A stretch of DNA of 64,000 nt from Chitinophagaceae bacterium (GTDB lineage Bacteria > Bacteroidota > Bacteroidia > Chitinophagales > Chitinophagaceae), in contig CANFHA010000007.1 in NCBI GenBank assembly GCA_947446645.1, positions 62,001 through 126,000 on the forward strand, in the 5' to 3' direction. This document shows, piece by piece, positions 1 to 64,000 of the stretch. The notes below the pieces were generated by a model. That model was not told the origin of the DNA. It ran no database searches and saw only the letters and a list, made by a program, of their open reading frames with translations. A program made the translations under genes and the position numbers. Each line of letters opens with the position of its first letter. The stretch's first letter is position 1.

Positions 1-559
1 AACCAAGGATGATGAGGAACTGCAATTTCTGTGTATGCGCAACAGCCTTGGCGCCGCCGGTATAGGTGTATATCAGCAGCAGGCCACCCATAACTACATT
101 GGTCAGGTAAATGTTCCACCCCAATATGGATGAAAGAATAATGGCGGGGGCATAAATGCTGATACCCGTAGACAGCCCACGGGACAAGAGGAACAAGAGT
201 GATGTGAACAGGCGGGTTTTACGGTCGAAACGCTCTTCAAGATACTGGTAGGCGGTATAGACATTCAGCCTGCGAAAGATGGGGATAAAAGTGACACAGA
301 TGACTATCATGGCGATGGGAAGGCCGAAGTAATACTGCACAAACCGCATCCCATCTGTATATGCTTGCCCCGGTGCGGAGAGAAATGTGATGGCACTGGC
401 CTGCGTAGCCATGATACCCAACAAAACTACGTACCAGGGCATCTGCTTATCTGCCAGCAGGTAGCTATGCGCCCCACTCTGCCCACGGCCTTTGTAGAGG
501 CCATATGCGATCATGGTGGCGAGGGTAATGAATAATACTATCCAGTCAGGAGTGCCCAT
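1..559 (-). CDS. sodium:solute symporter (SSS family), N-terminal part, cut by window edge
   Basis: About 186 N-terminal residues are visible; the gene runs off the left edge. The ATG at 559 opens a very hydrophobic protein beginning MGTPDWIVLFITLATM, with four or five likely membrane helices. The segments WYVVLLGIMATQASAITFLS and NVYTAYQYLEERFD are typical of sodium/solute symporters (SSS, LeuT-like fold), which couple Na+ entry to uptake of sugars, amino acids or vitamins. The TAYQYLEERF motif is a family hallmark. The substrate cannot be told from this fragment. It is followed downstream-to-upstream by the PAS sensor gene on the same strand, with 85 nt between them. Confidence 0.85.
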   Translation of the reverse strand, partial: MGTPDWIVLFITLATMIAYGLYKGRGQSGAHSYLLADKQMPWYVVLLGIMATQASAITFLSAPGQAYTDGMRFVQYYFGLPIAMIVICVTFIPIFRRLNVYTAYQYLEERFDRKTRLFTSLLFLLSRGLSTGISIYAPAIILSSILGWNIYLTNVVMGGLLLIYTYTGGAKAVAHTQKLQFLIILG

Positions 560-644
560 TTATTGCGAATAGTGATCGGAAAGATAGGTGTATTTGTAAA
601 CCGGGCAAAAAGCATTTCCTGGTGTGCGAAAATTGTCCAATGAT

Positions 645-2186
645 CTACTGCTCTACAGGTATATCATGCGCTTTAACACTGATGTCATGAACAATTTCGT
701 CCAGTTCATCTGCTGTTATATTAAAATAACCAACCCATTTTTCGAATTCAACCGAGCTCATTTCGGTTTCCCTAAGCACATGCACCAGCCCCATCATCCG
801 GGCAAGCGGTGCCCGGACCACGTGAGATTGTATCCAGGCTATTTCCCGAAGTTTTCTGTTCTGCTCTTCAATATCATTTAAATATTGAACGCGCTCTGTG
901 ATGTTGTGGTAGTTAACGATATAAGCCTTTACGCTCTCATTTTCAAGCAGGTTAGTGATGGTTCCCTTCAGCCATACATAATGGCCTTCTGTATGCAGTA
1001 CACGGCACTGGCTATGAAGCGGTACGCCAGGCAATGATCTGGCCTTTTCAAATATCTCAATAGTGTCCTGCAAATCATCAGGATGAATAAAATCGAAAAT
1101 CCCCTTATCCTTGATCTCGCCAGGGCTGAACCCACTCGTGCGACCAACTGCGGGGCTTTGATATACAATTTTCCCGGTTTCGTCAAAAAGCATGATCTCA
1201 TCGGTGAGGTTCTCAGTCAACGCCCTGTGCTTTTCCTCACTTTGCTTTAGTTTTATTTCGGCAAGTTTACGCTCTGTAATGTTGTTAAATACGCCATCTA
1301 TATGCATAGGCGACCCATCTTCAGCAAAGATGAGTCTTACGCTGGCGGATATGTATACAAACTCCCCATCTTTTGCTCTGAATTTTATCTCGTACTCTTT
1401 CAGTGTTTTTCGTTCTTTAAGGTCGCGGATAAACGCTTCCCGCTGTGCCGGATCATAATAATAACTAGCAACGCTGGTGCCCAGCAATTCCTCCCGGTTG
1501 TATCCCAAATGTTCTTGTATTGATGGGCTTACTTCCAATATCGTACCGTCAAGCGCTGTCCTGAAGAATACGTTGATGGCGTTCTCGAAGATGTTACGGA
1601 ATTTCAATTCACTTTCCCTGAGTTTTTCCATGGCCATGCTATTCTGGTGATTAACGATGTATTGCAAGACACTCATAACCAGTGCGGCTGCCAAAAAACC
1701 AAGCCAATAAGAAACGGGGTTCTTAAACAACGGAGTTACAGGCAGCAGTTGATTAACCTGGAGCGCGAGTATGACCGAAGAGACTAATACAGCGATAATA
1801 GCAGTAGTTACACCTCCCCGCTTCCCGAGCAATATGCCTGCTGCAAAAATAGTAGGTGGGTACGTCATCATTGCAGGTGTGGTAACACCCCCGGATACAA
1901 GTGCAGCAATAGAGGTAATAGTGATGCAGGTGCCGAGAAACATATATGCAGCAGCTAGCGAATAACCTTTCTTATTGACAAATAAAGTAACGCTAAAAGC
2001 TAAAAAAACAGCAGCAAGAATGGCGGAATCATGGACCAAAAAATCATGATTCAGCAATACCCTGATCGAAAACAATGCGGTTAGAATTATCACCCAGATC
2101 CGGCATAAGGCATAGACCAGGTACGATCTCCGGTTATCTCCGGTAATGCTGTTTTCCTCATTTGCAAACGGGAGAAAAATATTCAA
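645..2186 (-). CDS. membrane-bound PAS-domain sensor with histidine-type DHp segment but no ATPase domain
   Basis: The 513-residue protein has about six membrane helices in residues 25-190, then two PAS/PAC repeats (about 195-320 and 320-445), then a short C-terminal helix pair. That last part reads IQSHVVRAPLARMMGL, with His455 in the position of a phospho-accepting histidine of a kinase DHp domain. No HATPase_c domain follows; the protein stops about 60 residues later. Such truncated PAS proteins are known in Bacteroidota, but how they signal is unclear; they may be phosphorylated in trans. The frame is closed by a stop just upstream (2199-2201) and has no ATG near its 5' end, so a TTG start at 2186 is the best choice. 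Ligand unknown. Confidence 0.8.
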   Translation of the reverse strand: MNIFLPFANEENSITGDNRRSYLVYALCRIWVIILTALFSIRVLLNHDFLVHDSAILAAVFLAFSVTLFVNKKGYSLAAAYMFLGTCITITSIAALVSGGVTTPAMMTYPPTIFAAGILLGKRGGVTTAIIAVLVSSVILALQVNQLLPVTPLFKNPVSYWLGFLAAALVMSVLQYIVNHQNSMAMEKLRESELKFRNIFENAINVFFRTALDGTILEVSPSIQEHLGYNREELLGTSVASYYYDPAQREAFIRDLKERKTLKEYEIKFRAKDGEFVYISASVRLIFAEDGSPMHIDGVFNNITERKLAEIKLKQSEEKHRALTENLTDEIMLFDETGKIVYQSPAVGRTSGFSPGEIKDKGIFDFIHPDDLQDTIEIFEKARSLPGVPLHSQCRVLHTEGHYVWLKGTITNLLENESVKAYIVNYHNITERVQYLNDIEEQNRKLREIAWIQSHVVRAPLARMMGLVHVLRETEMSSVEFEKWVGYFNITADELDEIVHDISVKAHDIPVEQ

Positions 2187-2398
2187 AGAAGAAACGATTT
2201 AGTGTGTGCATTAAAATCAAGCTACTGTAAACATAAAAAGTTTAGATCAAATATCATTGTGCACGATGAATAAATATCCATTTGCTGGTGCCCAGATGCC
2301 ATGGAGAGAATGATACAATCAATATGAAACAATTGCAACGCACTGCCGCCCAGGCAGCTTGAGACAGGCCAATTTTGACATCAGTTCGTTTCGAGTTC

Positions 2399-2854
2399 TT
2401 AATACGAATCAAAATGGTAAATAGACCCAAAATGTCCATTAATATCTTCGACCACGCTGACACAATCTTTCTTGGGAAAAAAATATGCACTTATGTATAC
2501 ATCGGGGAAATGGCTCGCGATACTAAGACATTTGCAACTGTTGGAATACGCCAGCATATTTGAGTCAGCTTGAATGAGGTAAAATATGCTTATATAATGC
2601 AGGCAAGGAAAAGCTATTGTAGTATCGTTTATCACACTAACGGCAAGTGAAGTATCTGTAAATAAGACGATCGAATCCTCCGGGTAAGTGAACTGCCAGG
2701 AATCTTCGAAACGATGCCAATGCCGCTGGCCAGCCATAAGATGAGCATACTTTGTCGCATATACAAACTTAGGGTCATTTGGTGCGGCTTGTTGTTTTTT
2801 ACATGCCATCGTCACAAGGACAAATAATAACAATATCAAAAGAGAGTCGCGCAT
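2399..2854 (-). CDS. small lipoprotein, function unknown
   Basis: The ATG at 2854 gives a 151-residue product with a lipoprotein signal (MRDSLLILLLFVLVTMACKK, Cys at the lipobox). A longer frame to 2935 exists but adds residues without a signal-peptide character, so the internal start is preferred. No domain is recognised. Its layout (M-x-G around residue 40, a His-rich stretch, then DTSLAVSVINDTTIAF) resembles the next lipoprotein at 3070-3519, suggesting a paralogous pair. It is probably anchored in the outer or inner membrane facing the periplasm. Confidence 0.65.
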   Translation of the reverse strand: MRDSLLILLLFVLVTMACKKQQAAPNDPKFVYATKYAHLMAGQRHWHRFEDSWQFTYPEDSIVLFTDTSLAVSVINDTTIAFPCLHYISIFYLIQADSNMLAYSNSCKCLSIASHFPDVYISAYFFPKKDCVSVVEDINGHFGSIYHFDSY

Positions 2855-3069
2855 GGGTTTATAATTTTGGATAAATCGAACGTATATTTTATTTCCAATA
2901 ACGCGTGAACCAGTAATAAAGTATAATTTGAACAATCAGCACAAGCACCACCGCCAGGTACCATAACTTGTAACTTCTGTTTTTAACTTGTACCATAGCG
3001 AAAATGAATATGACTTAAATGCAAGCTTGCATCGTCGTGCAGTGAATTGTAAACAACAGATAAGAGAAT

Positions 3070-3519
3070 TTAATGCCCATGAGCTGTATAGTTTATTACC
3101 CTGTCATCAACGCCGTTAATATTATAAATACCGTCTGCAAGGTCTATAGTATTTGCATTGTAGTTGTACGTCAGGATCACCTTGTGGCATGATGGCCCAC
3201 AGTAAGTACCGGTATCATTTACAAAGATGACGTTGGTAGCCGTTGTGTATTCGTCTACTATATAAAGACGGGTTCCTGCAACTTCTACAATGTCTTTGTT
3301 TAGCACTGACAGCACTATGGATGTATCGTTGAGCGCATAAAGGCTGTCGCGGGTAAAGCCGTTGTTGTGATAGTGCTGCCTTGCGTTTGCCTGGTATTTA
3401 ATAGATCCTGTCATGCGCTGCATACCGTACTTGTCATATTGGTATGCCTCTTTCGGCTTGCAGCTGTGCAGCAAGCAGGCAGAAAGCAGGAAAAGCAGGC
3501 CGGTAAGTAAATGTTTCAT
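3070..3519 (-). CDS. small lipoprotein, function unknown (paralogue-like to the 2399-2854 gene)
   Basis: The product has 149 residues and opens with a clear lipoprotein signal (LLFLLSACLLHSCKPKEAYQ). The middle part DTSIVLSVLNKDIVEV lines up with DTSLAVSVINDTTIAF of the neighbouring lipoprotein, and both have a histidine-containing stretch before it. The C-terminal half holds two cysteines (YCGPSC) that could form a disulphide or bind a metal. No known family is recognised. It lies 215 nt upstream of its apparent relative on the same strand. Confidence 0.65.
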   Translation of the reverse strand: MKHLLTGLLFLLSACLLHSCKPKEAYQYDKYGMQRMTGSIKYQANARQHYHNNGFTRDSLYALNDTSIVLSVLNKDIVEVAGTRLYIVDEYTTATNVIFVNDTGTYCGPSCHKVILTYNYNANTIDLADGIYNINGVDDRVINYTAHGH

Positions 3520-3644
3520 TTGGAATAAAAATACTAATTAATCGGCATCTCACTAAATCTAACATTATCAGCAAAAATCTCAAAGAGCCACTAAGCGATG
3601 ACGGCGCAATAGATCTTCAATACAGCATATACAACCATATGTGA

Positions 3645-6116
3645 CTATTTACCTACACTCAGCATATTCATCAACAGGTGTATAGCGCCTTTGTTGCCCG
3701 CAGGCAGCTGGCGATTGAAGGAAAGGCATGTGTAGATGTAGTTGCCTTTGCCTACTTTGGCGTAAAGGGTGCCGCCGCTGAGTGGTTGTTCGCCCTCGTC
3801 GTGCATAGAGAATATAGTCTTGTATTTTTCATCCCATTTGGATGCAAAGTAGAGGCCACGCTCCTGCACCCAGCCAGTGAAGTCGGCATCAGTTATTTTG
3901 TTGGGGTAAGTGAGCAGGCGGCTGGCCGGGTCTGTGAATGTAACCTTCGCATCTTCCTCAGTAACACGGTCAGAAGTAATGGAGAATGGGTAAGGGCCCA
4001 GTTTGGTAGTAGCAAGATCCTGGGTCGTATTGTACTGCATAACGAGAGTGCGACCATTATTTGCATATTCAAACAATACAGGCAACCAGTAGGACATAAG
4101 TTTCTCAACGTTTGCCGCCCTGATTCCGGTGATTATAGCGTCATATTTCTTAAGCTTTGCAGCGCTGGTGAGGTCTGTTTCTTTAAGTACATCTACCTCA
4201 AGGCCGGCAAGACGGAGGAAGGCAGGGATATAATCGCCTGCACCTTCTATATACCCTATGCGTTTGGCCGTACACTTCCAGTCGCAATGCAGCACTTTGG
4301 CGAAGGGCTCAGTGAAGTATTGAAGTGATGGCAAGTGATTATATTGAATTAAGTGCATTGACTTTTTGTAGTTCTCCGTGCCGGCAGAAAGAGTCGCATA
4401 CAAATAAAAATCTTCCTTTCCTTCGCTTGTGGGCAGTTTTGGAGCTGCGCGAAATGCGATAATAGTATCGGTTGATGAACTTAAATGGCTAATGTGAATA
4501 GTTGCCAGCGGTACGGTCGACTTACTGCCGGATATAACCAGGTCTGCATCTTTAATATCCTTGTAGGCATGCACTCTCACTTCAGACTGGATTGTACCAT
4601 CAGCATTTGTAACAATCAGTGCGCTGTTAAATGCCAAAGTAGCACCGGGAACTATGCGCAATTGCTCAACGACATCACCCTTGATAGGGTCCGTCTTTTT
4701 GAACGACAGAGGTACAGGTAGCGAATAATTAATACCATTAACCGATAAGTGCAAAACAGCATTAAGGTTGTCTGGAGTCTCTGGCAGGCCAAGTAAAGTA
4801 TCGTTTGGTATTGCAAACAGGTCTTTTTCGGGATGGGGGCTTGCGAGCCAGTATGGCTGCGTAAGCGGCGCATTGGGCGGAATTGAAATATTGTGCTCAA
4901 ACGTGAGCAATGTATCCATAGATATGCGCAGGCTGGTTGTTGTGTCTCCGTTGCTCCAGCTTATACCGGACAGGGTAACAGGAATATGAGAACGCCCAAT
5001 GACATGGAGTGTAAAAGGCAGTGTGGCACCGGCCGCTGTTTGTGGCTGTTTGGTGTACAGCTCGGCCATAAGCCCTGTGCAGTCGAGGATTGTTTGGTCA
5101 ATTTCCTTTAATTTCTGAGTACGCCAGTATTCGTCTTTTACTTCTTCTATTTTTTTACGCACGGCAAACAATGCAGGCAGGCTGGATTCCGGGCGTTTGA
5201 AATCGAACTGGTCGGCCATGGTTTGCAAGTCGGTGCCGATATCGGGGCGGCCTACCCTGCTCCATGTAATGTCAATGCCATCAAATAGCGAGTTAGTGAG
5301 CGAGTCGCCATCTACGAGTTTAAAATATTCGGTTCGTACACCCGGAGTGCTGGGCGTACCGGCGCCCTGGCTCTTGTGTATGCTGCGGCTTTGGCCGGCG
5401 AGCTCACCAGAGCCCATACCAAACAAGGGCATATACTGCCCTACCGGAACTTTGAACTGGCTTTCGGAAGTTGTGTTACGATTACCAAAGCGATAAGTGT
5501 TTTGCAACAGGCGCTTTGGCTGCCATGCAGGAAAATATTTAAGTTGCTCGGTGTATTGCATTTTGTCTCCGGCCATTTTAAAGGCTTTTGCAGCAATGAT
5601 GGCAGATGCTGCATGCTGACCATGCCCGGCAAGGGTATCTGGCGGGAAGCGGCAAATAACGACATCCGGCCGGAATTTGCGCATTACCCAAACGGCATCG
5701 TATGTAAGCAGATATTGCGGCCAGTGTTTGAAGGTTTCTTCATTTGTTTTTGAGAAACCGAAGTCTATAGCGCGTGAGAAGAATTGCTCGGCACCATCGA
5801 GCCTACGGGCTTCCATGAGCTCGTGGGTGCGTATAAGCCCCAATGCTTCACCGGTTTCGCTGCCCAGAATGTTCTGGCCACCATCACCACGGGTAAGGGA
5901 GAGGTAAGCTGTGCGAATATTGCGGTCGTTGACCAGCCAGGCCAGGAGCCGTGTATTCTCGTCATCAGGGTGTGCGGCAACGTAAAGCACATTTACAAGA
6001 TGCTGCATCTGGGCAAGCTCGTGGTAAATTTTCTCTGAGCTTGCCGGGCGCACTTGCTGTGCAGAGGCAGTAGCTGATGCACCAGCGAGCAGTAAGGCGG
6101 AAACTAATTTTCTCAT
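3645..6116 (-). CDS. PIG-L family deacetylase, long secreted form
   Basis: The 823-residue protein starts with a signal peptide (MRKLVSALLLAGASATASAQ). The N-terminal third carries the zinc-binding motif AHPDDE (His49 to Glu53) and a second motif GHGQHAAS near residue 165; both are hallmarks of the PIG-L/LmbE N-acetylglucosamine deacetylase fold (MshB, BshB, PIG-L). The remaining 500 residues look like beta-rich and ThuA-like regions found in the long Bacteroidota members. The natural substrate is likely an N-acetylated sugar outside the cytoplasm, which is inference. ATG at 6116 is the only sensible start. The gene stands alone between two minus-strand genes. Confidence 0.85.
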   Translation of the reverse strand: MRKLVSALLLAGASATASAQQVRPASSEKIYHELAQMQHLVNVLYVAAHPDDENTRLLAWLVNDRNIRTAYLSLTRGDGGQNILGSETGEALGLIRTHELMEARRLDGAEQFFSRAIDFGFSKTNEETFKHWPQYLLTYDAVWVMRKFRPDVVICRFPPDTLAGHGQHAASAIIAAKAFKMAGDKMQYTEQLKYFPAWQPKRLLQNTYRFGNRNTTSESQFKVPVGQYMPLFGMGSGELAGQSRSIHKSQGAGTPSTPGVRTEYFKLVDGDSLTNSLFDGIDITWSRVGRPDIGTDLQTMADQFDFKRPESSLPALFAVRKKIEEVKDEYWRTQKLKEIDQTILDCTGLMAELYTKQPQTAAGATLPFTLHVIGRSHIPVTLSGISWSNGDTTTSLRISMDTLLTFEHNISIPPNAPLTQPYWLASPHPEKDLFAIPNDTLLGLPETPDNLNAVLHLSVNGINYSLPVPLSFKKTDPIKGDVVEQLRIVPGATLAFNSALIVTNADGTIQSEVRVHAYKDIKDADLVISGSKSTVPLATIHISHLSSSTDTIIAFRAAPKLPTSEGKEDFYLYATLSAGTENYKKSMHLIQYNHLPSLQYFTEPFAKVLHCDWKCTAKRIGYIEGAGDYIPAFLRLAGLEVDVLKETDLTSAAKLKKYDAIITGIRAANVEKLMSYWLPVLFEYANNGRTLVMQYNTTQDLATTKLGPYPFSITSDRVTEEDAKVTFTDPASRLLTYPNKITDADFTGWVQERGLYFASKWDEKYKTIFSMHDEGEQPLSGGTLYAKVGKGNYIYTCLSFNRQLPAGNKGAIHLLMNMLSVGK

Positions 6117-6165
6117 GATGTGTGTTGAAGAATGCGCGAATATAGGATTGTTTTAAAAAACAAAA

Positions 6166-6196
6166 CCGGCAATTCAGTCTATGACCAAATTGCCGG
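6166..6196 (-). terminator. rho-independent terminator after the DUF2911 gene
   Basis: CCGGCAATT (6166-6174) pairs with AATTGCCGG (6188-6196). On the minus strand the stem is followed by TTTTGTTTTTT. It lies 24 nt after the DUF2911 stop codon. Confidence 0.8.
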
Positions 6197-6219
6197 AATT
6201 TATAATGCGGTTGTCTTAA

Positions 6220-7095
6220 TTATTTTTCAAGATCCTGCCTGTGGCGGACAGACTTGTTGATTTCGTCTATGATTTTGTTGTTGTTAGCTATGTACTCAGC
6301 TTCGTTTGCTGTGCCTTTTGCCATTTCCATAGATTTCTTTGCGGCAGCAATAGCTTCATCGTTGTTGCCTTTCCTCTTTTCTATGCGGGCCTTAAGATAC
6401 CACATATAATAAGCTTTTGGATCCTGCTCCAGTGCTTTGTTTACATAGCTGCTGGCGACGTCGGTCTTCTGGTTAGTTTCGTAGTAGTAGTTAGCCGCCT
6501 GGAAATAAGGAACGGTTGGCGGATGGTTAACAGCCTTGTCTATATTAGACTCAACCGCTTCCATGTTACGAGCTACAACAGACAGTGCAATTTTTGTCCT
6601 TTCCCATACCAGTTCAATTTTGCAGGTAGTGTAAGTAATATCAGTAATATTGATAGTAAATGTCTGCACGTCTTCTTCAAGCTTAATAGATTTAACTGTG
6701 AAGCGTGCTACATCATTTTCTTTTGAGTAACCATCAGCACCCCAGTTACCTGTGCCTGTGTTGAGTATTACTCTCCACTGGTCTTTATCGGGCATGGTGT
6801 ACATTGCGTATTCACCTGCTTTTACTTTCTGGCCAGCTATTTCCACGTCCTCACCAAATTTTATTTTGGTAGCTGCGTTAGCACCTGTGCGCCAGATTTT
6901 ACCGTATGGCACTATGTCTCCAAATACCTTGCGCCCACGCATAGAAGGGCGGCTATAACTGATCTCTATATTTGAGATCGAAAAGTCCTGCGAGATTTTC
7001 GCGGTGGGACTAAGAGCCGGGAGCTTTAGAGAACTTTGCGCATAAGTGGCCAATGATGTGGCAACAAATAATACGGAAAGAAAAAGTTGTCTCAT
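6220..7095 (-). CDS. DUF2911 domain protein with C-terminal TPR-like helices
   Basis: The ATG at 7095 gives 291 residues with a signal peptide (MRQLFLSVLFVATSLATYAQ). Residues 25-190 match the DUF2911 family, recognised by ISYSRPSMRGRKVFG, PYGKIWRTGANAATKI and the later AGEYAMYTMP and WGA motifs. Residues 200-280 form helical repeats of TPR type (AANYYYETNQ, ALEQDPKAYYMWYLKARI). The role of the family is not established; it is common in Bacteroidota and is exported. An upstream extension to 7257 is open but has no signal peptide in a sensible position, so the shorter start is used. A good terminator follows. Confidence 0.85.
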   Translation of the reverse strand: MRQLFLSVLFVATSLATYAQSSLKLPALSPTAKISQDFSISNIEISYSRPSMRGRKVFGDIVPYGKIWRTGANAATKIKFGEDVEIAGQKVKAGEYAMYTMPDKDQWRVILNTGTGNWGADGYSKENDVARFTVKSIKLEEDVQTFTINITDITYTTCKIELVWERTKIALSVVARNMEAVESNIDKAVNHPPTVPYFQAANYYYETNQKTDVASSYVNKALEQDPKAYYMWYLKARIEKRKGNNDEAIAAAKKSMEMAKGTANEAEYIANNNKIIDEINKSVRHRQDLEK

Positions 7096-7289
7096 GAGTT
7101 GTGTTTGTTTTTGAAGGTGCAAAATACGAAGTAAGTTGATTAGTTGTTCTGTTGATTTGTTGAATAGTTTGTGGATTGCTTGCTCACATCTTGCAGGATG
7201 AAGCATCAAGGGAAGACAATGACATTTTTTATACTTGATACGGTGGTGAAAATGCAAGGCACTAGCTTAAGGTTGTAACAAAAAAAAGT

Positions 7290-7313
7290 CCCGATACCAT
7301 TACTGGCATCGGG
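7290..7313 (-). terminator. orphan hairpin with minus-strand T-tract
   Basis: CCCGAT..CC pairs with GG..ATCGGG across a short loop, and the minus-strand reading is followed by ACTTTTTTTG. It has the form of a rho-independent terminator for transcripts from the right, yet no minus-strand protein gene lies between it and the plus-strand Hsp20 gene. Confidence 0.6.
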
Positions 7314-7622
7314 AAAGGACTGAGCTTACTAACCCATCATTGTATAGCAAATGTCCTAAAAAAGTTTTGTATTTTAAAATAAATATTTCACATATATATT
7401 TGGTTTTTTAAAGAGGTAAGGCTGCGCTGCAGTTTGCAAGTTTACCTGCGCAGCGGGATAGAAAATATAGTTTTAGATTGTCATTTATGTCATTTTAGTT
7501 GGTTAAATTGCAAAAAAACGGCCGAAATGGCGCTAATGTAGATTTAACACTGCCATAATAGCGGTTCTTTTGAAAAGGTACATAGTTTGCAATAGAACTA
7601 TCAAACACAAAAACTAAACAAA
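7314..7622. other. intergenic stretch, possible small RNA on minus strand
   Basis: AT-rich region before the Hsp20 gene with no convincing reading frame. It contains an inverted repeat GCTGCGC / GCGCAGC (about 7422-7457). With the orphan terminator at 7290-7313 this could be an untranslated RNA, but no promoter with a good -7 box was found. It must also hold the Hsp20 promoter. Confidence 0.3.
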
Positions 7623-8066
7623 ATGTACTACAAAAGAAACTACAGCATAACGCCCCGCACATTAGGCGGAATGATGGAAGACATGGTTCAGACAGGCTGG
7701 ACCAAATTAAATGAAGAAGTAAGCTCATATGTGGCGCCTGTGAATATACAGGAAACAGAAAAGAGCTACGACCTGCACCTGGTAGCACCGGGACTAAAAA
7801 AGGAAGATTTCAAGATCAATCTTGAAAAGGACACTTTGACAATCTCTTATGAGAAGACTGCGCAGAACGAGGAGAGCAAGGATGAGTCCAAAGAAAAATG
7901 GCTCAGAAGCGAATATCGTATGAGGTCCTTTAAAAGGAGCTTCTCATTAAATGAGAAAGTGGATGCAGGAAATATATCAGCGAAATACAATGACGGCGTA
8001 TTGCTGGTGACACTGCCTAAGAAAAAAGTAAGCGAACCAGTGAAACACGAGATAGCTGTAAACTAG
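7623..8066 (+). CDS. Hsp20/alpha-crystallin family small heat-shock protein
   Basis: The 147-residue protein has a short N-terminal arm and an alpha-crystallin domain from about residue 38 to the end. Diagnostic motifs are APGLKKEDFKINLEKDTLTI, FKRSFSLNEKVDAGNISAKY and DGVLLVTLPKK. Small heat-shock proteins hold unfolding proteins in soluble oligomers, in the cytoplasm, without ATP. The size is normal for bacterial members. It is a single-gene unit closed by a terminator shared with RNase P RNA. Heat control is expected from the family, but no CIRCE-like site was seen. Confidence 0.93.
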   Translation: MYYKRNYSITPRTLGGMMEDMVQTGWTKLNEEVSSYVAPVNIQETEKSYDLHLVAPGLKKEDFKINLEKDTLTISYEKTAQNEESKDESKEKWLRSEYRMRSFKRSFSLNEKVDAGNISAKYNDGVLLVTLPKKKVSEPVKHEIAVN

Positions 8067-8155
8067 TCGTAAGTCCACGATACAACAACGCGAGATGAGG
8101 TTGAGTGAGTGAAGAGTGTTTTTAGTGTGAGTGAGTGTGTGAATTGAAAACAGAA

Positions 8156-8187
8156 GGAGGCGGTGAAAACCCGCCTCCCTGTTTTTT
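8156..8187. terminator. bidirectional terminator between Hsp20 gene and rnpB
   Basis: Perfect 8-bp stem GGAGGCGG (8156-8163) / CCGCCTCC (8171-8178), followed by CTGTTTTTT on the plus strand and by TTCTGTTTTC on the minus strand. It can end both convergent transcripts. Confidence 0.85.
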
Positions 8188-8201
8188 GGTCAAAAGAAAA
8201 A

Positions 8202-8551
8202 CTACAAAACCTGTAAGCCGGATCCTGTGTCCCGCACTGCGGGATGGCTATCATTTATCTGGGATGCTGCTCACGCAGCACCTCGAGCTGCCAACCCACG
8301 CACATCGGACGAGCCATCCTCAAGCGCACGCTTATTTGGCATTTCAGCACGCAAGGTTTACCCCTATTCATTGTTGCCAATGTATACCGTAGTCTCTTAC
8401 ACTACTTTTTCACCCTTACCCCGAAAGGCGGTTATTTTCTGTGGCACTGTCTGTTCCCTGCTACAGGACCTACCCGTTAGGTAGTGCGCTGCTCTTTGCT
8501 GTCCGGACTTTCCTCCGGTATTTGCATACCGGCGATAACCCGGTTTTGTAG
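8202..8551 (-). ncRNA. rnpB: RNase P RNA, bacterial type A
   Basis: The minus strand carries the universal core GAGGAAAGTCCGGAC near its 5' end, the internal AAGGGTGAAAAAGT and GTAAGAGACTAC segments of the P8-P10 specificity region, the GGGGTAA-type element and the 3' core ACAGGATCCGGCTTACAG. The ends CTACAAAAC and GTTTTGTAG (8543-8551 and 8202-8210) pair to form helix P1, fixing the boundaries at about 350 nt. It is the catalytic RNA that trims tRNA 5' leaders. A -7 promoter box lies immediately upstream and a terminator immediately downstream. Confidence 0.95.
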
Positions 8552-8556
8552 CATTA

Positions 8557-8564
8557 CAAAAGTA
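8557..8564 (-). promoter_or_regulatory. -7 promoter box of rnpB
   Basis: The minus strand reads TACTTTTG, an exact match to the Bacteroidota TAnnTTTG element, 5 nt before the P1 helix start. The matching -33 TTTG is not at the usual distance. Confidence 0.6.
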
Positions 8565-8617
8565 GTTTAAAATTCAAAAGCCATCCGGAAAGCTTTCGGG
8601 ACAAAATTCAAAACTTG

Positions 8618-8625
8618 TAAGTTTG
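8618..8625 (+). promoter_or_regulatory. -7 promoter box of the TraB/GumN gene
   Basis: TAAGTTTG matches TAnnTTTG exactly and ends 6 nt before the start codon at 8632, so the transcript would have almost no leader. Confidence 0.45.
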
Positions 8626-8631
8626 TAGATA

Positions 8632-9510
8632 ATGAAAAGGATATTCACTTTTTTAGCCGGGGCAATAGCACTGCTGATTAATTTCACATCAGGAGCACAG
8701 CAAAACAAAACAGATAACAAATCGCTTCTATGGCGAATAACCGGTAAGCATATGGCAAAGCCATCTTACCTGTTTGGCACTATGCACCAGATATGTAAAG
8801 ACGATTATATATGGACAGACAAAATGAAGGCTAGCCTTGAAAATAGCGAGAAGGTCTGTTTTGAAATGGACATGGACGACCCGGGTGTGATGATGTCTGT
8901 GGCAAGCGGTCTAATAGATAAAAGCGGTAAACAGCTGAAAGATTATTTTACCCCGGAGCAATACAAACTTGTTACACAGTATGTAAAGGACAGCCTGGGT
9001 ATGGATATTGCTATGTTTCAGCAAATGAAGCCCGTGATGTTGCAGACTATGATGGGACTAAGTGAAGCAAAATGTAAGGACGCAGTATCATATGAAGAGA
9101 CAATTATAAAAACTGCGCAGGCAACTAACAAGGAAGTATTGGGGCTTGAGGAACCGCAGGAGCAACTTAGTGCGCTGGAAACCATACCGACCGACAGTGT
9201 GATAAGTGCAGTGCTAGAAGAAGTGACAGGTCATAAAAAAGATGAAACTGATGACTATGCAAAACTGATAAATGCATACAAGGAACAAGATATAACAGCG
9301 CTTTACAGGTACATCACCGAATCGAAAAGTATAGGTGATGATATGGGGCCTTTCCTGGATGTACGAAATAAGAAGTGGATACCCCGCATGGCTAAAAAGA
9401 TGGATAAATCATCGGTGTTTTTTGCCGTGGGGGCCGGACACCTGTGGGGAGACCATGGCGTTATCAACTTACTCAGGAAAGATGGGTACAAGGTGGAGGC
9501 GGTGAAGTAA
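8632..9510 (+). CDS. TraB/GumN family protein
   Basis: The 292-residue product begins with a signal peptide ending near SGAQQ. It shows the family motifs LLWRITGKHMAKPSYLFGTM with H in TMHQ, CFEMDMDD, EETIIKTAQ and a C-terminal FFAVGAGHLWGDHGVINLL with the conserved GAGH. TraB/GumN proteins (also called TIKI-like) are thought to be metal-dependent hydrolases; in animals the relative Tiki cleaves Wnt. In bacteria the substrate is unknown. The protein should act in the periplasm or at the cell surface. It converges with the next gene. Confidence 0.88.
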   Translation: MKRIFTFLAGAIALLINFTSGAQQNKTDNKSLLWRITGKHMAKPSYLFGTMHQICKDDYIWTDKMKASLENSEKVCFEMDMDDPGVMMSVASGLIDKSGKQLKDYFTPEQYKLVTQYVKDSLGMDIAMFQQMKPVMLQTMMGLSEAKCKDAVSYEETIIKTAQATNKEVLGLEEPQEQLSALETIPTDSVISAVLEEVTGHKKDETDDYAKLINAYKEQDITALYRYITESKSIGDDMGPFLDVRNKKWIPRMAKKMDKSSVFFAVGAGHLWGDHGVINLLRKDGYKVEAVK

Positions 9511-9602
9511 AATAATAACACCATGGCTCCTGAACAGAAACCATCTATTGAACTTACCCTAAAAAATAACCAAAGAAGCCCTTAGTTTTTCGAGAAATAG
9601 CT

Positions 9603-11897
9603 TTACAATTTAAATGTTGGGTAAATCTGCTTGGCTAGCGCCTCATACTTCAGTGCCATATCCATTTGCCCTACGCCTTTGTAGGCAAGTGCCAGGTATG
9701 GGTAATCTTTTACGTCTTTGGGATCAAGAGAAAGTGCTTTGTTGAGCGCCTCTATAGCCTGCGGATATTGCTTCATCTGGAAATAGCAGTTACCAAGATT
9801 GGAATAGCCATTGGCATAACCTGGGTTGGCAGCGACTAATTTGTTGAATATGTCCAACGCCTCAGGGTATTTTTTCCAGTTGAGGTAAGTGGCGCCAAGG
9901 TTATTGATCGCATTGAAGTCATTGGGGTTTTGTTGTAGTGCAATTTTAAATTCTTTCTCGGCCTGGTCGTAACCTCCTGTGAAGTAATAGACAAGACCGA
10001 TCTGCTGGTGCACGCCAGCCATATTAGGCTCAAACTGGAGGGCGGCATTAAGATTATAAAGCGCTGAGTCTTTATTCTTCAACTGCATATAGCAGCAACC
10101 CAGGTTGAAGAATGCCTGGGCAAAATCTCCCTTTATCTTTATAGCCAGCTGGTAGTATGGTATTGCTTCGCGAATCCTGCCGGTGCGCATATATACGGTG
10201 CCGAGGTCATTTGCCGCTATAGACGAGTATGGACTAAGTGCTATGGCGCGGAGGTAATGCACCGCAGCAGAATCGTAATTGGCCGCATACAGCCAGGCAG
10301 TTCCCAGTTCGGTATGGGCATCTGTATACTCAGGAAATATGGATATTGCCTTAGTGAGGTAAGAGATGCCATCTTTCAATAATTGTCTTTGTTTGGTAGT
10401 GTCTTTTTCGTTCTGGTATTCATTCTCTACCAGGTCGTTGCCAAGATAGAAATTGAGGCGGCAATCGGTTGGCGATTTGTCTGCGTCCGTTTTATATAAC
10501 GAGTAATTGCTTTTCCAGTCGGCATTGCGGGCAAAGGTGAGCACGGAAAAAACAAGGCAGATGGGGACAATAACAGCCATCAACTTTACATTTTTGAGCA
10601 GCAAAGGCCAGGTAATATCTTCCCTTACTACCCATTTTTCTATAGCCAGCGCTATAAGCAGGCAGAAACCCGCAGAGGCGAAAAAGGTGAAACGCTCGCC
10701 GAGCTGAGCACCCATAAGGAAAAATACATTGGTAAACAGCGCCATGGTAGCCAAAAAGTAAAGCATAGCAAATGCCCAGGGATCCTTGCGGTCCTTAATA
10801 AACCGGTATAAACCCATGACGCCAAGGAACAGGTAAATAGCAAGTGAAAGCAACACCCAGATATTGCCGAAACCGACAAAAGGAATGCTATTATAACAGT
10901 AGTCGCAATTGAGCGGATATGGAGCGATAAGCAGCTTAATATACATACCCAGCCCCAGGATGGCAGTAGCAATGCGGCTTGCAATATTGGGCGGGCCATA
11001 GGTGTGGCCACCGTATGTAGTTTCGGAAAGGGCATTGTCTATAAACTCTACAGCGCTGGTACTGGCCCCATAGTCGCTCAGTATTTTCCCGCGAATTACC
11101 AGGTAAATTCCCGCAACCATAATGGCACCACCCGTCATTAGAGAAGCCTGCAGCATGGACTTCTTCTTATCCTCTTTAGACTGATAAAAGAAGAAAACGA
11201 GCGGGATAATGAAGAGAAACGTAATTACTGTTTCTTTGGATAGGAATGACATAAATAACAGAACGAGACCGGCAAGCAGTTGCCAGATCTTACCCTTGTT
11301 CATGTATTCCATAAACACATTCATTGCCGCAAAGGCGAAAAAGAAACAGAGTATCTCATCAAGGCTCTTAATATTAGCCACGGCCTCGGTGTGAATAGGA
11401 TGGACAGCAAACAAGACGGATGCAATGAAGACTACGCCCGTTCGCTTACGGTCGAAGAGCTTATCTAAAAACAAGAAAAGCAGGACGACACAACCGGCGA
11501 AGAAAATGATATTAAAAAGGTGGTTTGCTGCCGGTTTTGGGCCAAACACCTCGTATTCTGCAGCAAAAACGACCAGGGATAAAGGACGGTAGTTCTCATT
11601 CTTAAGATAGGCAAAGCCCTTGAGACGAGGTGTTTTGAGCAGTTCAGGAATTCCCTTAAATCCCTGTGTTACAATAGTGTTTTTCGCCAGTACCATAGAG
11701 TCGTCAAGTACATAACCATTCTGCATTGTATTGGCATAAACCAGCATGGAAAGTATCGCCAGTATAAGGCACAACTTTGAACTTACCGAAAATGGCTTCT
11801 TTGCCGCTGCCGGCTGTTTCGGTTCATCTGTTTTGTAAGCAACCGCCGGTTTAGGTGCAACACTCGCGGCCGGCTGTTTATTGGGTTTCTTTGCCAT
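9603..11897 (-). CDS. multi-pass membrane glycosyltransferase-like protein with C-terminal TPRs (TMTC-like)
   Basis: The 764-residue protein has a Lys/Pro/Ala-rich cytoplasmic start (1-40), ten or so membrane helices (40-480) and about seven TPR units (510-760, for example AIALSPYSSIAANDLGTVYM and ALQQNPNDFNAINNLGATYL). The first loop contains MQNGYVLDDSMV, where the acidic pair after the first helix resembles the catalytic region of GT-C glycosyltransferases such as eukaryotic TMTC O-mannosyltransferases and DUF1736 proteins. A role in transferring a lipid-linked sugar to proteins is plausible but inferred. A TATCTTTG promoter box lies only 4 nt before the ATG. Confidence 0.82.
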   Translation of the reverse strand: MAKKPNKQPAASVAPKPAVAYKTDEPKQPAAAKKPFSVSSKLCLILAILSMLVYANTMQNGYVLDDSMVLAKNTIVTQGFKGIPELLKTPRLKGFAYLKNENYRPLSLVVFAAEYEVFGPKPAANHLFNIIFFAGCVVLLFLFLDKLFDRKRTGVVFIASVLFAVHPIHTEAVANIKSLDEILCFFFAFAAMNVFMEYMNKGKIWQLLAGLVLLFMSFLSKETVITFLFIIPLVFFFYQSKEDKKKSMLQASLMTGGAIMVAGIYLVIRGKILSDYGASTSAVEFIDNALSETTYGGHTYGPPNIASRIATAILGLGMYIKLLIAPYPLNCDYCYNSIPFVGFGNIWVLLSLAIYLFLGVMGLYRFIKDRKDPWAFAMLYFLATMALFTNVFFLMGAQLGERFTFFASAGFCLLIALAIEKWVVREDITWPLLLKNVKLMAVIVPICLVFSVLTFARNADWKSNYSLYKTDADKSPTDCRLNFYLGNDLVENEYQNEKDTTKQRQLLKDGISYLTKAISIFPEYTDAHTELGTAWLYAANYDSAAVHYLRAIALSPYSSIAANDLGTVYMRTGRIREAIPYYQLAIKIKGDFAQAFFNLGCCYMQLKNKDSALYNLNAALQFEPNMAGVHQQIGLVYYFTGGYDQAEKEFKIALQQNPNDFNAINNLGATYLNWKKYPEALDIFNKLVAANPGYANGYSNLGNCYFQMKQYPQAIEALNKALSLDPKDVKDYPYLALAYKGVGQMDMALKYEALAKQIYPTFKL

Positions 11898-11901
11898 GAT
11901 T

Positions 11902-11909
11902 CAAAGATA
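11902..11909 (-). promoter_or_regulatory. -7 promoter box of the TMTC-like gene
   Basis: The minus strand reads TATCTTTG, an exact TAnnTTTG match, with 4 nt between it and the start codon. Confidence 0.5.
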
Positions 11910-11987
11910 ATAATTAAGAGATAACCTCAAAACCCAAAGGCAGCTACGCTGGCATGGTTTTAAGCCTTTGTAGTAAAGCCATAACAA

Positions 11988-12239
11988 ATGAGAAGAATTG
12001 CCTGGACAATATTGATTGCTATATGCACTGCGATATCCCTATACTCCTGTATAAAAAATGATATCACGGGCGTATACAGCTGTGTTTGCAATTATAACTT
12101 AAACGGCACCTACTATACGAATGACACCCAGAATACCTATCCTCGGCAGTCGAAGAGTATCTCGCAAATGGAATGTGTAGACAATGGTGCCGCCCTCACA
12201 ACCAGTGGTGCAACGCAGGTAAGCTGTACAACAAAATAG
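11988..12239 (+). CDS. small cysteine-containing lipoprotein
   Basis: The product has 83 residues with a lipoprotein signal (AICTAISLYSCIKND). The mature part has YSCVCNYN, then MECVDN and a final VSCTTK, so four cysteines after the lipid-bearing one. The C-x-C pair and the later cysteines match two other small proteins at 57328-57576 and 58685-58912. This points to a family of small disulphide-bonded lipoproteins of unknown function. It lies 58 nt upstream of the GT-C gene and may share its transcript. Confidence 0.7.
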   Translation: MRRIAWTILIAICTAISLYSCIKNDITGVYSCVCNYNLNGTYYTNDTQNTYPRQSKSISQMECVDNGAALTTSGATQVSCTTK

Positions 12240-12297
12240 AGCGATACAGAAGGTGGCGAGATATACATTCCCGCCTTTTTCTTACTTTGCTTTGCAA

Positions 12298-13521
12298 ATG
12301 GATAACTCCCTCACCAAATCACGGATTGAGATCTTCCTCCTTTTTATACTTTACCTGTTCATTCTGCCGAGGGTGTACATGGAGTATGATATGGGATTCT
12401 GGCGGGACTGGGCATTGCAGATACACCACAACGGACTGGCGAATACTTATAACTCTACTATTAACTATTTCCCGGTATATGTATATGGGTTGTACATCTA
12501 CGACCTGCTACAGGGCACGGATGCCAACATTGTGCATAATATAAACAGTATAAAAATTCTGTTCGTATTCTTCGACTTCCTGCCCATATTTGTGCTTTGC
12601 GGATTCAGGCAAAGATTACTTTCATTCAAAATACCCTACCTATTCCTGTTGCTCAATATTGCCTATGTGTTTGACTCCATGGTATGGGGTCAGATAGACA
12701 GTATGTACATCAGCCTGTCTTTTCTGGCTATCATTTCAGGGTTCTGCTACCCTATTGCCGGCGTGCTGCTTTACCTGCTTGCGCTAAATACCAAGCAGCA
12801 GGCAATTGAATTTTTGCCTATAATGGCAATAGTGCTCCTGTACAGTGTTAGAAAACAAAAGACTATAATAACCGCCTTTTTAGGAGCAGCAGTATTACAA
12901 TTGTTATTGCTGCTGCCATTTCTCTCTAATGGTGGCGCAGGAAAGCTGCTAAATATTGCCGGGAATACGGTGGGCTTATATAACCAGTTATCTATCTGTG
13001 CATTTAATATTTGGTACCTTATCACCAGGGGCAATCCCTATTTTATAGATTCAAACAGCACTTATATACTGTTTTCCTACCGGACTACGGGGATGATAAT
13101 GTTTGGAGCAGCGGCACTGGCGGTGTTAATTCCTCTATTGCGCAGAGTCTGGAACTTGCGGAAAAACAATCTTGCACCCGACGATAATACCTACCGTATT
13201 TTATTTTTGGCAACGGGGCTGGTGTGCCTGTATTTCTTTTATTTCAACAGCCAGATGCATGAGCGCTACGCACAGCCCATTATCCTGTTCTTCTTTTTCT
13301 ATGGTGTAGCGTCTAAAAATTACAAACTTTACATACTGGCATCAATTCCATTGTTTCTAAGCCTGGACAAGTGCTTTCCCGATTTTCTCCCTATCGTACA
13401 CTACAAAATCATGTACGCATCAGTAGTGATCGCATTATGGTATACTGCAACTGTTGTTTATGGGAGCTACCTTTACTACAGACTGGTAAAGAGCGTGGAA
13501 CTTATAAGTAGTGCCAAATAA
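12298..13521 (+). CDS. membrane-bound mannosyltransferase-like protein (GT-C fold)
   Basis: The ATG at 12298 opens a 407-residue protein with about ten membrane helices. The first large loop carries EYDMGFWRDWALQIHHNGL, with an acidic residue in the position of the GT-C catalytic aspartate, and later FDSMVWGQIDSMY, typical of DUF2029/GT87 and Gpi18-like mannosyltransferases that use polyprenyl-phosphate sugars. The motif FYFNSQMHERYAQPIILFFF near the C-terminus is also seen in these enzymes. The acceptor is unknown. The frame is open to 12253, but the internal ATG begins right before the first helix and is preferred. Confidence 0.78.
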   Translation: MDNSLTKSRIEIFLLFILYLFILPRVYMEYDMGFWRDWALQIHHNGLANTYNSTINYFPVYVYGLYIYDLLQGTDANIVHNINSIKILFVFFDFLPIFVLCGFRQRLLSFKIPYLFLLLNIAYVFDSMVWGQIDSMYISLSFLAIISGFCYPIAGVLLYLLALNTKQQAIEFLPIMAIVLLYSVRKQKTIITAFLGAAVLQLLLLLPFLSNGGAGKLLNIAGNTVGLYNQLSICAFNIWYLITRGNPYFIDSNSTYILFSYRTTGMIMFGAAALAVLIPLLRRVWNLRKNNLAPDDNTYRILFLATGLVCLYFFYFNSQMHERYAQPIILFFFFYGVASKNYKLYILASIPLFLSLDKCFPDFLPIVHYKIMYASVVIALWYTATVVYGSYLYYRLVKSVELISSAK

Positions 13522-13548
13522 TGAAAGTATAAAAAAGACTTATAGCAG

Positions 13549-14586
13549 CTAGAGTTTTTTCAACCAAACCGCGATACTGTCCTGGCGCGCCTCTGTAAGT
13601 GCTGCATTTACCAATATGCCATTACCCGGAACCACGCCGGAGTTAGACCAGTAATAATATTTACCTTCCTTATTTGCCATCACCACCAGCTCATATTTGA
13701 ATCCTGGGGGAACAACGCCTGTATTGCCTATACTCTTTAGGATCAAGGTATTTGATGTATCGAAATAGTTGGAATCACTTACGCCTAAGTCTCCCAGATT
13801 GCTGATAACGGCACTTCCTGCCCAGCCTGCATTCGTTTTTGGCAGTACCAGGTATATCTCTGTATTTGTGTTATTAAATGATGCATCGGGCAACACTACT
13901 GACACCCCAACACGCGAAGAATACGGATCGATGAACCAACCACAATTTGCAAAATTGAGATTGCGGCAGGATGAAAAATAATAACAAGTATCTACGCGCG
14001 TGTTCGACGTACCACCAAGCACGCCGTATGTCGTAATTCTCTGTGTACCAAAATTTACCTGGGCATCGCTCTGTGCCCAACTGATTGTAGAGTCCGTTCT
14101 GCTGGTAGAACCGTAAAACAGTCCCATGGGCGCTGAAGACGAGTCTTTCTGCCTGAATCCAATTCCGTATCCGTTTGTGAATACTTCCTGGCCATTCATG
14201 GTAGCCTTTATCATCACCTGCCCGGTACTCTGTAGTATTTCGCCAGTAGGCATCATGGTGGTTACGCGGTTATTTATTATGTCAGCAGGACTGTACATTT
14301 CTGTTAGCTCCACCGTTATTTTACCGCTGGTAATAGTTGCCCCGCTGTTATTTCTAAAGGAGTAATTGTAAAAATGCAATAGTGTACCCTTATCCCCAAA
14401 GACCGTTACATCTGTGCCGGCATCAACCACAATTGTTTGAGGCACAGACCTGAATGCAGAGAACAATGTATTGAGCGAAGGTGTGGGCGTAACAGGTGTA
14501 ACCTGGTTGTTAGTTTTTTTGCACGACACGATAGCCCCCGTGGCTACCAGGCAAAAAAAGGCTATAGGATAAAGCGCTCTTTTCAT
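13549..14586 (-). CDS. lipoprotein of about 345 residues, function unknown
   Basis: The ATG at 14586 is followed by a lipoprotein signal (FFCLVATGAIVSCKKTNN) and a Thr/Pro linker. The mature protein is beta-rich, with segments such as GTDVTVFGDKGTLLHFYNYS and ITVELTEMYSPADIINNR that resemble Bacteroidota surface or adhesin-like lipoproteins. No catalytic motif is seen. A longer frame to 14694 adds an unrelated aromatic stretch and is rejected. It converges with the GT-C gene (27 nt gap) and its upstream end lies next to the tRNA-Asn island boundary. Confidence 0.7.
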   Translation of the reverse strand: MKRALYPIAFFCLVATGAIVSCKKTNNQVTPVTPTPSLNTLFSAFRSVPQTIVVDAGTDVTVFGDKGTLLHFYNYSFRNNSGATITSGKITVELTEMYSPADIINNRVTTMMPTGEILQSTGQVMIKATMNGQEVFTNGYGIGFRQKDSSSAPMGLFYGSTSRTDSTISWAQSDAQVNFGTQRITTYGVLGGTSNTRVDTCYYFSSCRNLNFANCGWFIDPYSSRVGVSVVLPDASFNNTNTEIYLVLPKTNAGWAGSAVISNLGDLGVSDSNYFDTSNTLILKSIGNTGVVPPGFKYELVVMANKEGKYYYWSNSGVVPGNGILVNAALTEARQDSIAVWLKKL

Positions 14587-14714
14587 AAAAAGGTTTTGGT
14601 TTGCTAATATAGTTAAAAAGTATTCACTAAAGAAATGATAGTCTTGAAAGAAGTAAAACACATAAATATAACTTGGCGGGGCTGTGATTAGCACTGATCA
14701 CTTTCCTGAAACAA

Positions 14715-14738
14715 AATAGCCGCATTGCTGCGGCTATT
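14715..14738 (-). terminator. terminator beyond the tRNA-Asn 3' fragment
   Basis: Perfect 10-bp stem AATAGCCGCA / TGCGGCTATT with a 4-nt loop, followed on the minus strand by TTGTTTC. It sits 2 nt past the displaced tRNA 3' end, as an original tRNA terminator would before an element was inserted. Confidence 0.75.
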
Positions 14739-14740
14739 GA

Positions 14741-14771
14741 TGCTCTCCCTTCCGGACTTGAACCAGAGACC
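14741..14771 (-). repeat. distal attachment-site copy (tRNA-Asn 3' fragment)
   Basis: Contains the end of the variable loop, the full T arm and the 3' acceptor strand of tRNA-Asn, but the D arm and anticodon arm are absent. It differs from the intact gene by one base (14753), which still allows a G-U pair in the T stem. Confidence 0.8.
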
Positions 14772-14790
14772 TGCTCACTAAACATCCCTT

Positions 14791-14850
14791 TTGTTCCTGA
14801 TGCCCCGATGGGTATCAGGAACAATTGATAAAAGCCGGTCTGTGACCAGA
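14791..14850 (+). repeat. two-hairpin repeat, copy A
   Basis: The first hairpin is TTGTTCCTGAT.CC / GG.ATCAGGAACAA, followed by an A-rich spacer and a second small hairpin GGTCTGTGACC. The same order and much of the sequence recur inverted at 15033-15094 and direct at 36511-36569. Confidence 0.6.
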
Positions 14851-15032
14851 ATTTTTATTGCTGTAGTTCATTCGAAGTATGTTAGCTCAATTTTTCCTCC
14901 TGCACCACAGAAATCTCTGGCGCCCACTGTGCTACAGTGCGAGTGATAAAATGCATTGTTTGCTGGTCTGTTATCTTGCAGGCAAAATCCCGTCTTTTAT
15001 TATAACTCATTTTGCTTTTAGTTCAATGACTA

Positions 15033-15094
15033 CTGGTCGGAGACCAGGTCCTATTTTTGCGTACCTGATGCCCTGCGGAACATCAGGAACAACG
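15033..15094 (-). repeat. two-hairpin repeat, copy B (inverted relative to A)
   Basis: On the minus strand it reads TTGTTCCTGATG, TTCCGCAGGG, CATCAGG, then an A-rich spacer and CTGGTCTCCGACCAG. Copies A and B face each other across about 180 bp, as in REPIN-type doublets. Confidence 0.6.
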
Positions 15095-15103
15095 GGTAAT
15101 GCA

Positions 15104-15646
15104 CTAATTGTATGCATAAATTATATGGTCTTCTTTGAAGTAGAAACAAGATGGATGCAAGCCTTCCCAACAAGCTTGATATTGATTGCCACTTCCATAG
15201 TTGGAAGGGTTTAGATGGTATGGTCTCCCAAGTTGATAAACTAGCATTTCATATGTCATGCCAATCCATATTTTTCCATCTAAAACATCAATAGCCTCAT
15301 CCTCTGTGCAACTAAATTTATCCATGACCTTTTTTGCTTTTTTTGCTCTTTTATCGGCTAATAATTGATCTGCCTTTAATATTGACTGTTTTTTTTTATT
15401 TGCTAATATTTGAGCTTTTAATTCTGCCTTTCCAATTGGACTATTCTTAAAAGAGTCTAAATAATTGTCCTCTTTTGCCTTCTTTGCAGCATAAACACTA
15501 TCAATATGCAATTGTTCTGCCTTTACTAATGAGTCTTGAATCATTCGTTTACTCTCCAAAACAGATTGGGAATCACCGCATGATAACAGTCCCAAGATTA
15601 TCAGTAGAAAAAATATAATTGCTTTAATTGGTAATAACGTTTTCAT
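15104..15646 (-). CDS. lipoprotein with Lys/Ala-rich coiled coil and BamE/SmpA-like C-terminal end
   Basis: The 180-residue protein starts with a lipoprotein signal (FFLLIILGLLSCGDSQS). Residues 30-110 are charged and helical (many K, A, E, D). The last 60 residues contain IWIGMTYEMLVYQLGRPYHL and a final CFYFKEDHIIYAYN. This resembles the short alpha/beta fold of SmpA/BamE-like domains (G-M-t-x-x-x-v-x-x-x-l-G-x-P then a strand pair), which occurs in many unrelated envelope lipoproteins. A role in outer-membrane assembly is not implied. It belongs to the tRNA-Asn island; its AT-rich sequence differs from flanking genes. Confidence 0.7.
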   Translation of the reverse strand: MKTLLPIKAIIFFLLIILGLLSCGDSQSVLESKRMIQDSLVKAEQLHIDSVYAAKKAKEDNYLDSFKNSPIGKAELKAQILANKKKQSILKADQLLADKRAKKAKKVMDKFSCTEDEAIDVLDGKIWIGMTYEMLVYQLGRPYHLNPSNYGSGNQYQACWEGLHPSCFYFKEDHIIYAYN

Positions 15647-15692
15647 TTGCTTGTCTTTTTATAAACCTACTAAAAAAAATGATGGCATGTAA

Positions 15693-15833
15693 TACCTACC
15701 TGGACAGGCGCTTGGACATTCTTATGGTAACGCCACTACTTCCATATACCTCGACGACTATGATAATGCGATCATCGATGAAGCGAATGAAAAGGTGATT
15801 AAGGCCGTTTTTATAAAGAGTAAGAAAAAATAG
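15693..15833 (+). pseudogene. tyrosine recombinase (phage-type integrase), C-terminal remnant
   Basis: The plus-strand frame reads LGHSYGNATTSIYL followed by DDYDNAIIDEANEKVIKAV and a basic tail before a TAG stop at 15831. This matches the C-terminal box of tyrosine recombinases: the His of LGHS and, 11 residues later in IYL, the catalytic tyrosine. The YLDDYDNAIIDEAN ending is typical of Bacteroidota integrases. An in-frame stop at 15690 and the absence of the catalytic core upstream show that only the last 45 residues remain. It supports the view that the surrounding region entered by site-specific integration. Confidence 0.75.
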
Positions 15834-15906
15834 AAAAGAGCCTGCTACAACCAACCTATAAACCCTTCTTTTCTGCCTCTACCGGTCAGCTCTTAAATTC
15901 AGCCCC

Positions 15907-16809
15907 CTACCAGTCTTCATCCCATATTCTCCTTTCCTCCTCTCTTCTCCTTTCCTTCTCCTCTTCCTCCTCAATTTCTGATAATCTTTGTTGTTCGGCT
16001 TCATCGATACGTTTATTTACCAAACTAACGCCAATTCTGGCTGTGTGGCTTGAGTCGAATAAGATTGGCGCCGTTTGGTAAGATATCTCGATGACAAAAG
16101 TATCGGTTACAAAATAATAACCCCGCGGAGTAAATAAACTCACCTCATTGTATGGAAACTGCTTTAGGGTAAGCTCATCATGCTCCTTACTTCTGTTTGT
16201 GGGGTCAAACTTATGCGCCCTTTTTCTAACAATAGCACACGGCTGATCATCTGAAATATTTTTCGACCAGTATTCGGAGAAAATGATCCGGTTCATAAAC
16301 CCTCCAGACAGGGCGAGTTGTATCTTGCCCGTATGGTCAGCTATAGCAGAGTTTGACTCCAGAGCTATTTTCGTTGCGAGCAAAAATGAGTGGTCCAGAC
16401 TCGAAAAAGGGAAAACATAGTTCTTGATGTATTCCTGATATTCTTTCGAATCAAGCTCTTCCTTCAGCTTTATCTCCTTTGCTAAAAGCTCATAAATTTT
16501 CTTTTCATATTCTAGCTTAGTGAGCGGTTCTGGCATTCTAACTTGCCCCCGGGAAGACTTTTGAACACGGTCTTCTGCCGGGTTTTTAAGGTCCTGAAGT
16601 CGAGCTATCTCAAACTGTATAGAATCGAGTTCTCTGATTTTCTCTCTATCCTGTGTTAGCTTTTCCTGGTCTGATGAGCTCAGGTATTCACCGTAAGAAT
16701 CCATTTCACCAACCATCCCTGGTAACGGACGATTGAAAATATCTAGTAAAATTGTCCTCCAGTTTTTGGGAGGTGGAGTCATAGCCTTCAGTTCGTCAAG
16801 CTTGAACAT
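15907..16809 (-). CDS. coiled-coil protein of unknown function (island gene)
   Basis: The 300-residue protein has no signal peptide. Residues 50-140 form a charged coiled coil (REKIRELDSIQFEIARLQDL; KKIYELLAKEIKLKEELDSK). Residues 140-265 are a globular part with GGFMNRIIFSEYW, FTPRGYYFVTDTFVIEISYQ and HTARIGVSLVNKR, not recognised as any family. The C-terminus is an extreme acidic/basic helix rich in E and R. It is transcribed divergently from the J-domain gene across 288 nt, so the two may share a control region and act together. Cytoplasmic location is expected. Confidence 0.65.
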   Translation of the reverse strand: MFKLDELKAMTPPPKNWRTILLDIFNRPLPGMVGEMDSYGEYLSSSDQEKLTQDREKIRELDSIQFEIARLQDLKNPAEDRVQKSSRGQVRMPEPLTKLEYEKKIYELLAKEIKLKEELDSKEYQEYIKNYVFPFSSLDHSFLLATKIALESNSAIADHTGKIQLALSGGFMNRIIFSEYWSKNISDDQPCAIVRKRAHKFDPTNRSKEHDELTLKQFPYNEVSLFTPRGYYFVTDTFVIEISYQTAPILFDSSHTARIGVSLVNKRIDEAEQQRLSEIEEEEEKERRREEERRIWDEDW

Positions 16810-17097
16810 ATGGAAAGATTTAGGTTCGAAAATACAGACTATTATATAATTATTCGCCCGGATGGATTACAAGTACTGCACTCCATTCCAGCATTGCCCG
16901 AATTTTCTGCCATATTCAGCGATTCTAATTTGGGCTGGATTAGTATTAGTTTTTGTGTTGTTGTTATCATTGCTTAATTTGATTTTTAAATATAAAAAAA
17001 AATATCACCTGACAAAGATCAAGTTTTAACTATTGCATGTAATTTTCAAAAAAAAGTAAAGTAATTTCATACTGTGTCTTAATATCTTACCCTAAAA

Positions 17098-18234
17098 ATG
17101 TATCAGTTCGTAGACTTTTATTCACTACTAAAAATTCCACCTGAGTCTACGTCAGTAGATGTATTAGCTGCAATACAAAACACTGACTTTGTTACCAGGT
17201 CGCAACAAATTTTTCGTGATGCCACCCGGATTTTGCTTGATCCGGTTTTAAGGGTAAGCTATGATCAAGAGTACTGCAGAGTAAAAGGAATTGATGCATT
17301 ACCTATACAGACTAGTATAGTGGAAAAGGATGATGCAGGTGATTGGCTGAATAACATTATATTGGACATCAAAACAGAGGCTGGACTGCATCCTCTTACA
17401 AAATACCATTATACTGTAAATGAATCGCTCTTAGAACCTTGCAAAGAAACACCGGTAGGGACAAGAGTGTTTAACAAAGAAACACATAGCCTTGATCAGC
17501 TAAGAAATGAAGCGTACAGGTATTTTGATGAAAGGAAAAAATTAATAGACTTCTGGATTCCTTCTAACATTTACGATAAGAATGAGGATCAGGAAGTAGA
17601 ATTGAATATCAGGCTTGTCGAACAAACCAATACAGACAGAAAAGAACAGATCGTCAAGAGTTTAAAAAGAATAATACCACAATCAGTAATTGAGTATGAA
17701 GCCGGTGTATTAAAACATTGCCGTAACAGACCACCCAACTTTGGCCATAATGGTATCTCTATTGACCCTAACTACCAAAATTCACGAAATGTATCAGATC
17801 GTGAATTATATCCACATCTGGTAAAGGGGGCCTATTATCAAATACTTGACATAACTAGCAAGGCTACCCAGCTGGAAATAGAAAATGCTTACAAGAGAAA
17901 GCAGAACAAGAATAATGTTTCCATGTGGCATCCAGATTGGACTGATGAAAAAGACACCTATGCGAATATGCGTCATATTCATGATGCTTACAAGGTGCTA
18001 TCAGATCCCAAATTACGACTAGAGTATGATGCTATTTTATTGAAGGCATATGCACCAGCACCTGCACCTAAAAATGAAAAGTTTACCAGTGATTTCACAA
18101 ATAGTACTACCAGTAGCAATTATGTAATTTCAAGAACTCGAAGTGCATCACAATCTGATCCTCAAAAAAACAATAACAAAAGAAAGCATTGGTTCTCACG
18201 CTTGATTAATATGTTACGAAGAAAGAAGGCATAA
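17098..18234 (+). CDS. double J-domain protein, first J domain lacking HPD (island gene)
   Basis: The 378-residue protein has two related segments. Residues 4-58 (FYSLLKIPPESTSVDVLAAI ... ILLDPVLRVSYDQEY) and residues 243-314 (YYQILDITSKATQLEIENAY ... VLSDPKLRLEYDAIL) follow the DnaJ J-domain pattern. Only the second keeps the HPD motif (His278-Asp280, in WHPDW), which activates Hsp70 ATPase; in the first the helix II to HPD part is missing. The middle 60-240 is unrecognised, and the tail is basic and amphipathic (KHWFSRLINMLRRKKA), possibly membrane-associating. No Gly/Phe or zinc-finger regions are present, so it is not a standard DnaJ. An Hsp70 co-chaperone role is inferred. Confidence 0.78.
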   Translation: MYQFVDFYSLLKIPPESTSVDVLAAIQNTDFVTRSQQIFRDATRILLDPVLRVSYDQEYCRVKGIDALPIQTSIVEKDDAGDWLNNIILDIKTEAGLHPLTKYHYTVNESLLEPCKETPVGTRVFNKETHSLDQLRNEAYRYFDERKKLIDFWIPSNIYDKNEDQEVELNIRLVEQTNTDRKEQIVKSLKRIIPQSVIEYEAGVLKHCRNRPPNFGHNGISIDPNYQNSRNVSDRELYPHLVKGAYYQILDITSKATQLEIENAYKRKQNKNNVSMWHPDWTDEKDTYANMRHIHDAYKVLSDPKLRLEYDAILLKAYAPAPAPKNEKFTSDFTNSTTSSNYVISRTRSASQSDPQKNNNKRKHWFSRLINMLRRKKA

Positions 18235-18920
18235 GAGATTGCTCACACAAGTAATTAGTGCATCAGTTTGAACTAAATGTCCTACCGGTAAGTAAAGGAA
18301 ATAAACAATAAAGAGTTGATTAATATCTAACTGGAATAAGACGTATTCTGGCATTAAGCTTAGGTAGCTATAGGGAAATTAGCGTGACAGGTATGTTATA
18401 TTTTCTTTGCTGTAGATCAAGTCGAGTAGTTTAGTGCACTTAAGCTACTCGGCTTTACAGATTTCTTTTGAGATGGACTATCCCTCAATAATGACCAAAG
18501 TCCCCTGAAAATGAAATCTATTATTATCTTTAATGAAGTTAAAAACATTGATAGTTTATGTTGACCTATATCAAAAATCTCCTTCCTCGTCTCCACCTGC
18601 TGGGATGATAGTTTACAGATACCCGACATGGTAAACATTACTGAAGCAGCCATCCACAAATGCAGCTGCAGAATCATTTAATGCTAAAGTAAAAGCATTT
18701 AGAGCTACTTCCAGAGGTGTGCGCGATATTAACTTCTTCCTCTTTAGAATAGCAAATATTTATGCTTAAAAGAAGCCTTCCCCCAGAAATCCTGCTTGAT
18801 CCTAATTGGCACCCCTAGAATACAAATCCTTTTAGATAAATCTTAAACCCAAAATCGTGCATATTTCGTGCAAATGAAAAGGGTTCCAAAGGTATGATCC
18901 TCTGAAACCCTTTCTGCTAG
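18235..18920. other. non-coding end of the island
   Basis: No convincing gene. A minus-strand 86-codon frame at 18417-18677 has no recognisable feature. An inverted repeat CGAGTAG / CTACTCG (about 18422-18452) could terminate transcription. The right end contains the terminator of tRNA-Asn. Confidence 0.4.
18878..18913 (-). terminator. hairpin downstream of tRNA-Asn
   Basis: AAAGGGTTCC (18878-18887) pairs with GAAACCCTTT (18904-18913). On the minus strand it lies 9 nt past the tRNA and ends in CCCTTTTC. Confidence 0.6.
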
Positions 18921-18951
18921 TGCTCTCCCTTCTGGACTTGAACCAGAGACC
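18921..18951 (-). repeat. proximal attachment-site copy inside tRNA-Asn
   Basis: Partner of the 31-bp repeat at 14741-14771, here as part of the complete tRNA gene; 30 of 31 bases are identical. Confidence 0.8.
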
Positions 18952-18996
18952 CTCTGATTAACAGTCAGATGCTCTAACCAACTGAGCTAAGGAAGA
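18923..18996 (-). tRNA. tRNA-Asn (anticodon GUU)
   Basis: The minus strand folds as a full cloverleaf: acceptor TCTTCCT / AGGGAGA, D arm AGCTCAGTTGGTTAGAGC, anticodon loop CTGTTAA between TCTGA and TCAGA, T loop TTCAAGT, discriminator G. CCA is not encoded. It is 74 nt long and acts as the integration site of the adjacent island. Confidence 0.95.
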
Positions 18997-19017
18997 GTTT
19001 GGTTATTTTTGGGACTG

Positions 19018-19025
19018 CAAATTTA
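19018..19025 (-). promoter_or_regulatory. -7 promoter box of tRNA-Asn
   Basis: The minus strand reads TAAATTTG, an exact TAnnTTTG match, 21 nt before the tRNA 5' end. Confidence 0.5.
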
Positions 19026-19095
19026 CACAGTTTCTTGTTACTTCAAAAATTTTCTTGCTCATTTTCTGAATATTTTTTGTTCTTAAGCGTGCTGA

Positions 19096-21027
19096 TTACC
19101 TAATGAGTGTAACCTCGCCCTTTTGAAAGCCATCTTTACCAAACCGATCGGTATAACTTATCTCCCAGTAATAGGTGCCCATATCGGCATGAGCATTATT
19201 ATAAGTGCCGTCCCAACCTTGTTCCAGCGATGTTGAATAGAACACACGTTCGCCCCAGCGGTTATATACTCGGAAGTATTTTAAACCCCTGTACCCCACT
19301 GCAATTGGCTTGAAATAGTCATTGAGGCCATCTCCATTAGGCGTGAACGCGGTTGGTACTACAAACTCAGACTGCCCCACAACGGTGACACGGATTGTGT
19401 CATCGCCTATACAGCCATAACCGCTGACAACATGCACGAAATAAGCGAAACGCCCTGTGTCCGGATAAGTGCCTAGTGGATTGTAAACTGAAGTATCATT
19501 CAGATTCGTTGATGGTGACCAGGAATAGTTAATTCCTCCCTGTGCGTTAAATTGAATCTGCTCTCCCTTTACAATTATAGTATCATCGCCTGCAAACGGT
19601 TTGAATGTTTCTATTATCACTTGCCCTATTGTAGTATCGACACAGTTCTTAATGTTTTTGGAAATGAGCCGGACATTGAATGTGCCGCCAAACGGATAAC
19701 TATATGCAGGGTTCTGCTCAGTTGCCGTGCCGCCATCTCCAAAGCTCCATTGCCAGAAGACTATTGGCTTAATTGTGGCTGATGACAGATCTTTAAAGTA
19801 GATGGGAGAGCCGGGGCATTGCATACCACTATCGCTGAATGCCGCATGAAACTTTGGATACACTTTTACAAACCGGTTTATACTGTCAGGGCAGGTAGAA
19901 CCCGGATTAACGACTAGTTTAACCGTAAACGTACCGGTGTCGGAATAGATGAAGGTCGGTTCAAAATCATCGGAAGTATCAGATGTGGCACCCGGCACAC
20001 CAAATTTCCAGTGGTAGGCAAAGCCGCCCTTGCTTGTATTCTCAAAATGCACGGTATAATCGGTACAGTTAACTATGTAAGTGTTGAAGTCAGTTGAATG
20101 CTGAGGAATATCTGCAACCACAACCTTTGAACAGTCCGTAACTACAAATTGAAACTCGCGTTTAATTGTATTGATCAAAATACCGCTACGGTATTCGTTG
20201 CAATATACGGTAACCAGGTAACGCCCCAGGCGGTTAGGAGTACCTGTAATGAGGCCGGAAACGGGGTCGATATGAATGGCGGGGAATCCTGTCATAGGCG
20301 CGGCCGCTGAGTACGGTGATAAATAAATAACCGTATCATTAAAAATTGGATAGTAAGGAATCGGCTTAATAATGTTTTCATTGGCGCCTTTTAATGCGGG
20401 GCAGAAACCATAGCTAAGCGAATCTCCGTCAGCATCAGTTGCAGAGTTGTCGTAGAACAATGGATTGTTGAGGCAGATAATTTGCGGTGGATAGTTTTTG
20501 AAGACTGCACTGTTATTGTGAATGCTTGTCGGAGGTATAATACAATAGTAAGTGGACCCCTGGTTGCCCGGGCTGCTCACGTTAAGAATGCTTGCATTGC
20601 GGCAACACCGCTCATAGGATACTACATAGCCGTGTGAATTATTTGGCAGCGCGTAGCTTTTCACAAACGTCTTCTTAAGCAGGCAGGTAGCTGGTATATT
20701 ACTCACACAACTGTTGCTAAAGTTAACCGGTACAGTAAGGGATGAAATAAAAAATAAATTCGTGTCTATTTGGACAGGTGCTTTCGTAGATGCGTCAAAT
20801 ACTCCAATAAATGCAGGATTATCCTGAGCAATAGCTTCAGGCTGGCCGTTCAGGCAGTCTTCGTATATGCTAAGGCTTACTTTGTATTTATGATACAGTG
20901 TGCCACCACCGGTACTATCGCCCAAATAAATATAGGTGACTTCCCCGCCTACAATATGTGAGGCTTTCGCCTTGAAAACTGTTAGCGATAGTAGAAGCGA
21001 CAGCAGTATTAATAGCCTGTTATTCAT
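19096..21027 (-). CDS. PKD-repeat surface protein with gliding-motility-type C-terminal domain (T9SS type B cargo)
   Basis: The 643-residue protein begins with a signal peptide (LLILLSLLLSLTVFKAKASH). Residues 30-300 are a beta-rich domain with many cysteines, common at the start of such proteins. Two PKD domains follow (about 320-400 and 405-480, with YHWKFGVPGATSDTSD and WQWSFGDGGTATEQNPAYSY), then a third Ig-like region. The last 85 residues form the CHU_C domain, with VVPTAFTPNGDGLNDYF and FRVYNRWGERVFYS, the type B sorting signal for the type IX secretion system. It should be exported to the surface as an adhesin or cell-wall binding protein. It starts 8 nt before the end of the hydrolase gene. 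Confidence 0.92.
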   Translation of the reverse strand: MNNRLLILLSLLLSLTVFKAKASHIVGGEVTYIYLGDSTGGGTLYHKYKVSLSIYEDCLNGQPEAIAQDNPAFIGVFDASTKAPVQIDTNLFFISSLTVPVNFSNSCVSNIPATCLLKKTFVKSYALPNNSHGYVVSYERCCRNASILNVSSPGNQGSTYYCIIPPTSIHNNSAVFKNYPPQIICLNNPLFYDNSATDADGDSLSYGFCPALKGANENIIKPIPYYPIFNDTVIYLSPYSAAAPMTGFPAIHIDPVSGLITGTPNRLGRYLVTVYCNEYRSGILINTIKREFQFVVTDCSKVVVADIPQHSTDFNTYIVNCTDYTVHFENTSKGGFAYHWKFGVPGATSDTSDDFEPTFIYSDTGTFTVKLVVNPGSTCPDSINRFVKVYPKFHAAFSDSGMQCPGSPIYFKDLSSATIKPIVFWQWSFGDGGTATEQNPAYSYPFGGTFNVRLISKNIKNCVDTTIGQVIIETFKPFAGDDTIIVKGEQIQFNAQGGINYSWSPSTNLNDTSVYNPLGTYPDTGRFAYFVHVVSGYGCIGDDTIRVTVVGQSEFVVPTAFTPNGDGLNDYFKPIAVGYRGLKYFRVYNRWGERVFYSTSLEQGWDGTYNNAHADMGTYYWEISYTDRFGKDGFQKGEVTLIR

Positions 21028-21823
21028 TAGGGTAATAGCAATAATTTATAAATCTATCCAGGTCTTGACCCAGTTTATCCGGTGCCTCGATCATGGACAT
21101 ATGGCCACATTCACGATAAAAAGTTACGAAATTTATATGAGAGGTGTAACAATACTCTAGTATTTTTTTGAAATATATCACATTGTCCCGTGCTCCTATC
21201 ACCCATTGAACAGGAAAATCTGCATCATTTAAAACAAAGGAATGATCTTTCCTGGAGATCATGGCCGAGTAAAAATTAATCAGTGCCCGTTCATCCATTT
21301 TAGACGCTTCTTCTACCTGGGCCTGCACCGCTGGCATATTAGACTGAACAAATAAGGGAGAAAACAGGTTAGGGATCATTTGATTGATAAACGCATTTTT
21401 ACCTCCTTTTCGTATAACCTCAATTGCCTTTAACCGCATTTTCACCTTTTCATCATCGTCAGCTGCAGGGGTAGAGTGCACCAGTGAAAGTCCTGCAACT
21501 TTAGACGGATAAAAAGCCGCAAATGCAAACGCAACATAACCACCCATAGAATGACCAGCGACCACTGCCGTGGCAATATTTTCCGCCTCCAATATGTCAT
21601 TAACACAATGGGCCATATCGGCGATACTTGTTTCCTTTTCCAACGCGCTCCCGCCACTACCTGGAAAATCAGAAACAATGATGGTGAACCCGGCTAATTT
21701 ATCCCAGATATTTGCCCACAGCGTACCGCTCTCCGGGAAGCCATGCAAGAGGACTACAGCTGGACCAGAGCCCATTTTACGATAAAAAAGCCGCGAAGAA
21801 ACTGCAGTACGTATATCAGGCAT
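21020..21823 (-). CDS. alpha/beta-fold hydrolase
   Basis: The 267-residue protein shows the canonical signals: oxyanion-hole region VVLLHGFPESG, nucleophile elbow GHSMGG with Ser92, acid region IGARDNVIYF and a C-terminal histidine in ECGHMSMIE. These define an esterase/lipase/epoxide-hydrolase type enzyme acting in the cytoplasm (no signal peptide). The substrate is unknown. Its ATG overlaps the stop of the Lnb-like gene (ATGCCTGA) and its own stop overlaps the start of the CHU_C gene, so the three are translationally coupled. Confidence 0.9.
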   Translation of the reverse strand: MPDIRTAVSSRLFYRKMGSGPAVVLLHGFPESGTLWANIWDKLAGFTIIVSDFPGSGGSALEKETSIADMAHCVNDILEAENIATAVVAGHSMGGYVAFAFAAFYPSKVAGLSLVHSTPAADDDEKVKMRLKAIEVIRKGGKNAFINQMIPNLFSPLFVQSNMPAVQAQVEEASKMDERALINFYSAMISRKDHSFVLNDADFPVQWVIGARDNVIYFKKILEYCYTSHINFVTFYRECGHMSMIEAPDKLGQDLDRFINYCYYPNE

Positions 21824-23027
21824 TGACTACAGGATTTGTGTTTTTACTGCGCTTATAGATCGTGCCATGAACAAACAATAGTGCAAGTAACAACGGTGCA
21901 AATTCAGGAAGTAGCAGACCTTGTACCCTTGTTATATGCAGCACTATCAAACCGATAATCAGAAAAACAGCTACCAGCGCATACTTGCTTTTGCCCTTAG
22001 GGTTGAAGAATGCAACTACAATATTCAGAGGTACACACCATAGAATATTAAAGTTATCCCTGCAGCCCTGGTGATCGGTTGCAAACCACATAACCAGGAT
22101 AAGAATGCCCAGTAAGCCGGTGACCGCAAGAAGTATACTGCTCATTATGCGGCCAAGCAGGCGCAACCGATTTATTGTAAGGCCGGCTATTGTTAGTATT
22201 GCGAGCAGGGAGGTGAGCAATAAAGCCCAATTAAACCCACCCGTAGCTAAAGGGTTGCCAGGCAATATTAATACCGGGGGAGTAGCTATTTTATGACCAT
22301 CTACCTTTGCTCCCCCTACTCCGTCTCTCAGGTAATCTGGCAGGAACATAATGTCTATGTTCGTCATCGGGCGGTCTATCTTGCTGCCGAGCAGGATGTT
22401 TACACCAAGTCTTGTCCAGTGATCGCGGTAAAAATACCGGTTAATTATATCGCGGAATGTGATGCGCTGCCCTTCCGGCAATGCCTGGCCAAATTTGAAT
22501 GACTTACCAAAGACTTCAGCACGGGGAAAGACATCGCGGATACGGGTAGCGCAGTTGTCAAAAAAGAAGTCATACTTATAATACATGTTTTCGCGTTCAG
22601 TGTTCCACTGAAGGAAATCATAAACATGCTCTTTCTGCTTCCAGTCGAGCAAGAGTTCCTGTTCTTCCACACTTCGCTTTGCTTCTACATATTCCTGCAT
22701 GAAGGAGAGAAACGTTTGCCTGGCTACACAATAGTTCAGCTTACCCTTCATAAACTGGATCTCGAAATCAGGGCCGAACTCGAAAGTGCCGTAATTGTAA
22801 ACTACGTCTGTATGGTGCACACTGTCCATAACCCTCAGCGCAGTATGACCAAACACTTCCCACACTTCCTCATCGCCGGGACCGCAGGTTAGCAGACTGA
22901 TCCGTAAATGAGTATCGGTACGCTGCCAGGAGGCCGTGTCTCGATTTGTGCTGCCTGGCTGACAATGAGCAAGACGAGGCAGAAATAGTAAAAAAACAAA
23001 AAACAGTAGATGTAACCGTTTAAGCAT
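21816..23027 (-). CDS. DUF4105 / Lnb-like protein, probable lipoprotein N-acyltransferase
   Basis: The ATG at 23027 gives 403 residues. A signal peptide is followed by the periplasmic DUF4105 domain (about 40-270): VWEVFGHTALRV with a conserved His, VYNYGTFEFGPDFE, LQWNTERENMYYKYDFFFDN and the conserved Cys of NCATR. The C-terminal 150 residues hold about five membrane helices. This is the architecture of Lnb, described in Bacteroides as the enzyme that N-acylates lipoproteins; the His and Cys are the expected catalytic pair. Assignment rests on domain match only, and DUF4105 proteins may be several per genome. A TTG at 23042 is an alternative but weaker start. Confidence 0.8.
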   Translation of the reverse strand: MLKRLHLLFFVFLLFLPRLAHCQPGSTNRDTASWQRTDTHLRISLLTCGPGDEEVWEVFGHTALRVMDSVHHTDVVYNYGTFEFGPDFEIQFMKGKLNYCVARQTFLSFMQEYVEAKRSVEEQELLLDWKQKEHVYDFLQWNTERENMYYKYDFFFDNCATRIRDVFPRAEVFGKSFKFGQALPEGQRITFRDIINRYFYRDHWTRLGVNILLGSKIDRPMTNIDIMFLPDYLRDGVGGAKVDGHKIATPPVLILPGNPLATGGFNWALLLTSLLAILTIAGLTINRLRLLGRIMSSILLAVTGLLGILILVMWFATDHQGCRDNFNILWCVPLNIVVAFFNPKGKSKYALVAVFLIIGLIVLHITRVQGLLLPEFAPLLLALLFVHGTIYKRSKNTNPVVNA

Positions 23028-23213
23028 TGCACAAAGTAACAAAAGCCATCCTTATTATTTGGCTAGGCTCATAGAAATTGTCTAAAGATAACAGGGCTTT
23101 AAGATTATGTATTTACTATCTGAGTTTAGGGGCCCGCTACTGCGCTTTCAGTTGTGCCGCTACGAAACAAAGAAGTAAAAAGTTATTCTTTTTAAAACAT
23201 GCTCCAAAACAGC

Positions 23214-23242
23214 AAAAGGCCGCCTGATAAAGACAGCCTTTT
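23214..23242 (-). terminator. terminator of the sdhCAB operon
   Basis: AAAAGGC.G and C.GCCTTTT pair; on the minus strand the stem ends in CCTTTTGCTGTTTT. It lies 30 nt after the sdhB stop. Confidence 0.75.
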
Positions 23243-23271
23243 GTAAAATATTAATTAATGTAAAAATGAAA

Positions 23272-24048
23272 CTAGGACTTACTTTCACCGCTGCCGGAGA
23301 AAACTGCACCGATGTACTCACGATTGAGACGCGCGATATTCTCAAGAGAGATACCCTTAGGACATTCAGCTTCACATGCACCAATGTTGGTGCAGCTGCC
23401 AAATCCTTCGGCGTCCATCTGGTTGATCATATTTACCGCGCGGGTATTGCGCTCAGGATCTCCCTGTGGCAGCAGTGCCAGGTGCGATACCTTGGCAGAT
23501 ACGAACAGCATTGCCGATGTATTAGGACATGCAGCAACGCAGGCACCACAGCCAATGCATGTAGCAGCAGCAAAAGATTCGTCAGCCTTTTGCTTGTCTA
23601 TTGGCAGCGCATTTGCATCCTGTGCATTACCTGTGTTTACAGATATATACCCACCGGCACCAATAATGCGATCAAATGAAGATCGATCTACTACCAGGTC
23701 ACGGATGACTGGAAATGAGTTAGCACGCCATGGCTCCACCACAATAGTGTCGCCATCTTTATATTCGCGCATGTGCAGCTGGCAGGTAGTGGTTTGCTCC
23801 CACGGACCATGCGCACGGCCATTAATGTACATACTGCACATACCGCAGATACCTTCGCGGCAATCATGATCGAATGCTATTGGCTCCTTGCCTTCAGCCA
23901 CCAGCTGCTCATTAAGCACGTCAAACATCTCCAGGAACGACATTTCCGAAGAAATCCCAGCCACCTTGAAGGTTTCAAAATGCCCTTTAAAATTTGCGCT
24001 TTTTTGCCGCCACACCTTTAAGGTGAGGTTCATGTTATAATGTTCCAT
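23272..24048 (-). CDS. sdhB: succinate dehydrogenase/fumarate reductase iron-sulfur subunit
   Basis: The 258-residue protein has the ferredoxin-type [2Fe-2S] motif CREGICGMC with a further Cys in TTCQLHM, then two cluster motifs [12 protein letters not shown] and [15 protein letters not shown] for the [4Fe-4S] and [3Fe-4S] centres. It passes electrons between the flavoprotein and the quinone site of complex II at the inner membrane. A second in-frame ATG lies five codons in, so the start is uncertain by that much. It is the last gene of sdhCAB, 89 nt after sdhA. Confidence 0.96.
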
Positions 24049-24137
24049 ACGGACTTTTAATTAATTTAAATCGACCCTGTTAACTCACTTATTGTACCGC
24101 GTGCATTTTCAAATTTTCAAATCTGCACATTTTCAAA

Positions 24138-26114
24138 TTATTTATAGCTCCTTGCACTCGGATGCACCACTTCATAATCCAGGGACTCCTTATGCAACTC
24201 ATACTGGCTGTCGCCTTTATATTCCCACGCAGCCACATACATATAGTTTTCGTCGTCCCTAAGTGCTTCTCCATCTTCCGTCTGCGATTCTTCGCGGAAG
24301 TGGCCACCGCAGCTTTCGTTACGGTTCAGTGCATCTATACACATCAGTTCTCCCAGTTCCAGGAAGTCTGCTACCCTACCCGCTTTGTCAAGTTCCGGGT
24401 TAAATTCCTTTATTTCTCCCGGTATGCGCACATTCGACCAGAACTCTTTCCTCAGCGCCTTTATTTCCGCTATTGCCTCAGTAAGGCCTTTTGCATTGCG
24501 CCCCATGCCGCATTTATCCCACATTATCTTGCCCAGGCGCTTGTGAAAGCTTTCCACGCTTTCCTTGCCCTTTATGTTCATCATCCGGGTAATGCGATCA
24601 TTAACTTCTTTTTCTGCTGCTACAAATGCCGGGTGGTCAGTAGGTATAGCCTTGGTGCGTATATCATCAGCAAGGTTATTCCCCAGTGTGTACGGTATTA
24701 CAAAGTAGCCATCGGCAAGCCCCTGCATGAGTGCAGATGCTCCCAGGCGATTAGCACCGTGGTCGCTGAAGTTTGCCTCACCTAAGCAATACAGGTTAGG
24801 TACATTCGTCATCAGCTCATAATCTACCCACAGGCCACCCATGGTATAGTGTACCGCAGGGTATATACGCATTGGCACCTCGTATGGGTTTTCGCCGGTG
24901 ATTTTGGCGTACATATCAAAAAGGTTGCCGTACTTTTCTTTTACAACATCCTTTCCAAGTTTATAAATTGTTGCATTATCAGCGCCACTGTGGCCTTGTT
25001 TGTGTGCCTCTACTTTTCCATAGCGCATTATAGCCGACTGGAAGTCGAGATACACAGCCATTTTAGATGAGCCTACACCATAGCCGGCATCGCAACGCTC
25101 TTTGGCAGCACGGCTGGCCACATCTCGTGGTACCAGGTTACCAAATGCTGGATACCTTCTTTCCAGGTAGTAGTCGCGCTCTTCTTCAGGTATATCTGTT
25201 GGTTTGCGGTTGTCGCCTTGTTTCTTTGGCACCCATATACGACCATCGTTCCTGAGTGACTCAGACATAAGGGTAAGCTTAGACTGGTGGTCGCCGCTCA
25301 CAGGTATGCATGTAGGGTGTATCTGTGTAAAACAAGGGTTGCCAAAATAAGCGCCTTGTTTATGTGCCTTCCATGCTGCAGTAACATTGCTGCCCATAGC
25401 GTTTGTAGACAGGTAGAAGACGTTGCCATAACCACCGGTACACAAAAGAACCGCATGACCAAAATGACGCTCCAGCTCACCTGTCACCAGGTTACGGGCT
25501 ATAATGCCGCGTGCTTTCCCATCTATCTTTACTACCTCCAGCATCTCGTGGCGGCTGTACATTTCTACATTACCCAGCGATACCTGGCGCTCCAGGCCCT
25601 GGTAGGCACCTATCAGCAACTGCTGGCCTGTTTGGCCAGCAGCATAAAATGTGCGCTGTACCTGTGTACCACCAAAAGAACGGTTACTTAGCAGTCCGCC
25701 ATATTCACGTGCAAAAGGAACACCCTGCGCCACACATTGGTCAATAATATTTGCGCTCACCTCTGCAAGACGGTATACATTACCCTCACGTGCACGATAG
25801 TCACCACCTTTAATAGTATCGTAAAATAGGCGGTAAGTACTGTCACCATCATTCTGGTAGTTCTTAGCTGCGTTGATACCACCCTGTGCTGCTATGGAGT
25901 GTGCGCGGCGCGGGCTATCCTGGAAGCAGAACGCTTTCACTTTATAACCCATCTCACCAAGCGACGCTGCTGCTGAGGCTCCCGCAAGACCGGTACCTAC
26001 CACGATGATCTCGAGCTGGCGCTTGTTTGCGGGATTCACCAGCTTACAAGTGGATTTATAATCTTTCCATTTGGACTCTAACGGACCTGAAGGTATTTTA
26101 GAACTAAGTGGCAT
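24138..26114 (-). CDS. sdhA: succinate dehydrogenase/fumarate reductase flavoprotein subunit
   Basis: The 658-residue protein has the N-terminal FAD-binding [18 protein letters not shown] motif, the covalent FAD attachment region [12 protein letters not shown], and the substrate-side motifs [17 protein letters not shown] and [14 protein letters not shown]. It oxidises succinate to fumarate in the TCA cycle (or the reverse) on the cytoplasmic face of the membrane. The length fits the long Bacteroidota/epsilon type found with b558-type anchors. A 16-bp perfect hairpin separates it from sdhC, and a tail of short repeats precedes sdhB. Confidence 0.97.
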
Positions 26115-26181
26115 TTTAAAAAATTCAAAAGTTAAAAGTTAAAAGCTAAATGTGATCGGCAATTCAGAGGTTGTTGTTCAG

Positions 26182-26216
26182 TAGATGTCCCACACCTCAA
26201 AGGTGTGGGACATCTA
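26182..26216. repeat. 16-bp perfect palindrome between sdhC and sdhA
   Basis: TAGATGTCCCACACCT (26182-26197) and AGGTGTGGGACATCTA (26201-26216) pair perfectly around a 3-nt loop, 5 nt past the sdhC stop. There is no T-tract, so it is more likely an mRNA-stabilising stem or a dispersed palindrome than a terminator. Confidence 0.8.
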
Positions 26217-26221
26217 TGCAA

Positions 26222-26890
26222 TTACTGTATCCAATGCATGTAAAAGGCAACTGGCATAAGTGCAAATATTATTGGAACGAGTATTGAAAAGCCAACACCT
26301 ATTGCCTTTATCATTCCCTTATATTTATTAGTACCAAGACCAAGTGTCTGGAAAGCACTGTAGAATCCATGCAGCAGGTGCCAGCCAAGCGCTATGCAAC
26401 CTAAAACATACACCACCACTACCCAGGTCATCTGAAACTCATCTCTCATCATAGTGTACAGGTCAAGTTCACCGGCACCAAATGTTTGTGAGTAGCGGTT
26501 TGGCCCCCAAAACTTAGAAAGGTGCAGTATAAGGAACAACAGTATGAGCGTACCCAACAGTGCCATAGAGCGGCTGTACCATGGGCTGGTTTTATTACCG
26601 GCGCTTACTGCATACTTTACTGTTCTGCGCGAGCGGTTCTTTGCCCACAGCAGCAAACCCTGTACAATATGCAGGATCAGGAAAGCAAACAGTCCTAACT
26701 CTACAGATCGGATAACAAAGTTAGTTCCCATAAAGTGGGCAGCTTCTTTGAATCTTGTTCCACCATCGTTGTAGAAGATCTGCATATTAATATAGCAGTG
26801 TACAAGTAGGAACGTAATGAGAAATAACCCGGTAAGCGACATTTGCAATTTCTTACCTATAGAAGTGCTGAAAGAATCTTTCCAGTTCAT
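26222..26890 (-). CDS. sdhC: succinate dehydrogenase cytochrome b subunit (b558 type)
   Basis: The 222-residue protein has five membrane helices and scattered conserved histidines in LITFLLVHCYINMQIF, FLILHIVQGLLLW, LFLILHLSKFWGP and LGWHLLHGFYSAFQTLG. These fit the di-haem b558 family that anchors SdhA and SdhB and reduces menaquinone. No separate sdhD is present, as usual for this type. A TATCTTTG promoter box lies 43 nt upstream and probably drives sdhCAB. Confidence 0.93.
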   Translation of the reverse strand: MNWKDSFSTSIGKKLQMSLTGLFLITFLLVHCYINMQIFYNDGGTRFKEAAHFMGTNFVIRSVELGLFAFLILHIVQGLLLWAKNRSRRTVKYAVSAGNKTSPWYSRSMALLGTLILLFLILHLSKFWGPNRYSQTFGAGELDLYTMMRDEFQMTWVVVVYVLGCIALGWHLLHGFYSAFQTLGLGTNKYKGMIKAIGVGFSILVPIIFALMPVAFYMHWIQ

Positions 26891-26933
26891 ATTATCCGCC
26901 TGAATTTAGAATTTTTTTGTGCGTAATGCGCTG

Positions 26934-26941
26934 CAAAGATA
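26934..26941 (-). promoter_or_regulatory. -7 promoter box of sdhCAB
   Basis: The minus strand reads TATCTTTG, an exact TAnnTTTG match, 43 nt before the sdhC ATG. Confidence 0.5.
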
Positions 26942-27141
26942 ACACAGCTACAATTAAAACCTAGACATAAAGTGAGCTTTACTATTTTATCCACATTTTC
27001 GACACATATACCACATGTTCATTGGCATTGTGTAATATTGAAAGCAGAAATGGGTCGTTGTAAAATCGTAAAGCAATAAACCTGAAACGTTAACGTTAAA
27101 GTAAAATGAAGGAACGCGCCTTCAGCGTTTTGGTTTTTATT

Positions 27142-27149
27142 TATATTTG
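27142..27149 (+). promoter_or_regulatory. -7 promoter box of exbB
   Basis: TATATTTG matches TAnnTTTG exactly, 18 nt before the exbB-like start codon. Confidence 0.5.
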
Positions 27150-27167
27150 TTTAACCAAATCTGATCA

Positions 27168-27872
27168 ATGTCTATACTGAACATATTACTGCTACAGGCA
27201 GATACCGGGCTTAAAGCCGCAACAACCGCCACTGCAATACCAACACCACCCGTAGAAAAAATATCATTGCTGCACCTGCTTATGGAAGGTGGAGCACTTA
27301 TGATACCGCTTCTTCTTTGTTCTATAGTAGTTGCATATGTGTTTGCGGAGCGATGGATGGCCATACGCAAAGCATCTGTGGTAGACCCTTCGTTTATGGC
27401 GCGGATAAAAGACCAACTGGAATCAGGCAATAAAGAAAAGGCGTTGGCTACCTGCCGCAGCGTGAACACTCCGGTAGCAAGAGTAATAGAAAAGGGCGTC
27501 AGCCGTATAGGCAAACCTATTGACTACATAGAAAAGTCTATGGAGAATACCGGGAGGCTTGAAGTATATCAATTAGAAAAAAATCTGTCAGTACTCTCTA
27601 CCATTGCTGGTATAGCGCCTATTTTCGGCTTCCTGGGAACCATAGCCGGCATGATCATCCTCTTTTTTAATGTGCAGCACCAGGGTTTTTCTCTGGAAAC
27701 CATAGCAGGTGGTATATATACTAAGATGGTAACATCAGCTACCGGCCTTATTATTGGCTTGCTGGCATACATGGCTTATACGTATCTCAATACACAGGTG
27801 GGCAAAAATGTAAATCGCATGGAAGCTGCATCTGCAGAATTCCTTGATTTTGTGCAGGACTCAAACAACTAA
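27168..27872 (+). CDS. MotA/TolQ/ExbB proton channel family protein
   Basis: The 234-residue protein has one N-terminal membrane helix near 40-60 and two more at about 145-170 and 190-215. The signature STIAGIAPIFGFLGTIAGMI and the following GGIYTKMVTSATGLIIGLLA are typical of ExbB/TolQ. With ExbD it forms a proton-driven motor in the inner membrane that powers TonB-dependent outer-membrane transport or Tol-Pal. The pair lies 6 nt apart and is followed by an MtfA-like gene, so they form one operon. ExbB or TolQ cannot be told apart here. Confidence 0.93.
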   Translation: MSILNILLLQADTGLKAATTATAIPTPPVEKISLLHLLMEGGALMIPLLLCSIVVAYVFAERWMAIRKASVVDPSFMARIKDQLESGNKEKALATCRSVNTPVARVIEKGVSRIGKPIDYIEKSMENTGRLEVYQLEKNLSVLSTIAGIAPIFGFLGTIAGMIILFFNVQHQGFSLETIAGGIYTKMVTSATGLIIGLLAYMAYTYLNTQVGKNVNRMEAASAEFLDFVQDSNN

Positions 27873-27878
27873 AGCACG

Positions 27879-28283
27879 ATGAAGATAACACGCCGCTTAC
27901 CTCACGAACCGCAAGGGCATTCATCTGCATTGAACGATATCCTGTTCATTCTGCTGCTGTTTTTCCTTATTATATCTACACTTGCCAACCCAAACGTGGT
28001 AAAACTAAGCATACCTAAGGCTAAAAGTGATACTAAGGCTAAGCAGACAGTGGTGGTATCGGTAAACGATAAACAGGAATTTTTTGTGGGAACACGTGGT
28101 GTAATGGTGGACTCCTTGAAACCTTACATATCTGCCGCAATAGCGAAATCGCAGGATGTAGAACCAACTGTGGTAATTAATGCTGACAAAAACGCCACTG
28201 CAGATAACATAGTGGCGGTGATGCGGGCAGCCCACGACCTGAACCTGAAAACGGTATTAGCAGTAGAAAACAACAGCCGCTAA
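27879..28283 (+). CDS. ExbD/TolR family biopolymer transport protein
   Basis: The 134-residue protein has one membrane helix (about 20-40) and the pattern SALNDILFILLLFFLI, where the Asp in the helix start is the proton-path residue of ExbD/TolR. The periplasmic part has VVSVNDKQEFFV and VVINADKNATADNIVAVM, as in the family. It is the partner of the upstream channel protein. Its stop codon shares one base with the next start (TAATG), giving translational coupling with the peptidase gene. Confidence 0.93.
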   Translation: MKITRRLPHEPQGHSSALNDILFILLLFFLIISTLANPNVVKLSIPKAKSDTKAKQTVVVSVNDKQEFFVGTRGVMVDSLKPYISAAIAKSQDVEPTVVINADKNATADNIVAVMRAAHDLNLKTVLAVENNSR

Positions 28284-29077
28284 TGCTCTTGAAAGAATAT
28301 CGGATGTTTATAGCCGCGGGTATATTAGTTCTTGCTAATATCATTTGGTACGTCCGGAATCGCAGGCAGCAAAAGAAGAATGCAGCAGCTGCACTCCCCC
28401 CCAATGCCACGCAACTGCTTACTGAAAATGTACGTTTTTACAATAAGCTGAGTGATAAAGACAAGGCTTTATTTGAAGCCCGGGTAAAGGATTTCCTTGC
28501 CCATACCTCCATTCGTGGTGTAGAAGTGGAAGTAGACGACCTGGACCGTACACTTGTTGCCTCTGGCGCCATAATGCTCATTTTCGCTTTTCCTGACTGG
28601 AAGTACAATAACATTTCAGAGGTTTTACTCTACAACGACACCTTTAGCCGCGACTTTAGTACCGAAGACCCTGAACGCAATGTGCTTGGTATGGTTGGTG
28701 ATGGTGCCATGCACAGGGAAATGATCCTGTCAAAAAAGTCGCTGCGTGAATCTTTCAAAGGACCAACCGATGGCGAGAATACAGCAGTCCACGAATTTGC
28801 ACACCTTTTAGACAAAGCCGACGGTGCTACCGACGGGGTACCCGAGTATTTATTGCAAAAAGATCAACTGCAGCCTTGGACTCAACTGGTACATAATACT
28901 ATAAGACAGATGGCACAAAATGGCCGCTCTGATATAGACCTGTATGGCGCTACGAATGAGGCCGAATTTTTTGCCGTAGTAACAGAGTATTTTTTTGAAC
29001 GCCCAGAAAAGCTGAAAGAAAGTCACCCGGAACTTTATCAGATGCTTGAGGAAATGTTCCATCCGCCCAGGAGTTAA
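28283..29077 (+). CDS. MtfA-like zinc metallopeptidase (M90 family)
   Basis: The 264-residue protein begins with one membrane helix and then matches MtfA: EVEVDDLDRTLVASGAIMLI, FPDWKY, and the zinc motif HEFAHLLDKADGATDG with His170 and His174. A downstream FAVVTEYFFERPEKL supplies a further conserved glutamate. In E. coli MtfA binds the repressor Mlc (DgsA) and has aminopeptidase activity; the membrane anchor here differs from the soluble E. coli form. It is translationally coupled to exbD, which suggests a link to envelope energisation, though this is inferred from position only. Confidence 0.88.
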   Translation: MLLKEYRMFIAAGILVLANIIWYVRNRRQQKKNAAAALPPNATQLLTENVRFYNKLSDKDKALFEARVKDFLAHTSIRGVEVEVDDLDRTLVASGAIMLIFAFPDWKYNNISEVLLYNDTFSRDFSTEDPERNVLGMVGDGAMHREMILSKKSLRESFKGPTDGENTAVHEFAHLLDKADGATDGVPEYLLQKDQLQPWTQLVHNTIRQMAQNGRSDIDLYGATNEAEFFAVVTEYFFERPEKLKESHPELYQMLEEMFHPPRS

Positions 29078-29124
29078 TCGCCTATAATCGCTATTTTTAT
29101 TCCTTAGCGAATGAGCAAATTGCC

Positions 29125-30465
29125 ATGAGTATCAAGCCCCAACTAAGCCGTTTTGACCTTACAATGATAGTGGTAAGCCTCGTCATTGGTATGGGTATAT
29201 TTAAAACGCCCGGGGCTGTGGCGCTGAAAGCAGGAAATGAATATTTGTTTTTTGGCACCTGGATCTTTGGTGGTATTGTGAGCCTTTGTGGTGCGCTTAC
29301 CTTTGCCGAGATTGGTGCGCGCTACCCAAATGCCGGAGGATTTTATAAGACTTTGTCCTACTGTTACCACCCTGCCCTAGCCTTTATGGTGGAGTGGGTG
29401 CTGGCGCTGGCCAACATTGCATCGATTGCCGCGGTAGCACTGATCGGATCCGAATATATTAACCCAATCCTTATGCCGGCCAGTCTGCAAAACGATACTG
29501 GAATTAAGATCGTCACCGTCTCCTGCGTGCTGATATTGTATGTGGTCAACTTTATCGGTATTAAAATGAGTGCACGGGTGCAGAATGTGCTTACGATATT
29601 CAAGGTCGCGATGATCATCCTCTTGTGCACGGCAGTGTTTCAGCATGATGTACCACCAACGGCAATCCCGGTTATTTCCCTAAAGGGAAACCCGATCCAG
29701 GCATTTGGTCTGTGCCTGATCCCCGTCTTCTTTACTTATACTGGCTATGCACTTACTATAAATTTCGGTGCAGATATCGTAAATGCCAAGCGCAACATTC
29801 CGAAAGCCATCTTTACCGGTATGGGTATAGTAATTGCCCTGTACCTCGCTATTAACTTTGCGTACTACAAGGTACTTGGCTTTGGCGGCCTGCAGCAGTC
29901 AAATGTGCTTGCCGCAAAGATGGCGGAAGTTGTGTTTGGCGTATGGGGATATAAGATCACTTCCCTGCTCATGTTCCTTTCCGTACTTGCCTATGTCAAT
30001 GTTTATATAATGTCAAACCCACGCGTGTTCTACGCAATGGCCGAGGATGGAGTGCTGCCAAAGATATTTGAGCGGGTAAATCCGAAAACGCAGGTTCAGG
30101 AATTCTGCATGACGGTATACGTGGCGGCAATCCTGCTGCTGTTATTTGCCGGGGGGTCTTTTTCCTCGCTGCTCAATTACACTATGTTTTTTAATACTAT
30201 TGGCCTGATACTTGGAGCCAGTGCCATTTTTATACTGCATAAGAAAACCAAACAGCTCGACACCAAAGATATTTTTACCATCAAATGGTATCCCCTCGTG
30301 CCACTGGTGTTCATCGCTTCGTATCTTTTTGTTACCATCAGCATCTTTGCCGACGACCCAAAAGCCAGCCTGGTGTGCCTGGGCGGCTTTGCAGTAGGGC
30401 TGGTCATTTATTTTGCGGCAACAGCCAGCCGGCGCAAGCAACTAGGCCAGCACAATGACCAGTAG
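29125..30465 (+). CDS. APC-family amino acid permease
   Basis: The 446-residue protein has about twelve membrane helices. The start SRFDLTMIVVSLVIGMGIFK contains the helix-1 glycine break of the APC superfamily, and EIGARYPNAGGFYKTLSYCY in helix 3 is typical of amino acid/polyamine exchangers. The substrate is not predictable. An earlier in-frame-looking ATG at 29111 is in another frame. It overlaps the convergent DUF3667 gene by 24 nt at their 3' ends. Confidence 0.9.
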   Translation: MSIKPQLSRFDLTMIVVSLVIGMGIFKTPGAVALKAGNEYLFFGTWIFGGIVSLCGALTFAEIGARYPNAGGFYKTLSYCYHPALAFMVEWVLALANIASIAAVALIGSEYINPILMPASLQNDTGIKIVTVSCVLILYVVNFIGIKMSARVQNVLTIFKVAMIILLCTAVFQHDVPPTAIPVISLKGNPIQAFGLCLIPVFFTYTGYALTINFGADIVNAKRNIPKAIFTGMGIVIALYLAINFAYYKVLGFGGLQQSNVLAAKMAEVVFGVWGYKITSLLMFLSVLAYVNVYIMSNPRVFYAMAEDGVLPKIFERVNPKTQVQEFCMTVYVAAILLLLFAGGSFSSLLNYTMFFNTIGLILGASAIFILHKKTKQLDTKDIFTIKWYPLVPLVFIASYLFVTISIFADDPKASLVCLGGFAVGLVIYFAATASRRKQLGQHNDQ

Positions 30466-31293
30466 CAGGTATGTGAACATAACAAGCCCCAGCGATATAG
30501 CGTACGTAGCGCTCAAAACAATAGACTTCCATACAGACCTCGCCCAACCTGTTTTATAAACATTGTGTATAGCCGCCACCATGTACACGAACGCCACAAT
30601 GAACAGTATTATGTACAGCCAGTCCTTAACCGCTTCCGGGAAATGAATATGTAATATCGCAAAAAGAGAAAACCAGAAAGAATGGTAATGAAGCGCAAAT
30701 ATGGCATGATCCACGAAGAAAGTATCCTTCCGCCTTACAAACAACAGTTTTAGCAGGAGCGCCATAACCGGTATCATGAAGAAGAATATTTTGGGCATAT
30801 TATGGCTGATATTGCTTTTCACAAACTCATTGATATTGCCATGTTTGTCGTTGATCTCCTTTATTTTATGCTCAAAGTATAGGATATACTTCGCACTGCC
30901 ACTATCATTTGCTGCTATGCCGCTTGCCGGCAACACGGAAATATGGGACACATTACCCGCTGCTTTGCCTTTTACTGTTTCATCTTTGTGATGCAGTAAT
31001 GAGAGCAGAAAGTAAACCGCACTGATAAAGATATACAGCGATACGGGTGCGATATAGCGCATCCGTTGTTTATTCCAGTAAGCGATGGTGAGCTTACCGG
31101 GGCTAAACAAAAGTGCCTTCATTGTCTGCCAAAACTTGGAATCATAATGAAAGTAATGGCCAATAAAGTGCATCACCAAACCCCAAAACGTTTCTTTATG
31201 CAGATGGTTTTCCTGGCCGCACTGTGCACAGTAATTGCCTGTGGCCTGGTGGCTGCAGTTAGGGCAAATGATCGGCTCTTTTGAATGCGACAT
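30442..31293 (-). CDS. DUF3667 membrane protein with N-terminal zinc ribbon
   Basis: The 283-residue protein opens with CPNCSHQATGNYCAQCGQ, a four-cysteine zinc ribbon, followed by the DUF3667 core (HFIGHYFHYDSKFWQTMKAL, SPGKLTIAYWNKQRMRYIAP, SLYIFISAVYFLL) and four to five membrane helices. The family is frequent in Bacteroidota and its role is unknown. The ribbon should face the cytoplasm. The insert at residues 110-165 between the first two helices is charged and specific. Confidence 0.88.
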   Translation of the reverse strand: MSHSKEPIICPNCSHQATGNYCAQCGQENHLHKETFWGLVMHFIGHYFHYDSKFWQTMKALLFSPGKLTIAYWNKQRMRYIAPVSLYIFISAVYFLLSLLHHKDETVKGKAAGNVSHISVLPASGIAANDSGSAKYILYFEHKIKEINDKHGNINEFVKSNISHNMPKIFFFMIPVMALLLKLLFVRRKDTFFVDHAIFALHYHSFWFSLFAILHIHFPEAVKDWLYIILFIVAFVYMVAAIHNVYKTGWARSVWKSIVLSATYAISLGLVMFTYLLLVIVLA

Positions 31294-31326
31294 ACTTGTA
31301 AATATTCAGAAAGATAATAATTGCGT

Positions 31327-32835
31327 TTAACTATTTACACCATAAACCGCCCTATACTTATCTTTTACATAGTCCAGGAAGTAAGCAGGATCAAGTCCTT
31401 TACCAGTAATTTGCGTACAAAGCTCTTCAGATGTGTAGCGGCGGCCATGCACATGCACTTTCTCCCGCAACCAATGCAGCAGGCCGGTCAATTCTCCGTT
31501 GGCAACTTTCGGTAGCAATCCATCAATATCTTTCTGTGCCTGCGCATAGAATTGGGCCGCATAAAAGCTGCCTAAAGTATAAGTGGGGAAATAGCCAAAA
31601 CTGCCATGACTCCAGTGCACATCCTGCAGTACCCCTGTCTTGTCATCCGCAGCACTCACGCCCAGGTATTTATTATACATTTCTTTCCATTTTGCCGGCA
31701 GATCCATAGGGTCAAGCGTACCCAGTATCAATTCCTTCTCTATCTCATATCGTATCATTACATGAAAGTGATAAGTAACCTCATCGGCCTCGGTACGTAT
31801 AAGCGAGGGGTCTACCTTGTTTGCCGCTTTAAAGAAATCCTCCGCGGTTACCTTCGCTAGCTGTTCCGGGAATAACATTTGCAGTTTAGGATAGAAAAAC
31901 TTCCAGAAATCAAGTCCACGGCCTATGCAGTTCTCCCAAAACCGGGATTGCGACTCATGTATACCCAATGAGGCCGGCGAGCCTAGTGGCAAACCATATT
32001 GATCTTCAGGCAAACCCTGCTCATATAGTCCGTGCCCACCTTCGTGTATGCAGCTCCAAAGCATAGACTGGTAGTTATGCTCGTCTACCCTTGTGGTTAC
32101 CCGCACATCGGTAGCAGCAAATGAAGTAGTGAACGGATGTTCCGAATAGTCCTGCCGGCCAGCTTCAAAATCGAAACCCATTCCCTTCAGCACATCAATC
32201 GAAAAATCCCACTGCTTCTGTTTGGGAAAATGCTGGTAGAAGAAGCTGTTATCCACCTGTTTTGCATCCTTTATTTGTTCCAGAATGGGTGGTAGCTGCT
32301 GCCTGATACCACTAAATATGGGGTCAAGCAGTGCAACTGTTGCCCCTTTTTCATACTCATCAAGCAGCGCATCATACGGATGGGCACTGTATCCATACAG
32401 CTCAGCCTGCTTTCTTTTCAGCGCTATCATCTTAGACAGCGACGGTGCAAAAATGCCAAAATCGTTCTTTTTGCGGGCTTCTACCCACGCATTAAAACAT
32501 TCGCTTGTTTGCCGCGAGAGTTCGTCAACGAATGACGATGGAAGCTTTTTGTTCTTCTCATAATCTTCCCTGCTTAAGCGCACATTGTTTTTTTCTGTAT
32601 CGTCGAGATCCGAGGCAGACAGTTCTTCCAGTAGTCTACCTAACTCGTTGCTGGTCAATATTTCATGGGCCTGCGTAGCCAGTGTTGCCAGTTGCCGGGC
32701 GCGGGCTTCTGCGCCTTTTGGGGGCATATACACCTCCAGGTCCCAACCCAAAACGGCAGATGCATAGTTGAGGTCCGCTGCCTTTTGCATCAGCGAAGTA
32801 TAGGTGCTATATAGTTGTTTGCTGTTTTTTTCCAT
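31327..32835 (-). CDS. carboxypeptidase M32
   Basis: The 502-residue protein has the family motif IHEGGHGLYEQ with zinc ligands His264 and His268, plus the DLPAKWKEMYNKYLG, GVLQDVHWSHGSFGYFPTY and RTEADEVTYHFH motifs of M32 enzymes. These are cytoplasmic zinc carboxypeptidases (Taq carboxypeptidase type) that trim C-terminal residues of peptides. Length is normal. A TACATTTG promoter box is 19 nt upstream, so it is probably a single-gene unit. Confidence 0.95.
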   Translation of the reverse strand: MEKNSKQLYSTYTSLMQKAADLNYASAVLGWDLEVYMPPKGAEARARQLATLATQAHEILTSNELGRLLEELSASDLDDTEKNNVRLSREDYEKNKKLPSSFVDELSRQTSECFNAWVEARKKNDFGIFAPSLSKMIALKRKQAELYGYSAHPYDALLDEYEKGATVALLDPIFSGIRQQLPPILEQIKDAKQVDNSFFYQHFPKQKQWDFSIDVLKGMGFDFEAGRQDYSEHPFTTSFAATDVRVTTRVDEHNYQSMLWSCIHEGGHGLYEQGLPEDQYGLPLGSPASLGIHESQSRFWENCIGRGLDFWKFFYPKLQMLFPEQLAKVTAEDFFKAANKVDPSLIRTEADEVTYHFHVMIRYEIEKELILGTLDPMDLPAKWKEMYNKYLGVSAADDKTGVLQDVHWSHGSFGYFPTYTLGSFYAAQFYAQAQKDIDGLLPKVANGELTGLLHWLREKVHVHGRRYTSEELCTQITGKGLDPAYFLDYVKDKYRAVYGVNS

Positions 32836-32854
32836 CGGTAATTTTATAAGGCTT

Positions 32855-32862
32855 CAAATGTA
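32855..32862 (-). promoter_or_regulatory. -7 promoter box of the M32 carboxypeptidase gene
   Basis: The minus strand reads TACATTTG, an exact TAnnTTTG match, 19 nt before the start codon. Confidence 0.45.
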
Positions 32863-32983
32863 AGGAACATTGTAAAGATGAGTAAGATAGGAATTCTTTA
32901 TAGAGCTATACCCGGAGCTCAACAATTAAATGGATGTACAGGCATGAATTTTTATCCCGGCATAGCGACTAAAAGATTGAATT

Positions 32984-33946
32984 ATGTTATACAGATGCTT
33001 ACCGCTTATTATTGCGCTTACAATTGGAATATCAACCTCAGCCCAGGAAATAGATAATACTACATCCTATAAAAACATCAACTCAGATAAGTACATAAGG
33101 CTCAGTATTGATAACGACTATTTTTCCGGGCGCGATCAGCAGTATACCGAAGGCGCAAACATGGAGCTTTGTCTACCTGGGCTTAAATATTTCCCACTCA
33201 CAAAATTGCTGGTGAGTCCTAAATACAGCTATTCCCGGTACGGCATTGGCATAGAGCAGGCGGGCTATACCCCTAGGAAAATAAATAATCCTGAAATACA
33301 GACAACTGACAGGCCATATGCTGCCACCTTGTATTTAAAAACATTCCGGATGGCGGTAGACACAATCAACAAACAAACATTTACTACCGTACTCAGTACC
33401 GGCATTATAGGAACCGATGCGCTTGGTAGCGAAATACAAGAGCAAGTACACAGGGTCTTAAAAAATCAAAAACCCGTGGGCTGGAAATACCAGGTCCATG
33501 ACGATGTAATACTCAACTACCAGGTAAACTATGAAAAGCAACTAATTTCGTTTCGTAAATACTTTTCTTTTACGGCTGATGGAAGCGCACGTGTCGGCAC
33601 TTTCAGCGACAAAGCCGGCGTGGGCGTAACCGCGTTAGTGGGGTACTTTGACAATCCCTTTGGCGCAGTAAGACCCAGCAAAAAATTCCATCGCTATATG
33701 TACGACCGTCCGGCGGTGGATATCATAGGTTATGATGCAACACTTGAAGGTGGTATGTTCAACCACGACAATCCATATACAATACCCGCATCCCAACTAA
33801 ACCGGGTCATATTTGTAAATCGTGTAGGCTGGGTGCTGGCCGTGCGCCGCATAACATTGGAATATTTCCAAACCTATACCAGCCGCCAATTTACTACCGG
33901 CCCAAGGAACAAATGGGGCGGGATTCAGTTTGCAATGAATTTGTAA
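32984..33946 (+). CDS. LpxR-like outer-membrane lipid A deacylase
   Basis: The 320-residue protein has a signal peptide (ending near SAQEID) and the LpxR/DUF2219 motifs RLSIDNDYFSGRDQQYTEG, IEQAGYTPRKI and DRPYAATLYL, where Asn and Asp in the first strand and the RPYA segment are conserved around the Ca2+-dependent active site. The rest alternates as beta-barrel strands and ends in a Phe/Leu-rich terminus. LpxR removes the 3'-acyloxyacyl chain of lipid A in the outer membrane. In Bacteroidota this could remodel lipid A, which is inference. Confidence 0.85.
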   Translation: MLYRCLPLIIALTIGISTSAQEIDNTTSYKNINSDKYIRLSIDNDYFSGRDQQYTEGANMELCLPGLKYFPLTKLLVSPKYSYSRYGIGIEQAGYTPRKINNPEIQTTDRPYAATLYLKTFRMAVDTINKQTFTTVLSTGIIGTDALGSEIQEQVHRVLKNQKPVGWKYQVHDDVILNYQVNYEKQLISFRKYFSFTADGSARVGTFSDKAGVGVTALVGYFDNPFGAVRPSKKFHRYMYDRPAVDIIGYDATLEGGMFNHDNPYTIPASQLNRVIFVNRVGWVLAVRRITLEYFQTYTSRQFTTGPRNKWGGIQFAMNL

Positions 33947-33950
33947 AATG

Positions 33951-33983
33951 AGATTTGACAACTTTTAAAAAGTTGTCAAATCT
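33951..33983. repeat. 16-bp near-perfect palindrome, possible shared terminator
   Basis: AGATTTGACAACTTTT (33951-33966) and AAAAGTTGTCAAATCT (33968-33983) pair around a single central base. It sits between the convergent LpxR-like and ABC-F genes. It could end both transcripts or be a dispersed palindrome. Confidence 0.7.
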
Positions 33984-33999
33984 GCGGTTATGCAAAAAA

Positions 34000-35952
34000 T
34001 TACCCAATCTTCTCCTCCAGATCCATGATCACCTCAAACGACTTATCGTAGTCTTTATTGAGTGCAGACAGTTTAGCACTGTGCTGCCTGTACTGTTCGT
34101 CCACTTTTAAGAACTCCTGCTGATTCTTGTAGAAATCCGGATCTCCTAGTTTAGCTTCCAGTGCTGCTGTATCCTGTTTCAGCTTATTTATCTCCTCTTC
34201 CAACTTTGCAAACAGTTTCTGCTGTTTTTTATACTCGTTCTTTAGTGCGTTAAGCTGGTCATTACTTATGTTGTTCTTTGGCTTTTCCTCTTTTTTTGGG
34301 GCGGGCGCGGCCTTTGCCACCGGCGCTGCCGCAGCAGCCTGTTCGCGCTTCAGCTTGTCCTGGCGCCATACCGACCACTCGTCATACGGTCCGTTAAACT
34401 CGTTTATCTTGCCGTCCTCTATATTCCAAATCTTATTAGCCGTCTGGCTTATAAAATAACGGTCGTGCGATACAATAATTATAGTTCCGGTATACCTGTT
34501 CAGCGCCTCTATCAGCATCTCTACCGACTGCATATCCAGGTGGTTCGTAGGCTCATCCAGCAGCAGAAAGTTGCCTTTGGCAGCTATTACCTTTGCCAGT
34601 GCTACCCTGGCCTTCTCACCACCCGATAGCACCTTTATCTTCTTAAACACATCATCCCCGCTAAACAAAAAGCAGCCCAGCAGTTGCCTCAGTTCCAGCT
34701 CATTCTTTCCGCTGCCGGCCATTTTCATTTCCTCCAGTATCTCATTTTCCACGGTCAGCGCTTCCAGTTGGTGCTGTGCATAAAAGCTTTCTTCTACATT
34801 ATGCCCCCATTTACGCTCACCTTCATACGCCTCCTGCCCGGTTATTATGCGCAGCAGTGTACTCTTACCCTTACCATTCGCACCTATCAGCGCTATCTTA
34901 TCCCCACGGTTTATTTCGGCCCCGGTATGGTTCAGAATGTTCAGGTCGCCATAGCTCTTGGAAATATCCTTCAGCTCACAAATTATTTTCCCGGGCTGCG
35001 TAGCTACGTCAAAATTTATGTTCATCACCGGCATGGTCGTATCCGGCGACTCTATTTTGTCCAGCTTATCCAGCCGCTTCATGGCACTCTGTGCCTGCGC
35101 CGCCTTCGATGCCTTGGCTTTAAAACGCTCTATGAATCGCTCCTGCTGCCTTATGTAATCCTGCTGGTTCTCAAAGCTCCGTTGCTGCAATACCATACGC
35201 TCCTCCTTCTCCTGCTGGAAGAAAGTATAGTTACCGCTATACTGGTGCAGGTCGCGCTGCCATACCTCCACTATTTTGGTCACCATCCTGTCCAGGAAAT
35301 AGCGGTCATGCGACACAATGACCACGCTGCCCGGATAACTGATAAGATACCGCTCCAGCCATTCTATCGATGGCAGGTCAAGGTGGTTGGTAGGCTCATC
35401 CAGCAGCAGCAACTCGGGTGCCTGCAGCATCATTTTTGCCAGCAGCACGCGCATCCGCCATCCACCGCTAAACTGGTCATAAGGTCGTTGCAGATCGGCT
35501 GTTGAGAATCCAAGCCCTTCCAGCACCTCTGCCGATTTGTGTTCCATTTCATAGCCGCCAGCTACCTCAAAATCGTGCAGCGCATGGCTGTAATCATCCA
35601 GTAGGTCCGCGTTTTCCGGATCGCTTTCCAGTTCTTTAAGTATTTTTTCCAGTTGTTTTTCCACCTCATGGGCCTTCTCAAAAGCCTGCATACCAACCTT
35701 CAGTATAGATTCATTGGTAGAAAAGCTCAGCAAGTCCTGATTAAAAAACCCCAGCGACACATCTTTGGGCTTATTTATCACCCCGCTTTCCACGCTATAA
35801 GCGCCGGTCATCAACCGCAATAAAGTAGATTTACCCGCGCCATTGCTGCCCACAAGGCCTATTCTTTCACCTGTTCCTATCTGCCAGCTTGCATCTTCGA
35901 GTATAGCCCTTGCCCCGAATGAAAATGTAATATTTTGTAATGAGATCAACAT
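34000..35952 (-). CDS. ABC-F family ATP-binding protein
   Basis: The ATG at 35952 gives 650 residues. Two ABC domains are present with Walker A motifs GSNGAGKST and GANGKGKST, signatures SGGWRMR and SGGEKAR, and Walker B parts LLLLDEPTNHLDL and FLLLDEPTNHLDM. They are joined by a linker with ERFIERFKAKASKAAQAQSA and followed by a coiled-coil C-terminal domain (about 560-650, Lys/Glu/Ala rich). There are no membrane helices, so it is a ribosome-acting ABC-F protein (Uup/YheS type) rather than a transporter. A longer frame to 35973 is less likely because the promoter box lies inside it. Confidence 0.93.
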   Translation of the reverse strand: MLISLQNITFSFGARAILEDASWQIGTGERIGLVGSNGAGKSTLLRLMTGAYSVESGVINKPKDVSLGFFNQDLLSFSTNESILKVGMQAFEKAHEVEKQLEKILKELESDPENADLLDDYSHALHDFEVAGGYEMEHKSAEVLEGLGFSTADLQRPYDQFSGGWRMRVLLAKMMLQAPELLLLDEPTNHLDLPSIEWLERYLISYPGSVVIVSHDRYFLDRMVTKIVEVWQRDLHQYSGNYTFFQQEKEERMVLQQRSFENQQDYIRQQERFIERFKAKASKAAQAQSAMKRLDKLDKIESPDTTMPVMNINFDVATQPGKIICELKDISKSYGDLNILNHTGAEINRGDKIALIGANGKGKSTLLRIITGQEAYEGERKWGHNVEESFYAQHQLEALTVENEILEEMKMAGSGKNELELRQLLGCFLFSGDDVFKKIKVLSGGEKARVALAKVIAAKGNFLLLDEPTNHLDMQSVEMLIEALNRYTGTIIIVSHDRYFISQTANKIWNIEDGKINEFNGPYDEWSVWRQDKLKREQAAAAAPVAKAAPAPKKEEKPKNNISNDQLNALKNEYKKQQKLFAKLEEEINKLKQDTAALEAKLGDPDFYKNQQEFLKVDEQYRQHSAKLSALNKDYDKSFEVIMDLEEKIG

Positions 35953-35959
35953 AAGTGCG

Positions 35960-35967
35960 CAAAGGTA
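35960..35967 (-). promoter_or_regulatory. -7 promoter box of the ABC-F gene
   Basis: The minus strand reads TACCTTTG, an exact TAnnTTTG match, with 7 nt between it and the start codon. Confidence 0.5.
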
Positions 35968-36025
35968 AGGCAAAACGGAAAAGCTATTGCGCTGTTTAAC
36001 ATGGATTTAATTGTTGTCCCGGCAT

Positions 36026-36298
36026 TTATCTTTTTAATTCGGCACCGCCGTCTCTGCCGCCATCGGGAATAGCAACGACAGTATGAAACGTATCATTCAA
36101 ATAATAGGAATATCCATCGGTACAGTGGTGAGTTCCTATTTTATCATTGTGAATAGAAATATCCCGGATTTTATATTGTCTGTTTAAAACCGGAAAAGAT
36201 ACAATGGCATCGTAGAGCACGTCAAGGGGAATAGATTTCGGAAAATTATACATCGATACCGTATCATGTCCCGGATAACGCCTATCACTGCAAACCAT
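36026..36298 (-). CDS. small hypothetical protein, doubtful
   Basis: A 90-codon frame from ATG 36298 with no signal peptide, membrane helix or known motif. The composition is ordinary (mixed charged and aromatic residues, many His/Asp/Tyr) and there is no competing gene on the other strand, which gives it some support. It may be a remnant of a longer gene. Confidence 0.4.
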   Translation of the reverse strand: MVCSDRRYPGHDTVSMYNFPKSIPLDVLYDAIVSFPVLNRQYKIRDISIHNDKIGTHHCTDGYSYYLNDTFHTVVAIPDGGRDGGAELKR

Positions 36299-36905
36299 TC
36301 ACCTTGCTATGTTTAATAACATCAATGAAACTAAATGTTGACGTATGGAGAATTAGTCCGGGTCAAAATGAAATTCCACTAGATAAAAAACCTAGTGGGG
36401 TGTTGTCCATGTGCAGGGTATCATTTACCCCACAGGTGACTGTAGCCTCCTAAAAATAGAAGTAATACTGGGCATATTCCCACACAGTCGAAATGGTGCC
36501 GCCTACAATCCCGTTCCGCCGGATGTTCCGAAGGGCATCCGGTGGTGCTAATAAAAATCCGTCTCCGACTTCATTCATTAATTCTAGCCCGAATTACCAC
36601 CCAGTTGCCCATAGTCTTCCAAAAATAGAAAGCACAACAGCAGCTAGGGTGCAGGCCCCTACTACCTGAGCGTAGCGCAATACCAGCAGCGAATAAGCAT
36701 TGAAAAGATATCCACATTCTAACTGCAACACCCCCATTCGGCATAATAATTGCGGCCCTATAGGGGTCAGTTTGTTGCAGTTTTTGCCCTTACATTTTGG
36801 CATAAAGCACCGAAGCCGGCAAACATTCTCGACGATTTCGACGAATTTTTTTTTAAGTCTGGCAGAAGGAACGCATTCGAACTAGCCAGATGTGTTTTAA
36901 AGGAG
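36299..36905. other. intergenic region with hairpins and a dispersed repeat
   Basis: Contains a hairpin CCACTAG / CTAGTGG (36376-36398) and copy C of the two-hairpin repeat (36511-36569). Short frames in this region overlap on both strands and show no protein-like features. Confidence 0.5.
36511..36569 (+). repeat. two-hairpin repeat, copy C
   Basis: Shares GATGTTCCG, AGGGCATC, an A-rich spacer and GTCTCCGAC in the same order with copy B (reverse complement), 21 kb away. The first hairpin is CCGGATG / CATCCGG. Confidence 0.6.
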
Positions 36906-37715
36906 TTATTTACTCCTCCTATGCTTCGTCCCCGCAGCCTTATTACCTATAAATTTGGATAAGAAATTTTTGGCTTTCCCCTCGGCAGTTAGCCTCATTT
37001 TTTTCACAATACCATCTTCGGGCCGGGCATAGAATGTGGTTTTGTGTACATAGGAGTGGTCCTCAACAGGTGTTGCCGAGAAATAGTAATTAGATACGCA
37101 GGCCCGGGGGCCGGGAGCTAATACCTTGTTTACGGAATGTATGGAGTGCGTATTGGTCTCCATCATCACCAGCCGGTTAAAGCGCGAATGAATTTCCTTA
37201 CGGTCTTTCATTTCTTTGTCCCATAGCTCCAGGTTGCCACCTCTATTATCCGGCCATTCGGGTGTTATGTAATAAAGCGCATTCAGCACCCTGTATAGCT
37301 GGCCATCGCCGTCGTGCGAGTTATCAAGGTGTGGCAGCAGAAAGTCGTCCTGCAGCATCATGGATATGCCTGAGCCGTATAGCGAATCATCAGCCAATAG
37401 GTCTTTTACACCTGTTATCTCCGAAACTATATTCACCACTTCCTTATCATGAAACGCAAACAATATGTCTCCTACCACCTCCTTGTATTTATCTACATCT
37501 ATACCTACATGCTTATGCTCTTTAATAGATGCGCGCAGCATCAGCGTATCAGGATCAGGCAGCGCATCGAAGCATTCCCTTGCCCAGGCATCAGGGAGCA
37601 GCCCATCGAGAAAGAAGTGACGTACCGGCCCCGACTGTTGCCAATACCGGCTAAGTTCTTCTTTGTGCTGCCTCAACTGGCTGGCAATATGTGCGGATAG
37701 TTCTGCCCTGGTCAT
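36906..37715 (-). CDS. 2-oxoglutarate/Fe(II)-dependent oxygenase
   Basis: The ATG at 37715 gives 269 residues with no signal peptide. The HxD motif is in LPHLDNSHDGDGQLYRVL, followed by the strand NALYYITPEWPDNRGGNLEL and the distal histidine region THSIHSVNKVL with a later Arg for 2-oxoglutarate. It belongs to the prolyl-4-hydroxylase-like 2OG-FeII_Oxy superfamily. Candidate substrates are protein side chains or sugar/fatty-acid units, which cannot be decided here. The C-terminus is basic. An upstream TTG at 37724 is less likely. Confidence 0.85.
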   Translation of the reverse strand: MTRAELSAHIASQLRQHKEELSRYWQQSGPVRHFFLDGLLPDAWARECFDALPDPDTLMLRASIKEHKHVGIDVDKYKEVVGDILFAFHDKEVVNIVSEITGVKDLLADDSLYGSGISMMLQDDFLLPHLDNSHDGDGQLYRVLNALYYITPEWPDNRGGNLELWDKEMKDRKEIHSRFNRLVMMETNTHSIHSVNKVLAPGPRACVSNYYFSATPVEDHSYVHKTTFYARPEDGIVKKMRLTAEGKAKNFLSKFIGNKAAGTKHRRSK

Positions 37716-37837
37716 GAAAAACAATTAATTAAGCAAGGTAATAAAAAGGGACTATGATTCACCTGATTTATATGATTAACTTGATTTGAACTATTAGCCC
37801 ACAAATACATACTTTTACGACTACTTCTTCTGACCGC

Positions 37838-39139
37838 ATGGAGCTTAATAATAAAAGTGAATTTATATTCTTCTGGGACATACTGATATCCGTGCTGGCT
37901 ACCTACTTGGCCATACAGGTGCCGTATGACATGATCAGCGGCTATAATCCATCTGGCAGTGTGCTGATCTTGAACCTGGCAGTAACCACAGTTTTCCTGG
38001 TAGATATCTTTATCCGTTTCAGCCAGCCACTACCCCACCACCTGCACGCTACCGGTCATCATATTTCTGCAGCCCAACGTTATTTAAAAGGTTGGTTTGT
38101 AATAGATGTGCTCGCAATGATACCCTACGAGCTGATCTTTACCGGCCATTACAGCCTGTTCCTTACCGGTCTCTTCTGCGTGCTGAGACTGCTGAAAATA
38201 TTACGCATTGTTAGTTTCAAAGCAGCCTGGGAATACCGCATAAAGCTGAACCCGGGAATTGTGCGCCTCGTGTTTTTCTTCTATTTTTTGCTGCTCTGTA
38301 TGCACTGGCTTGCTTGCGGCTGGGTGAAGATTCGTATTGCCCCTCCTGGTGCAGATATGCTGCACCAGTATATACTGGCATTTTATTGGTGTGTTACCAC
38401 CATTACCACCATAGGCTACGGGGACATAACACCCAATCACGACCGTAATATAGAGCTACTCTATACCATGGGCGCACAGCTGATGGGCGCTGGCGCCTTT
38501 GGGTATATCATTGGTAACATAGCTACCCTGCTTACCAACCTTGATGTGGCCAAAACCCGCCACCGTGAGCGTGTGGACGGCGTGAACAACTATATGCGCT
38601 CCAAGAAGATGCCTAAGCTACTACAGGAACGGGTGCACCATTACTACAACTACCTATGGAATACCCGGAAAGGATACGACGATGCCACCATCCTTTCCGA
38701 ACTGCCGGAGTCATTCAGGTATGAGTTTGCACTATTCCTGAATGAGAACATTATAGAAAAGGTGCCGATGTTCAAGGGCGCTGAACCTGCACTACTCAAA
38801 GAGATATTGTTCTTTCTCAAGCCCTGCATCTATGCCCCGGGAGATGCCATCTGCACCTACGGCGACATAGGCGACTCTATGTACTTCATAAATAAAGGAG
38901 AGGTAGAGGTAGTGTCTAAAGACGGTAACCAGGTGTATGCAACAATAAAAGATGGCGACTTTTTTGGAGAAATAGCCCTGTTGCTGAAGCAGCCACGCAA
39001 TGCCACCATCAGGGCCGTAGGCTATTGCGATCTCTATTTACTAAGCAAGGAGTCATTCGACAAAGTAATCTCTGACTTCCCCGACTTTGAGAAGAACATA
39101 CAGAAAATGGCTAAGGAACGAATGAGTAAACAAGCTTAG
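37838..39139 (+). CDS. voltage-sensor type cyclic-nucleotide-gated potassium channel
   Basis: The 433-residue protein has six membrane segments in residues 10-240. S4 is LRLLKILRIVSFKAA with spaced basic residues, and the pore has the K+ filter TTIGYGD (Gly193-Tyr194-Gly195). A C-linker follows, then a cyclic-nucleotide-binding domain (about 305-425) with GDIGDSMYFINKGEVEV and the cassette FFGEIALLLKQPRNATIRAV, where Glu and Arg contact the nucleotide phosphate. The layout is that of eukaryotic EAG/HCN-type channels and the bacterial SthK/MlotiK families. Regulation by cAMP or cGMP is likely. Confidence 0.92.
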   Translation: MELNNKSEFIFFWDILISVLATYLAIQVPYDMISGYNPSGSVLILNLAVTTVFLVDIFIRFSQPLPHHLHATGHHISAAQRYLKGWFVIDVLAMIPYELIFTGHYSLFLTGLFCVLRLLKILRIVSFKAAWEYRIKLNPGIVRLVFFFYFLLLCMHWLACGWVKIRIAPPGADMLHQYILAFYWCVTTITTIGYGDITPNHDRNIELLYTMGAQLMGAGAFGYIIGNIATLLTNLDVAKTRHRERVDGVNNYMRSKKMPKLLQERVHHYYNYLWNTRKGYDDATILSELPESFRYEFALFLNENIIEKVPMFKGAEPALLKEILFFLKPCIYAPGDAICTYGDIGDSMYFINKGEVEVVSKDGNQVYATIKDGDFFGEIALLLKQPRNATIRAVGYCDLYLLSKESFDKVISDFPDFEKNIQKMAKERMSKQA

Positions 39140-39152
39140 ATAGCTTTTGTAA

Positions 39153-41102
39153 CTAAATGCCTCCCAGGTACTTATAGTTTTTTAGCAATAACGCAATATC
39201 TGTGCCGGCAGTGTAGTGCTGGGCATAGGCCAGGTTCAGGTTCTCCTTTACCTCTGCAGCTGGCTCGTAGCCGGGTAATATGTTGTAAGGTTGAGCAATA
39301 CCATCTTTCACTGCCGGCAGACTGCTAACCTGTACGCCACGCGCATACCCTATCCATGTACGTTTGCCAATAAGCACGTTGAGGCAGTTACCTAAGAAAG
39401 CACCGGGATGCTTTAGCCTGAAGAACGTAAGCGGAAAGGCAAGCAGGAAAACCAATGATGCACCAATATCCACCATGCGCTTGTTGCGCGCCTGTGCAAA
39501 GCCAGCCAGGTTAAAACGGCGGTCTATTGTATATAAATCTCCGGATGTGCTGCTGGAGTTACTGCCCACAAAACTTTGACTACCAGCAATATGTATCTTA
39601 TATTCGTATTCACCCCCGCAGTGCTGCATCTGGCCGAACACATCTGTATAGCTAAGACCGTCTATACAGAATATCACTTCGTTTACACCGGTAGTGTATA
39701 TCAGTTGCTTCATTTCGGGGAGGCTGGCAAGTGCGTGCTTTCTGTCTGCCACCGGGCTTATGCGGCCCGCCAGCTCGGGTGCATAATGCACCTTTTGCAG
39801 TATATCTGCCGTTTGCCGGTATGCTTCCTCGTCAGCCACTATTACTGCCTTACGCGGCAGCTTATCGTAGGGAATGAATTTGAGCACGCCAAGTCGGTAC
39901 AGTATCTCATGCAGGCCGAGCAAAGCTACTGTGCCCGCAAAGCCGGAGAATATGATAATGGCCCTTGAGTATCTGTATTCCGGGGGGAGCAGGCCGTAAT
40001 AAGCAAGTATAGCCACCGTACCTATTATCATTCCCCGTGTCACTTTCAGCGCCCTATAGGGCTCATCATAAGCAGCATTTAGATATAGGGATATTAACCA
40101 AAGTCCTATATACACCGGAAAGGTAACATACACAATATGCGCATCTATGGGCAGCATGTTCTTTACCTCCTGCACCCACACGGTCTTTACGGTTAGTAAA
40201 GTGCCTAGTAATATAAGCGCATCGATCAAGGGCATGTGCAATACCTTGAGCGCACGCTTCACTGTACCCAGTATAGCGCGCAATATGATGCCGGCATTAA
40301 TAAACAGCACAAACAGGCTGGCCTGCTTCTTCGTATAGTGCTTCTTCACAAAGGTCACCAGTGCCTCGTTGAATATTCGCACATACGATAGCGTCATCTT
40401 GCGCGTGCTTTCACCCTTGTAGTGAATGAGGTCAACCTCGGGATAATAGATATTTTTATAGCCAGCTTTCTCAATACGATACGAAAGATCTACATCTTCG
40501 CAATACATAAAGTAATCCTCGTCAAAAGCCCCGCCTGCCTCTTCCATAGACTTGCGGCGCACCAGCATACAGCAGCCGGACAGCACATCCACCGCTGCAG
40601 TTTCATGTTCCTTTACGTGTACTGCATAATACTTATTGAAATAAGTGGAGCGCGGAAACACTTTGTTTATACCTGTTGTCTTGAAAATAGCTACTGATAA
40701 CGAAGGGAATGACTTCTTGGAGTCTGGCGCAAATTGCCCTTTACCATCTATAAGCCTCGGGCCCAGCGCACCAGCATCCGGATGGGCATCCATATATGCT
40801 ATGGTCTTAGTCAGAAAATCCTCGGGCATCACCGTATCCGGATTCAGGAAGAGAATGTACTCCCCTGTTGCCAGGTGCACACCCTGGTTATTCGCCTTTG
40901 AAAAGCCCTTATTATCCTTGTTCTCTATCAGTCTCACGGATGGAAACCGCTCGCGGACCATTGCACAACTATCATCTGATGAATTATTGTCAACAACTAT
41001 GATCTCAGTTGGTACTCCACCGGACGCACGCAAAACAGAATGCAGGCATACCTCCAGAAAATACTTCACATTATAGTTAACAATAATTACAGATAACTTC
41101 AT
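39153..41102 (-). CDS. family 2 glycosyltransferase fused to a degenerate sugar-transferase-like module
   Basis: Residues 1-260 are a GT2 glycosyltransferase: SVIIVNYNVKYFLEVCLHS, NKGFSKANNQG, the nucleotide/metal motif FLNPDTVMPEDF and the acceptor motif YCEDVDLSYR. Residues 270-405 contain four membrane helices. Residues 415-520 look like the nucleotide-binding middle domain of polyprenyl-phosphate sugar transferases, and the end (KRMVDIGASLVFLLAFPLTF then GKRTWIGYARG) matches that family but lacks its usual catalytic core. The enzyme probably adds a rhamnose-like or other sugar to a surface polysaccharide or glycoprotein at the membrane. Confidence 0.83.
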   Translation of the reverse strand: MKLSVIIVNYNVKYFLEVCLHSVLRASGGVPTEIIVVDNNSSDDSCAMVRERFPSVRLIENKDNKGFSKANNQGVHLATGEYILFLNPDTVMPEDFLTKTIAYMDAHPDAGALGPRLIDGKGQFAPDSKKSFPSLSVAIFKTTGINKVFPRSTYFNKYYAVHVKEHETAAVDVLSGCCMLVRRKSMEEAGGAFDEDYFMYCEDVDLSYRIEKAGYKNIYYPEVDLIHYKGESTRKMTLSYVRIFNEALVTFVKKHYTKKQASLFVLFINAGIILRAILGTVKRALKVLHMPLIDALILLGTLLTVKTVWVQEVKNMLPIDAHIVYVTFPVYIGLWLISLYLNAAYDEPYRALKVTRGMIIGTVAILAYYGLLPPEYRYSRAIIIFSGFAGTVALLGLHEILYRLGVLKFIPYDKLPRKAVIVADEEAYRQTADILQKVHYAPELAGRISPVADRKHALASLPEMKQLIYTTGVNEVIFCIDGLSYTDVFGQMQHCGGEYEYKIHIAGSQSFVGSNSSSTSGDLYTIDRRFNLAGFAQARNKRMVDIGASLVFLLAFPLTFFRLKHPGAFLGNCLNVLIGKRTWIGYARGVQVSSLPAVKDGIAQPYNILPGYEPAAEVKENLNLAYAQHYTAGTDIALLLKNYKYLGGI

Positions 41103-41110
41103 TTCAGATT

Positions 41111-41118
41111 CAAAAGTA
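41111..41118 (-). promoter_or_regulatory. -7 promoter box of the GT2 fusion gene
   Basis: The minus strand reads TACTTTTG, an exact TAnnTTTG match, with 8 nt between it and the start codon. Confidence 0.45.
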
Positions 41119-41282
41119 AAAATTCAAAACCGCAGATCTTGCTGAAATAACCGGCGGCGGGCAAAAATACATGTATTCGCATAATAACGGGATATGAGCA
41201 GATACATTGTATTCGTTAACGTGTCCCACACCGTTGAGGTCTCGGTCACGTCGGAACTTAGGTAATAAACGAGCTGGGCTGA

Positions 41283-42293
41283 TTACTTTACCAGGTAGTA
41301 GATGTTGGTCACCCACTTGTTGCTGTCTGGCTCCTGCAGCTTGCCCACCACATATTCTTCTACCACAAGACCCGGCTGCAATCCTTTTTCTGCAATGTAT
41401 TTACCAATAGACCTATGTGTTTCCATCATTTTGCCATAGCTACCCTTTAGCACACCTAAAACAGCTTTCGAAGCAGGTACATTCATCACCTTAGCGCCAG
41501 TCGCTAACTTTGATGTGTCATTCACGGAGAACGCGGCCGCCATATCTGTCACTTTCTTCACCGTATCCCATGAGTAATACAATCCTACTGCAGCACCATT
41601 TACTTTGGGGCCCAGCTCTTTGCCAAGTACACTGTAGCTCTCCATGAAGAATTTTTGTATTTCATCCATGCTAACGGATTTTCTTATACCCTCGTATACA
41701 TGTCCCGGAAATTCCACTTCCTTAATATCGCTCTCTACAGATCCACTTACTATAACCGAATGACTTTCAACATATTCCTTCATGTATTTGAGGCCATTTT
41801 CAAAGTCGGGAGCAAGCATTTTCTCCATGTTCATAAACACCAGCATGGCGTTAGATGGTGCACCAAAATGCATCACACAAGACCAGGTCACCTTGGTTAT
41901 GCCTGCTGTATCTTCCGCCTTCAGATGGCCCCATGCACCGCCACCATGTGGCTTGGTAAACGTAAGATTATATAGCATATCCGTACCGCTCACAGCACTA
42001 TCGCGCATGTCACCGGCTCCGGTTTTGTCGCCCTCCCAGGTATAGCCACTTCCTGGAGTGCCATCCATACCATAGTAAGTCATTTTCATTTTGCCCGAAT
42101 CCATACGGTACCATGGGCTCCAGTTATTCCAGTTTTTGAATTTCACGATCTGGTCAAATACCACATCTTTCGGAGCCTTTATAACAATGGAGCGTGTCAC
42201 CGTCACATCCTTTGGCTCAACAACCGAAAGGACAATAACAGCTACCGCCACCAGCACCAGCATTACAATAATAAAACGTAAGAATTTCTTCAT
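41283..42293 (-). CDS. membrane-anchored SRPBCC protein with GyrI-like effector-binding domain
   Basis: The 336-residue protein starts with one membrane helix (FLRFIIVMLVLVAVAVIVLS). Residues 30-175 are an SRPBCC (polyketide cyclase/START-like) domain: VTRSIVIKAPKDVVFDQIVK, NWNNWSPWYRMD, YTWEGDKTGAGDM. Residues 185-336 are a GyrI/Rob-like ligand-binding domain (FMESYSVLGKELGPKVNGAA, VPASKAVLGVLKGSYGKM). Both domains bind small hydrophobic molecules in other proteins. The ligand and role are unknown; the protein is anchored to the inner membrane. A TATTTTTG promoter box is 21 nt upstream. Confidence 0.82.
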   Translation of the reverse strand: MKKFLRFIIVMLVLVAVAVIVLSVVEPKDVTVTRSIVIKAPKDVVFDQIVKFKNWNNWSPWYRMDSGKMKMTYYGMDGTPGSGYTWEGDKTGAGDMRDSAVSGTDMLYNLTFTKPHGGGAWGHLKAEDTAGITKVTWSCVMHFGAPSNAMLVFMNMEKMLAPDFENGLKYMKEYVESHSVIVSGSVESDIKEVEFPGHVYEGIRKSVSMDEIQKFFMESYSVLGKELGPKVNGAAVGLYYSWDTVKKVTDMAAAFSVNDTSKLATGAKVMNVPASKAVLGVLKGSYGKMMETHRSIGKYIAEKGLQPGLVVEEYVVGKLQEPDSNKWVTNIYYLVK

Positions 42294-42314
42294 ATACAGT
42301 TATGTTTTCAGCGC

Positions 42315-42322
42315 CAAAAATA
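42315..42322 (-). promoter_or_regulatory. -7 promoter box of the SRPBCC gene
   Basis: The minus strand reads TATTTTTG, an exact TAnnTTTG match, 21 nt before the start codon. Confidence 0.4.
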
Positions 42323-42440
42323 TAGAATTTAATTGTAAGTCGTCAGTTGAAGTGTCCTCTCCAACAGCAAATAAAACCGTATTGCCTAAATGTAGTCTTA
42401 ATACGACCATATCAAACTAAGTGTGCTATTTTCGCGAAAC

Positions 42441-43205
42441 ATGTCTGTCACCATCCAATACTGTTCTGACCTGCACCTGGAGTTTGAACTAAACAGGAAA
42501 CGGATTGCCAAATACCCATTAGAAGTAAAGGGAGATATTCTGCTGCTGGCAGGCGACGTAACTCCCTTTGCTCAGATGGAGCAGCATCACGCTTTCTTTG
42601 ACTTTGCTGCACAAAACTACAAAGCCACCTATTGGATTCCTGGCAATCATGAATATTATGGGGCCGATATCGCAATGCGCGGCCAGTCTTTTAATGAGGC
42701 AATAAGAGATAATGTGTTCCTTTTAAATAATACCTCGGTTTCACTGGATGATATCACACTCATCTGCTCCACCCTCTGGAGCCATATAAGCCCGGCAAAC
42801 GAATGGGAAATAACACGCGCCATGAGCGACTTTCATCTTATCCGCAATGGTGCAGGCAAACTTGACATTCCGGCATACAATGAACTGCACGCCACGTGTT
42901 TGAAATTTATTAAAGAGGCTGTGAGAAAAGCGGGTACAAAGAAGAAAGTGGTGATGACTCACCACGTGCCTACATTTATGAACTACCCGGAGAAGTACCG
43001 GTCTTCTGTATTAAATGAAGCGTTCACCACCGAGCTGCATGACTATATTGAGAATTCAGGAATAAATTTCTGGCTATACGGCCACACACACAGCAATACT
43101 CCAGATTTTAAAATTGGCAACACCAAACTACTTACTAATCAGTTTGGCTATGTGCAGCACGGTGAGAACAAGCATTTTAATAATGCTAAGGTCTTTACAA
43201 TTTAG
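42441..43205 (+). CDS. calcineurin-like metallophosphoesterase
   Basis: The ATG at 42441 gives 254 residues. The five metal-binding blocks are visible: YCSDLHLEFE, LLAGDVTPF, YWIPGNHEYYG, MTHHVPTFM and LYGHTHSNTPD. These define the two-metal phosphoesterase fold. The substrate could be a phospho-protein, nucleotide or phosphodiester and is unknown. There is no signal peptide, so it acts in the cytoplasm. The tRNA-Gly gene follows 74 nt downstream. Confidence 0.92.
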   Translation: MSVTIQYCSDLHLEFELNRKRIAKYPLEVKGDILLLAGDVTPFAQMEQHHAFFDFAAQNYKATYWIPGNHEYYGADIAMRGQSFNEAIRDNVFLLNNTSVSLDDITLICSTLWSHISPANEWEITRAMSDFHLIRNGAGKLDIPAYNELHATCLKFIKEAVRKAGTKKKVVMTHHVPTFMNYPEKYRSSVLNEAFTTELHDYIENSGINFWLYGHTHSNTPDFKIGNTKLLTNQFGYVQHGENKHFNNAKVFTI

Positions 43206-43279
43206 TGGCAGAGAAAAGCCAACCTGCGCAACAAACTCTGAAAGAAGAATACTATTTTTACGTTTTATCATCAATACAA

Positions 43280-43352
43280 GCGGGAGTAGCTCAGTTGGTA
43301 GAGCATCAGCTTCCCAAGCTGAGGGTCGCGGGTTCGAGTCTCGTCTCCCGCT
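43280..43352 (+). tRNA. tRNA-Gly (anticodon CCC)
   Basis: Full cloverleaf: acceptor GCGGGAG / CTCCCGC, D arm AGCTCAGTTGGTAGAGC, anticodon loop TTCCCAA between TCAGC and GCTGA, T loop TTCGAGT, discriminator T. CCA is not encoded. It reads GGG codons. A terminator follows after 5 nt. Confidence 0.94.
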
Positions 43353-43357
43353 CGTTT

Positions 43358-43382
43358 GAAACCTGCGCTTGTGGCAGGTTTC
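43358..43382 (+). terminator. terminator of tRNA-Gly
   Basis: GAAACCTGC (43358-43366) pairs perfectly with GCAGGTTTC (43374-43382), followed by ATTATTTAT. Confidence 0.75.
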
Positions 43383-43566
43383 ATTATTTATAAAAGATTT
43401 GACCAAGATTAGCTATCTAAGTGTTCAAGCTTTTTTCAAGTTAAAGATATTGTTTTCCCGTTACATGCATGAAATCCTGCTTTATGTCTGTGCTTTTTTG
43501 TGAATGGGTACTCTGCGGTATGGCAATTAATCTTACTATAGTGTATCTTGCAATAAATAGATCGAC

Positions 43567-43839
43567 ATGTTCACTCGGGATAAACTACTGTTACCAGACA
43601 GTGAGATTGCGACGGATGCTGAATGTGACCATGTCTTAAAGGCCATCTACAACTGCGATCGTACATTACGGTACCTGAACGTCCAGGCAATTCAAGTTGA
43701 ATTAAGAAATGTAGGAATCAACTTCACTATTGATAAAATCGTTGCAGCAACGAGTATATTGTACGTTGAAAACTTCATCAGGCCTCATAATGCTCAGTAC
43801 CAAGACAGCCCGACTACATTATGGGAAATCACCTTTTAG
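43567..43839 (+). CDS. small hypothetical protein, accessory region
   Basis: The 90-residue product has no signal peptide or membrane helix. It looks like a compact helical protein (ATDAECDHVLKAIYNCDRTL, LNVQAIQVELRNVGINFTID), possibly a winged-helix-like or small regulatory fold, but this is only a composition-based guess. It lies between tRNA-Gly and plasmid/phage-like remnants. Confidence 0.5.
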   Translation: MFTRDKLLLPDSEIATDAECDHVLKAIYNCDRTLRYLNVQAIQVELRNVGINFTIDKIVAATSILYVENFIRPHNAQYQDSPTTLWEITF

Positions 43840-43905
43840 GGAATTGGGTTTATTAATAGTGACACGTATGTACGACGAGGCAAAAGGTGGAAAATCGAGC
43901 ATGGG

Positions 43906-44133
43906 ATGAAGACTTTTGCATTTAGAACAAGATGGATAGTGTTCTTTACTTCTTTAGCTGCCATCATTATTTCGATTGTGGCATTAGTTAAGCCGAATGA
44001 AAATAAGCCGTTATTGCTTATGCCAAGTCAAAAGTGGATACAAGAAGTGAGAAGAATCGATACTGTATTTATTCATGACACTTCCCTTAGTCATGGGGCC
44101 AAGGTTGGATCAAGGCCTCTGGGTAAGGATTGA
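43906..44133 (+). CDS. small single-span membrane protein, accessory region
   Basis: The 75-residue product has one membrane helix (IVFFTSLAAIIISIVALVKP) and a polar tail with IQEVRRIDTVFIHDTSL. No family is recognised. It follows the preceding small gene by 66 nt on the same strand. Confidence 0.5.
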   Translation: MKTFAFRTRWIVFFTSLAAIIISIVALVKPNENKPLLLMPSQKWIQEVRRIDTVFIHDTSLSHGAKVGSRPLGKD

Positions 44134-44410
44134 ATATGAAAACCATACGGCTTATATCTTAAAGGCCATATAATTAGGTCAGATGAATGCCGTATGGTTA
44201 ATCACTCACTATTTATCTTTCATTTTCAGGGGACTTTGAGATTTAGGAGAGGTAGTCCGTCTCAAAAGAAACCAGCTTGCAAGGTTTGTACACTTTGCAC
44301 AGCAACATCACTGGAAACAAAATACAACATAACTCTCCTTGCCATGTGACCTCTATTACACCCGATACACCGAACTGCATTATGCCTTGTAGGTGGGTGC
44401 TTATCTTGGG

Positions 44411-44656
44411 TCAGAAACTGGCAACTATTCTGAAACTGGAATGTGGGTAGGCACCTGTGTTAGTAATAAAGATTAGCCTGTCCTGTTGATCGCTGGCTAC
44501 CTCATCTACATATACACAAGTGCCTGACTTGAGTCCTTCCACATCCTCCGCAACCGTCACCCTGAACGGCGTATACAGTTGCCTGATGCGACCGAGGGAG
44601 TTAACAAGGAGGATGCTGTTTGTACTGCCGTAGCTAATAGTGTAACCCTTCTTCAT
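44411..44656 (-). CDS. small hypothetical protein next to a DUF3871 remnant
   Basis: The 81-residue product from ATG 44656 has a beta-rich pattern (STNSILLVNSLGRIRQLYTP, SGTCVYVDEVASDQQDRLIF) and no signal peptide. Small proteins of this look accompany DUF3871/DUF932-type genes on Bacteroidota plasmids and integrative elements, as far as can be recalled. It starts 6 nt after the end of that remnant, so they were probably co-transcribed. Confidence 0.55.
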   Translation of the reverse strand: MKKGYTISYGSTNSILLVNSLGRIRQLYTPFRVTVAEDVEGLKSGTCVYVDEVASDQQDRLIFITNTGAYPHSSFRIVASF

Positions 44657-44662
44657 ACAGGG

Positions 44663-44905
44663 TTAGTTTAAGAACCAGCAATCGGCTTTGCCCTGTAGAG
44701 CGGCCATTAAGTCCCTTGTCAGTTGGTATGCGTCGGCCCCCCTGTCGAGGAAGCTATCTATATAGCTGCTCTTATTGGCACCTGTAAACAGGTTGTATAG
44801 CCGCCACAGGTTGATGTTTCCATTGGGGTCACAAGCAAAGCTATTGTCAGAGTAGTAGTCCTTACATACGCTATTAATTTGGGCATCGCCCAAATGAAAG
44901 AGGGT
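44663..44905 (-). pseudogene. DUF3871/DUF932-like plasmid or phage protein, C-terminal remnant
   Basis: About 80 codons remain open, with FHLGDAQINSVCKDYYSDNS, INLWRLYNLFTGANKSSYID and a final CWFLN. This matches the C-terminal part of DUF3871 proteins found on Bacteroidota mobile elements. There is no ATG, and a stop at 44906-44908 closes the frame, so the N-terminal 200-300 residues are gone. The function of the intact family is unknown. Confidence 0.6.
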
Positions 44906-45037
44906 TTATCGTTCAAGATACAGTCTTTTAAGAATCTCGTTTCCTGGCCGGGGAATGAGGTTTTTTATTTCAATACTATCAGATAAGAATTATTGCTATC
45001 TTGCGTATATCTTTTTCCATACAAAAAACTAGAATTC

Positions 45038-47269
45038 ATGTTCCGTAAGTTTACTTTACTTATTGCGTCTGTGGTATGTGTTATAGCCAGCAGTCACGCA
45101 CAGGTTACACAGCCATGCGCTACAGATGAGCATTACCGGCAATTAGTCCTTAGGCATCCTGAACTGGCCGAATATGAAAGGAATTTCAATGAACAATTAA
45201 GCCGTCGCCTGGCTGAGCGTACTACAGCTACCAACGACACCACTATCTACGATGTGCCGCTGGTGCTGCATGTGGTGCACGATTACGGCAACGAAAACCT
45301 TAATGATACCGTGCTGATTGATGCAGTAAAGTACTGGAATGTGATATACATGAAGCAAAACGGCGACACTACAGATGTTATTCCTCCGTTTGTGCCTTAT
45401 GTAGGAAATGCACGGATACGGTTCCATCTCGCAACCATTGATCCTGACGGCAATCCCACTAAGGGAATTGTGCGTACCAACTCGTACCTCACCGCTATGG
45501 CAGACGACCAGGCGAAGTTCAACTCATGGCCACAAAACAAGTATATCAACATTTGGTTTATCGGTAATTTTGGCAATGACTATGCAGGTGTTGCTGCTTA
45601 CGCTACCCCCCCCATTTTGGCAACTTTTCAGCCATATTACGATGGTATTATATGCCTTAGTTCGTATGCCGGTGTTTCTGACCCTTCTGTGTCCAAAACA
45701 ATTCCGCATGAAATGGGTCATGTACTTAACCTGGCTCATACGTGGGGAAATACCAATAATCCCGGCGTAGCCTGTGGCGATGATGGGGTTGATGATACTC
45801 CGCCTACAAAAGGACACAACCCATCGGGATGTACCGCCGCGGCACTTTATGATACCGCATGTGCTACCGGTTATGCAAAAACCTATTTATCTGTATTATC
45901 AGGCCTGGTAGATTCCCTGGTCGACTATCCAGATACTGTAAATTCCCAAAACATAATGGACTACACCTATTGCGACAGGATGTTTACAAAAGGTCAGGCG
46001 GCCCGCATGCGCGCTGCGCTTACATCGCCAACTGGTGGCAGAAATAACCTTTATAGTCCTTCTAATCTTGCCGCCACCGGCGCTTTAGCTCCCTACCCGG
46101 ATTTACCGCCAAACGCAGATTTTATTATCAACAGGGGCACTTCCGGTGCTTCAGATGCACGCTCTTATTTTCTTACGGTTGGTAATCCTTCAAGTTTCGT
46201 ATTTCGCAATGCCAGCTGGAATGACACGATTGCAAGTGTGGCATGGACCTTTTCAAATGGAGCCACAATACCTGCATCTACAAGCATTACAACGGTGACC
46301 AACCAGTTTACAACACCGGGCTGGGTTTCTGTTTCGCTGGTTGCCAACTCAAACGCAGGAAGCAATACTATCACAAAAACCCAGGCAGTTTATGCCGCAG
46401 ATACTACTACAGTGGGTGGCATGGGCTACACACAGAAATTTGCCAGCGCCGCAGATATCAGCAACTGGCCAATGTTCAATTTTTACAATAATGAATTCAA
46501 GTGGGAATTCTACCCCGGCGTTGGCATAGACGACAATTCCTGTATTCGTTATCGCTCATGGGATGGCTCTGCAAGGAATACAGGCAATGCGAAAGGTGAC
46601 CATGACGATATCTATACTCCTGCATTTAATCTTGCCGATGCTACTGACCGTCTTTATCTGAACTTTTTCACCACCGGAGCCTATACACATCACAACATCC
46701 CATCGGGCGGACCCTACACTTTCGACACGCTGGAGGTATATGCGAGTGCTACAGGAGGAAAGACCTGGGCAAAGATCGGTGTCTTAGGTGGCTCTAGCCT
46801 GGCTAACAATAACCAATACGGATACGAGTTCATACCTACTTCGGCCTCACCATGGGTGCCTCGCTCTATCAGTGTGCCGCTTAGCTTTCGTACTGCGCAA
46901 ACATTCTTCAGGTTCCGTTATCGTCCGGGTAATACAGGCAACGATCTTTACATGGACAATTTTTATTTCGATGGCTTCCCTGCAGGTGTTAAAGAGACGA
47001 TTGCAGCTACTCCAAATACATTCAGCATATTCCCTAATCCGTCTGCTGATGGTTTCAATATGGTTTTCAAAACCGGAAATACAGGAGTTGTCAATTATAT
47101 GATCCGCGATCTGGCTGGCAAAGTTGTGTATGAAAACAATAAAACATTTGTCGCTAACAGCATGCAGCAAGAGGCAGTGTCAAGGTCTGTAATCCCAGCT
47201 ACAGGAATGTATTTCATTACTGTGACAATTGACGGGGTGAATATGAACAATAAGGTGGTAATCTATTAA
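45038..47269 (+). CDS. M43 (pappalysin-type) zinc metalloprotease, T9SS cargo, copy 1
   Basis: The ATG at 45038 gives 743 residues with a signal peptide (LLIASVVCVIASSHAQ). The metzincin zinc motif is HEMGHVLNLAH (His224, His228, His234) followed by the Met-turn region NIMDYTYCDRMF, both typical of cytophagalysin/pappalysin M43B enzymes. A PKD-like domain follows at about 350-450, then a jelly-roll region (about 480-640) and a C-terminal sorting domain with FSIFPNPSADGFNMVF and GMYFITVTIDG, the type A signal of the type IX secretion system. It is secreted or surface-bound. The next gene is a close paralogue 59 nt downstream. Confidence 0.93.
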   Translation: MFRKFTLLIASVVCVIASSHAQVTQPCATDEHYRQLVLRHPELAEYERNFNEQLSRRLAERTTATNDTTIYDVPLVLHVVHDYGNENLNDTVLIDAVKYWNVIYMKQNGDTTDVIPPFVPYVGNARIRFHLATIDPDGNPTKGIVRTNSYLTAMADDQAKFNSWPQNKYINIWFIGNFGNDYAGVAAYATPPILATFQPYYDGIICLSSYAGVSDPSVSKTIPHEMGHVLNLAHTWGNTNNPGVACGDDGVDDTPPTKGHNPSGCTAAALYDTACATGYAKTYLSVLSGLVDSLVDYPDTVNSQNIMDYTYCDRMFTKGQAARMRAALTSPTGGRNNLYSPSNLAATGALAPYPDLPPNADFIINRGTSGASDARSYFLTVGNPSSFVFRNASWNDTIASVAWTFSNGATIPASTSITTVTNQFTTPGWVSVSLVANSNAGSNTITKTQAVYAADTTTVGGMGYTQKFASAADISNWPMFNFYNNEFKWEFYPGVGIDDNSCIRYRSWDGSARNTGNAKGDHDDIYTPAFNLADATDRLYLNFFTTGAYTHHNIPSGGPYTFDTLEVYASATGGKTWAKIGVLGGSSLANNNQYGYEFIPTSASPWVPRSISVPLSFRTAQTFFRFRYRPGNTGNDLYMDNFYFDGFPAGVKETIAATPNTFSIFPNPSADGFNMVFKTGNTGVVNYMIRDLAGKVVYENNKTFVANSMQQEAVSRSVIPATGMYFITVTIDGVNMNNKVVIY

Positions 47270-47328
47270 TCTCAGATAACAATTAAACCTACCTTCGCAC
47301 CACTTGTAAAAACAAAACTGAATTCCAT

Positions 47329-49551
47329 ATGTTCAATAAGTTTCTCTTATTTGTAGCGGCTATTTTGTGTATAGCCAGTATTGGTCGGGCTCAGTCCGAT
47401 ATTCAACCCTGTTCTACCGACGAGCACTACAGACAGTTGCTTGTTAAATATCCGCAGCTTGCAGAATATGAAAGGCAGTTTGAAGAACAGCTGGGCAGGC
47501 GCCTTGCAGAAAGGACCACCGCAGCAAGCGACACAACTACGTATGATATTCCGCTGGTGCTGCACGTAGTGCATGATTATGGTACCGAAAATCTGAATGA
47601 TACCGATCTCTATGCAGCCGCTGCATACTGGGCTGAGGTATATATGAAGCTGAACGATGACACAGCTTTGGTTATCCCTACTTTCGTACCATATATTGGC
47701 AATCCACGCATTCGCCTGCACCTTGCTACTATTGATCCCAATGGAAAACCAACCAAGGGTATCACGCGCTTCAATTCTTACCTTACAGCTGCCGCTAGCG
47801 ATCTCGCAAAGTTTAACGACTGGCCGCAAAACAAGTACATCAATATCTGGTTTATCAGCGCCTTTGGCGCAGATGCAGCAGGTGCTGCTGCTTATGCCTA
47901 CCTGCCTTTTAGTGCTGCATTTCAGCCTAACTATGATGGTATCATCTGTCTTTCATCTTACGCCAATTATTCTAAGACAATCCCTCATGAATTGGGCCAT
48001 GTACTCAATCTGTCTCATACCTGGGGAAATTCTAATAATCCGGGTGTGGCATGTGGTGGCACCGACAATGTAGATGATACACCGCCTACAAAGGGCCATA
48101 ATCCTACAGGTTGTGTGGCTGCATCTCTGTACGATACTGCTTGTGCTACCGGTTACACGAAAACTTATTTGTCTGTACTGTCTGGCCTTATGGATTCTGT
48201 TGTTAATTATCCTGATACTGCTAATGCAGAAAATATCATGGATTACACCTATTGCTCACGCATGTTCACTAAAGGGCAAGCTGCGCGCATGCGCACAGCG
48301 CTTACCAGCACTACTGCATCGCGGAACAATCTGTATGCTCCTTCTAACCTGGCGGCGACAGGCGCACTGGCTCCAATGCCTGATTTACCACCCGTTGCAG
48401 ATTTCATCGTTAACAGGGGCACAGGTATCGTGACAGATTCCCGTTCTTATTTCCTTACTCCTAATTGCGGGTCTAACTTCGTATTTCGCAATGCAAGCTG
48501 GAATGACACACTGTCAAGCGTAGCATGGACTTTTTCTAATGACGCAACCACTCCTGCATCTGCCAGTATGACTACTGTGCCTAACCAGTTCACAGTGCCA
48601 GGTTGGGTGAGCGTGTCGCTTATCGCCAATTCTAATGCAGGAAGTGACACCATTACCAATGCAAGGGCGGTATATTCAGCAGATACTGCTATAGTTGGAG
48701 GCATGGGGTATACGCAGAAGTTTGCCAGCGTAAGCGATATCAGCAACTGGCCGATGTTTAACTTTTACAACAATCAGTTCAAATGGGAGTTTTATACTGG
48801 TGCCGGAGTTGATGACAACACCTGTATCCGTTACCGTTCTTACGATTCCTCAGATAGAAACCTGGGTAATGCGCTTGGTGATCATGACGATATTTATACG
48901 CCAGCGTTTAATCTTGCTGATGCATCAGATCATCTCTACCTTAATTTTTCTACTTCCGCCAAGTATACACATTACAATTTATCCGGCGGCACTACCTATG
49001 TTTATGATTCCCTGGAAATAGATGCAAGTACTAACGGTGGCAGATCATGGGGGAAGATAGGCGGATTAGGAGGAAATAATCTTGCCAATGGTGGCATATC
49101 TAACCTTGAATATAAAGCCAACTCTGCAAGTACATGGGTTTCGCGCTCGCTCAATGTTCCTGTTAGCTACCGTACTGCGCAAACATTTTTCAGGCTCCGC
49201 TATCGTCCGGGAAATGTGGGTAATGATATGTATTTCGATAATTTCCATTTCGACGGTTTCCCTGCCGACGTGAGAGATGCAATGGCTGCATCGCCAAATG
49301 CTGTGAGCGTGTTCCCGAATCCGGCATCAACTGGTTTCAATATGGTATTCCGCACTGGTATTGATGGTGTAGTTAACTATACTATTAAAGATCTTACTGG
49401 TAAAGTGGTATACCAGGCCAGCAAAGTATTTGCAGCAGGAAGCATGCAGCAGGAGTTTGTACCACGCACGGCCACACCAGCTGCGGGCATGTACTTTGTT
49501 ACTGTAAGCGTAGACGGTGTGAATACCACCAATAAGTTGGTTATTTACTAA
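47329..49551 (+). CDS. M43 (pappalysin-type) zinc metalloprotease, T9SS cargo, copy 2
   Basis: The 740-residue protein has the same domain order as its upstream neighbour: signal peptide (LLFVAAILCIASIGRAQ), M43 catalytic domain with HELGHVLNLSH (His220, His224, His230), PKD-like domain, jelly-roll region and type A sorting domain (VSVFPNPASTGFNMVF). Most of the length aligns without gaps, with differences concentrated in loops such as the region before the zinc motif. The catalytic residues are intact in both, so both should be active. It ends in a strong terminator, and the two genes probably form one transcript. Confidence 0.93.
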   Translation: MFNKFLLFVAAILCIASIGRAQSDIQPCSTDEHYRQLLVKYPQLAEYERQFEEQLGRRLAERTTAASDTTTYDIPLVLHVVHDYGTENLNDTDLYAAAAYWAEVYMKLNDDTALVIPTFVPYIGNPRIRLHLATIDPNGKPTKGITRFNSYLTAAASDLAKFNDWPQNKYINIWFISAFGADAAGAAAYAYLPFSAAFQPNYDGIICLSSYANYSKTIPHELGHVLNLSHTWGNSNNPGVACGGTDNVDDTPPTKGHNPTGCVAASLYDTACATGYTKTYLSVLSGLMDSVVNYPDTANAENIMDYTYCSRMFTKGQAARMRTALTSTTASRNNLYAPSNLAATGALAPMPDLPPVADFIVNRGTGIVTDSRSYFLTPNCGSNFVFRNASWNDTLSSVAWTFSNDATTPASASMTTVPNQFTVPGWVSVSLIANSNAGSDTITNARAVYSADTAIVGGMGYTQKFASVSDISNWPMFNFYNNQFKWEFYTGAGVDDNTCIRYRSYDSSDRNLGNALGDHDDIYTPAFNLADASDHLYLNFSTSAKYTHYNLSGGTTYVYDSLEIDASTNGGRSWGKIGGLGGNNLANGGISNLEYKANSASTWVSRSLNVPVSYRTAQTFFRLRYRPGNVGNDMYFDNFHFDGFPADVRDAMAASPNAVSVFPNPASTGFNMVFRTGIDGVVNYTIKDLTGKVVYQASKVFAAGSMQQEFVPRTATPAAGMYFVTVSVDGVNTTNKLVIY

Positions 49552-49573
49552 ATCTAATATTTATAAAGAAATC

Positions 49574-49603
49574 AGAGAGCAGTATCACGCGATGCTGCTC
49601 TCT
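49574..49603 (+). terminator. terminator after the M43 protease pair
   Basis: AGAGAGCAG (49574-49582) pairs with CTGCTCTCT (49595-49603), followed by TTGTTTG, 22 nt after the stop codon. Confidence 0.85.
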
Positions 49604-49795
49604 TTGTTTGTATCCTCTAATACTAACCATACAATACAGTTCCGCATAAGACTTTTCATACAAAGAGGGCGGCAGAGAGTCCAAACTCATTCTGTGTTAC
49701 CAAGTCCATTCGGCACAATACTAGGCGTACTTATAATAGAGCTCCATTTAAGAGATTCTATGGTGCTGTGACGTGTTCCATGGATCGAAGCGATA

Positions 49796-50194
49796 TTAAC
49801 CATTGTTCCTGAGCGCCTGTGCCTTGTTGTATCGCCTCATCAGTCTTATGTTTAAGAAGTGTGTTACAATAAGCCCTGCAGAAGCCAGGTAGGCCAGCCA
49901 GTGCAGCTGAGCCTGGAAGATAATTGCAATTGCCAATACCAACCAGAACGTCCACAACGATAGCTTTATTTCCCTGGTGCGGGTGTGGCCGGCCGAATGA
50001 TAGACCGCGGCAAAGCTGACAGCAAGAAATACAAAATCAAGTTTTTCCCACCATACAGGCAGGTGAAATGCTGTGTTATCAGCAACGGAAAAACGGAGCA
50101 GGAACAATACAGGCACTACAAGGCAATGCACAGTGCATAATACTGCACTTGCTATACCTGCCTGGTCAGACTTAATTGATACCTTTTCTCTCAT
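49796..50194 (-). CDS. MerC-domain membrane protein
   Basis: The ATG at 50194 gives 132 residues with four membrane helices. The first helix carries AVLCTVHCLVVPVL, with the C-x-x-x-C/His pattern of MerC-type mercuric or metal transport proteins. In Bacteroidota MerC-domain proteins are often linked to Fur-family genes, suggesting zinc or another metal rather than mercury. It is divergent from the Fur-family gene, and both promoters flank one 31-bp palindrome. The longer frame to 50323 runs through that palindrome and into the neighbouring gene and is rejected. Confidence 0.85.
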   Translation of the reverse strand: MREKVSIKSDQAGIASAVLCTVHCLVVPVLFLLRFSVADNTAFHLPVWWEKLDFVFLAVSFAAVYHSAGHTRTREIKLSLWTFWLVLAIAIIFQAQLHWLAYLASAGLIVTHFLNIRLMRRYNKAQALRNNG

Positions 50195-50229
50195 TGTAGC
50201 TGCAACTCTGTTGCAAATATAGATCAAAA

Positions 50230-50260
50230 AATGCAAACGCAACATTATTGCATTTGCATT
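50230..50260. promoter_or_regulatory. Fur-family operator palindrome between merC and fur
   Basis: A 31-bp imperfect palindrome centred on 50245: AATGCAAA ... TTTGCATT outside and GCAA ... TTGC inside, with 13 of 15 positions paired. It lies 35 nt from the MerC start and 14 nt from the Fur start and touches the -7 box of the latter, so binding would block both promoters. Confidence 0.7.
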
Positions 50261-50267
50261 ATCTTTG
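50260..50267 (+). promoter_or_regulatory. -7 promoter box of the Fur-family gene
   Basis: TATCTTTG matches TAnnTTTG exactly, with 7 nt before the start codon; its first base is the last base of the operator palindrome. Confidence 0.5.
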
Positions 50268-50274
50268 TGCCGCA

Positions 50275-50688
50275 ATGGATATAGCGCACCAGATAAGAGA
50301 CAAAGGACTGAAGGTAACTCCATCGCGACTGGGTGTAATGGAAGTACTGGGGCAGAACCACCAGGCCTATGCCCATGCCGACCTTGAACTACTGTTTAAG
50401 GATATGGACCGTGTAACGCTTTATCGTGTTTTAAATGATTTTGAAGAGGCTGGCCTGGTTCATAAGATCATAGACATGGATGGGGTTACTCGTTTTGCGC
50501 TTTGCAAACACTCCTGCCCCGATACCCACCATGCTGATGAACATGTACATTTCAGTTGCCAGGCCTGCCACAAAATGTTCTGTCTTGAAAATGTGTCTTC
50601 TCCTGTATTTAACATTCCTAGCGGGTTTAAAGCTATAGGCCAGAATATATTAGTATACGGTTTCTGCAAAACGTGCAGTGCTGCCTGA
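50275..50688 (+). CDS. Fur-family transcriptional regulator, possibly Zur-like
   Basis: The ATG at 50275 gives 137 residues. The N-terminal winged helix has GLKVTPSRLGVMEVLGQNHQ, LEL-LFKDMDRVTLYRVLNDF (recognition helix VTLYRVLNDFEEAGLV). The C-terminal metal/dimer part has CPDTHHADEHVHFSCQACHK with His/Asp/Cys ligands and a final FCKTC that completes a four-cysteine zinc site. It would repress transcription when bound to Fe or Zn. Divergence from merC with a shared palindromic operator suggests autoregulation and metal-efflux or uptake control; Zur rather than Fur is inferred from that context. Confidence 0.9.
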   Translation: MDIAHQIRDKGLKVTPSRLGVMEVLGQNHQAYAHADLELLFKDMDRVTLYRVLNDFEEAGLVHKIIDMDGVTRFALCKHSCPDTHHADEHVHFSCQACHKMFCLENVSSPVFNIPSGFKAIGQNILVYGFCKTCSAA

Positions 50689-51137
50689 TATCCCGGTTTT
50701 CCGGTCGCTGAGAAAATTTTGGGTTACGTTTTTTACCGCTAAGGAGCAACGATTTCCGGTCGCAGAAAAAATATTTTTGCGCAGGTCGGGGTTGATAATC
50801 AATGGTTTTGCTGCAAAACATTTCCGGTTTTTTCCGATACCGGAAATTCGCGTGAAAGGCTTTCATGCACAGTGATCAAACCTCCCACAGGCTCGCAAAG
50901 GTGCCTCGTTCTGAAATAGGTTTCCTTATTTCATTGTAGCTAATTTTTTATCATAAGTAAATTTTGAGGCGACACCACCAGGCAACAGCCAGAACTGCGG
51001 ATGCGGAACCGGCTCAGTTATGCCGCAAAATCTGTGCCGGAGATATCCACATTGGGGTAGGTTAATTGGTTTGCTGGAAAAAATATTAAAAGTGATCGAA
51101 AAAATTACTGACTGTAGCTTTTAGGTCTTTATAGGTT
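50689..51137. other. intergenic stretch without a gene
   Basis: No frame with protein-like composition. One inverted repeat TTTCCGGT / ACCGGAAA (about 50819-50847) could act as a terminator for the Fur-family gene, although it lies 130 nt away. Confidence 0.4.
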
Positions 51138-52076
51138 CTACTTCTTCCCATCCATAAGATTCATCAATTCGTCAAGGCGTGGTTCCAGAATTATTTCGGT
51201 GCGGCGGTTCTGTGCGCGGCCAGCCGGTGTACTGTTGCTGGCTATCGGGTCGTACTCACTGCGGCCGCTGGCTACCAGCTTAGCCGGCACCACATTATAT
51301 TCGTCTATCAGCACATGCGCAATGGAGGTAGCCCTTGCCGTGCTCAATGCCCAGTTGTCTTCATACATTTTGGTGTGTATAGGTAGACTATCAGTATGCC
51401 CTTCAATATCAATGTTTATGTCCTTATTCGTATTAAGTACGCTTGCCACTTTTGACAGCGCGTCCTTACCCTTTGGATTTACCACAGCACTGCCTGAAGG
51501 GAAAAGCAGGCCCTCCTGCATGCTAATATACACACGGCCATTTTTCATAGTTACTGTAAGTTCATTACTATTAAAACCAGTTAGTGCATCGGCTATCTTT
51601 TTACGCAGAGCTTCAGTGGCTTTTTGCTGCTGATCTATCAGTGCCTGCAGTTGCTCCATACGCCTGCGCTGCTCTGCTATCTGCGCGTTAGTGCTGCTCA
51701 GCTGAGCATTGGTAGTGGTGAGCTGCCTGCGTGTATTCCTGTTTTCATTGCCAAGATCGCTTATCTGGCTGTTCAGTTCATAAATAGTGGTTTCGGCAGC
51801 GCTGATGCTGTCCTTAAGGCGCGCTATGCGCCTGTCGCGGTTTGCGATGTCTACACCAAGACTGCCAACATTGTTTTCCAGCTCGCTTATCGTGCCATGA
51901 AGTTTTTTCACAAGCTCCTTTTCGTCGTCAAGCCGCTTATTCAGGTCCAGGTTGCTTGCGTGCTCCTGGTCTGCCCTGTTTTTTTCGTCCAGGTAGCGTT
52001 TTTTAGACACGATGCAAGATGCAAACAACATGGAGGAAAAACCTATACAGGCGATCGAAACAACTACTTTTCTCAT
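51138..52076 (-). CDS. OmpA-family lipoprotein, copy 1
   Basis: The 312-residue protein has a lipoprotein signal (FSSMLFASCIVSKKRY), a long coiled coil in residues 30-170 (ISELENNVGSLG, AETTIYELNSQISDLGNENR) and an OmpA C-terminal peptidoglycan-binding domain in residues 175-300, with NIDIEGHTDSLPIH and SNSTPAGRAQNRRTEIIL (the conserved Asp and Arg that bind diaminopimelate). It should anchor the outer membrane to peptidoglycan. The next gene on the same strand is a shorter paralogue. Confidence 0.9.
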   Translation of the reverse strand: MRKVVVSIACIGFSSMLFASCIVSKKRYLDEKNRADQEHASNLDLNKRLDDEKELVKKLHGTISELENNVGSLGVDIANRDRRIARLKDSISAAETTIYELNSQISDLGNENRNTRRQLTTTNAQLSSTNAQIAEQRRRMEQLQALIDQQQKATEALRKKIADALTGFNSNELTVTMKNGRVYISMQEGLLFPSGSAVVNPKGKDALSKVASVLNTNKDINIDIEGHTDSLPIHTKMYEDNWALSTARATSIAHVLIDEYNVVPAKLVASGRSEYDPIASNSTPAGRAQNRRTEIILEPRLDELMNLMDGKK

Positions 52077-52261
52077 AACTAACCGGTTTTAGACTATTAG
52101 GTCCGAAAGTACAGACATTTGCAGTCGACCCGAAAATGAGTTATTAACATGGCGGTGAATAACTAGATTAATTGATAAGTGACAAGTGGTAAGTGATACG
52201 AAGCAGGTTGGGATTGCACAAATGTGGCGTATTGGAGAACGGCAGCATTAAAATTAAAAAA

Positions 52262-52286
52262 CAGGCTATCCGGGGGGGACAGCCTG
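52262..52286 (-). terminator. terminator after OmpA-family copy 2
   Basis: CAGGCT (52262-52267) pairs with AGCCTG (52281-52286) around a GC-rich loop; on the minus strand it is followed by TTTTTAATTTTAA. It lies 25 nt past the stop codon. Confidence 0.8.
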
Positions 52287-52310
52287 CAAAATTGTTGTAG
52301 TTATCAGTTA

Positions 52311-53129
52311 TTAATTACCTGCAGTAGAATTGTTCATGAGGTCCATCAGCTCATCCAGCTTCGGCTCAAGTATAATTTCTGTGCGGCGGTTTTGTGCACG
52401 GCCATCGGGAGTGCTGTTTGATGCAATAGGCATATAGCTGCTACGTCCGCTTGCTATCAGCTTTGCCGGTGTTACTTTATAGTCATCTATGAGTACATGA
52501 GCTATAGATGTTGCACGGGCTGTGCTGAGTGCCCAGTTGTCGGCATAGGTTTTAGTGTGGATCGCAATACTGTCTGTATGCCCTTCGATATCGATATTCA
52601 CATCTGAATTGTTATTCAATACGGCCGCAACCTTGGAAAGTGCGCTTTTTCCTTTAGGATTCACAACTGCGCTGCCCGATGGGAACAGCAGGCTTTCCTG
52701 CATGCTGATATATACCTTACCATTCTTCATAGTAACGGTAAGCTCGCTGCTATTGAAACCAACCAGTGCGTCAGAAATCTTCTTTTTCAGGTCGGCGGTT
52801 GCTTTCTGCTGCTGATCTATGAACGACTGCATACGCTGGATGCGTTTGCGCTGAGCATCTATCTGGTCCTTGGTCATATTCAGCTCGCTGTTTGTTTTAT
52901 ACAGTTCATTTTCCGCATTGGCATTTGCACTGCTGAGCGAATTAAGCTTCCCGTGAAGCATATTTACAGTATCCCCTAGCCTGCTGATGCGGCCATTCAG
53001 AGCCATATTGTCTTTTTCAGCCAGGGTTGCTTTATCCCTTTGAAACACATATCTTTTCTTTGAGACACAGGATGTAAGCAGAAAAGCCATCAGGCAAATA
53101 CTCATAATCTTCGTAATCGTGGTTTTCAT
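52311..53129 (-). CDS. OmpA-family lipoprotein, copy 2
   Basis: The ATG at 53129 gives 272 residues with a lipoprotein signal (MSICLMAFLLTSCVSKKRYV). It has a shorter coiled coil (about 40-125) and an OmpA domain that is nearly identical to copy 1 (VNIDIEGHTDSIAIH, SNSTPDGRAQNRRTEIIL, PKLDELMDL). The repeat QQQKATxxLxKKIxDAL occurs in both. The two genes are 234 nt apart, with their own terminator, so they are probably expressed separately. Confidence 0.9.
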   Translation of the reverse strand: MKTTITKIMSICLMAFLLTSCVSKKRYVFQRDKATLAEKDNMALNGRISRLGDTVNMLHGKLNSLSSANANAENELYKTNSELNMTKDQIDAQRKRIQRMQSFIDQQQKATADLKKKISDALVGFNSSELTVTMKNGKVYISMQESLLFPSGSAVVNPKGKSALSKVAAVLNNNSDVNIDIEGHTDSIAIHTKTYADNWALSTARATSIAHVLIDDYKVTPAKLIASGRSSYMPIASNSTPDGRAQNRRTEIILEPKLDELMDLMNNSTAGN

Positions 53130-53330
53130 GGCGTTTGTTTTTATCAAGGGTGTTAAAAACTATGCCAACCACGTCAATAGAGCAGCGGCATGATAGCGTT
53201 TTGCAAGGTTTAAAACCAGTTAATATCATAAACTGAATTGGTACATTTACCCTGTTTTTTCACCTGAATAGCGTTACCAACGTATCATTTAATTAGGTAC
53301 ATTTGTCAGGCTTAAATAATATTATTTAGA

Positions 53331-54551
53331 ATGAAGAAATTCATCACGTTGGCTTTAATGGCCGCTCCCCTGCTGGTAAATGCGCAGGACGACCTTGTAA
53401 AAAAGCTGGAATCCAATCATAGTTACGTTACCACCCCTAATGCTCCTACCAAAAAGGAGGAGACAAAGGACCCGGGAAAGAAATACATATTCAACGATAT
53501 CATAGACCTGGAACATACAACTGTAAGGAACCAGGCCAGCTCGGGAACCTGCTGGAGCTATTCAACCAACTCATTCCTTGAAAGTGAGATGATGCGAATG
53601 GGCAAGGAGCCGATAGAGCTCTCGCAGATATTCAGCGCGCACTGTGTGTACCTGGAGAAGGCAGAAGCTTATGTGCGCATGCACGGCTCAGTAGCATGGG
53701 GTGATGGCGGTGAATGCCACGATGTACTGAATATGTATGCAAAATATGGAGCTATACCACAAGAGGTGTACACTGGCCTGCAGTACGGTACTACAAAGAA
53801 TAAGTTTGCAGAAATGATGGCCATACTTAAATCTATGCTGGATGCCGTGGTTTCTAACCCCAACGGTAAGCTTACACCATCGTGGAAAAGGGCTTACGAA
53901 GATGTGCTGAACTCTTACCTGGGTGAGATACCTGGCCGTTTCAGGTTTGACAATAAATGGTATACCCCAAAGTCATTTGCAGAGCAGCGGGTAGGTATTC
54001 ATCCTGAGGACTATGTAGAAATATCATCATTCATCAGCGATCCGCCTTACAAAAAGATGATGCTGATGGTGCCGGATAACTGGTCTTTCCAGAGAGTGTA
54101 TAATGTGCAGATGGAAGACCTGACCGATATTATTGATAATGCACTTAATAAGGGTTTTACTGTCGCCTGGGCTACCGATGTTAGCGAAAAGTCATTCAGC
54201 TGGAAAAACGGTGTGGCTTACGTGCCTGAAAAAGACTACGATGATATGGACGACTCTGAAAAGAAGTACATGTTCAATGGTCCAAAGGATGAGCGCATCA
54301 TTACCCCTGAGCTTCGCCAGAGGGCTTTTGACAGTTACGAAACTACGGATGATCATGGTATGCATATAGTAGGCATGGCTGAAGACCAGAATGGCCGTAA
54401 ATATTACAAAGTGAAAAACTCATGGGGCGACAAAAACGACTATAAAGGTTTCATTTATGTTACCCGTAACTATGTACGTTACAAAACCACCGCCATATTG
54501 CTACACAAAAACGGAGTACCAGTGACACTAAGGAATAAGATGAATTTTTAA
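53331..54551 (+). CDS. C1B-type papain-like peptidase (bleomycin hydrolase-like)
   Basis: The 406-residue protein has a signal peptide (ITLALMAAPLLVNAQ). The active-site cysteine lies in QASSGTCWSYSTNSFLES, the histidine in DDHGMHIVGMAED and the asparagine in YKVKNSWGDKND, matching the bleomycin hydrolase/aminopeptidase C family (C1B). Family members are usually cytosolic; this one is exported, as is common in Bacteroidota. It probably degrades peptides in the periplasm. A strong hairpin ends the transcript. Confidence 0.92.
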   Translation: MKKFITLALMAAPLLVNAQDDLVKKLESNHSYVTTPNAPTKKEETKDPGKKYIFNDIIDLEHTTVRNQASSGTCWSYSTNSFLESEMMRMGKEPIELSQIFSAHCVYLEKAEAYVRMHGSVAWGDGGECHDVLNMYAKYGAIPQEVYTGLQYGTTKNKFAEMMAILKSMLDAVVSNPNGKLTPSWKRAYEDVLNSYLGEIPGRFRFDNKWYTPKSFAEQRVGIHPEDYVEISSFISDPPYKKMMLMVPDNWSFQRVYNVQMEDLTDIIDNALNKGFTVAWATDVSEKSFSWKNGVAYVPEKDYDDMDDSEKKYMFNGPKDERIITPELRQRAFDSYETTDDHGMHIVGMAEDQNGRKYYKVKNSWGDKNDYKGFIYVTRNYVRYKTTAILLHKNGVPVTLRNKMNF

Positions 54552-54568
54552 ACTCAGGATAAATGTAA

Positions 54569-54608
54569 AAATTGAGAGAGGCTGCCTGATGGCAGCCTCT
54601 CTCAATTT
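54569..54608 (+). terminator. terminator after the C1B peptidase gene
   Basis: An 18-bp perfect stem, AAATTGAGAGAGGCTGCC pairing with GGCAGCCTCTCTCAATTT around TGAT, ends at 54608, 17 nt past the stop codon. Confidence 0.8.
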
Positions 54609-54832
54609 AGCCTATTAAGGCAGTCCTCCATTCGCACCAATATTGATATTCATTCCCAACTACATTTCAATTGAAACCATTAAAAACATCGCAATTTCTC
54701 GTCACTCGAATCTAAACTAACAACCGCTACAGCGCGAACGAAACATAACAATTATACAATACTCGGCAAAACTAAAAAATGTAACTTTAGAAATTAACTA
54801 CCAAATAGTTAAATATACAAAAATATCACATA

Positions 54833-55549
54833 ATGAAGAAATTTATTACCATTTCCCTGATAGCAATAATTGTTGATTGCATTTTTGCGTGTACACACCC
54901 GCGCCAGATTGGTATAGTAGCTAAAACCGTCGATTCTAACAGCAATAACGGCAATACCCAGGAGCAGGATCAAGTGGACACCTCAGTATGTTTTCAGCGT
55001 GATGTACTGCCTATTTTCACGGCTTATTGTGCCATGAGTGGTTGCCACGATGCTATATCGTCTAAGAATGGCTATATTCTCACTTCTTATTCCACGATAG
55101 TACTTAAAGGATTGGTAAAAGGAAACGCATCAGGAAGCAAACTATATAAAGAGTGTATCAATGGTAAAATGCCCAAGTCTCCTATTCCTCATCTGGACAG
55201 CACACAGCTAAGTTTCATAAGCAGGTGGATAAATATGGGTGCGCCCAACGATACCAACTGCGCGGTAAATTGTGACACGACAAAGTTCACGTACAGTGCT
55301 GCTATAGTACCCATTCTTCGCAATTATTGTTATTCCTGCCATTCCACTGCATCTGCAAGTAGTTCTGGCGGCGGCACTATACTGGATACTTATAGTGGTT
55401 TATTGGCTCAGGCTCAGAACGGAAAACTGCTGAGCGATCTGCAGCACTCTTCCGGCAGCAATTTTATGCCGCTGGGTGCCGAGCAACTTTCGTCCTGTAA
55501 GATCAGGCAGGTAGAGAAATGGATCGCAGCTGGATCGCAGAATAACTAG
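54833..55549 (+). CDS. lipoprotein with cytochrome c-like haem motifs
   Basis: The 238-residue protein has a lipoprotein signal (AIIVDCIFACTHPRQ). It contains FQRDVLPIFTAYCAMSGCHD and PILRNYCYSCHSTASASSSG. The second site CYSCH is a normal C-x-x-C-H haem motif; the first, C-A-M-S-G-C-H, has four residues between the cysteines. This is the pattern of the PSCyt1/planctomycete-type cytochrome domains seen in Bacteroidota exported proteins. It may carry one or two haems at the outer membrane; electron partners are unknown. Confidence 0.78.
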   Translation: MKKFITISLIAIIVDCIFACTHPRQIGIVAKTVDSNSNNGNTQEQDQVDTSVCFQRDVLPIFTAYCAMSGCHDAISSKNGYILTSYSTIVLKGLVKGNASGSKLYKECINGKMPKSPIPHLDSTQLSFISRWINMGAPNDTNCAVNCDTTKFTYSAAIVPILRNYCYSCHSTASASSSGGGTILDTYSGLLAQAQNGKLLSDLQHSSGSNFMPLGAEQLSSCKIRQVEKWIAAGSQNN

Positions 55550-55681
55550 AACCTTACCGGGGGATATCTGGAATTTTTAATGAACAAGCATCAAATATCA
55601 TGAGCGAATACTTGCGAATCGTGTTACTAAAAGAGTATTAGAGAAGATCGGAATCACATTTCAAAGCAGTTAGAACACCAA

Positions 55682-55713
55682 AAATGGAGGCTGCCCGAAA
55701 GCAGCCTCCATTT
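55682..55713. terminator. bidirectional terminator between cytochrome-like gene and fumC
   Basis: AAATGGAGGCTGC (55682-55694) pairs with GCAGCCTCCATTT (55701-55713). On the minus strand it is followed by TTGG. It sits 24 nt after fumC. Confidence 0.8.
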
Positions 55714-55736
55714 AACTTATTAACCTATTCAACCTA

Positions 55737-57137
55737 TTAACCCAACTCCCCGACCATTTCCCTAGGCACTACCCATTCGTCAAACTGCTCTGAGGTTACA
55801 TAGCCCAGATCTATGGCGGTTTGTTTCAGCGTTTTACCTTGTTTGTGTGCGGTCTGTGCTATTTCAGCTGCTTTATAATACCCTATTTTGGTATTAAGTG
55901 CAGTTACCAGCATCAGAGAGTTATTTACGTGTTGCTGTATGTTTGCCTCAATTGGTTCCAGACCTTCGGCGCACTTATCATTGAATGATACACAACCGTC
56001 GCCTATCAGGCGGGCGCTGTGCAGGAAGTTGTATATCATTACCGGCTTGAACACGTTCAGTTCAAAATGGCCCGTTGCACCACCTATGCTTATGGCTACA
56101 TCGTTGCCCATTACCTGCGCAGCTATCATAGTGAGTGCTTCGCACTGTGTAGGATTCACTTTACCTGGCATTATCGATGAGCCCGGCTCGTTATCTGGTA
56201 TATGCAGCTCACCTATACCGGCACGTGGGCCTGAGCTGAGCATACGAATGTCGTTCGCTATTTTCATCAGGCTTACAGCAACCATCTTCAATGCGCCGTG
56301 TGTTTCTACAATTGCATCGTGTGCGGCAAGACTCTCAAATTTATTCTCTGCAGTAATGAATGGCAAGCCTGTAAGCTTTGCAATGTTCTCAGCCACTTTC
56401 ACCGAGTAGCCTTTTGGAGTATTAAGGCCGGTACCTACAGCAGTGCCACCCAGTGCAAGCTCGCTCAGGTGGGCCAATGAGTTATTTATAGCACGCAGGC
56501 CATGGTCCAGTTGCGATACATAGCCGCTAAGCTCCTGCCCTACCGTAAGTGGTGTGGCATCCATAAAGTGGGTACGCCCTATTTTCACCACGTGCATATA
56601 TTGTTTCGACTTTGCAGCAAGCGTATCACGCAGTTTCTTTATGCCGGGTATAGTTACATCCACCAGTATCTTGTATGCCGCAATGTGCATTGCCGTAGGG
56701 AAAGTATCGTTCGACGATTGCGATTTGTTCACATCATCATTAGGTGCCAGGAATTTTTCTTTGTCGGTAAGCTGGCCACCATTGAGCACATGGCCACGGT
56801 ACGCGATCACCTCATTCACGTTCATATTAGATTGCGTACCAGACCCTGTCTGCCACACTACCAGTGGAAACTCATTATGCAGTTTACCTTCCAGTATCTC
56901 GTCACACACCTTGCCTATCATATCGCACTTGTCCTGAGGCAGTACGCCAAGCTCCGTGTTGGTGATGGCAGCTGCCTTTTTGAGGTAGGCAAATGCCGCA
57001 ATGATCTCCTTAGGCATCCTGTTGATGTCCTGTGCAATTTTAAAATTATCTATTGAGCGTTGTGTCTGTGCGCCAAAATACGCTGCTACAGGCACCTTTA
57101 CTTCGCCCATAGTGTCTTTCTCTATACGAAAATCCAT
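55737..57137 (-). CDS. fumC: class II fumarate hydratase
   Basis: The ATG at 57137 ([16 protein letters not shown]) gives 466 residues; another ATG at 57149 adds four codons. The family signature [16 protein letters not shown] is present, with the substrate region [16 protein letters not shown] and the [19 protein letters not shown] motif. It hydrates fumarate to L-malate in the TCA cycle. Homology at this level is unmistakable for FumC. It is a single-gene unit with a TACCTTTG promoter box just upstream and a terminator downstream. Confidence 0.97.
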
Positions 57138-57165
57138 TGTTTTGAACATTTAGTTGATTCGGCGG

Positions 57166-57173
57166 CAAAGGTA
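57166..57173 (-). promoter_or_regulatory. -7 promoter box of fumC
   Basis: The minus strand reads TACCTTTG, an exact TAnnTTTG match, 28 nt before the preferred start codon. Confidence 0.5.
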
Positions 57174-57327
57174 ATCTCTGTACCGCAATTTTCTATTGGC
57201 TTATGTATAATGATTTAGCGCTGATGATCTGCACCTCATAAACACTGCTGTTACATCAGAGCCAGGTCTCATGATTTTGATTTTCAACTTTCAATCAGTA
57301 ACTTCGACCCCAAATAGTAAACTTTAC

Positions 57328-57576
57328 ATGAAATTCTCCGCTACTATATTCATTACATTGGCAATTGCAATCATTGTTTCCCTGGCATCCTGCACAAAGT
57401 CATATACCTGCCATTGCAATATTGTATATAGCGGCACACCCGGTCTTCCTGATAGTTCTGTACAGGAATATACCATTCATGATACCAAGTCTGGTGCCAA
57501 GAGCAAATGCGATGCAGAGTCTGAAAAACATGTGCATGATGGTATACAGTCGGTAGAGACCTGTTACCTTTATTAA
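57328..57576 (+). CDS. small cysteine-containing lipoprotein
   Basis: The ATG at 57328 gives 82 residues with a lipoprotein signal (AIAIIVSLASCTKSYT). The mature part has YTCHCNIVYS, then SKCDAES and VETCYLY, the same C-x-C / C / C layout as the proteins at 11988-12239 and 58685-58912. Frames open further upstream, but the signal peptide marks this start. It lies 59 nt upstream of the MauE-thioredoxin gene. Confidence 0.7.
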   Translation: MKFSATIFITLAIAIIVSLASCTKSYTCHCNIVYSGTPGLPDSSVQEYTIHDTKSGAKSKCDAESEKHVHDGIQSVETCYLY

Positions 57577-57610
57577 TAAAATTTTACCAAAAGCACAGGC
57601 CGGAAAAGGC

Positions 57611-57618
57611 TAATTTTG
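57611..57618 (+). promoter_or_regulatory. -7 promoter box of the MauE-thioredoxin gene
   Basis: TAATTTTG matches TAnnTTTG exactly, 17 nt before the start codon. Confidence 0.4.
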
Positions 57619-57635
57619 AGCCTGCGTTTTTTCTT

Positions 57636-58652
57636 ATGGATACAGCTTTACCTACCAATAAGACCTCCTCTTTTTACATAAAGCGAGTTATAGGTATTAT
57701 TTTACTTGTTGCACTTGCAGCCGTTTTTTTCTATTCTGCTTATAGTAAATCAGGGATAAAATTTCAGGTAGCCAAAGGTTTTCCATGGGTTGCCGTGGGT
57801 GCCGATGACAATGCCTTTGATAGTTTCCAATGGACTTTCCTGGACATGGGTATCAGCAGTTTCATTGTTACGGGCGTTATTGCCCGCCTTATGATCGGCT
57901 TTGAGCTGTTGCTTGGTCTGCTCTTGTTATTTCATATTTATCTCCGGTCCTTTACTTATAAAGCCATTATTGCGGTCCTTTCTGTTTTTATTATATACCT
58001 GCTTATTATAATAGTGAAACAAGGCAACTCCGGCAATTGCGGCTGCTTCGGCAATAACGTAGCCATGACACCGCTAAACGCCATCTGGAAGAACCTGGCA
58101 ATGATGGCGGCCACGCTGGTACTTTGGAAAATATATGATGTAAAACCTTACAAAAACCAGGAATACATATCCCTTGTGTTAGGCGCTGTTGCATTCTGCA
58201 TGCCGTTTGTGGCTAACCCCATGTTTGTAGGTACCGATCCTGACAAACCAAAGACGGCCACTACCATCGATCTGAATCCACTTTACAAATACGAGCCTGC
58301 ACCGACAGTAGACCTTAGGAAGGGTAAGCATATTGTTGCATTTATGAGCCTTACCTGCCCGCACTGCAAAAAAGCGGCATACCTGATGCAGATCATTCAC
58401 CATGAGCATCCGGATATTCCATTGTACATAGTGCTTGACGGGCCAGACACATTCCAGAAGAAATTTTTTGAAGAAACGCACGCAGACAGCGTACCGCACC
58501 TCTACTATCGTCATGAAGATGATTTTATTAAGATGGCCGGCCCTAGTGTGCCTTCCATACTATGGATAAATAATGGCGTAGTGGAATACAAGAGCACGTG
58601 GGCTTACTACCAGCTTGATCCCCGCTTTATGGAGCAATGGCTGAAGAAATAA
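57636..58652 (+). CDS. MauE/DoxX-like membrane protein fused to a thioredoxin-like domain
   Basis: The 338-residue protein has four to six membrane helices in residues 15-190 with the motif NSGNCGCFGNNVAM, typical of MauE/DoxX redox membrane proteins, whose two cysteines pass electrons. Residues 215-335 form a thioredoxin-like domain with SLTCPHCKKAAYLM (CPHC active site) and the cis-Pro region GPSVPSILWINNG. The fusion would move reducing equivalents across the inner membrane and reduce disulphides in the periplasm, which is inference. It is flanked on both sides by small cysteine lipoproteins, possible redox partners. Confidence 0.85.
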   Translation: MDTALPTNKTSSFYIKRVIGIILLVALAAVFFYSAYSKSGIKFQVAKGFPWVAVGADDNAFDSFQWTFLDMGISSFIVTGVIARLMIGFELLLGLLLLFHIYLRSFTYKAIIAVLSVFIIYLLIIIVKQGNSGNCGCFGNNVAMTPLNAIWKNLAMMAATLVLWKIYDVKPYKNQEYISLVLGAVAFCMPFVANPMFVGTDPDKPKTATTIDLNPLYKYEPAPTVDLRKGKHIVAFMSLTCPHCKKAAYLMQIIHHEHPDIPLYIVLDGPDTFQKKFFEETHADSVPHLYYRHEDDFIKMAGPSVPSILWINNGVVEYKSTWAYYQLDPRFMEQWLKK

Positions 58653-58684
58653 GTTTTTCTCGTATCTTTAGTCAAAGCTGATTT

Positions 58685-58912
58685 ATGAAGAAGTTATTGT
58701 TTTCTGCGCTCCTACTTTTGGGTATAGTTCTAACGTTCTCTTCCTGCTACCGCACAGACTGGTCGTGTAGCTGTTACACCATTTCACACGATACTCTTAC
58801 CAACCGGAGGTATTGGGATCTCGGAAAAATTTAGGCGTCGAAGGCTGGAGATATATGCCGTTCGCATAAAGACGTTGCGGCTGATACCTGCTATGTAGAG
58901 GGATATAAGTAA
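58685..58912 (+). pseudogene. small cysteine-containing lipoprotein, interrupted by an in-frame TAG
   Basis: The 76-codon frame from ATG 58685 to TAA 58910 encodes a lipoprotein signal (GIVLTFSSCYRT), then WSCSCYTI, a TAG at 58832-58834, and then SKAGDICRSHKDVAADTCYV. The parts before and after the TAG together match the cysteine layout of the proteins at 11988 and 57328. The amber codon leaves only 49 residues. It is either a recent nonsense mutation or a sequence error. The gene follows the MauE-thioredoxin gene by 32 nt. Confidence 0.65.
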
Positions 58913-58920
58913 TTGCCATT

Positions 58921-59748
58921 ATGCACCTTATGAAAAAGATAGCAAGCTGCCTTTTGCTGCTTTTCAATTATATCATTTGTTTTGGCCAGGGCCATGACAC
59001 GGTGCACCTTTACTTTCCGCTTGATAAAATGCAGCTCACCGAACGATCTACAAAAATTATAGATAGTCTGATAGCTAACAACTGGATGGAGCATGACAAA
59101 CGGATAACCGTATTGGGCTATTCGGACTACCTCGGCAGTGATGACTACGGTAAGGCTATTTCTGCAGCACGGGCGAAGAATGTAGAGGATTACTTGGTTA
59201 TTGCCGGTATTGATAAAAAGGACATTACTCGTTGCGTAGGCAAAGGGAAAATAAACCGGGCCGGGAAAAATGAAAAGACAGGCAATTCAATAGACCGCAA
59301 AGTGGATCTCATTTTTGATGCCCGCATTGATACACCTGAAGACAAAAAATTTGTTTACTATCTCACCAATCTTAAGCCGGAAGAATCACTCGCGCTTAAA
59401 AATATAGAATTCTACCAGGGCTCACTCCGCATAAAGCCCGAATCGTTGCCCTGGTTGAAAATCGTATCTGACTACCTTTATGATCACAAGAATATTGTCT
59501 TTCAACTTGAGGGACATGTATGCTGTATAGGACCGATACTTGGCATAGACGAGCATTATGATGATGGAACTTTATCGCAAAAGCGTGCCCAGGAAATTGC
59601 GGATACGCTGGGGGCTAGGGGTATAGATATAAGCAGGATAAAGGGAGCTATAGGTATGGGCAACGGCTACGCAATAGCCTGGCCAGAAGTATCGTCGCAA
59701 GATCAGCAGGCGAACAGGCGGGTAGAAATAAGAGTAATAAGTAGATAA
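58921..59748 (+). CDS. OmpA-like protein with two peptidoglycan-binding-like domains
   Basis: The 275-residue protein has a signal peptide (ASCLLLLFNYIICFGQ). Residues 25-135 match an OmpA-type domain (VHLYFPLDKMQLTERSTKII, VLGYSDYLGSDDYGKAISAA, NSIDRKVDLIF), and residues 160-275 match a second one (LRIKPESLPWLKIVSDYLYD, FQLEGHVC, SQDQQANRRVEIRVI). Two such domains in tandem are unusual. There is no lipobox, so it is probably a soluble periplasmic protein or tethered by other means. An ATG three codons in is an equal start candidate. Confidence 0.78.
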   Translation: MHLMKKIASCLLLLFNYIICFGQGHDTVHLYFPLDKMQLTERSTKIIDSLIANNWMEHDKRITVLGYSDYLGSDDYGKAISAARAKNVEDYLVIAGIDKKDITRCVGKGKINRAGKNEKTGNSIDRKVDLIFDARIDTPEDKKFVYYLTNLKPEESLALKNIEFYQGSLRIKPESLPWLKIVSDYLYDHKNIVFQLEGHVCCIGPILGIDEHYDDGTLSQKRAQEIADTLGARGIDISRIKGAIGMGNGYAIAWPEVSSQDQQANRRVEIRVISR

Positions 59749-59919
59749 ACTGTTACTAACCACCCAACCTGCCCAGCGTAAACGGGTCCGGATAAAAAAG
59801 CCATTTATGGATTCGAATAATTGTGAGGAGCCCTCCTGAAAGGGCAAAGCCGGTATGCGAAATATATCCATAGGGTGGCAATTGGTATAGGCTATCATAC
59901 TATTGAGACATTAATAAAT

Positions 59920-59927
59920 TACCTTTG
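59920..59927 (+). promoter_or_regulatory. -7 promoter box of the RluD-like gene
   Basis: TACCTTTG matches TAnnTTTG exactly, with 5 nt before the start codon. Confidence 0.5.
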
Positions 59928-59932
59928 CCGCC

Positions 59933-61033
59933 ATGGCAAGCGCAAACGACATAGAAGACGTATGGGACGATGAGGACCCCGAAGGTGAAGTAACCGAAAG
60001 CAATGAGGACCCGGTTGAGCGCCTCCGTATCATCACAGATAAGCGGCAGGAGCCATTACGCATCGACAAGTTCATTATGAACAAGCTTGAGGGTGCTACG
60101 CGTAATAAAGTGCAGCAGATCATAGAAGAAGGCTTCCTTCTTGTAAATAACGAGGTTGTAAAAAGCAATTACCGGGTACGGCCAAACGATACTATTGTTA
60201 TTTTCGAAACCCGCCGGCCTGAAAGCCAGGAAGTAATACCCGAGAATATTCCACTGAACATACACTATGAGGACGATGCCCTGATGGTGGTCAATAAACC
60301 GGCCGGCATGGTGGTGCATCCAGGTTGTGGCAATTATACCGGCACGCTGGTTAACGGTCTTTCTTACTATTTGCAGCAGGAACAGGTGGACCTTGAAAAC
60401 CTTTCGCGGGTGGGCCTCGTTCACCGTATTGATAAAGATACTTCAGGCCTGGTGGTTATTGGTAAGAAGGAAGAAGCCATGAGCCTGCTTGCAGCCCAGT
60501 TTAAAAAACATACAGTACACCGCCGTTATATAGCACTTGTGTGGGGCGACCTGGCAGAAGATGAAGGGACCATCCAGGTGCACATCGGTCGCAATCTGCG
60601 ATTCCGAAAGATAATGGATGCTTTCCCTGATGGAGACTATGGCAAAGACGCAATAACACACTACAAAGTGCTGGAGCGTTTCAACTATGTGACGCTGGTA
60701 GAGCTGCGGCTGGAAACCGGCCGCACACACCAGATACGTGTGCATATGAAGTATATTGGCCATCCCTTGTTTAATGATGCTACCTACGGTGGCGATCGTA
60801 TTGTGAAGGGAACAGTCTTTAATAAATACAAGCAGTTTATCGATAATTGCTTCACCATACTCAGGCGGCAGGCGCTGCACGCAAAGGAGCTCGGCTTCAC
60901 CCATCCCGTTACCAATGAATGGATACAATTCGATTCTGAGGTGCCAACAGATATTGCCGAAGTACTTGACAAATGGAGGGCTTATACCGGAGGAATGACA
61001 AAACAGCTGAGGCAGAAGCTGGATAATGTGTAA
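59933..61033 (+). CDS. RluD-family 23S rRNA pseudouridine synthase
   Basis: The 366-residue protein has an acidic N-terminal extension (1-35, many D/E), an S4 RNA-binding domain (about 40-105) and the RluA/RluD catalytic domain (115-350). The active-site aspartate is Asp167 in VHRIDKDTSGLVVIGK, with the other family motifs KPAGMVVHPGCGNYTGTLVN and ETGRTHQIRVHMKYIGHPLF. It isomerises uridine to pseudouridine in rRNA. The acidic extension is a common variation in Bacteroidota. Target position is not decided by sequence alone. Confidence 0.93.
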   Translation: MASANDIEDVWDDEDPEGEVTESNEDPVERLRIITDKRQEPLRIDKFIMNKLEGATRNKVQQIIEEGFLLVNNEVVKSNYRVRPNDTIVIFETRRPESQEVIPENIPLNIHYEDDALMVVNKPAGMVVHPGCGNYTGTLVNGLSYYLQQEQVDLENLSRVGLVHRIDKDTSGLVVIGKKEEAMSLLAAQFKKHTVHRRYIALVWGDLAEDEGTIQVHIGRNLRFRKIMDAFPDGDYGKDAITHYKVLERFNYVTLVELRLETGRTHQIRVHMKYIGHPLFNDATYGGDRIVKGTVFNKYKQFIDNCFTILRRQALHAKELGFTHPVTNEWIQFDSEVPTDIAEVLDKWRAYTGGMTKQLRQKLDNV

Positions 61034-61053
61034 TAGTAATATACACGAAAACC

Positions 61054-61323
61054 CTACTTCTGCTTGGTGCGACGCATATATTCCAATATCTTTTGATTGC
61101 GGATCTTATCTTCGGCGGCTTCTTCCCTGAGCTCGCGCTTTGTTGCCTTTTTCAGCCGACGCTTTTCTCGCTTTCCATTAGTTTTTCTGCGCTCTCTTTT
61201 TTCCTGGCGCGCCTCTTTACGAACAGCACGGTCTTCAGCCCTTTTATAAGACACTTGCCCTATTGCCGGGTTATCTATCGCCAACACTAAAAGAAAGAAT
61301 ATAAAAAGAAAGCACTTGTTCAC
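61054..61323 (-). CDS. small secreted Lys/Arg-rich protein
   Basis: The 89-residue product has a signal peptide (IFFLLVLAIDNPAIGQ) and a mature part of mostly basic and acidic residues in a helix (VRKEARQEKRERRKTNGKRE). No cysteines or known domain. It could bind nucleic acids, polysaccharides or membranes outside the cell, which is a guess. A similar gene lies at 61466-61735 on the same strand. Confidence 0.65.
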   Translation of the reverse strand: MNKCFLFIFFLLVLAIDNPAIGQVSYKRAEDRAVRKEARQEKRERRKTNGKREKRRLKKATKRELREEAAEDKIRNQKILEYMRRTKQK

Positions 61324-61465
61324 GCTGCTATTAAATTTTGCCTATTACTATTTGCTGCCTATTGATGAACAAATACCTTGCCCGCAAATTTAATTAAAAG
61401 AACATGAACCACTATTAAGAACAGGACCGGAAACGGCTGGTTATATGCTATGGGCTGAATTTTAA

Positions 61466-61735
61466 CTATTCAACTTTTGCTTTCTCTGCTGTTTTATTGG
61501 CTGCACGTATCTCAGCATTTGCTTTCCGTTCATTTTTATGCTGCTTCATCACCCGTCTGTCGTCCTTTACTTTTCGCTTGTATAGCTTTAGTTGCGCTTT
61601 GTCGTACTCATAGAGTTCTTTGTCAGCCTTCTTTTCCAGCTTGTCTTCCCTTTTGGTTTTTACCTGTTCCTGCGCCAGTAAACAAGTAGCGCTTAAGGAT
61701 GCAATCAAAATGAATGTAACAGACTGTTTTATCAT
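61466..61735 (-). CDS. small secreted Lys-rich protein
   Basis: The 89-residue product has a signal peptide (FILIASLSATCLLAQEQ) and a highly charged helical mature part (YDKAQLKLYKRKVKDDRRVM, KNERKANAEIRAANK). It has the same length, signal type and composition as its neighbour at 61054-61323, so both probably derive from one ancestor, though sequence identity is low. Function unknown. Confidence 0.65.
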   Translation of the reverse strand: MIKQSVTFILIASLSATCLLAQEQVKTKREDKLEKKADKELYEYDKAQLKLYKRKVKDDRRVMKQHKNERKANAEIRAANKTAEKAKVE

Positions 61736-61848
61736 ACGTGTTCATTTAGTACACACTAATGTACTACAATTCACCCATGCACAACTCTATCCGACCGTGT
61801 TCTCAATCAGCGTTATCAGAAGAAAACCGGAGGTACATTAATTTTCGA

Positions 61849-62400
61849 CTAATCCGGCAACTTCGCGGCCGCATGCATACACTGTATGTAGTGCATCACA
61901 GCGTTGGCGCTGTCGGCGCTGAAAGTGCGCTCATAGCCGGCCAGACTGAATTTGACTATCTTTTTGGTAGTAAAGTCTTTGATAGTGGCCTTATTTATCG
62001 GAAAGAAAATTGTTCTTATGGCCTCCGCCTTATCATCAGTAATATCGTGATTTATTGCAACTGTATCGGAAACCAAAACGCTCTTATCGCTAAATTCAAC
62101 AACCATGTTTTTCTCTGTCTTTTCCACAGCTTTTCCGTTTGCGCCCTTTGTGTACAAAGCATCCACTGGTCCTCCTACCACTCTAAGGATCAAAAAGAAA
62201 TTATCATAGCCATCATTTTCCGGATTATTATCCAGGCTGCGAGTCACCCTTACAGAAGGCAGTTTTTTTTCATTGTATGGAGAAAAATAATTGCGCTGGA
62301 AGGTGTCTTCCGACATTTCCTTCTTGATTTGCTTACAAAAATCCTGCCCGTTGGCGCATTGTACAAATACGGTTGCAAGCAATAATAGTACTACCCTCAT
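61849..62400 (-). CDS. secreted protein of about 180 residues, function unknown
   Basis: The ATG at 62400 gives 183 residues with a signal peptide (VVLLLLATVFVQCANGQ). The mature part is alpha/beta with DNFFLILRVVGGPVDALYTK and VEFSDKSVLVSDTVAIN, without a recognised motif; the look is similar to secreted proteins with an immunoglobulin-like strand pattern. A longer frame to 62466 extends into the promoter of the divergent antiporter gene and is rejected. Confidence 0.65.
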   Translation of the reverse strand: MRVVLLLLATVFVQCANGQDFCKQIKKEMSEDTFQRNYFSPYNEKKLPSVRVTRSLDNNPENDGYDNFFLILRVVGGPVDALYTKGANGKAVEKTEKNMVVEFSDKSVLVSDTVAINHDITDDKAEAIRTIFFPINKATIKDFTTKKIVKFSLAGYERTFSADSANAVMHYIQCMHAAAKLPD

Positions 62401-62475
62401 AAGTCTTAAAATAATGATCCAAACATACAATAATCCAAAATAAAATTTATCAGTATTTTGTACCAAATCTGGTTG

Positions 62476-63864
62476 ATGAGCAGAACACGAAGTGCGTTAC
62501 TATATATTGTCCCATTCATTTGCCTTATTGCCGTCGGGTGGTTTACGTTTCAGGCAGGCAAGCTACTACAGCCCCCTATTGTTACACTCGTCCCAACACA
62601 TGACCAGGCAAGTGGACAATTGCTGCAAAGCATAAAGGAATCGTTTTATCATCCTCTTGCAATTTTCATTCTGCAGTTGCTGCTTATTATAGTTGCGTCA
62701 CAACTGTGTGGGTACCTCGTCAAAAAAATTGGTCAGCCCGCTGTGATGGGTGAGATCATAGCAGGGATTCTGCTTGGCCCGTCTCTAATGGGCTCCCTAC
62801 TACCGCATTTCAGCGCCTTTGTATTCCCCAAAGCATCCCTCGGCAACTTACAGATACTCAGCCAGGTAGGTCTCATCCTGTTTATGTTCGTCATTGGCAT
62901 GGAGCTGGACAGGAGCACGCTTAAAAGTAAGGCAAGCACCGCATTGTTCATCAGCTATTTCAGCATTATCATTCCCTTTGCACTGGGCCTCGGACTTTCG
63001 TACCCACTGTACCAGCGTTTTGCACCTGCCGGTATTCCATTTTATGCGTTCTCACTTTTCATTGGCATTACTTTAAGCATTACCGCATTTCCAGTACTGG
63101 CACGCATTATCCGCGAGCGCAACCTTACTAATACAAAACTCGGTGTCATGTCTATAACTGCGGCTGCCATTGGCGATGTAGTGGCGTGGTGCATGCTTGC
63201 TTTCATTATTGCTATCGCAAAGGCCGGCTCTGTTACTTCTTCCATATACACCATCATTGCAGCCATTGCCTATGCCGCAGCTATGCTATATATCGTAAAA
63301 CCATTGCTTGCTAAAATGGTAATGAAAAGCAGTGATGCTACTATGAAGAGATCAGTTATGGCAGTAATATTTTCGGTATTGCTGTTAAGTGCGTACTGCT
63401 GCGAAGTCATAGGCATCCACGCGTTGTTCGGGGCCTTCCTGGCGGGAGCCATTATGCCTGCCGACCAGCATTTCAGGGAGACATTTATCAATAAAATAGA
63501 GGACGTTGCCCTGGTGTTGCTACTACCCTTATTCTTCGTATTCACAGGACTAAGAACACAGGTCGGCCTGCTGAATGATCCATCGCTTTGGGGTACTTGC
63601 TGCCTTATTATTTTTGTGGCCGTAGCCGGAAAATTCGGGGGCAGCGCACTCGCAGCGCGCATATCTGGCGAAACTATGAAAGAGAGCCTGTCAATTGGCG
63701 CTTTGATGAATACACGTGGACTTGTAGAATTGGTAGTGCTCAATATCGGCTACGACCTGCATATCCTTTCGCCACAAATATTTACAATGATGGTGCTTAT
63801 GGCCCTTGCGACTACCTTTATGACCATCCCTGCAATAAATCTCATCAACCGGATCTACAAATAA
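62476..63864 (+). CDS. CPA2-family cation:proton antiporter
   Basis: The ATG at 62476 gives 462 residues with about twelve or thirteen membrane helices. The family signals are KKIGQPAVMGEIIAGILLGP, FMFVIGMELD, the long helix GITLSITAFPVLARIIRERN, and the ion-binding region MSITAAAIGDVVAWCMLAF with the Gly-Asp pair of CPA2. It exchanges K+ or Na+ for protons at the inner membrane. There is no C-terminal RCK/TrkA domain, unlike KefB/KefC. The longer frame to 62458 is less likely. Confidence 0.92.
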   Translation: MSRTRSALLYIVPFICLIAVGWFTFQAGKLLQPPIVTLVPTHDQASGQLLQSIKESFYHPLAIFILQLLLIIVASQLCGYLVKKIGQPAVMGEIIAGILLGPSLMGSLLPHFSAFVFPKASLGNLQILSQVGLILFMFVIGMELDRSTLKSKASTALFISYFSIIIPFALGLGLSYPLYQRFAPAGIPFYAFSLFIGITLSITAFPVLARIIRERNLTNTKLGVMSITAAAIGDVVAWCMLAFIIAIAKAGSVTSSIYTIIAAIAYAAAMLYIVKPLLAKMVMKSSDATMKRSVMAVIFSVLLLSAYCCEVIGIHALFGAFLAGAIMPADQHFRETFINKIEDVALVLLLPLFFVFTGLRTQVGLLNDPSLWGTCCLIIFVAVAGKFGGSALAARISGETMKESLSIGALMNTRGLVELVVLNIGYDLHILSPQIFTMMVLMALATTFMTIPAINLINRIYK

Positions 63865-63940
63865 CTGACCTAAAGCCACTCCGTAAATTTCCAGAAATAG
63901 GGCACGGACTCCTACTCAACTTATCACTTATCAACTTAAT

Positions 63941-64000
63941 CTACCATTCACTCTGCGTCGGGTTATTCCGTGTGGTGGAGAGCCCTGGCAATGTGAGACC
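63941..64000 (-). CDS. C-terminal end of a gene running off the right edge
   Basis: The last 19 codons of an open minus-strand frame, ending TTRNNPTQSEW before a TAG at 63941. Too short to assign; the sequence is plausible as protein and convergent with the antiporter gene, but it could also be chance. Confidence 0.3.
   Translation of the reverse strand, partial: GLTLPGLSTTRNNPTQSEW

Follow-up and report, generated by a model that had tools for sequence, protein, structure and literature searches.

A tRNA-Asn integration hotspot in a Bacteroidota genus and a probable decayed CIME-like island at its 3′ end

The 4.2-kb segment behind the tRNA-Asn gene of this Chitinophagaceae genome is very probably a decayed CIME-like element that arose by site-specific integration at the tRNA 3′ end, one resident among many at this site. 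We analyzed it within a stretch of 64,000 nucleotides (the window) and compared it across 35 genomes of the genus, the window's own (G000, contig C7) and 34 others. The GC content is 0.380 for the island vs 0.443 for the window. The features are shown in Table 1.

Table 1. Features of the tRNA-Asn island and its two ends (window positions)
Feature	Positions	Strand	Basis or remark
Scar motif GGAAAGTGATCAGTG and start of a further lost tRNA tail	14685-14706	minus	motif comparison
Apparent old tRNA-Asn terminator, displaced 4.2 kb	14715-14738	minus	fold and homology
Attachment core, distal copy, one mismatch in T-stem	14741-14771	minus	direct repeat
Pair of palindromic hairpins, dispersed genomic repeat	14791-15092	.	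genome search
180-aa lipoprotein-like protein, widespread family	15104-15646	minus	87 proteins including own
C-terminal remnant of a tyrosine integrase (46 codons plus stop)	15693-15833	plus	DNA and protein likeness to integrases
300-aa orphan protein	15907-16809	minus	own copy alone found in 60 genomes and protein search
378-aa J-domain protein	17098-18234	plus	
Fragment, possible IS end	18386-18525	.	repeated at C4:217959 and partly at window 44218-44271
ISAon1-family transposase C-terminal relic	18635-18769	plus	NF049917 E 2.4e-18; PF01610 E 3.7e-7
Presumed integrase arm-type sites, direct repeats TTTGCACGA and TATGCACGA	18852-18874	minus	7-nt exact repeat, period 11
Element-borne terminator hairpin beside tRNA 3′ end	18877-18913	minus	fold z -5.88; homologous junctions elsewhere
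Attachment core, 31-bp, tRNA-side copy	18921-18951	minus	direct repeat
tRNA-Asn(GTT), intact, target gene	18922-18996	minus	ARAGORN; Rfam RF00005 68.4 bits

The distal core matches the 31-nt 3′ terminus of tRNA-Asn at all but one position and has the same orientation; the two copies start 4180 nt apart. A first-pass annotation of this DNA had noted the recurrence, and our searches confirmed it. A 24-nt tail pattern with up to three mismatches occurred only at these two places (chance mean 0.00), and with this pattern no third tail copy was found within the 64 kb. An all-against-all comparison of 31-mers in the whole window (at most one mismatch) gave two clusters, and no unrelated pair of 31-mers equaled that of the tRNA. 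The other cluster, 46196/48478, lies inside two adjacent similar genes, a gene duplication. We read the T-stem mismatch as one that would weaken a pair, as expected of a copy that is not used as a tRNA.

At the outer end, five genomes have a genuine tRNA-Asn tail with its terminator that can be aligned with all or the inner part of 14682-14771: G026 (85% identity over 94 columns), G006 (82% over 76), G032 (80% over 75), G010 (80% over 64), and G017 (78% over 59). The likeness of tail plus terminator is not wholly specific to tRNA-Asn, as G016 has a weaker match at a tRNA-Met (76% over 63). The hairpin has a fold z of -4.96 and is also listed by a simple terminator pattern scan, which itself performed at chance level (3 found, 2.9 expected). 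Eleven homologous hairpins from eight genomes were aligned against a structure written by hand from one of the 11 sequences: all 106 testable cells were paired and nine cells had changes on both sides, values that none of 500 shuffles reached. The numbers of pairs with a double change (three; reached by 75 of 500 shuffles) and of further pair types (eight; 221 of 500) did not go beyond the shuffles. Because this terminator is joined directly to tRNA-Asn in the five genomes and its pairing is conserved, it looks like the old tRNA-Asn terminator, pushed away by the insertion; the earlier suggestion that it fits the original tRNA thus gained support.

The inner end carries a different terminator, together with two TNTGCACGA repeats spaced 11 nt apart. 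This flank (18838-18921) aligns to the tRNA-Asn flank of G001 (contig C87, 92% over 51), G011 (79% over 81), and G031 (80% over 60), and to the flank of a tail in G026 (contig C68, 79% over 66). It was also found behind a tRNA-Lys of G020 (79% over 70, E 1.4e-11); none of the remaining 14 tRNA-Lys stretches compared with it matched well. Since the inner arm is common to other tRNA-Asn junctions and to the tRNA-Lys of G020, it belongs to the element and travels with it. Eight of the 39 junctions examined, including those of the window, G011, G003, and G020, have tandem repeats with a period of 11 or 12 that begin 46-52 nt beyond the tail; by analogy we presume that they are integrase arm-type sites. 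The window's repeat is the weakest of the eight, being reached in 12 of 300 shuffles; for four of the eight no shuffle out of 300 did so. Stronger versions are present in G011, G003, and G001. As a lone pattern the arm repeat was not above chance.

Both ends of the island support site-specific insertion at the 3′ end of tRNA-Asn: the tRNA 3′ tail is duplicated, and the joint of tail and terminator is undisturbed elsewhere, in genomes where the same outer genes were not found. The first-pass annotation had predicted that strains with an empty site would join the tRNA 3′ end directly to the terminator at 14715-14738. This held for the tail-terminator joint, present in the five genomes named above, but none of the genomes examined had an empty tRNA-Asn site with the window's outer genes (13549-14586 and 12253-13521), so exact excision is putative and the insertion need not be recent. 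Two genomes look unoccupied, with tRNA-Asn and a terminator followed by one gene (217 aa in G004 and 208 aa in G002, 60% mutual identity). G004 keeps the window's genes further out (a 764-aa gene is 76% identical), with four other genes in between; these differ, which indicates that other events, too, have reshaped the region. According to the annotation, an unchanged region in all relatives, or no strain with an empty tRNA-Asn site, would have counted against recent or site-specific insertion. Neither applies: the genes for the 180-aa and 300-aa proteins were found in 0 of 59 other genomes searched, and G004 and G002 look unoccupied.

Our results showed that tRNA-Asn is a genus-wide integration hotspot. 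Partial copies of the gene that reach its 3′ end were present in at least 11 of the 35 genomes. Ten came from a genus-wide tRNA-Asn search (G000, G001, G003, G006, G008, G018, G020, G026, G033, and G034), with E values of 5.1e-8 or better, lower still in G008, G026, and similar genomes, and 7.6e-6 in G033; the eleventh, in G010, has an exact 3′ half and came from a separate locus comparison. In G001 and G006 the copies have the opposite orientation or sit on a different contig, so some copies do not mark a clean island edge. Two control tRNAs were searched. For tRNA-His, no partial 3′-end copy was found among the matches listed for the 35 genomes; for tRNA-Tyr, no genome had a second match reaching the end. 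Matches of 31 nt to tRNA-His (87%; G006, G024, and G001) stop 4 nt short of the 3′ end and were taken for other tRNAs, and a best tRNA-Tyr match covering only 29-84, found in nine genomes, was taken as the genome's own divergent tRNA-Tyr.

Different cargo at the same tRNA, for which the first-pass annotation had proposed to look, was found as other islands and integrases in other genomes. G020 has a 10.3-kb island at tRNA-Asn with a perfect tail copy. Integrase-like genes start about 150-270 nt behind tRNA-Asn in G034, G008, G024 (a fragment), G028, G019, and G014, the last three encoding proteins with only 22-28% identity to the other tRNA-Asn integrases; in G008, tRNA-Asn tails on two contigs each adjoin an integrase, and the two integrases differ. 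On the 5′ side, a 643-aa gene adjoins tRNA-Asn in 12 of 30 loci compared, the window's included, and several of the remaining loci run into a contig edge; judged by this gene, the closest genomes are G001, G004, G005, G015, and G020. These data contribute a tRNA-Asn hotspot that is well resolved, in a Bacteroidota genus that has been little studied, and the locus offers a two-ended reading of the site, the apparent old terminator at one end and the element-delivered one at the other.

Of the integration machinery, the island retains a relic. The C-terminal integrase remnant proposed earlier was verified: 80 bp of its DNA are 77.5% identical to an integrase gene of G011, and its protein shows 76% identity over 38 residues to the G008 integrase at tRNA-Asn, and 82% over 39 and 86% over 36 residues to two integrases at tRNA-Val. 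It would fit descent of the island from an ICE or IME, but phage satellites may use such integrases too. There is no intact tyrosine integrase in the island, and no relaxase or conjugation domain was detected in the six longer ORFs that were scanned; the claim that no intact mobility gene is present agrees with this.

Most probably, an integrative element recombined into the tRNA-Asn 3′ end by means of its tyrosine integrase and supplied its own copy of the tail, so that the tRNA stayed whole. The element's terminator would have landed directly behind the tRNA, where it could now function, and the old one would have been pushed 4.2 kb off, behind the displaced tail copy. Decay would then have reduced the integrase to 46 codons; an ISAon1 copy would have arrived and decayed as well, and transfer genes, of which none was seen, would have been lost in the same way. 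What remains is both attachment ends, together with three apparently intact coding ORFs, and a related integrase could still excise the island in trans.

According to the review PMC5704250, a CIME (cis-mobilizable element) keeps attL and attR and has lost its integration and transfer genes, and tandem accretion takes place at attR. The island likewise keeps both att sites at a tRNA 3′ end where tandem accretion occurs, and has lost its integration gene and, in the six ORFs scanned, its transfer genes. It differs from a CIME in being only 4.2 kb and in that its cis mobilization is putative, and its parent could be an IME, an ICE, or a phage satellite. The IMEs NBU1, NBU2, MTnPi4, and Tn6031, which PMC5704250 places at tRNA-Leu, -Ser, -Leu, and -Pro of Bacteroidota, are tyrosine-integrase elements of the same phylum that also occupy tRNA 3′ ends. 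Unlike them, the island has a tRNA-Asn target, has no working integrase, such as a functional NBU1-like IME possesses in intact form, and showed no mobilization genes. As a decayed relic at a tRNA, the island is of an ordinary, known kind; the trail of tRNA-tail scars beside it is unusual.

A refinement of this main reading, to which we give somewhat less than an even chance, is that the island is composite: elements accreted in tandem at the same tRNA, deletions followed, and the inner arm, the outer copy, and the integrase relic come from different elements. The relic is oriented towards the tRNA. Its kin at tRNA-Asn in G008 and G034 begin next to the tRNA and point the other way, so one has to assume either an inversion or a second element. 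This misfit, together with the start of a further lost tail in the outer scar, suggests that two or more elements may have taken part. The tail units arranged in tandem in G026 and G033, and the two integrases of G008, point the same way, and accretion is the rule described for such sites (PMC5704250). The composite origin is, however, at odds with the presence of only two tail copies within 64 kb, and no third arm was recognised inside the island, in an arm search whose matches were at chance level.

The outer scar has the layout tRNA tail, terminator, GGAAAGTGANCAGT, and tail again, which is arranged in tandem in two relatives and recurs at tRNA-Lys. In G026, two scar motifs 92 bp apart lie behind tRNA-Asn, followed by the contig end, and a second contig starts with two more; the same genome also has the motif flanked on both sides by tRNA-Lys tails, about 44 kb away from the tRNA-Lys of that contig. 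G033 has three tandem units, at steps of 107 and 102 bp, with its own version of tRNA-Asn and three different terminators. Single scars are present in G001 and, about 15 kb behind the tRNA, in G019. The motif plus TTAATCA, with up to two mismatches, occurred 11 times in five of 149 genomes, all five in this genus, and all 11 occurrences adjoin a tRNA tail, whole or decayed; allowing three mismatches gave five further matches, about the background level (four for the reversed pattern).

The plain reading is that elements with a common end accreted and were deleted time and again, leaving the scars behind. Partial tRNA copies left by integration are described as attR marks of islands (PMC9897764); in the passages of that paper that deal with them such fragments are treated singly, whereas the tails of G026 and G033 also form tandem units with terminators. 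We found no description of tail-terminator arrays in a sample of the open-access literature, of which few papers were covered in detail, and regard these arrays with their motif as the unusual part of the locus.

We think it unlikely, yet worth stating, that the unit of about 90-110 bp made of the tRNA 3′ half from the anticodon, a terminator, and GGAAAGTGANCAGT is a mini integrative cassette moved in trans by a tRNA-targeting integrase. Such cassettes would form the tandem arrays behind tRNA-Asn in G026 and G033, each with the host's tRNA version, and would also act at tRNA-Lys in G026; the scar at 14685-14771 of the window would be one of them. To our knowledge it would be the smallest integrase-borne cassette. 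The tRNA would gain repeated terminators and fresh attachment sites, and mobile units of this kind would link tRNA islands with cassette arrays.

The distal copy, followed by a terminator, the motif, and a lost tail, is built exactly like the array units, and it might itself be a unit of an old tail-terminator array, with the 4.2 kb grown by ordinary insertions and rearrangement and no single integrase event. We judge this quite improbable, as an element arm like those at other tRNA junctions lies in the inner flank and the island holds an integrase relic.

The three cargo genes that the first-pass annotation listed are open reading frames with a coding score in their own frame only. The family of the 180-aa protein was aligned from 20 of its 87 members. 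No relative of the 300-aa protein was found at E 0.001, and thus no conserved module was seen. The 378-aa protein consists of a degenerate N-terminal J-like repeat, a middle domain of beta-beta-alpha-beta-beta-alpha topology, a C-terminal J domain with HPD (within an MWHPDW segment), and a C-terminal helix; by this domain it is likened to the DnaJ/Hsp40 J-domain proteins, and a co-chaperone role is putative. Two of the three loci of its family in the genus have no tRNA within 10-15 kb, so the gene is not tied to islands. As far as our searches show, this two-J-repeat family with a well-modelled middle domain is uncharacterised. A J-domain protein could serve in stress, and the three ORFs stayed open and coding while the mobility genes decayed, as in a phage-defence or stress islet kept through selection on its cargo; this suggestion of the first-pass annotation found no support and is very unlikely, since neither the three island proteins nor two relatives scanned alongside matched a PADLOC model, the 300-aa protein lacks relatives at the threshold given above, and the 378-aa protein matched no phage record and, among plasmid records, one generic DnaJ.

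The paired hairpin described in the earlier annotation is real, but it does not belong to the island as such: it is present at six other places in the genome (E < 1e-6), and a repeat so dispersed is not island-specific. The ISAon1 transposase relic had been missed by that annotation. The C4:217959 copy of the 18386-18525 fragment adjoins a tRNA-Lys tail.

Related integrases were found at tRNA-Asn, tRNA-Val, tRNA-Gly and tRNA-Met genes in various genomes (loci L113-L118 and L200). Similar integrases are associated with differing tRNA targets in these loci. One of them (L115; contig C13 of the genome that holds the window, 121997-123256) lies behind tRNA-Val and has a reading frame of nearly full length; it is 86% identical over 36 residues to the integrase relic of the tRNA-Asn island.

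The flanks of tRNA-Lys(CTT) were compared by eye across the genus (L231-L245). Many differing terminator and direct-repeat sequences lie behind this tRNA, and because of this variety it looks like a second hotspot in the genus. The scar motif GGAAAGTGANCAGT occurs both at tRNA-Asn tails and at tRNA-Lys tails, and it forms part of tandem units.

Loci of the tandem units (3' half of the tRNA, terminator, GGAAAGTGANCAGT) and of the motif at tRNA tails, in other genomes of the genus
Locus	Genome and contig	Coordinates
L198	G026:C147	7822-8070
L209	G033:C386	1875-2200
L232	G026:C136	

Elsewhere in the genome that holds the window (contig C4, 217959; L145), a fragment resembling 18386-18525 of the window adjoins a partial tRNA-Lys tail, which is accompanied by a terminator of its own and by repeats of the GGTACAACA type. 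This is apparently another island edge. The fragment recurs as a short copy at 44218-44271 of the window, approximately 870 bp behind tRNA-Gly (43280-43353), and no second tail copy of this tRNA was found within the window.

A relative of the island's 378-aa J-domain protein is encoded in genome G012 (contig C51, 1794-2824; L112), approximately 170 nt from a tRNA-Arg gene and on its 3' side; a second copy of that tRNA's tail was not found within 15 kb. In G001 (contig C87, 3548-4236; L197), a generic J-domain ORF of 148 aa is situated 5' of tRNA-Asn, and the J domain is the only part that it shares with the 378-aa protein.

In G011 (L212), the 3' end of tRNA-Asn points towards the gene of the 643-aa family, the family that neighbours the tRNA on its 5' side in the window; the tRNA segment therefore appears to have been inverted or moved in that genome.

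Two large, similar neighbouring genes of the window (44993-47269 and 47329-49551) have 31-mers in common, at positions 46196 and 48478, and are a tandem gene duplication.
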